NCBI GenBank assembly: GCA_018715825.1
Contig: DVKU01000030.1
Location: forward strand, 1 to 14,555
DNA length: 14,555 bases
DNA from: Candidatus Avacholeplasma faecigallinarum
Lineage (GTDB): Bacteria > Bacillota_I > Bacilli_A > Acholeplasmatales > Anaeroplasmataceae
Reading direction: 5' to 3'
How positions within the stretch are numbered: the stretch's first letter is position 1; each line of letters starts with the position of its first letter. Made by a program: the position numbers and the translations under genes. This document shows, in pieces, positions 1 to 14,555 of the stretch. Below the pieces are notes generated by a model. It was given only the letters and a program-made list of their open reading frames with translations. It made no database searches and was not told the origin of the DNA.

Positions 1-8
1 AATTTCAT

Positions 9-58
9 CTCCTAGAACACTATAATAAAATTATACAATAATTAATATTTCAATTCAA
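9..58 (-). promoter_or_regulatory. Promoter and RBS of a divergent gene leaving the window on the left
   Basis: On the minus strand a -35 TTGAAT (53-58), a 17-nt spacer and a perfect -10 TATAAT (30-35) form a good sigma-A type promoter. It is followed by an AGGAG Shine-Dalgarno at 9-13. The ATG at 6-8 touches the AGGAG directly, which is too close, so the true start codon probably lies just outside the window. The gene itself cannot be identified from here. Confidence 0.55.
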
Positions 59-114
59 TTCCTTTAAATAATTTAATTAAAAGTTGAAAACTAATTTTAT
101 TTATAGTAAAAGTG

Positions 115-123
115 TGATATAAT
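115..123 (+). promoter_or_regulatory. Extended -10 promoter of the ATP-grasp gene
   Basis: TGATATAAT at 115-123 is a perfect extended -10 element (TG-N-TATAAT) about 22 nt before the start codon of the ATP-grasp gene. The best -35 at the usual distance (TTTATT, 96-101) is poor, as is common for extended -10 promoters. It lies back to back with the leftward promoter at 30-58. Confidence 0.5.
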
Positions 124-145
124 TTTTCAAAAGAGGGTGTTTGCT

Positions 146-1333
146 ATGAATTTTATATTTATATCTCCAGCTTTCCCAAAAAATTATTATAATTTTTGTG
201 ATAGACTTAAAAAGAATAAAGTTAATATTTTAGGTATTGGCGATACTCCATATAATGAATTAGATCAAAAAGTTAAGAACTCTTTAACTGAGTACTACAA
301 GGTTAACTCATTAGAAAATTATGATGAAGTATATAGAGCAGTAGCTTTCTTTGCATTCAAATATGGTAAAATTGATTTTTTGGAATCAAATAATGAATAT
401 TGGCTAAGACAAGATGCCAAATTAAGAACTGATTTTAATATCACTGGAGCTAAGATAGATGATGTTATTTCATTTACATCTAAAAGTAATATGAAAGAAT
501 TTTATACTAAGGCTGGTGTTCCTGTTGCTAGATACAAATTTTGTACTTCTATAGATGAAGACTTAAAATTTATTAATACTGTAGGTTATCCAGTTGTTGT
601 TAAACCAAATGTAGGAGTCGGTGCTCAGGCAACTTATAAAATTCAATCTGAAGAAGATTTAAGAAATTTTTATAAGAAGGGCTTTCAGGTTCCCTATATT
701 ATGGAAGAATTTATCGATGGTAATATTGTTTCCTTTGATGGAATTTGCGATGCTAATAGTAATGTTGTATTTTGCGATAATGAAATATTTCCACCATCTA
801 TCATGGACATAGTTAATGAGAACCTTGATTTATCATATTATGTAAATAAAGAGGTACCTAATGATATATATGTAGTTGGTCAAAAGGTACTAAAAGCCTT
901 TAATATAAAATCAAGATATTTTCATTTAGAGTTTTTTAGACTAAAACATGATAAGCATGGATTAGGAAAAGCTGGTGATATCGTTGCCTTAGAGGTTAAC
1001 ATGCGTCCACCAGGAGGATTTACTCCAGATATGATAAACTTTGCTCAATCTGTTGATACTTACCAAATCTATGCCGATATTATATGCTACAATGAAATTA
1101 GAAATGTTAATTTAAACCATCCTAAATACTATTGTATTTATGCTGCAAGGCGTGATCGTTATAGCTACAAGCATTCTACTAATGAAATTATAAATCTTTA
1201 TAAGAATTGTATATGTATGCATGAACGTATGAGTGATGTTTTATCTGCCGCAATGGGTAATGAATTTTTCATTGCTAAATTTTCTAATTTTGATGATATG
1301 ATGAAATTTAAAGATATGGTTTTAGAAAAATAG
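146..1333 (+). CDS. ATP-grasp domain protein (carboxylate-amine ligase-like), substrate unknown
   Basis: 395 aa, soluble, no signal peptide. ATP-grasp enzymes activate a carboxylate as an acyl phosphate and join it to an amine or thiol. The layout fits: an N-terminal pre-grasp Rossmann-like part (about 1-110), then an ATP-binding segment with the nucleotide-contacting lysine in VVKPNVGVGAQ (K153), the EEF pair at 187-189, and a metal-binding ALEVNMRPPGG motif (E283, N285). The overall look resembles carbamoyl-phosphate synthase/PurK-like ligases, but no substrate-specific motif is recognisable. I start at ATG 146, preceded by GAGGGTG; the upstream in-frame GTG at 137 lies inside that Shine-Dalgarno and is unlikely. 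It ends at TAG, which matters for judging the lysC stop. It is a single-gene unit with an extended -10 promoter before it and a shared terminator after it, so the neighbours give no clue to function. The fold is confident, the function is not. Confidence 0.8.
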   Translation: MNFIFISPAFPKNYYNFCDRLKKNKVNILGIGDTPYNELDQKVKNSLTEYYKVNSLENYDEVYRAVAFFAFKYGKIDFLESNNEYWLRQDAKLRTDFNITGAKIDDVISFTSKSNMKEFYTKAGVPVARYKFCTSIDEDLKFINTVGYPVVVKPNVGVGAQATYKIQSEEDLRNFYKKGFQVPYIMEEFIDGNIVSFDGICDANSNVVFCDNEIFPPSIMDIVNENLDLSYYVNKEVPNDIYVVGQKVLKAFNIKSRYFHLEFFRLKHDKHGLGKAGDIVALEVNMRPPGGFTPDMINFAQSVDTYQIYADIICYNEIRNVNLNHPKYYCIYAARRDRYSYKHSTNEIINLYKNCICMHERMSDVLSAAMGNEFFIAKFSNFDDMMKFKDMVLEK

Positions 1334-1344
1334 ATAATATTAAT

Positions 1345-1391
1345 AAAAGCCCATAAGCAATGGTTTTAATAGCCAAAGCTTATGGGCTTTT
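1345..1391. terminator. Bidirectional intrinsic terminator between convergent genes
   Basis: A 14-bp inverted repeat pairs AAAAGCCCATAAGC (1345-1358) with GCTTATGGGCTTTT (1378-1391) around a 19-nt loop. It is followed by T residues on the plus strand and, read the other way, by TTTT within the stem end and AT-rich sequence. It sits between the stop of the ATP-grasp gene (+) and the stop of the AEC permease (-), so it can end both transcripts. Confidence 0.85.
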
Positions 1392-1401
1392 TGATTATCA
1401 A

Positions 1402-2391
1402 TTAGAATATGCCAATTTGAGCACAAATAAATATTATTACAAATAATGAAATAGTAGATAAAGCACTTGTCCAAACAACTATTTGTCCCGCAAGCTCCTC
1501 ATCCTGTCCCATTTGAGCGGCCATAGGGGCACTAGAAACTGCAATCGGAGTTGCAAATAAGGCAATTAATATCGCAAACTGAGTTGGACTCTTAAAACCA
1601 ATAAAATAAGCTATTACCAAAAATACTAATGGTGTAATTACTAATCTTAGGGTTACAGACACAACTAGCTGTTTCCATAAGGCTTTAACAGCCTTAAATT
1701 CAAATCTTCCACCTAAAACAACTAAAGCTAATGGAGTTGCCATTCCACCAATTGATTTTATAGTAGATGGTATAAATGTTAACTCATTGTTTAAGAAATC
1801 ATTTATGTTAAATTTTAATCCGAAATCGATAAGCATACTTAATCCACAGAAACATAAACCGCAGAATACTCCTATTATAAGAGGATTAGTTATAATCTTA
1901 TATAAAATATGTTTAATGCTTACATTGTGATTTTCATCCTGCTCAAAAATAGTTAAAGATATAACAGCCAAAATATTAAACAATGGAACACTAACGGCTG
2001 CTACTACTGCTGCTGAGGCCTCAGCTGTTGCCCCACCAAGCATAGAAGCTAAAGGTATACCTATAATTGCATAATTAGATCTAAATGAAGCTTGTAAAAT
2101 AACTCCTTTTTGTTTGCGATTAGGAACAAAAATTACAATTATAAGACCTATTACAAATAAAATTAAAATTGCGGCAGCTGAAAATCCAACAAATAACCAA
2201 TCTATTTGTGATAAATCAGCCATATATAGATTGCTAAATAATAAAACTGGAATTAAGACATTAAAAACAAATTTATTTGCTTCCTTTAAAAAATCATCCT
2301 TCAAAAAATGTATTCTTTTCAAAAAATATCCTAAAAAAACTGGTAATAGGATTGGCAAAATTGCATTAAGCGTAAATAATAGATTGTCCAT
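1402..2391 (-). CDS. AEC (auxin efflux carrier) family permease
   Basis: 329 aa integral membrane protein with about ten hydrophobic segments: roughly 4-24, 42-58, 64-89, 98-116, 125-148, 168-190, 214-228, 240-264, 270-292 and 303-327. The FRSNYAIIGIPL stretch (103-114) in the fourth segment and the segment near 268-290 containing TPIAVSSAPM are typical of the AEC/bile acid-arsenite-riboflavin transporter fold. Bacterial members move small organic acids such as malate or malonate, but the substrate cannot be read from sequence. Start: the in-frame GTG at 2403 overlaps the upstream gene and forms part of the GAGGAG ribosome site, so I use ATG 2391, 1 nt after the GH28 stop codon. It is therefore translationally coupled to GH28, which suggests, as inference only, a role in moving a product or precursor linked to pectin sugar-acid metabolism. 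It ends at TAA just before the shared terminator. Confidence 0.85.
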   Translation of the reverse strand: MDNLLFTLNAILPILLPVFLGYFLKRIHFLKDDFLKEANKFVFNVLIPVLLFSNLYMADLSQIDWLFVGFSAAAILILFVIGLIIVIFVPNRKQKGVILQASFRSNYAIIGIPLASMLGGATAEASAAVVAAVSVPLFNILAVISLTIFEQDENHNVSIKHILYKIITNPLIIGVFCGLCFCGLSMLIDFGLKFNINDFLNNELTFIPSTIKSIGGMATPLALVVLGGRFEFKAVKALWKQLVVSVTLRLVITPLVFLVIAYFIGFKSPTQFAILIALFATPIAVSSAPMAAQMGQDEELAGQIVVWTSALSTISLFVIIFICAQIGIF

Positions 2392-2392
2392 T

Positions 2393-3901
2393 TTACTCCT
2401 CACTCTTTTTGTTTATAATTTCTTCTGTTAAAACACCATTAAACCTTACATTTTTAGTTTCTATACTCTCTACATTAAAACAATATAATCCACATCTTTT
2501 AAGCTGAAAATTATGTTCTATCATAACTGGATATCCAGCTTCAGCGTTTTTATCGTATGTAAATTCGATGTTTTCCAACACTACTTTTTCAATTTTTGAC
2601 TCTGGCAAGCCTAAAAATACTCCTGCAGCATAGCTTACATCAAAGCATTTCATATTTCTAAAATGCATATGGCCTATTTTAGGAGTCAATTCATCAACTG
2701 GAAGCTTTTTAGTTGTCCAAACATACTCATCATGACCACCCTTTGGCCCCATGTTATAATACATATTTATGACAAATGGTGTCTTGACGCCATCCATAAT
2801 TATATTCGAAAAGTTAATATTGTCAATAGAAATTAAATTACCTCTACCGCGTCTTGTTTTTATTCTTAACCCTCTATCTGTATTTAAAAAGTAACATCCT
2901 TCAACTGTTATGTTTTTAATACCACCAGATGATTCAGAACCAAATACAACTCCACCGTGTCCCTGTTTCATTAAATTATTAGCAATATAAATATCAGAAC
3001 ATGGTGTCTTATATTTTTTAGCTAATTCATATGTACCTGATTTTATAGCAATACAATCATCACCAACATCAAATATACAGCCCTCAATTTTAATATTTTG
3101 ACAACAATCTGGATCTATCCCATCAGTTGTTGGCATATTAGGGTCATTTTTAATATGGAGATTATAAAAATTGCAATTTTTAGAAAAATATGGATGAATT
3201 GCCCAAGATTGAGTATCATGAATATAAAGACCTATAACCGTAATATTTTTACTTCTATTAGAAAATATCGCATGACCACGATAAGCTATATTCATTTGTC
3301 TATGATTAATATACCAATCCGAATTCTTTGCCTGGCAATCTATTTCTCCTTCACCTACTATAGCCGTATTTTCAATGTCAATACAATTTAATATAGAGGC
3401 AAAATTATTAACCTCAGAGCCCTCCCATATTCCAAAATTATATTTGCCTATAATACCTGGAAAAATAGGGAATTCTTTGCGATTTGTTTTGGCTAATATT
3501 TTTGCATCCTTATCAATATATAAAGTAATATCGCTTTTTAAAAATAAGGATGATACTAAATAACAACCTTTGGGAATAAAAACTGTTGCCTTTTTTGGGG
3601 CACAGCTTATAGCTGCTTGAATTTTAACAGTGTCATCATTAACACCATCTCCTATGGCAAAAAAATCCCTAACATTTATTAAAACTGATTCATTGTCAGT
3701 AGTAAATGAAGACAAATGATCATTTACTTTAATTTGATAATTTGTATTAGGATTTAAGTTGTATATTGTAAATACATTACGATGTTCTTTTTTATAAAAA
3801 CTATTATTTAAATAAATATTAAATTCCTCTTTAGAAAAATAAGGATTTGAATCATTTATTTTTATAGTTAAAGTTCTAGATGTTTTAGCTAATAATTCCA
3901 T
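2393..3901 (-). CDS. Glycoside hydrolase family 28 (polygalacturonase-like), probably intracellular
   Basis: 502 aa. The family hydrolyses alpha-1,4-galacturonosyl or related rhamnogalacturonan bonds with a right-handed beta-helix. GH28 signatures appear in order: TTDGIDPD (258-265, D260), VGDDCIAIKSG (D281, D282), GHGGVVFGSESSGG (H315) and LRIKTRRG (R346, K348). D281/D282, H315 and the R-I-K triad match the catalytic set. The first motif is usually NTDG; here the Asn is Thr258. Residues about 1-70 look like a small beta-sandwich (fibronectin III-like, cf. the N-terminal domain of some exo-polygalacturonases) before the helix, which begins near 78 with the NVRDFFAIGDGVNDDT segment typical of pectinases. 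There is no signal peptide, so it probably acts on imported oligogalacturonides. RBS AGGAG lies 8 nt before ATG 3901. It forms a two-gene unit with the AEC permease. The exact bond cleaved is not determinable. Confidence 0.88.
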   Translation of the reverse strand: MELLAKTSRTLTIKINDSNPYFSKEEFNIYLNNSFYKKEHRNVFTIYNLNPNTNYQIKVNDHLSSFTTDNESVLINVRDFFAIGDGVNDDTVKIQAAISCAPKKATVFIPKGCYLVSSLFLKSDITLYIDKDAKILAKTNRKEFPIFPGIIGKYNFGIWEGSEVNNFASILNCIDIENTAIVGEGEIDCQAKNSDWYINHRQMNIAYRGHAIFSNRSKNITVIGLYIHDTQSWAIHPYFSKNCNFYNLHIKNDPNMPTTDGIDPDCCQNIKIEGCIFDVGDDCIAIKSGTYELAKKYKTPCSDIYIANNLMKQGHGGVVFGSESSGGIKNITVEGCYFLNTDRGLRIKTRRGRGNLISIDNINFSNIIMDGVKTPFVINMYYNMGPKGGHDEYVWTTKKLPVDELTPKIGHMHFRNMKCFDVSYAAGVFLGLPESKIEKVVLENIEFTYDKNAEAGYPVMIEHNFQLKRCGLYCFNVESIETKNVRFNGVLTEEIINKKSEE

Positions 3902-3923
3902 TTTACATTCTCCTTCACTTTTT

Positions 3924-3932
3924 ATTTTAGCA
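3924..3932 (-). promoter_or_regulatory. Candidate extended -10 promoter for GH28-AEC
   Basis: The minus strand carries TGCTAAAAT (TG-N-TAAAAT) about 23 nt before the GH28 start codon, just downstream of the lysine operon terminator. The -35 region is poor. The preceding strong terminator makes a separate promoter here necessary if the two genes are expressed. Confidence 0.35.
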
Positions 3933-3963
3933 CTTTAAATTTAAAAAATAAGGAAAATTTAAC

Positions 3964-3991
3964 ACAAAAAAAGACGAGATTAACTCGTCTT
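3964..3991 (-). terminator. Intrinsic terminator of the asd-lysC-dapL unit
   Basis: On the minus strand AAGACGAG (3984-3991) pairs perfectly with CTCGTCTT (3971-3978) around a 5-nt loop, and a run of T residues continues. The 5' arm overlaps the last bases of the deacetylase stop codon (TAA 3990-3992). This is a textbook Rho-independent terminator closing the lysine gene cluster. Confidence 0.9.
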
Positions 3992-5081
3992 AATCACTAA
4001 ATTTAAATGTTGCTAAAGTAACATAAGCTTCTACACCAACATTTAAAATATTCATATCAAAATCAAATGTATCAGTATGAAGTAAATGCTCACTACCACA
4101 ACCTATTAGCATAAACATAGATTTAATGTGCCTTGTATAACAGCCAAAATCCTCAGCCTGCAAAAATGGTTTTGTTAAAATCTCTAAATTTAAAACATCT
4201 TTATACTCAGAAACTAACTTACTATCATTTATGACAGCTGGATAAATTCCATTATAGCTAACATTAATTTCAGTATTATACATTTTAGCTAAATTAGAAG
4301 CAAGCTGTTGAAGCTTTATTCTAATCAAATCAAATGTTTCATCTGAAAATGCTCTTAAAGTACCTTCTATTTTAGCTTGAGAGGCAACTATATTTCTTGC
4401 AGTACCAGAAACCATTTTACCAAAATGAATCAAATGAGGCTGATCTAAATCCTTCATTTGATCGTAATATTCATTAATTAATCTTGTGGCGATATAAAGG
4501 GCATCAATTCCATCCTTTTTATTAGCAGCATGAACTGACTTCCCAACTATATCTATATTTACCTCACATGATGATGCTAGCATACCTTTAGGCATCGTAT
4601 AAATTTTACCTAAATTCAAGTTAGGCCAAATATGAAATCCAAATATCCTTTCAACGTTTAATTTGGTTAAAATTTTTGATTCAATTATATCATTAGCTCC
4701 ACAATTATCTTCCTCTGAGGGTTGAAATAAACATACAATATTATTTTGTAATTTATCTAAATTTTCGTTTGCAAATAAGGCAAATTGTAAAAGCATAGCC
4801 ATATGACCATCATGGGCACAGGCATGCATTAAACCATTATGCTTTGATTGAAATTCTAAGTTTGTCTTTTCACAAATTGGAAGTGCATCCATATCTGCTC
4901 TAAAACAAATTGTATGTTCTTTTTGACAATCAAAATATAACACTACAGATGTTTTAGTTGGAGTAAAAATTTCACACTTAAAATCCTTAACGAAATTTAA
5001 AATATATTCCTTAGTTTTATATTCCTGTCGACCTAATTCAGGAATTTGATGAAGGTCTTTTCTAATTGAAGCTACACTCAT
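3990..5081 (-). CDS. dapL: N-acetyldiaminopimelate deacetylase (M20 amidohydrolase)
   Basis: 363 aa, cytoplasmic metalloenzyme. It is expected to remove acetate from N-acetyl-LL-2,6-diaminopimelate, giving LL-DAP. M20 family motifs: LHQIPELG near the N terminus (10-17), FRADMDALP (60-68), the metal ligands in HACAHDGH (86-93, H90/H93), the catalytic/metal pair in PSEED (E123, E124), GFHIWPN (148-154, H150) and the C-terminal SEHLLHTDTFDF region. M20 amidohydrolases also include hippurate and IAA-amino acid hydrolases. The assignment to DAP rests on the operon context and on the partner acetyltransferase dapH. Start ATG 5081 lies 1 nt after the distal lysC stop and has only a weak GGTAG ribosome site, suggesting coupling to lysC translation. 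The TAG inside lysC would disturb that. The symbol dapL is used here in the Bacillus sense (YkuR type), not for the LL-DAP aminotransferase that shares the name. Confidence 0.82.
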   Translation of the reverse strand: MSVASIRKDLHQIPELGRQEYKTKEYILNFVKDFKCEIFTPTKTSVVLYFDCQKEHTICFRADMDALPICEKTNLEFQSKHNGLMHACAHDGHMAMLLQFALFANENLDKLQNNIVCLFQPSEEDNCGANDIIESKILTKLNVERIFGFHIWPNLNLGKIYTMPKGMLASSCEVNIDIVGKSVHAANKKDGIDALYIATRLINEYYDQMKDLDQPHLIHFGKMVSGTARNIVASQAKIEGTLRAFSDETFDLIRIKLQQLASNLAKMYNTEINVSYNGIYPAVINDSKLVSEYKDVLNLEILTKPFLQAEDFGCYTRHIKSMFMLIGCGSEHLLHTDTFDFDMNILNVGVEAYVTLATFKFSD

Positions 5082-5082
5082 A

Positions 5083-5430
5083 TTAAGCTACCAAATTATT
5101 ATAAAGTGAACGAATTGTTTGTTCATAATCCTTAGAGGCAACACCAATAATTATATTTAATTCCTCTGGACCCTGAGCTAACAGCTTAACATTTATTTTT
5201 TGTTCACCAAGTGTTTGGAATATTGTTCCACAAATACCACTACGCTTAGCCATATTTCTACCAACGATTGCAACTAAGGCTATATCGGATTCAATTGATA
5301 CATCAGCATCAAGTGTTTTCTTTAAATCGGTTACTAGTTCATATTGACATTTTTCAACTGAAGCCTGTGATACAACAACACTAAATGAATCTATTCCTGA
5401 TGGAATATGTTCAATAGAAACATTATACTT
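5083..5430 (-). pseudogene. lysC: Aspartokinase C-terminal ACT-domain tail cut off from lysC by an in-frame TAG
   Basis: Reading on from the TAG at 5431-5433 in the same frame gives 115 uninterrupted codons, then TAA at 5083-5085. The product begins KYNVSIEHIPSGIDSFSVVV, the usual ACT1 segment of aspartokinases, and continues with a second ACT domain (VAIVGRNMAKRSGICGTIF, then LGEQKINVKLLAQG and a final NIIIGV strand). This is the part that binds lysine and/or threonine and drives dimerisation. There is no start codon near its beginning and no Shine-Dalgarno, so it is probably translated only if the TAG is read through. Absence of further damage indicates either a very recent mutation, a sequence error or functional readthrough. 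Joined to the upstream part it would give a 434-aa aspartokinase of normal length. Confidence 0.85.
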
Positions 5431-6387
5431 CTAAAATACAGATAAGGCTCTTCTTAAAAAACCAACTTCATTTGACATATGATCTTTAGAAATGTTGAAT
5501 GATAAGAAATCCTTTTTACCAGCTATACCAGTAACTATACTGCTTTCATCTGTACAAACATTCTTTATTAATGTTCCTGGATGGTCTGGATCATTAGTAT
5601 TTTTTAAATTAATAGGTATATTTAATTGCTGAACAGGGAAAACAGTTTCTTCATGTAAAACTGATGCTCCCATATAAGAAAGCTCTCTTAATTCTGCATA
5701 AGTTATCTCTTTAATAGCCCGAGGTGAGGGAATTATTCTCGGATCAGCGGCTAATATACCAGATACATCAGTCCAATTCTCATATAGAGTTACATTTAAA
5801 CATTTTGAAAGAATTGAGCCTGTAACATCAGACCCCCCTCTTGATAATAGTTTGACACTACCATTAGGGTATGAACCATAAAATCCAGGTACTACGATAG
5901 TTCCATATGTAGAAAAGGCTAGTTTGACATTTTTTGTCGTTGTAGCTTCATCCATTAAACCATCATAATTAAAGCATAATAAATCCTTAGCATCAACGAA
6001 CTGATATCCTAAATAGCTACTCATAAGCTTAGCTGTTAAATACTCACCACGTGATACTAGATAATCCTGAGATATATTTTTATTTAACTCTTTATATAAT
6101 AAATCTAAATCAACCTTAATATCGTAAGAGATATTAAGTTCCTTTTGAACCCCAACAAAACGATCATAAATCATATTCCATATATCCTGATAGGGAACAG
6201 AATATTTTAAATGGGCATGTAATATATATAATAAATCAGTTATTTTTGTATCAGATGAATCGCGTTTACCTAAGGCAGATACAACAACAATCTTTCTCTT
6301 AGGGTCTGACATCACTATCTTTTTTACTTTTTCAAATTGAGTAGCACATGATAATGAGCTACCTCCAAACTTTGTTACAACCAACAT
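5431..6387 (-). CDS. lysC: Aspartokinase, catalytic domain, prematurely stopped in ACT1
   Basis: 318 aa as read. It phosphorylates L-aspartate with ATP, the entry step to lysine, threonine and methionine. The amino acid kinase domain is complete: TKFGGSS (5-11), SRGEYLTA (112-119), SRGGSD (182-187), ENWTDVSGI (203-211), ADPR (214-217) and YMGASVLH (238-245). A linker and the first ACT strand follow (about 285-300), and the reading stops at TAG after GFLRRALSVF, inside the first ACT helix. Usual length is 400-455 aa. The codon position normally holds Glu, Gln or similar, and TAG is one substitution away from CAG, GAG or AAG. RBS AGGAGG lies 5 nt before ATG 6387, 12 nt after the asd stop. If truly truncated, the enzyme loses feedback control and may fold or dimerise poorly. 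No riboswitch governs its proximal promoter. Confidence 0.88.
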   Translation of the reverse strand: MLVVTKFGGSSLSCATQFEKVKKIVMSDPKRKIVVVSALGKRDSSDTKITDLLYILHAHLKYSVPYQDIWNMIYDRFVGVQKELNISYDIKVDLDLLYKELNKNISQDYLVSRGEYLTAKLMSSYLGYQFVDAKDLLCFNYDGLMDEATTTKNVKLAFSTYGTIVVPGFYGSYPNGSVKLLSRGGSDVTGSILSKCLNVTLYENWTDVSGILAADPRIIPSPRAIKEITYAELRELSYMGASVLHEETVFPVQQLNIPINLKNTNDPDHPGTLIKNVCTDESSIVTGIAGKKDFLSFNISKDHMSNEVGFLRRALSVF

Positions 6388-6399
6388 AATAACCTCCTA

Positions 6400-7407
6400 T
6401 TATTCAAGCCCGATTAATTTCATTGCAATTTGGACAGCATTTGTTGCGGCACCTTTTCTAACCTGATCTCCAGAACACCATAATGTTATTCCATTTTCAA
6501 AAACTAAATCCTTACGAATTCTTCCTACATAAACTAAATCTTGATCAGAAGTTACAATAGGCATTGGATATTGCTTCTCATTAGGAGAATCATAAAGCCT
6601 ACATCCTGGATAATTAGCTATAGCATTTTTAACATCATCAAGGTTTAAAACATCTTCAGTATAAACGCTAACGCTTATACAATGTGATCTTAAAACTGGA
6701 ACACGAACACATGTACAAGTAACCTTTAAATCTGGCAAATGCATAATTTTTCTACCTTCATTTTGCATTTTCATTTCTTCAGTAGTATAACCATTTTCTA
6801 AAAAAGACCCAATATGAGGAATTACATTATGCACAATTTGATATTGAAAAACTTGTGGTTTAATTTCCTTATTATTTAAAACAGCATCCATCTGCTCACA
6901 TAATTCAACTGGTCCCTGAGCACCAGCACCACTTGTTGCCTGATAAGTAGATGCTACCATAGCCTTTATCTTTGATAATTTATTAATAGCTGCTACAGCC
7001 ATTAAAGTAATTATTGTTGAGCAATTAGGATTAGCAATAATACCATTATGCTTAAAAGCATCCATTGGATTAATTTCAGGCACTACTAAAGGAACATTAT
7101 CATCCATTCTAAAAGCACTAGAATTATCAATAAAAACTGCCTTTGCCTTAACTATATCATTAGCAAATTTTTTAGCCACAGCATTAGAGGCTGCTCCTAA
7201 AACAAAATCCAAGCCCTCAAATGCATCATGACTAGCTAAATTAATAGTATATTCTTGACCTTTAAATAATATTTTTTTACCAACACTACGACTACTAGCC
7301 AGTAAACGTAGTTCGTTTATTGGGAAATTTCTTTCTTCTAATACCTTTAGCATTTCACGTCCAACAGCACCTGTTGCTCCTAAAATTCCAACATTATATT
7401 TCCTCAT
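6400..7407 (-). CDS. asd: Aspartate-semialdehyde dehydrogenase
   Basis: 335 aa, full length. It reduces aspartyl-4-phosphate with NADPH to aspartate semialdehyde, the branch metabolite for lysine/DAP and threonine/methionine. An N-terminal Rossmann motif GATGAVG (10-16), the nucleophile in ANPNCST (C129), the following YQATSG (155-160, Q156) and the general base in LRSHC (H242) are all present. ATG 7407 is preceded by GGAGAG with a 7-nt gap. It is the first gene of the asd-lysC-dapL unit, about 30 nt downstream of the predicted start of transcription at the promoter 7444-7472. Order asd then lysC matches many Bacillota. Nothing unusual is visible in the protein. Confidence 0.95.
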   Translation of the reverse strand: MRKYNVGILGATGAVGREMLKVLEERNFPINELRLLASSRSVGKKILFKGQEYTINLASHDAFEGLDFVLGAASNAVAKKFANDIVKAKAVFIDNSSAFRMDDNVPLVVPEINPMDAFKHNGIIANPNCSTIITLMAVAAINKLSKIKAMVASTYQATSGAGAQGPVELCEQMDAVLNNKEIKPQVFQYQIVHNVIPHIGSFLENGYTTEEMKMQNEGRKIMHLPDLKVTCTCVRVPVLRSHCISVSVYTEDVLNLDDVKNAIANYPGCRLYDSPNEKQYPMPIVTSDQDLVYVGRIRKDLVFENGITLWCSGDQVRKGAATNAVQIAMKLIGLE

Positions 7408-7443
7408 CTTTAAACTCTCCTATTTATTCCTATATAATTGTTA

Positions 7444-7472
7444 ATTATAAAACCTTATTACCCTTATTTCAA
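7444..7472 (-). promoter_or_regulatory. Near-consensus promoter of asd-lysC-dapL
   Basis: On the minus strand TTGAAA (7467-7472), exactly 17 nt, then TATAAT (7444-7449). Only one base differs from the sigma-A consensus. The leader to the asd start codon would be about 30 nt, too short for a riboswitch or T-box. asd, lysC and the deacetylase can therefore be transcribed independently of the lysine riboswitch at 11983-12151. Confidence 0.75.
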
Positions 7473-7517
7473 CATAAAAACATATTTTTCTTTTACATTT
7501 TTCGATTTTGTTTTTCA

Positions 7518-7565
7518 TAGGAGGACAAAATAAGTTTTATGTAATAAATTTTATTTTGCCTCCTA
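7518..7565. repeat. Long inverted repeat (hairpin) in the dapH-asd gap
   Basis: Arms TAGGAGG (7518-7524) and CCTCCTA (7559-7565), then CAAAATAA (7526-7533) and TTATTTTG (7551-7558) with one bulged A (7525). An inner TTTAT/ATAAA pair (7536-7540/7544-7548) closes a 3-nt loop. That is about 20 bp in total. Neither side has a T-run, so it is not a classic terminator. It lies after the dapH stop and before the asd promoter. Confidence 0.7.
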
Positions 7566-7599
7566 ATTTATTAAATGCTTTAAAATATCTAATGACTAT

Positions 7600-8295
7600 T
7601 TATAAAGTCCTTAATGCTTGAATTAATTCTGTTTTTTCTGTTGTTTTTTGATCCTTTTTCTTTAAAATGCGTGCAGGAACTCCACCTACAACAACACCAC
7701 TTTCTACATCATCTATTACTACACTTCCAGCTGCAACAACAGAATTTTTACCAATTCTAACGCCCTCAATAACAACAGCATTGGCACCAATTAATACACC
7801 ATCTTCTACTACAACAGGTTTTGCTGAGGCAGGCTCTACAACACCAGCTAAAACAGCACCAGCACCAATGTGGCAATTTTTACCTACTATTGCTCTACCA
7901 CCTAAAACAGCATTCATATCTATCATAGTATTATCACCAATAACTGCTCCAATATTAATAACGGCGCCCATCATAATAACGGCGTTATTACCAATTTCAA
8001 CCATATCTCTTATAATTGCACCTGGTTCTATTCTGGCATTAATATTTTTTGTATCAAGAAGAGGAATTGCTGAATTACGACAATCATTTTCAATTTCGAT
8101 GTCAACTATTTGGTTTTTATACTTATCTATTATAGGCATAATATCGTTAGCTTCAGCAAAAATAACATAAAGATCTTTATTGCCAAAATATTTAAAGCCT
8201 GTAAAATCTAAATCACAATTAGCCTTTAAGAAAATTTTTAAAGGTGTTTTCTTCTTTGAATTTTTAATTAAATTTATAATTTCATTAGCATCCAT
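7600..8295 (-). CDS. dapH: Tetrahydrodipicolinate N-acetyltransferase
   Basis: 231 aa. It transfers acetyl from acetyl-CoA to tetrahydrodipicolinate, committing the cell to the acetyl variant of the DAP pathway. A short N-terminal alpha/beta domain (about 1-80) is followed by a left-handed beta-helix of hexapeptide repeats (about 88-205: [19 protein letters not shown], then [19 protein letters not shown]). The loop [24 protein letters not shown] is characteristic of DapH rather than the succinyltransferase DapD. Length is close to the Bacillus enzyme (about 236). ATG 8295 is 2 nt after the dapB stop, with AAGGA upstream. It is the last gene of the riboswitch-controlled unit; a long hairpin and the asd promoter follow. 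Confidence 0.93.
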
Positions 8296-8297
8296 AA

Positions 8298-9011
8298 TTA
8301 TTCCTTTCCAAAAAGCACATCATCCATAGTATAAAGCCCATTAGGCTTATTACATAAATAATGGGCAGCTTTTATAGCGCCTACAGCAAATATTTTTTTA
8401 GAATGAGCACTGTGCTTTAAGCTTAACACCTCATCCTCACCACAATATAGCACCTCATGCTCACCAACTATGCTACCGCCTCTAATGGCATGAACACCAA
8501 CCTCATTTGGCTTTCTAGGGCAATAGCCTTCTCTACCAAAAATCGGTGTAAAATCAGTTGCCTCAACAACTGAATTTAATAGCATCTTAGCTGTGCCACT
8601 TGGTGCATCAATTTTGTTATGATGATGCGCCTCGATAATTTCAATATCAAATGAATCCTTTAAAATAGGTGTAATTTCCTTTACCAATTTATTTAACAAA
8701 ATAACTCCAAGTGAGAAATTAGCACTTTGTAGGACTGGTGTATAATTAGCTAAATCCTTTATTTTAAGTAAATCTGCCTCGCTATACCCAGTTGTTGCAA
8801 AAATAACAGCCTTATGATGCATCTTAGCATAGCTAATAATCATATCTAAATTACAAGGATTAGAAAAATCGATTATGCAGTCAAAATCTCCATCAGTATC
8901 ATCTAATTTTTTATATTCACATTCTAATGCTACAGAGTATTTAAATTCATCCTTTAGCATTTCTTTTACAATTTTACCCATTGCTCCATAGCCAACTACA
9001 CAAGCCTTCAT
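8298..9011 (-). CDS. dapB: 4-hydroxy-tetrahydrodipicolinate reductase
   Basis: 237 aa. It reduces the DapA product to tetrahydrodipicolinate with NAD(P)H. N-terminal dinucleotide-binding motif GYGAMGK (7-13), the FATTGYS loop (71-77), and the catalytic [15 protein letters not shown] segment (127-141) with histidines 129-131, K133 and the substrate-binding [18 protein letters not shown] motif (178-187) follows. It is shorter than the about 270-aa E. coli enzyme, like other compact versions, with no motif missing. Its ATG overlaps the dapA stop as TAATG, so translation is coupled. Confidence 0.95.
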
Positions 9012-9892
9012 TAATAAATTATCTCCTTTTTTAAATCTAGTTCGTTAAATAAAACTTCTTTGTTCTTATCAGACATCTCATCAAGAGGCATTCTATATCC
9101 ACCAACATTAAAACCTAAATGGTTCATTGCAGCCTTAATTGGAATAGGATTAACCTCTAAAAATAAATCATTTATAACATCTAAAAGATCTTGTTGAATT
9201 TTATTAGCATCGGGATATAAACCTTCTAAGCACAAATTTATCATTTTAGCAGTTTGTTTAGGGGCAATATTAGCTAAAACAGAAATTACTCCCTTACTGC
9301 CAATTGCCATCATAGGAACTATAATATCATCATTACCAGAATACATAGCAAAATCATCACTAATATATTTACTAACCTTAGTTGAATAGCTTATATTTCC
9401 TGATGCTTCTTTGATTCCACATATATTAGGATGCTTAGAGAGTACCTCTATGGCATGAAGAGACATATTCATACCTGTCCTACTTGGAACATTATACATA
9501 ATTACTGGACATAGGCTAGCATCTGCTACCATTGTAAAGTGCTTGATTAAACCACTTTCATTAGTTTTATTATAGTAAGGTGTTATAACCAAAACATAAT
9601 CTGCACCTAGCTCTGAATATTTTCTAGACATCTTAACAGCCTTTTCAGTCTCATTTGATCCTGAACCAACTATTAATGGTATTCTTTTATTTATCTTATT
9701 TACACAATACTCAACGATTTGAGCCTCTTCATCAAAAGATAAAGTCGATGCCTCACCTGTTGTACCTAAAATAACAATACCACCCGTATGATTATTTATA
9801 TGATATTCTAATAATTCTCCTAACTTTTCGTAATTTACACTTCCATCATTATTAAATGGAGTTATAAGTGCTACAATACTACCCTTTAACAT
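9011..9892 (-). CDS. dapA: 4-hydroxy-tetrahydrodipicolinate synthase
   Basis: 293 aa TIM barrel. It condenses pyruvate with aspartate semialdehyde, the first step specific to DAP and lysine. Active-site residues match the family and E. coli numbering: GTTGEAST (T44, T45), Y106/Y107, YNVPSRTG (Y133, R138) and the Schiff-base lysine in GIKEASG (K161). ATG 9892 is 1 nt after the dapF stop, with GGAGG 9 nt upstream. The protein is full length with no oddities. Whether it is lysine-inhibited cannot be judged from the visible motifs; regulation through the upstream riboswitch is expected. Confidence 0.96.
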   Translation of the reverse strand: MLKGSIVALITPFNNDGSVNYEKLGELLEYHINNHTGGIVILGTTGEASTLSFDEEAQIVEYCVNKINKRIPLIVGSGSNETEKAVKMSRKYSELGADYVLVITPYYNKTNESGLIKHFTMVADASLCPVIMYNVPSRTGMNMSLHAIEVLSKHPNICGIKEASGNISYSTKVSKYISDDFAMYSGNDDIIVPMMAIGSKGVISVLANIAPKQTAKMINLCLEGLYPDANKIQQDLLDVINDLFLEVNPIPIKAAMNHLGFNVGGYRMPLDEMSDKNKEVLFNELDLKKEIIY

Positions 9893-9893
9893 C

Positions 9894-10700
9894 TTAAATT
9901 TCCTCCTTTATTTCACATTCAAAAACCTTAGTTGCAGGACCAGTCATAAAAACATCATTCTTCTTTAACTCAATCTCTAAAAATCCTAATTCCAATATCG
10001 CTTTAACCTTAGTGCCTACTAAGCCAAGTCTATTAGCTGCTACAACAGAAGCACAACAGCCTGTTCCACAGGCAAGTGTCCATCCTACACCTCTTTCATA
10101 GGTTTTAACCTCGATATTTTCTTTGTTTATAACTCTTACAAAGTTAACGTTTGTCTTTTTAGTAAACAATGGATTATTACATATTTTAGAGGCATATTCT
10201 ACTACGTTATCTGTAAAATCATTTACAAAAATGACTGTATGAATAGTTCCCATAAAAAACGAATAAATTGTAATAAGACTATCATTAATTTTAATAACTC
10301 TACCGAAAGAATCTATATCGTCATTAACATAAATCATTTGATTTGTAAAAATTGGCTTACCCATATAAACCTTACAGGTAAAATTTTGGGGATTAACTAT
10401 TTCTAATTCTAATTGACCAGCTCCAGTCACTACTGGAAATTTTAGTTTATTAACCAATTTATGCTCATAAGCATATAAAGCAAAGCATCTAATTCCATTT
10501 CCACACATAAGTGCTCTACTACCATCGGCATTATAAAATAGCATTTCCAAAGGATCTCTTTTAACAACTATAAGGCCATCACTTCCAACCCCTGTTTTAC
10601 GGTTACAAAGCTTAAGAGCTAATTTTTCATAGTCTGTATTTTCTTTATAATCAATAAGACAAAAATCATTTCCACAGCCGTGCATCTTTTCAACTTTCAT
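9894..10700 (-). CDS. dapF: Diaminopimelate epimerase
   Basis: 268 aa, cofactor-independent two-cysteine epimerase turning LL-DAP into meso-DAP for peptidoglycan and for LysA. MHGCGNDF near the N terminus (6-13); the first catalytic cysteine in ALMCGNGIRCF (C66); the second in TLACGTGCCAS (C211); substrate contacts YERG (201-204). Two positions differ from common versions. The usual GNPH motif reads GTIH (151-154), and the residue after YERGVG is Trp207 where Glu is frequent. Both cysteines and the catalytic-region His154 remain, so I expect activity. ATG 10700 is 1 nt after the lysA stop with a weak GAGAG ribosome site, indicating coupling. Confidence 0.93.
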   Translation of the reverse strand: MKVEKMHGCGNDFCLIDYKENTDYEKLALKLCNRKTGVGSDGLIVVKRDPLEMLFYNADGSRALMCGNGIRCFALYAYEHKLVNKLKFPVVTGAGQLELEIVNPQNFTCKVYMGKPIFTNQMIYVNDDIDSFGRVIKINDSLITIYSFFMGTIHTVIFVNDFTDNVVEYASKICNNPLFTKKTNVNFVRVINKENIEVKTYERGVGWTLACGTGCCASVVAANRLGLVGTKVKAILELGFLEIELKKNDVFMTGPATKVFECEIKEEI

Positions 10701-10701
10701 A

Positions 10702-11937
10702 TTACAACTCTCTTTCTAATAACTCATCAATTGTTTGACGTCTACAAACAAGCTTGTCCTTACCATCATTTACAAAAACTACTGCAGGTGTTAAAGCCTT
10801 ATTATAATTACTGCTCATAGAATAGCCATAAGCACCAGTAGTATGTGTAATTAATAAATCTCCCTTTATAGCTTTAGGTAGAGGTATATTTTCAATGATT
10901 ATATCTCCACTTTCACAACATTTTCCAGCCACTGTAACAATTTGTGATTTCAACATATCTTCTTTTCCGATTATATCAGCATTATATTTTGCTTGATATA
11001 AAGCTGGCCTTATATTATCAGTCATACCACCATCAATAAAATAGTAAAGCTTATTAGGAGTCTTTTTAATACCACCTATAGTATATAATGTGTATCCAGC
11101 CTCAGCTACTATACTTCTACCTGGTTCAATACATAGTTTTTCAATTTGAATATTATTTTTCTCTAAAGATTTTTCACATTCATCTATTAAAGTTTTACTT
11201 ACCACATCAAAAGGTATTGGTTTATCTTCATCTACGTATTTAACACCAAAGCCACCACCTATATTTAAAATCAATGGTTGAGAAAAATTTTTACATATAT
11301 TAATTAATTTTTCTAAGGCTGCACTAAAAGCCTGCAAATCAAATATTTGGGAGCCTATGTGTGAGTGAAAACCTTTAAAATTAATATAATTAGAATTTCT
11401 AATTAAATCCATCATATTATTATATTCTATAGATTCATATAGAACACCAAACTTAGAATCCACATGAGCTGTAACAATAAACTTATGGGTATGAGCCTCA
11501 ACACCAACATTCAATCTAATTAAAATATTACATTTCTTTTGAAATTTTTGACAAAGATTTTCAAGAGTAACGAGCTCCATATAATTATCTACTACAATTG
11601 TTCCAACATTATTTTCTAAAGCACATGTAATTTCCTCTACTGACTTATTATTGCCATGAAAATAAACCTTACTCATATCAAAATCAACAGCTAAAGCTGT
11701 TTTTAATTCACCTAAAGAAACTACATCTAGCGACATACCAGCTTGTTTTACCAATCTAATCATTTCCTTAACACAGAAAGCTTTTGATGCATATAAAACC
11801 TCTGTATTAAACTTATTTGATTTAAAATTATTTAAATAGCCATTCATATTTTTAATAATGTGCTCCTCATCATAAATATATAAAGGAGTATTATACTTTT
11901 GTTTTAAAAATTCTACATCAACACCACTAATTTTCAT
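10702..11937 (-). CDS. lysA: Diaminopimelate decarboxylase
   Basis: 411 aa, PLP enzyme of the alanine-racemase fold. It decarboxylates meso-DAP to L-lysine, the final step. PLP lysine in YASKAF (K52), FHSHIGSQ (190-197), the phosphate-binding GGGFG (227-231), EPGRS (271-275), the active-site Cys of KCCESGD (339-345) and GAYGYSMSSNYN (368-379). Start choice: the frame is open up to 11973, but that region is the riboswitch terminator. Adjacent ATGs at 11940 and 11937 follow GGAGG by 2 and 5 nt respectively, so 11937 is preferred. It is the first gene behind the lysine riboswitch, so the whole lysA-dapF-dapA-dapB-dapH run should be shut off when lysine is plentiful. Confidence 0.95.
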   Translation of the reverse strand: MKISGVDVEFLKQKYNTPLYIYDEEHIIKNMNGYLNNFKSNKFNTEVLYASKAFCVKEMIRLVKQAGMSLDVVSLGELKTALAVDFDMSKVYFHGNNKSVEEITCALENNVGTIVVDNYMELVTLENLCQKFQKKCNILIRLNVGVEAHTHKFIVTAHVDSKFGVLYESIEYNNMMDLIRNSNYINFKGFHSHIGSQIFDLQAFSAALEKLINICKNFSQPLILNIGGGFGVKYVDEDKPIPFDVVSKTLIDECEKSLEKNNIQIEKLCIEPGRSIVAEAGYTLYTIGGIKKTPNKLYYFIDGGMTDNIRPALYQAKYNADIIGKEDMLKSQIVTVAGKCCESGDIIIENIPLPKAIKGDLLITHTTGAYGYSMSSNYNKALTPAVVFVNDGKDKLVCRRQTIDELLEREL

Positions 11938-11952
11938 CATAACCTCCAAAAT

Positions 11953-11978
11953 AAAAAAATAGAGTGCAGGCACTCTAT
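11953..11978 (-). terminator. Riboswitch-controlled intrinsic terminator before lysA
   Basis: The minus strand reads ATAGAGTG-CCTG-CACTCTAT (11959-11978) followed by seven T residues. It is a perfect 8-bp stem, extendable by a C-G. It lies between the riboswitch aptamer and the lysA ribosome site, the position of the lysine-triggered terminator in class L-box leaders. CACTC at 12015-12019 could pair with the GAGTG of the 5' arm as part of an alternative fold (inference). Confidence 0.9.
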
Positions 11979-11982
11979 CGTA

Positions 11983-12151
11983 ATCAAATATCCTTAGCGC
12001 CTCTACTTTCGTAGGAGTGATATAGGTCTTCCCAATACCCCCATAGCCATACTATGCCTATTATGACTATTCGGCAATGACTACCTTTCCTATACTTCAT
12101 AGAACGCCTTCTCCATATAGTACTCTTCTACATTGCTACCTCTAATTTGAT
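11983..12151 (-). ncRNA. Lysine riboswitch (L-box) aptamer
   Basis: The minus-strand leader matches the L-box order seen in Bacillus lysC: AGAGGTAGC, then AAGAGTA, TGGAGAA, GAAAGG, TTGCCGAA and a closing AGAGGCGCTA. Visible pairings: P1 ATCAAAT (12145-12151) with ATTTGAT (11983-11989); P2 GCAATG (12131-12136) with CATTGC (12074-12079); P3 ATAGTC with GGCTAT; P5 CTAC-GAAA-GTAG (12003-12014). The P2 loop CTATG (12098-12102) and P3 loop CATAG (12052-12056) are perfectly complementary, matching the known kissing interaction of this class. With a terminator downstream, lysine binding should stop transcription ahead of lysA. Confidence 0.93.
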
Positions 12152-12156
12152 ATTTT

Positions 12157-12185
12157 ATTGTATCATAAATATTCATTTTTGTCTA
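12157..12185 (-). promoter_or_regulatory. Promoter of the lysine riboswitch / lysA operon
   Basis: TAGACA (12180-12185), 17 nt, TACAAT (12157-12162) on the minus strand, each one base off consensus. Transcription would start near 12150, at the 5' strand of riboswitch stem P1, so the leader begins directly with the aptamer. Confidence 0.8.
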
Positions 12186-12204
12186 TAAATTTTCTAAATA
12201 TTAT

Positions 12205-12522
12205 TTATTCTTCAATATCTTTTACAATTTCTATGCTCAAAATATCATCAAAATTAATTTTCTTTTTTATAATTTTTATATATCGATATGGCAATGACAC
12301 CTCCGATAACATTGCAATTCTTGTATAATAACCATTTTTCTCATAATAGCAAATCTTAATTATCATTTTATTTTTAATTTTATATATTATAGCATTTAAT
12401 CTATTTTCCTCATCTAAAGTTAAATCCCTTTTAGGCGTTATTACTACATTTGCCTCATCAATCATATCATAATAACCATCTAATGAATCAAATGGCATAA
12501 ATTGCTTGGCTCTAGTTTGCAT
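12205..12522 (-). CDS. YolD-like protein
   Basis: 105 aa, small and soluble. The N terminus RAKQFMPFDSLDGYYDMI resembles the opening of YolD-like proteins in Bacillota. It is followed by a charged helix and a beta-rich half that ends in a strand pattern with FDDI and SIEI, as in the family. YolD-like genes typically sit next to UvrX/UmuC-type Y-family polymerases; their biochemical role is not settled. That is the case here: ATG 12522 overlaps the polymerase stop (TAG 12512-12514), and a perfect AGGAGG (12528-12533) lies 5 nt upstream inside the polymerase gene. No terminator is visible after its stop before the lysine riboswitch promoter 19 nt on. Confidence 0.75.
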   Translation of the reverse strand: MQTRAKQFMPFDSLDGYYDMIDEANVVITPKRDLTLDEENRLNAIIYKIKNKMIIKICYYEKNGYYTRIAMLSEVSLPYRYIKIIKKKINFDDILSIEIVKDIEE

Positions 12523-13768
12523 TGTGGCCTCCTATAAGTTCATTTCTTTTTGTAGTCGTAGCTTTAGATTGTAAATTCATCCCTTTTAAAATAGCATTTT
12601 TACCGTATTTTTCCTTTATTTTTAAAATTGATTTTTGTAAATTTTCTTCCTTTTGCTCTTTAGAAAAATCAGTAAATAAATTTATGGTCTTATACGATTG
12701 ATCAACAATATTAATAAAGCCTATACCTATTTTTCTAATGGGAATATCATTTTTTACAATTTTATGAAATAGACCTATAAAATATTCATTTAATTTAAAA
12801 TGAGAATTCGTAAATTCATAAAGCTTAAATGACCCCTTTGATGCTTTATGAATATCCTTTGAATACCCTACATATAAAGAAACACCACCACAAACTACCC
12901 TATTCTTTATGAGTCTTTGAACACCTAATTCTACCATTTCCTTTAAAACTAATAAAGCGTCATTATATTCATAATCCTCAAATAAAATTTGTTGACTAGA
13001 AAAGGAATTGGCTTTAGGTACATATGATTTAACATCTAAAATACTACAAGGCTCAATTCCTCTAGCATGGTCAATAAGTATTCTACCATTAATTCCAAAT
13101 TCCTTAAATATAATCTCTTCATCAATATGAGCCAATCTATATAGGCTATAAATTCTATGCTTGTGAAGCCTTTTGCTGATTCCCTTTCCTATTCCCCAAA
13201 TATCTGTTAGAGGTGTATGATACCACATAGTATGTTTAAAAAGCTCTAAATCTAAAAATCCAATCTGGTTAGGACTATGCTTAGCTGTAACATCTAAGGC
13301 AACCTTAGCTAAAAAAAGATTAGTTCCAATTCCTACCTGAGCTGATATTCTAAATATATTATAAACATCATCCATAATCATTTTAGCCAAGCATATATGA
13401 TCTATATTGTATAATTTCAAATAGGGTGTTACCTCAATAAAGCATTCATCAATTGAGTAAACCAAAATATCCTCTTTAGCAAAATATTTTAAATAAAGCT
13501 TGTAAATATTTGTAGAATATTGCATATATAGCTTCATTCTTGGCATTGCCGTAATATAATTTACATCAGAAGGTATTTCAAAAAGGCGACACCTATTTTT
13601 AATTCCTAATGCCTTTAATGCCGGAGTAATAGCTAGACAGATTGCTCCTTTACCGCGTGAGGGATTGGCCACAACTAAATTGGTAGTAAAGGGATCCAAT
13701 TTTCTTTCGGCACATTCAACTGAAGCATAAAAGGTTTTTAAATCTATGCATAAATATAGTCTATCCAT
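12512..13768 (-). CDS. Y-family DNA polymerase (UvrX/UmuC/DinB type)
   Basis: 418 aa translesion polymerase. Catalytic carboxylates: D9 in LCIDLKTFYASVE and the D107-E108 pair in VYSIDECFIEV. The steric-gate position is Tyr14. The palm/fingers include the NPSRGKGAICLAITPALKALGI region (35-56). A helix-hairpin-helix thumb (IWGIGKGISKRLHKHRIYSLYRLA) and a little-finger domain follow. The C terminus (AILKGMNLQSKATTTKRNELIGGH) matches the UvrX/YqjW group of Bacillota and not E. coli Pol IV. I see no sliding-clamp motif I could name with confidence. ATG 13768 follows AGGAGG at 7 nt. It ends at TAG and overlaps the YolD-like gene by 11 nt. No LexA-type CGAAC-N4-GTTCG box is visible upstream, so SOS control is unproven. 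Such pairs occur on chromosomes, phages and plasmids. Confidence 0.9.
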   Translation of the reverse strand: MDRLYLCIDLKTFYASVECAERKLDPFTTNLVVANPSRGKGAICLAITPALKALGIKNRCRLFEIPSDVNYITAMPRMKLYMQYSTNIYKLYLKYFAKEDILVYSIDECFIEVTPYLKLYNIDHICLAKMIMDDVYNIFRISAQVGIGTNLFLAKVALDVTAKHSPNQIGFLDLELFKHTMWYHTPLTDIWGIGKGISKRLHKHRIYSLYRLAHIDEEIIFKEFGINGRILIDHARGIEPCSILDVKSYVPKANSFSSQQILFEDYEYNDALLVLKEMVELGVQRLIKNRVVCGGVSLYVGYSKDIHKASKGSFKLYEFTNSHFKLNEYFIGLFHKIVKNDIPIRKIGIGFINIVDQSYKTINLFTDFSKEQKEENLQKSILKIKEKYGKNAILKGMNLQSKATTTKRNELIGGHNAN

Positions 13769-13789
13769 ACAAATTCCTCCTATTTATAT

Positions 13790-13826
13790 CTAATATTATT
13801 AGGTAAATAGGCAATATTTATGCCTA
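13790..13826. promoter_or_regulatory. Two inverted repeats upstream of the Y-family polymerase
   Basis: TAGGCA (13808-13813) and TGCCTA (13821-13826) form a perfect 6-bp dyad with a 7-nt spacer. Next to it, CTAATA-N-TATTAG (13790-13802) forms a second dyad. Both lie 22-58 nt before the polymerase start codon, where an operator could sit. No convincing -35/-10 pair was found, so their role as operators is a guess. Confidence 0.3.
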
Positions 13827-13834
13827 AAATAAAA

Positions 13835-13864
13835 AAATATCTATTTGAATAAAAATAGACATTT
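13835..13864. terminator. Intrinsic terminator after degV
   Basis: On the minus strand AAATGTCTATTT (13853-13864) pairs with AAATAGATATTT (13835-13846), 12 bp with one G-U pair and a 6-nt loop. A T-rich run follows. It begins immediately after the DegV stop codon (13867-13869). Confidence 0.75.
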
Positions 13865-13866
13865 TT

Positions 13867-14555
13867 TTATTTTTTACAAATATAGAAAATTGCACAAGCA
13901 TTTGGACCAACATGAGCACCTACTACAGGCGATATTTGAGTCATAGTATAAATAGTTATATCATCACTTAAATATGATTTCAATTCATTGGCATTCTTGA
14001 TGTCACTAGAATACCCAAAATCAAGTGGGTAATTAAAATCAATGGGATTTTCTTTAATAAAATCATTAATTTTTAAATAGGCATGCTTGATTCCCCTAAC
14101 CTTAGCTAGTGGCAACACCTTGCCAGTATTGTTATCTACAGTTAAAATTGGCTTTAAATTTAAAAGGTTACCTAATAAGGCTGAGGTTTTAGATAATCTA
14201 CCGCCACGATATAAATATTGCAAGGTTAATGGTACAGCATAAAACCTAATATGCTGTAATAAATAATTAATTTCATCTAATAAATCTGTAATCGTGTTAA
14301 AGGATTTGCTTGTTAGCGCTAAAATTAAAACCTTTAAAGCACCTAAAGCAGTTTTAGTATCAATAACATAAATCTCTTTATCACCAAAAGCCTCCTTAGC
14401 AATACAAGCTGATTGATAAGTGGCACTTAAGCTAGAAGAAATTGGTAATACAATTGGTATTTCTCCTTTAGCTAAGCATTCTTCATATATCTTACTAAAC
14501 TCTAATGGCGATACCATTGATGTTTTAGGAAAATCCATCTGTCCTTCTTTTGAAA
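13867..14555 (-). CDS. DegV family (fatty acid-binding, FakB-like) protein, 5' end outside the window
   Basis: The reading frame is still open at the right edge. The Met at 14538 is not the true start, since the five codons before it (SKEGQ) continue the usual sequence ahead of the FPKTSMVSPLEF segment, which in DegV proteins follows about 60-70 residues of N-terminal domain. The visible part holds the family motifs: ISSSLSATYQSA (fatty-acid carboxylate-binding loop region), YRGGRLSKTSALLGNLLNLKPIL, and the C-terminal ISPVVGAHVGPNACAIFY. Characterised relatives (FakB) present fatty acids to the kinase FakA for phospholipid synthesis; a direct role here is inferred from family only. A terminator follows at once. 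It is unrelated to the neighbouring polymerase unit. Confidence 0.9.
   Translation of the reverse strand, partial: SKEGQMDFPKTSMVSPLEFSKIYEECLAKGEIPIVLPISSSLSATYQSACIAKEAFGDKEIYVIDTKTALGALKVLILALTSKSFNTITDLLDEINYLLQHIRFYAVPLTLQYLYRGGRLSKTSALLGNLLNLKPILTVDNNTGKVLPLAKVRGIKHAYLKINDFIKENPIDFNYPLDFGYSSDIKNANELKSYLSDDITIYTMTQISPVVGAHVGPNACAIFYICKK

Follow-up and report, generated by a model that had tools for sequence, protein, structure and literature searches.

The aspartokinase gene lysC of Candidatus Avacholeplasma faecigallinarum is interrupted by an in-frame TAG codon, which raises the question of whether the stop is a fault of the assembly, a nonsense mutation or a signal from which the cell obtains more than one form of the enzyme. 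The window, which is the whole stretch of DNA that was analysed, is 14,555 nucleotides long and corresponds to contig C212 of a draft assembly from the Anaeroplasma group. The assembly comprises 216 contigs with a total of 1,278,510 bases, at 78.94% completeness and 0.91% contamination. The lysC frame occupies 5083..6387 on the minus strand and consists of 434 codons with a single interruption. It begins with ATG at 6387 and runs for 318 codons, the last of them encoding GFLRRALSVF, before it meets the TAG (codon 319) at 5431-5433. Past the TAG the same frame is open for 115 codons (codons 320-434; 5086..5430) and ends with TAA at 5083-5085. Among the 14 window genes examined, lysC alone has an internal stop.

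The 318-residue piece upstream of the TAG has a complete Pfam match to the amino-acid kinase domain (PF00696, residues 1-261; 5605..6387, minus strand) and no ACT match at E <= 0.001. The best match to lysC in the protein database is P0001, an intact, full-length protein of 434 residues with Glu at position 319 and Pfam ACT matches (PF01842 and PF22468) at residues 303-328 and 372-431, which places the window TAG within the first ACT match. The window and P0001 differ at two of the 434 positions, residue 200 (Thr in the window, Ser in P0001) and the stop itself, and are identical throughout the 115-residue tail; P0001, however, is listed as a cluster of 15 member sequences and 4 contigs and may represent another species or a non-independent sample. 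The closest solved chain to P0001 is 3tvi_A (437.6 bits, residues 2-430), a single-chain aspartokinase with which P0001 shares both sequence similarity and domain order, including the C-terminal pair of ACT domains, whereas the window copy stops at codon 319. No relative of P0001 was found in the viral collection, and the only DNA matches from the phage collection were five partial ones of 64-70% identity, none spanning 80% of the query.

The genes that flank lysC are uninterrupted. Downstream on the minus strand, with a single base between it and the lysC TAA, is an amidohydrolase gene (3990..5081) whose product we take to be of the N-acetyl-diaminopimelate deacetylase type, and upstream on the same strand are genes (6400..11973) that, to judge by context, are presumably asd, dapD, dapB, dapA, dapF and lysA of the lysine/diaminopimelate pathway. 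Neighbouring genes were compared over 8 related loci (of 31 named). Each of the upstream genes has a homologous frame in some of these loci, and their window copies lack internal stops. Of the 13 window genes other than lysC, 11 had matches in the 8 loci, and the yolD-like and umuC-like genes had none. Three stops were seen in the relatives' copies of neighbouring genes, all of them at an alignment edge (lysA in L029 and L039, no more than 6 columns from the start; the deacetylase gene in L030, 3 from the end). An open frame of 167 codons on the plus strand (7667-8170), with a high content of T, P, A and I, lies antisense to the dapD-like gene and is probably a by-product of repetitive coding on the opposite strand.

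A search of the genus covered 27 genomes, the source genome included, and gave a lysC match in 26 (none in G002). Codon 319 could be compared in 24 relatives, counted with the source genome left out together with G013, whose match comprises residues 1-206. The codon is GAA in 19 of these, AAG in 2, and CAA, GCT and TCT in one each, so that the five relatives without GAA have Lys, Gln, Ala or Ser, and in none of the 24 is it TAG or any other stop. The window frame aligns with these copies across the stop at 58-91% identity, over the whole length for 23 of them and over residues 102-433 for L025, and because 24 congeneric copies align in this way the tail is a real part of lysC rather than a chance open frame. 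The sequence-only reading had placed the TAG between an intact kinase domain and an open tail of 115 codons, which the frame, the Pfam matches and the 24 alignments all bear out, and it had proposed orthologous lysC genes as a check; these have a sense codon in 24 of 24 cases. It had expected Glu, Gln or Lys at this position, one substitution from TAG. The usual residue is indeed Glu, but the relatives' codon is mostly GAA (19/24), which is two substitutions away.

Based on these comparisons, the TAG is very probably a lesion private to a single draft genome, caused either by a fault in assembly or consensus calling or by a nonsense mutation of recent origin. In the first case an error, or a base from a minor strain drawn into the consensus, would have put the TAG in lysC; in the second the mutation would have arisen recently in the strain itself. 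The sequence-only reading had offered error, recent nonsense mutation, and readthrough or suppression as three accounts of the TAG. The lack of a stop in all 24 relatives, together with the Glu in P0001, favours the first two and disfavours the third. Error and real mutation are rated about equal with a slight lean to error, such that error or strain mixing has roughly an even chance of being the cause, and anything other than these or a private nonsense mutation is quite unlikely. A point against a private lesion is the distance from GAA. An ancestor with that codon would have to change at two positions to give TAG, which random errors and fresh mutations do not usually produce. If the immediate ancestor was GAG, a single substitution would be enough; GAG accounts for 83 of the 254 Glu codons counted across the 14 window genes and for none of the 24 relatives' codons at position 319. 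In its single stop within an otherwise open and conserved gene, and in the absence of that stop from the relatives compared, the locus resembles a familiar kind of lesion in metagenome-assembled genomes (private nonsense mutations and consensus errors), and no difference from that kind was found. Neither a new type of gene nor a new code is indicated, and the finding is an ordinary one.

That the base is real, with the strain having recently acquired a truncated aspartokinase, is given a little under an even chance, and this forms part of the high probability attached to a private lesion as a whole. The TAG is cleanly called in a frame that is open elsewhere, the other window genes are free of internal stops, and the identity of the 115-residue tail to that of P0001 is what a young mutation would leave. 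With a real TAG, translation would terminate after residue 318 and yield a kinase domain without nearly all of the ACT region. The ACT regions of aspartokinases mediate dimerisation and feedback regulation. The 318-residue product would accordingly be expected to have low stability or little activity or, at best, to escape feedback, and the strain would probably have either a lysine/diaminopimelate defect or an aspartokinase free of regulation. Against a real mutation, such a loss should be costly given that lysC sits in a lysine pathway cluster. Moreover, lysC searches of the source genome returned a single match, so that no second aspartokinase that might render the gene dispensable was found in the 79% complete assembly. 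The three other amino-acid kinase matches in the genome, which have proA-like, arg-like and translation-factor-like neighbours, are presumably proB, argB and pyrH, judged from gene order. No 318-residue protein occurred among the best 120 matches to the truncated piece, a list of cluster representatives only, and shortened copies could sit within larger protein clusters.

A further point against a real mutation is that a similar lone stop elsewhere in the genome fits base-level noise as well. In an ABC-ATPase gene of contig C164 (L083, positions 6251-6703, the same place as L078), which we assume to be ecfA2-like, one in-frame TAA is present with the stop at 6566, and the sequence on both flanks is conserved. 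Given how fragmented the assembly is, two such lesions, each with its own stop codon, are explained at least as well by base-level error or strain mixing as by biology, although the sample is small and both cases were known before sampling. Split frames with no start close by numbered 4 in the 220,696 bases scanned from the source genome, compared with 1 each in G026 (240,000 bases) and G003 (222,653 bases); as both convincing cases were known when the stretches were chosen, these counts are not a fair measure of an excess. Two of the 4 candidates are convincing (lysC and the ecfA2-like gene), and two are short and doubtful. A looser scan gave 13, 18 and 10 candidates, which were read as mostly neighbouring genes in one frame. 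One of the 13, on contig C26 (L082, minus strand), is a lipoprotein-like frame with a TGA at 5421, no ATG close behind it and a GTG 15 codons on, which could be a further lesion. On contig C6 (L079, 224-493, minus strand) an ABC-ATPase fragment that covers only profile positions 6-86 contains an in-frame TGA and looks like a gene remnant.

The tail was compared with the part before the stop for signs of decay. Against L003, L004 and L010, omega (dN/dS) for the tail is 0.031, 0.154 and 0.197, respectively, and for the part before the stop 0.028, 0.062 and 0.149. The tail value is thus somewhat higher in all three comparisons; for several pairs the synonymous sites are saturated or nearly so. 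When the relatives are compared among themselves, dN is higher in the tail in three of three pairs as well, which indicates that the raised value is not special to the window. The tail shows no clear decay, being identical to that of P0001 and only somewhat raised in dN/dS, and the relatives are too distant for dN/dS to date the stop.

The remaining accounts take the TAG as functional or tolerated. In the first, readthrough or suppression inserts an amino acid at the codon and gives two forms of the enzyme, an account consistent with the 115 open and conserved codons that follow it. The set of 13 tRNA genes found is incomplete, which leaves room for a suppressor tRNA, but ARAGORN, applied to the 13 loci with a tRNA match, detected no CUA anticodon in this partial set from the 78.94% complete genome. 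Two of these genes (L066 and L070) are for tRNA-Trp, both with a CCA anticodon, and are located on separate contigs. Use of TAG elsewhere in the genome also argues against recoding. TAG terminates 2 of the 14 window genes examined, a list in which lysC is taken to its TAA. Among 138 frames of more than 200 codons that close within the 220,696 sampled bases, TAG ends 29 (28 if lysC is left out), TAA 101 and TGA 8. Of 54 ABC-ATPase matches in the genome, 2 contain an in-frame stop, a TAA in one and a TGA in the other; none of 11 DEAD matches contains any, so that neither set has an in-frame TAG. The genome contains prfA, which encodes RF1, with a match above the curated cut-off and no stop inside the gene. 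This agrees with PMC4014445, which reports the factor from all the Mollicutes it studied. In this genome TAG functions as a normal stop, with no sign that it is read as an amino acid. Genome-wide reassignment of TAG was rejected since the codon still ends genes and RF1 has not been lost. Recoding at lysC was likewise rejected on stop usage, RF1 and the relatives, and is regarded as highly improbable. Equally slight is the chance that the strain tolerates a TAG in its one known lysC through leaky readthrough or a suppressor tRNA encoded in the fifth of the genome that the assembly lacks, in which case the enzyme would be mostly kinase-only and under little feedback.

The least credible account is that lysC is naturally split, as in the alpha/beta aspartokinases, into a kinase subunit and an ACT subunit with a start of its own. 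The ACT region is able to stand as its own chain in such enzymes (5yei, chains C and D), and one solved ACT-region chain (5yei_D, 164 residues) matches residues 282-429. In-frame ATG, GTG or TTG codons within codons 271-434 of the window frame, however, occur only at 304, 379 and 432. Translation from codon 304 would run into the TAG 15 codons on, and translation from codon 379, the first start after the TAG, would drop the first ACT match. For want of a start, a separately initiated ACT chain like 5yei_D is not encoded, as the sequence-only reading had already held, and the 24 relatives that reach codon 319 are unsplit there.

A lesion private to one draft genome thus remains the preferred explanation of the lysC TAG. 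The locus is a caution that a single stop in a fragmented draft genome can mimic recoding or domain splitting until relatives have been compared. If the TAG is true, the strain would carry a natural feedback-free or null allele of aspartokinase, which would be a modest curiosity of lysine metabolism.
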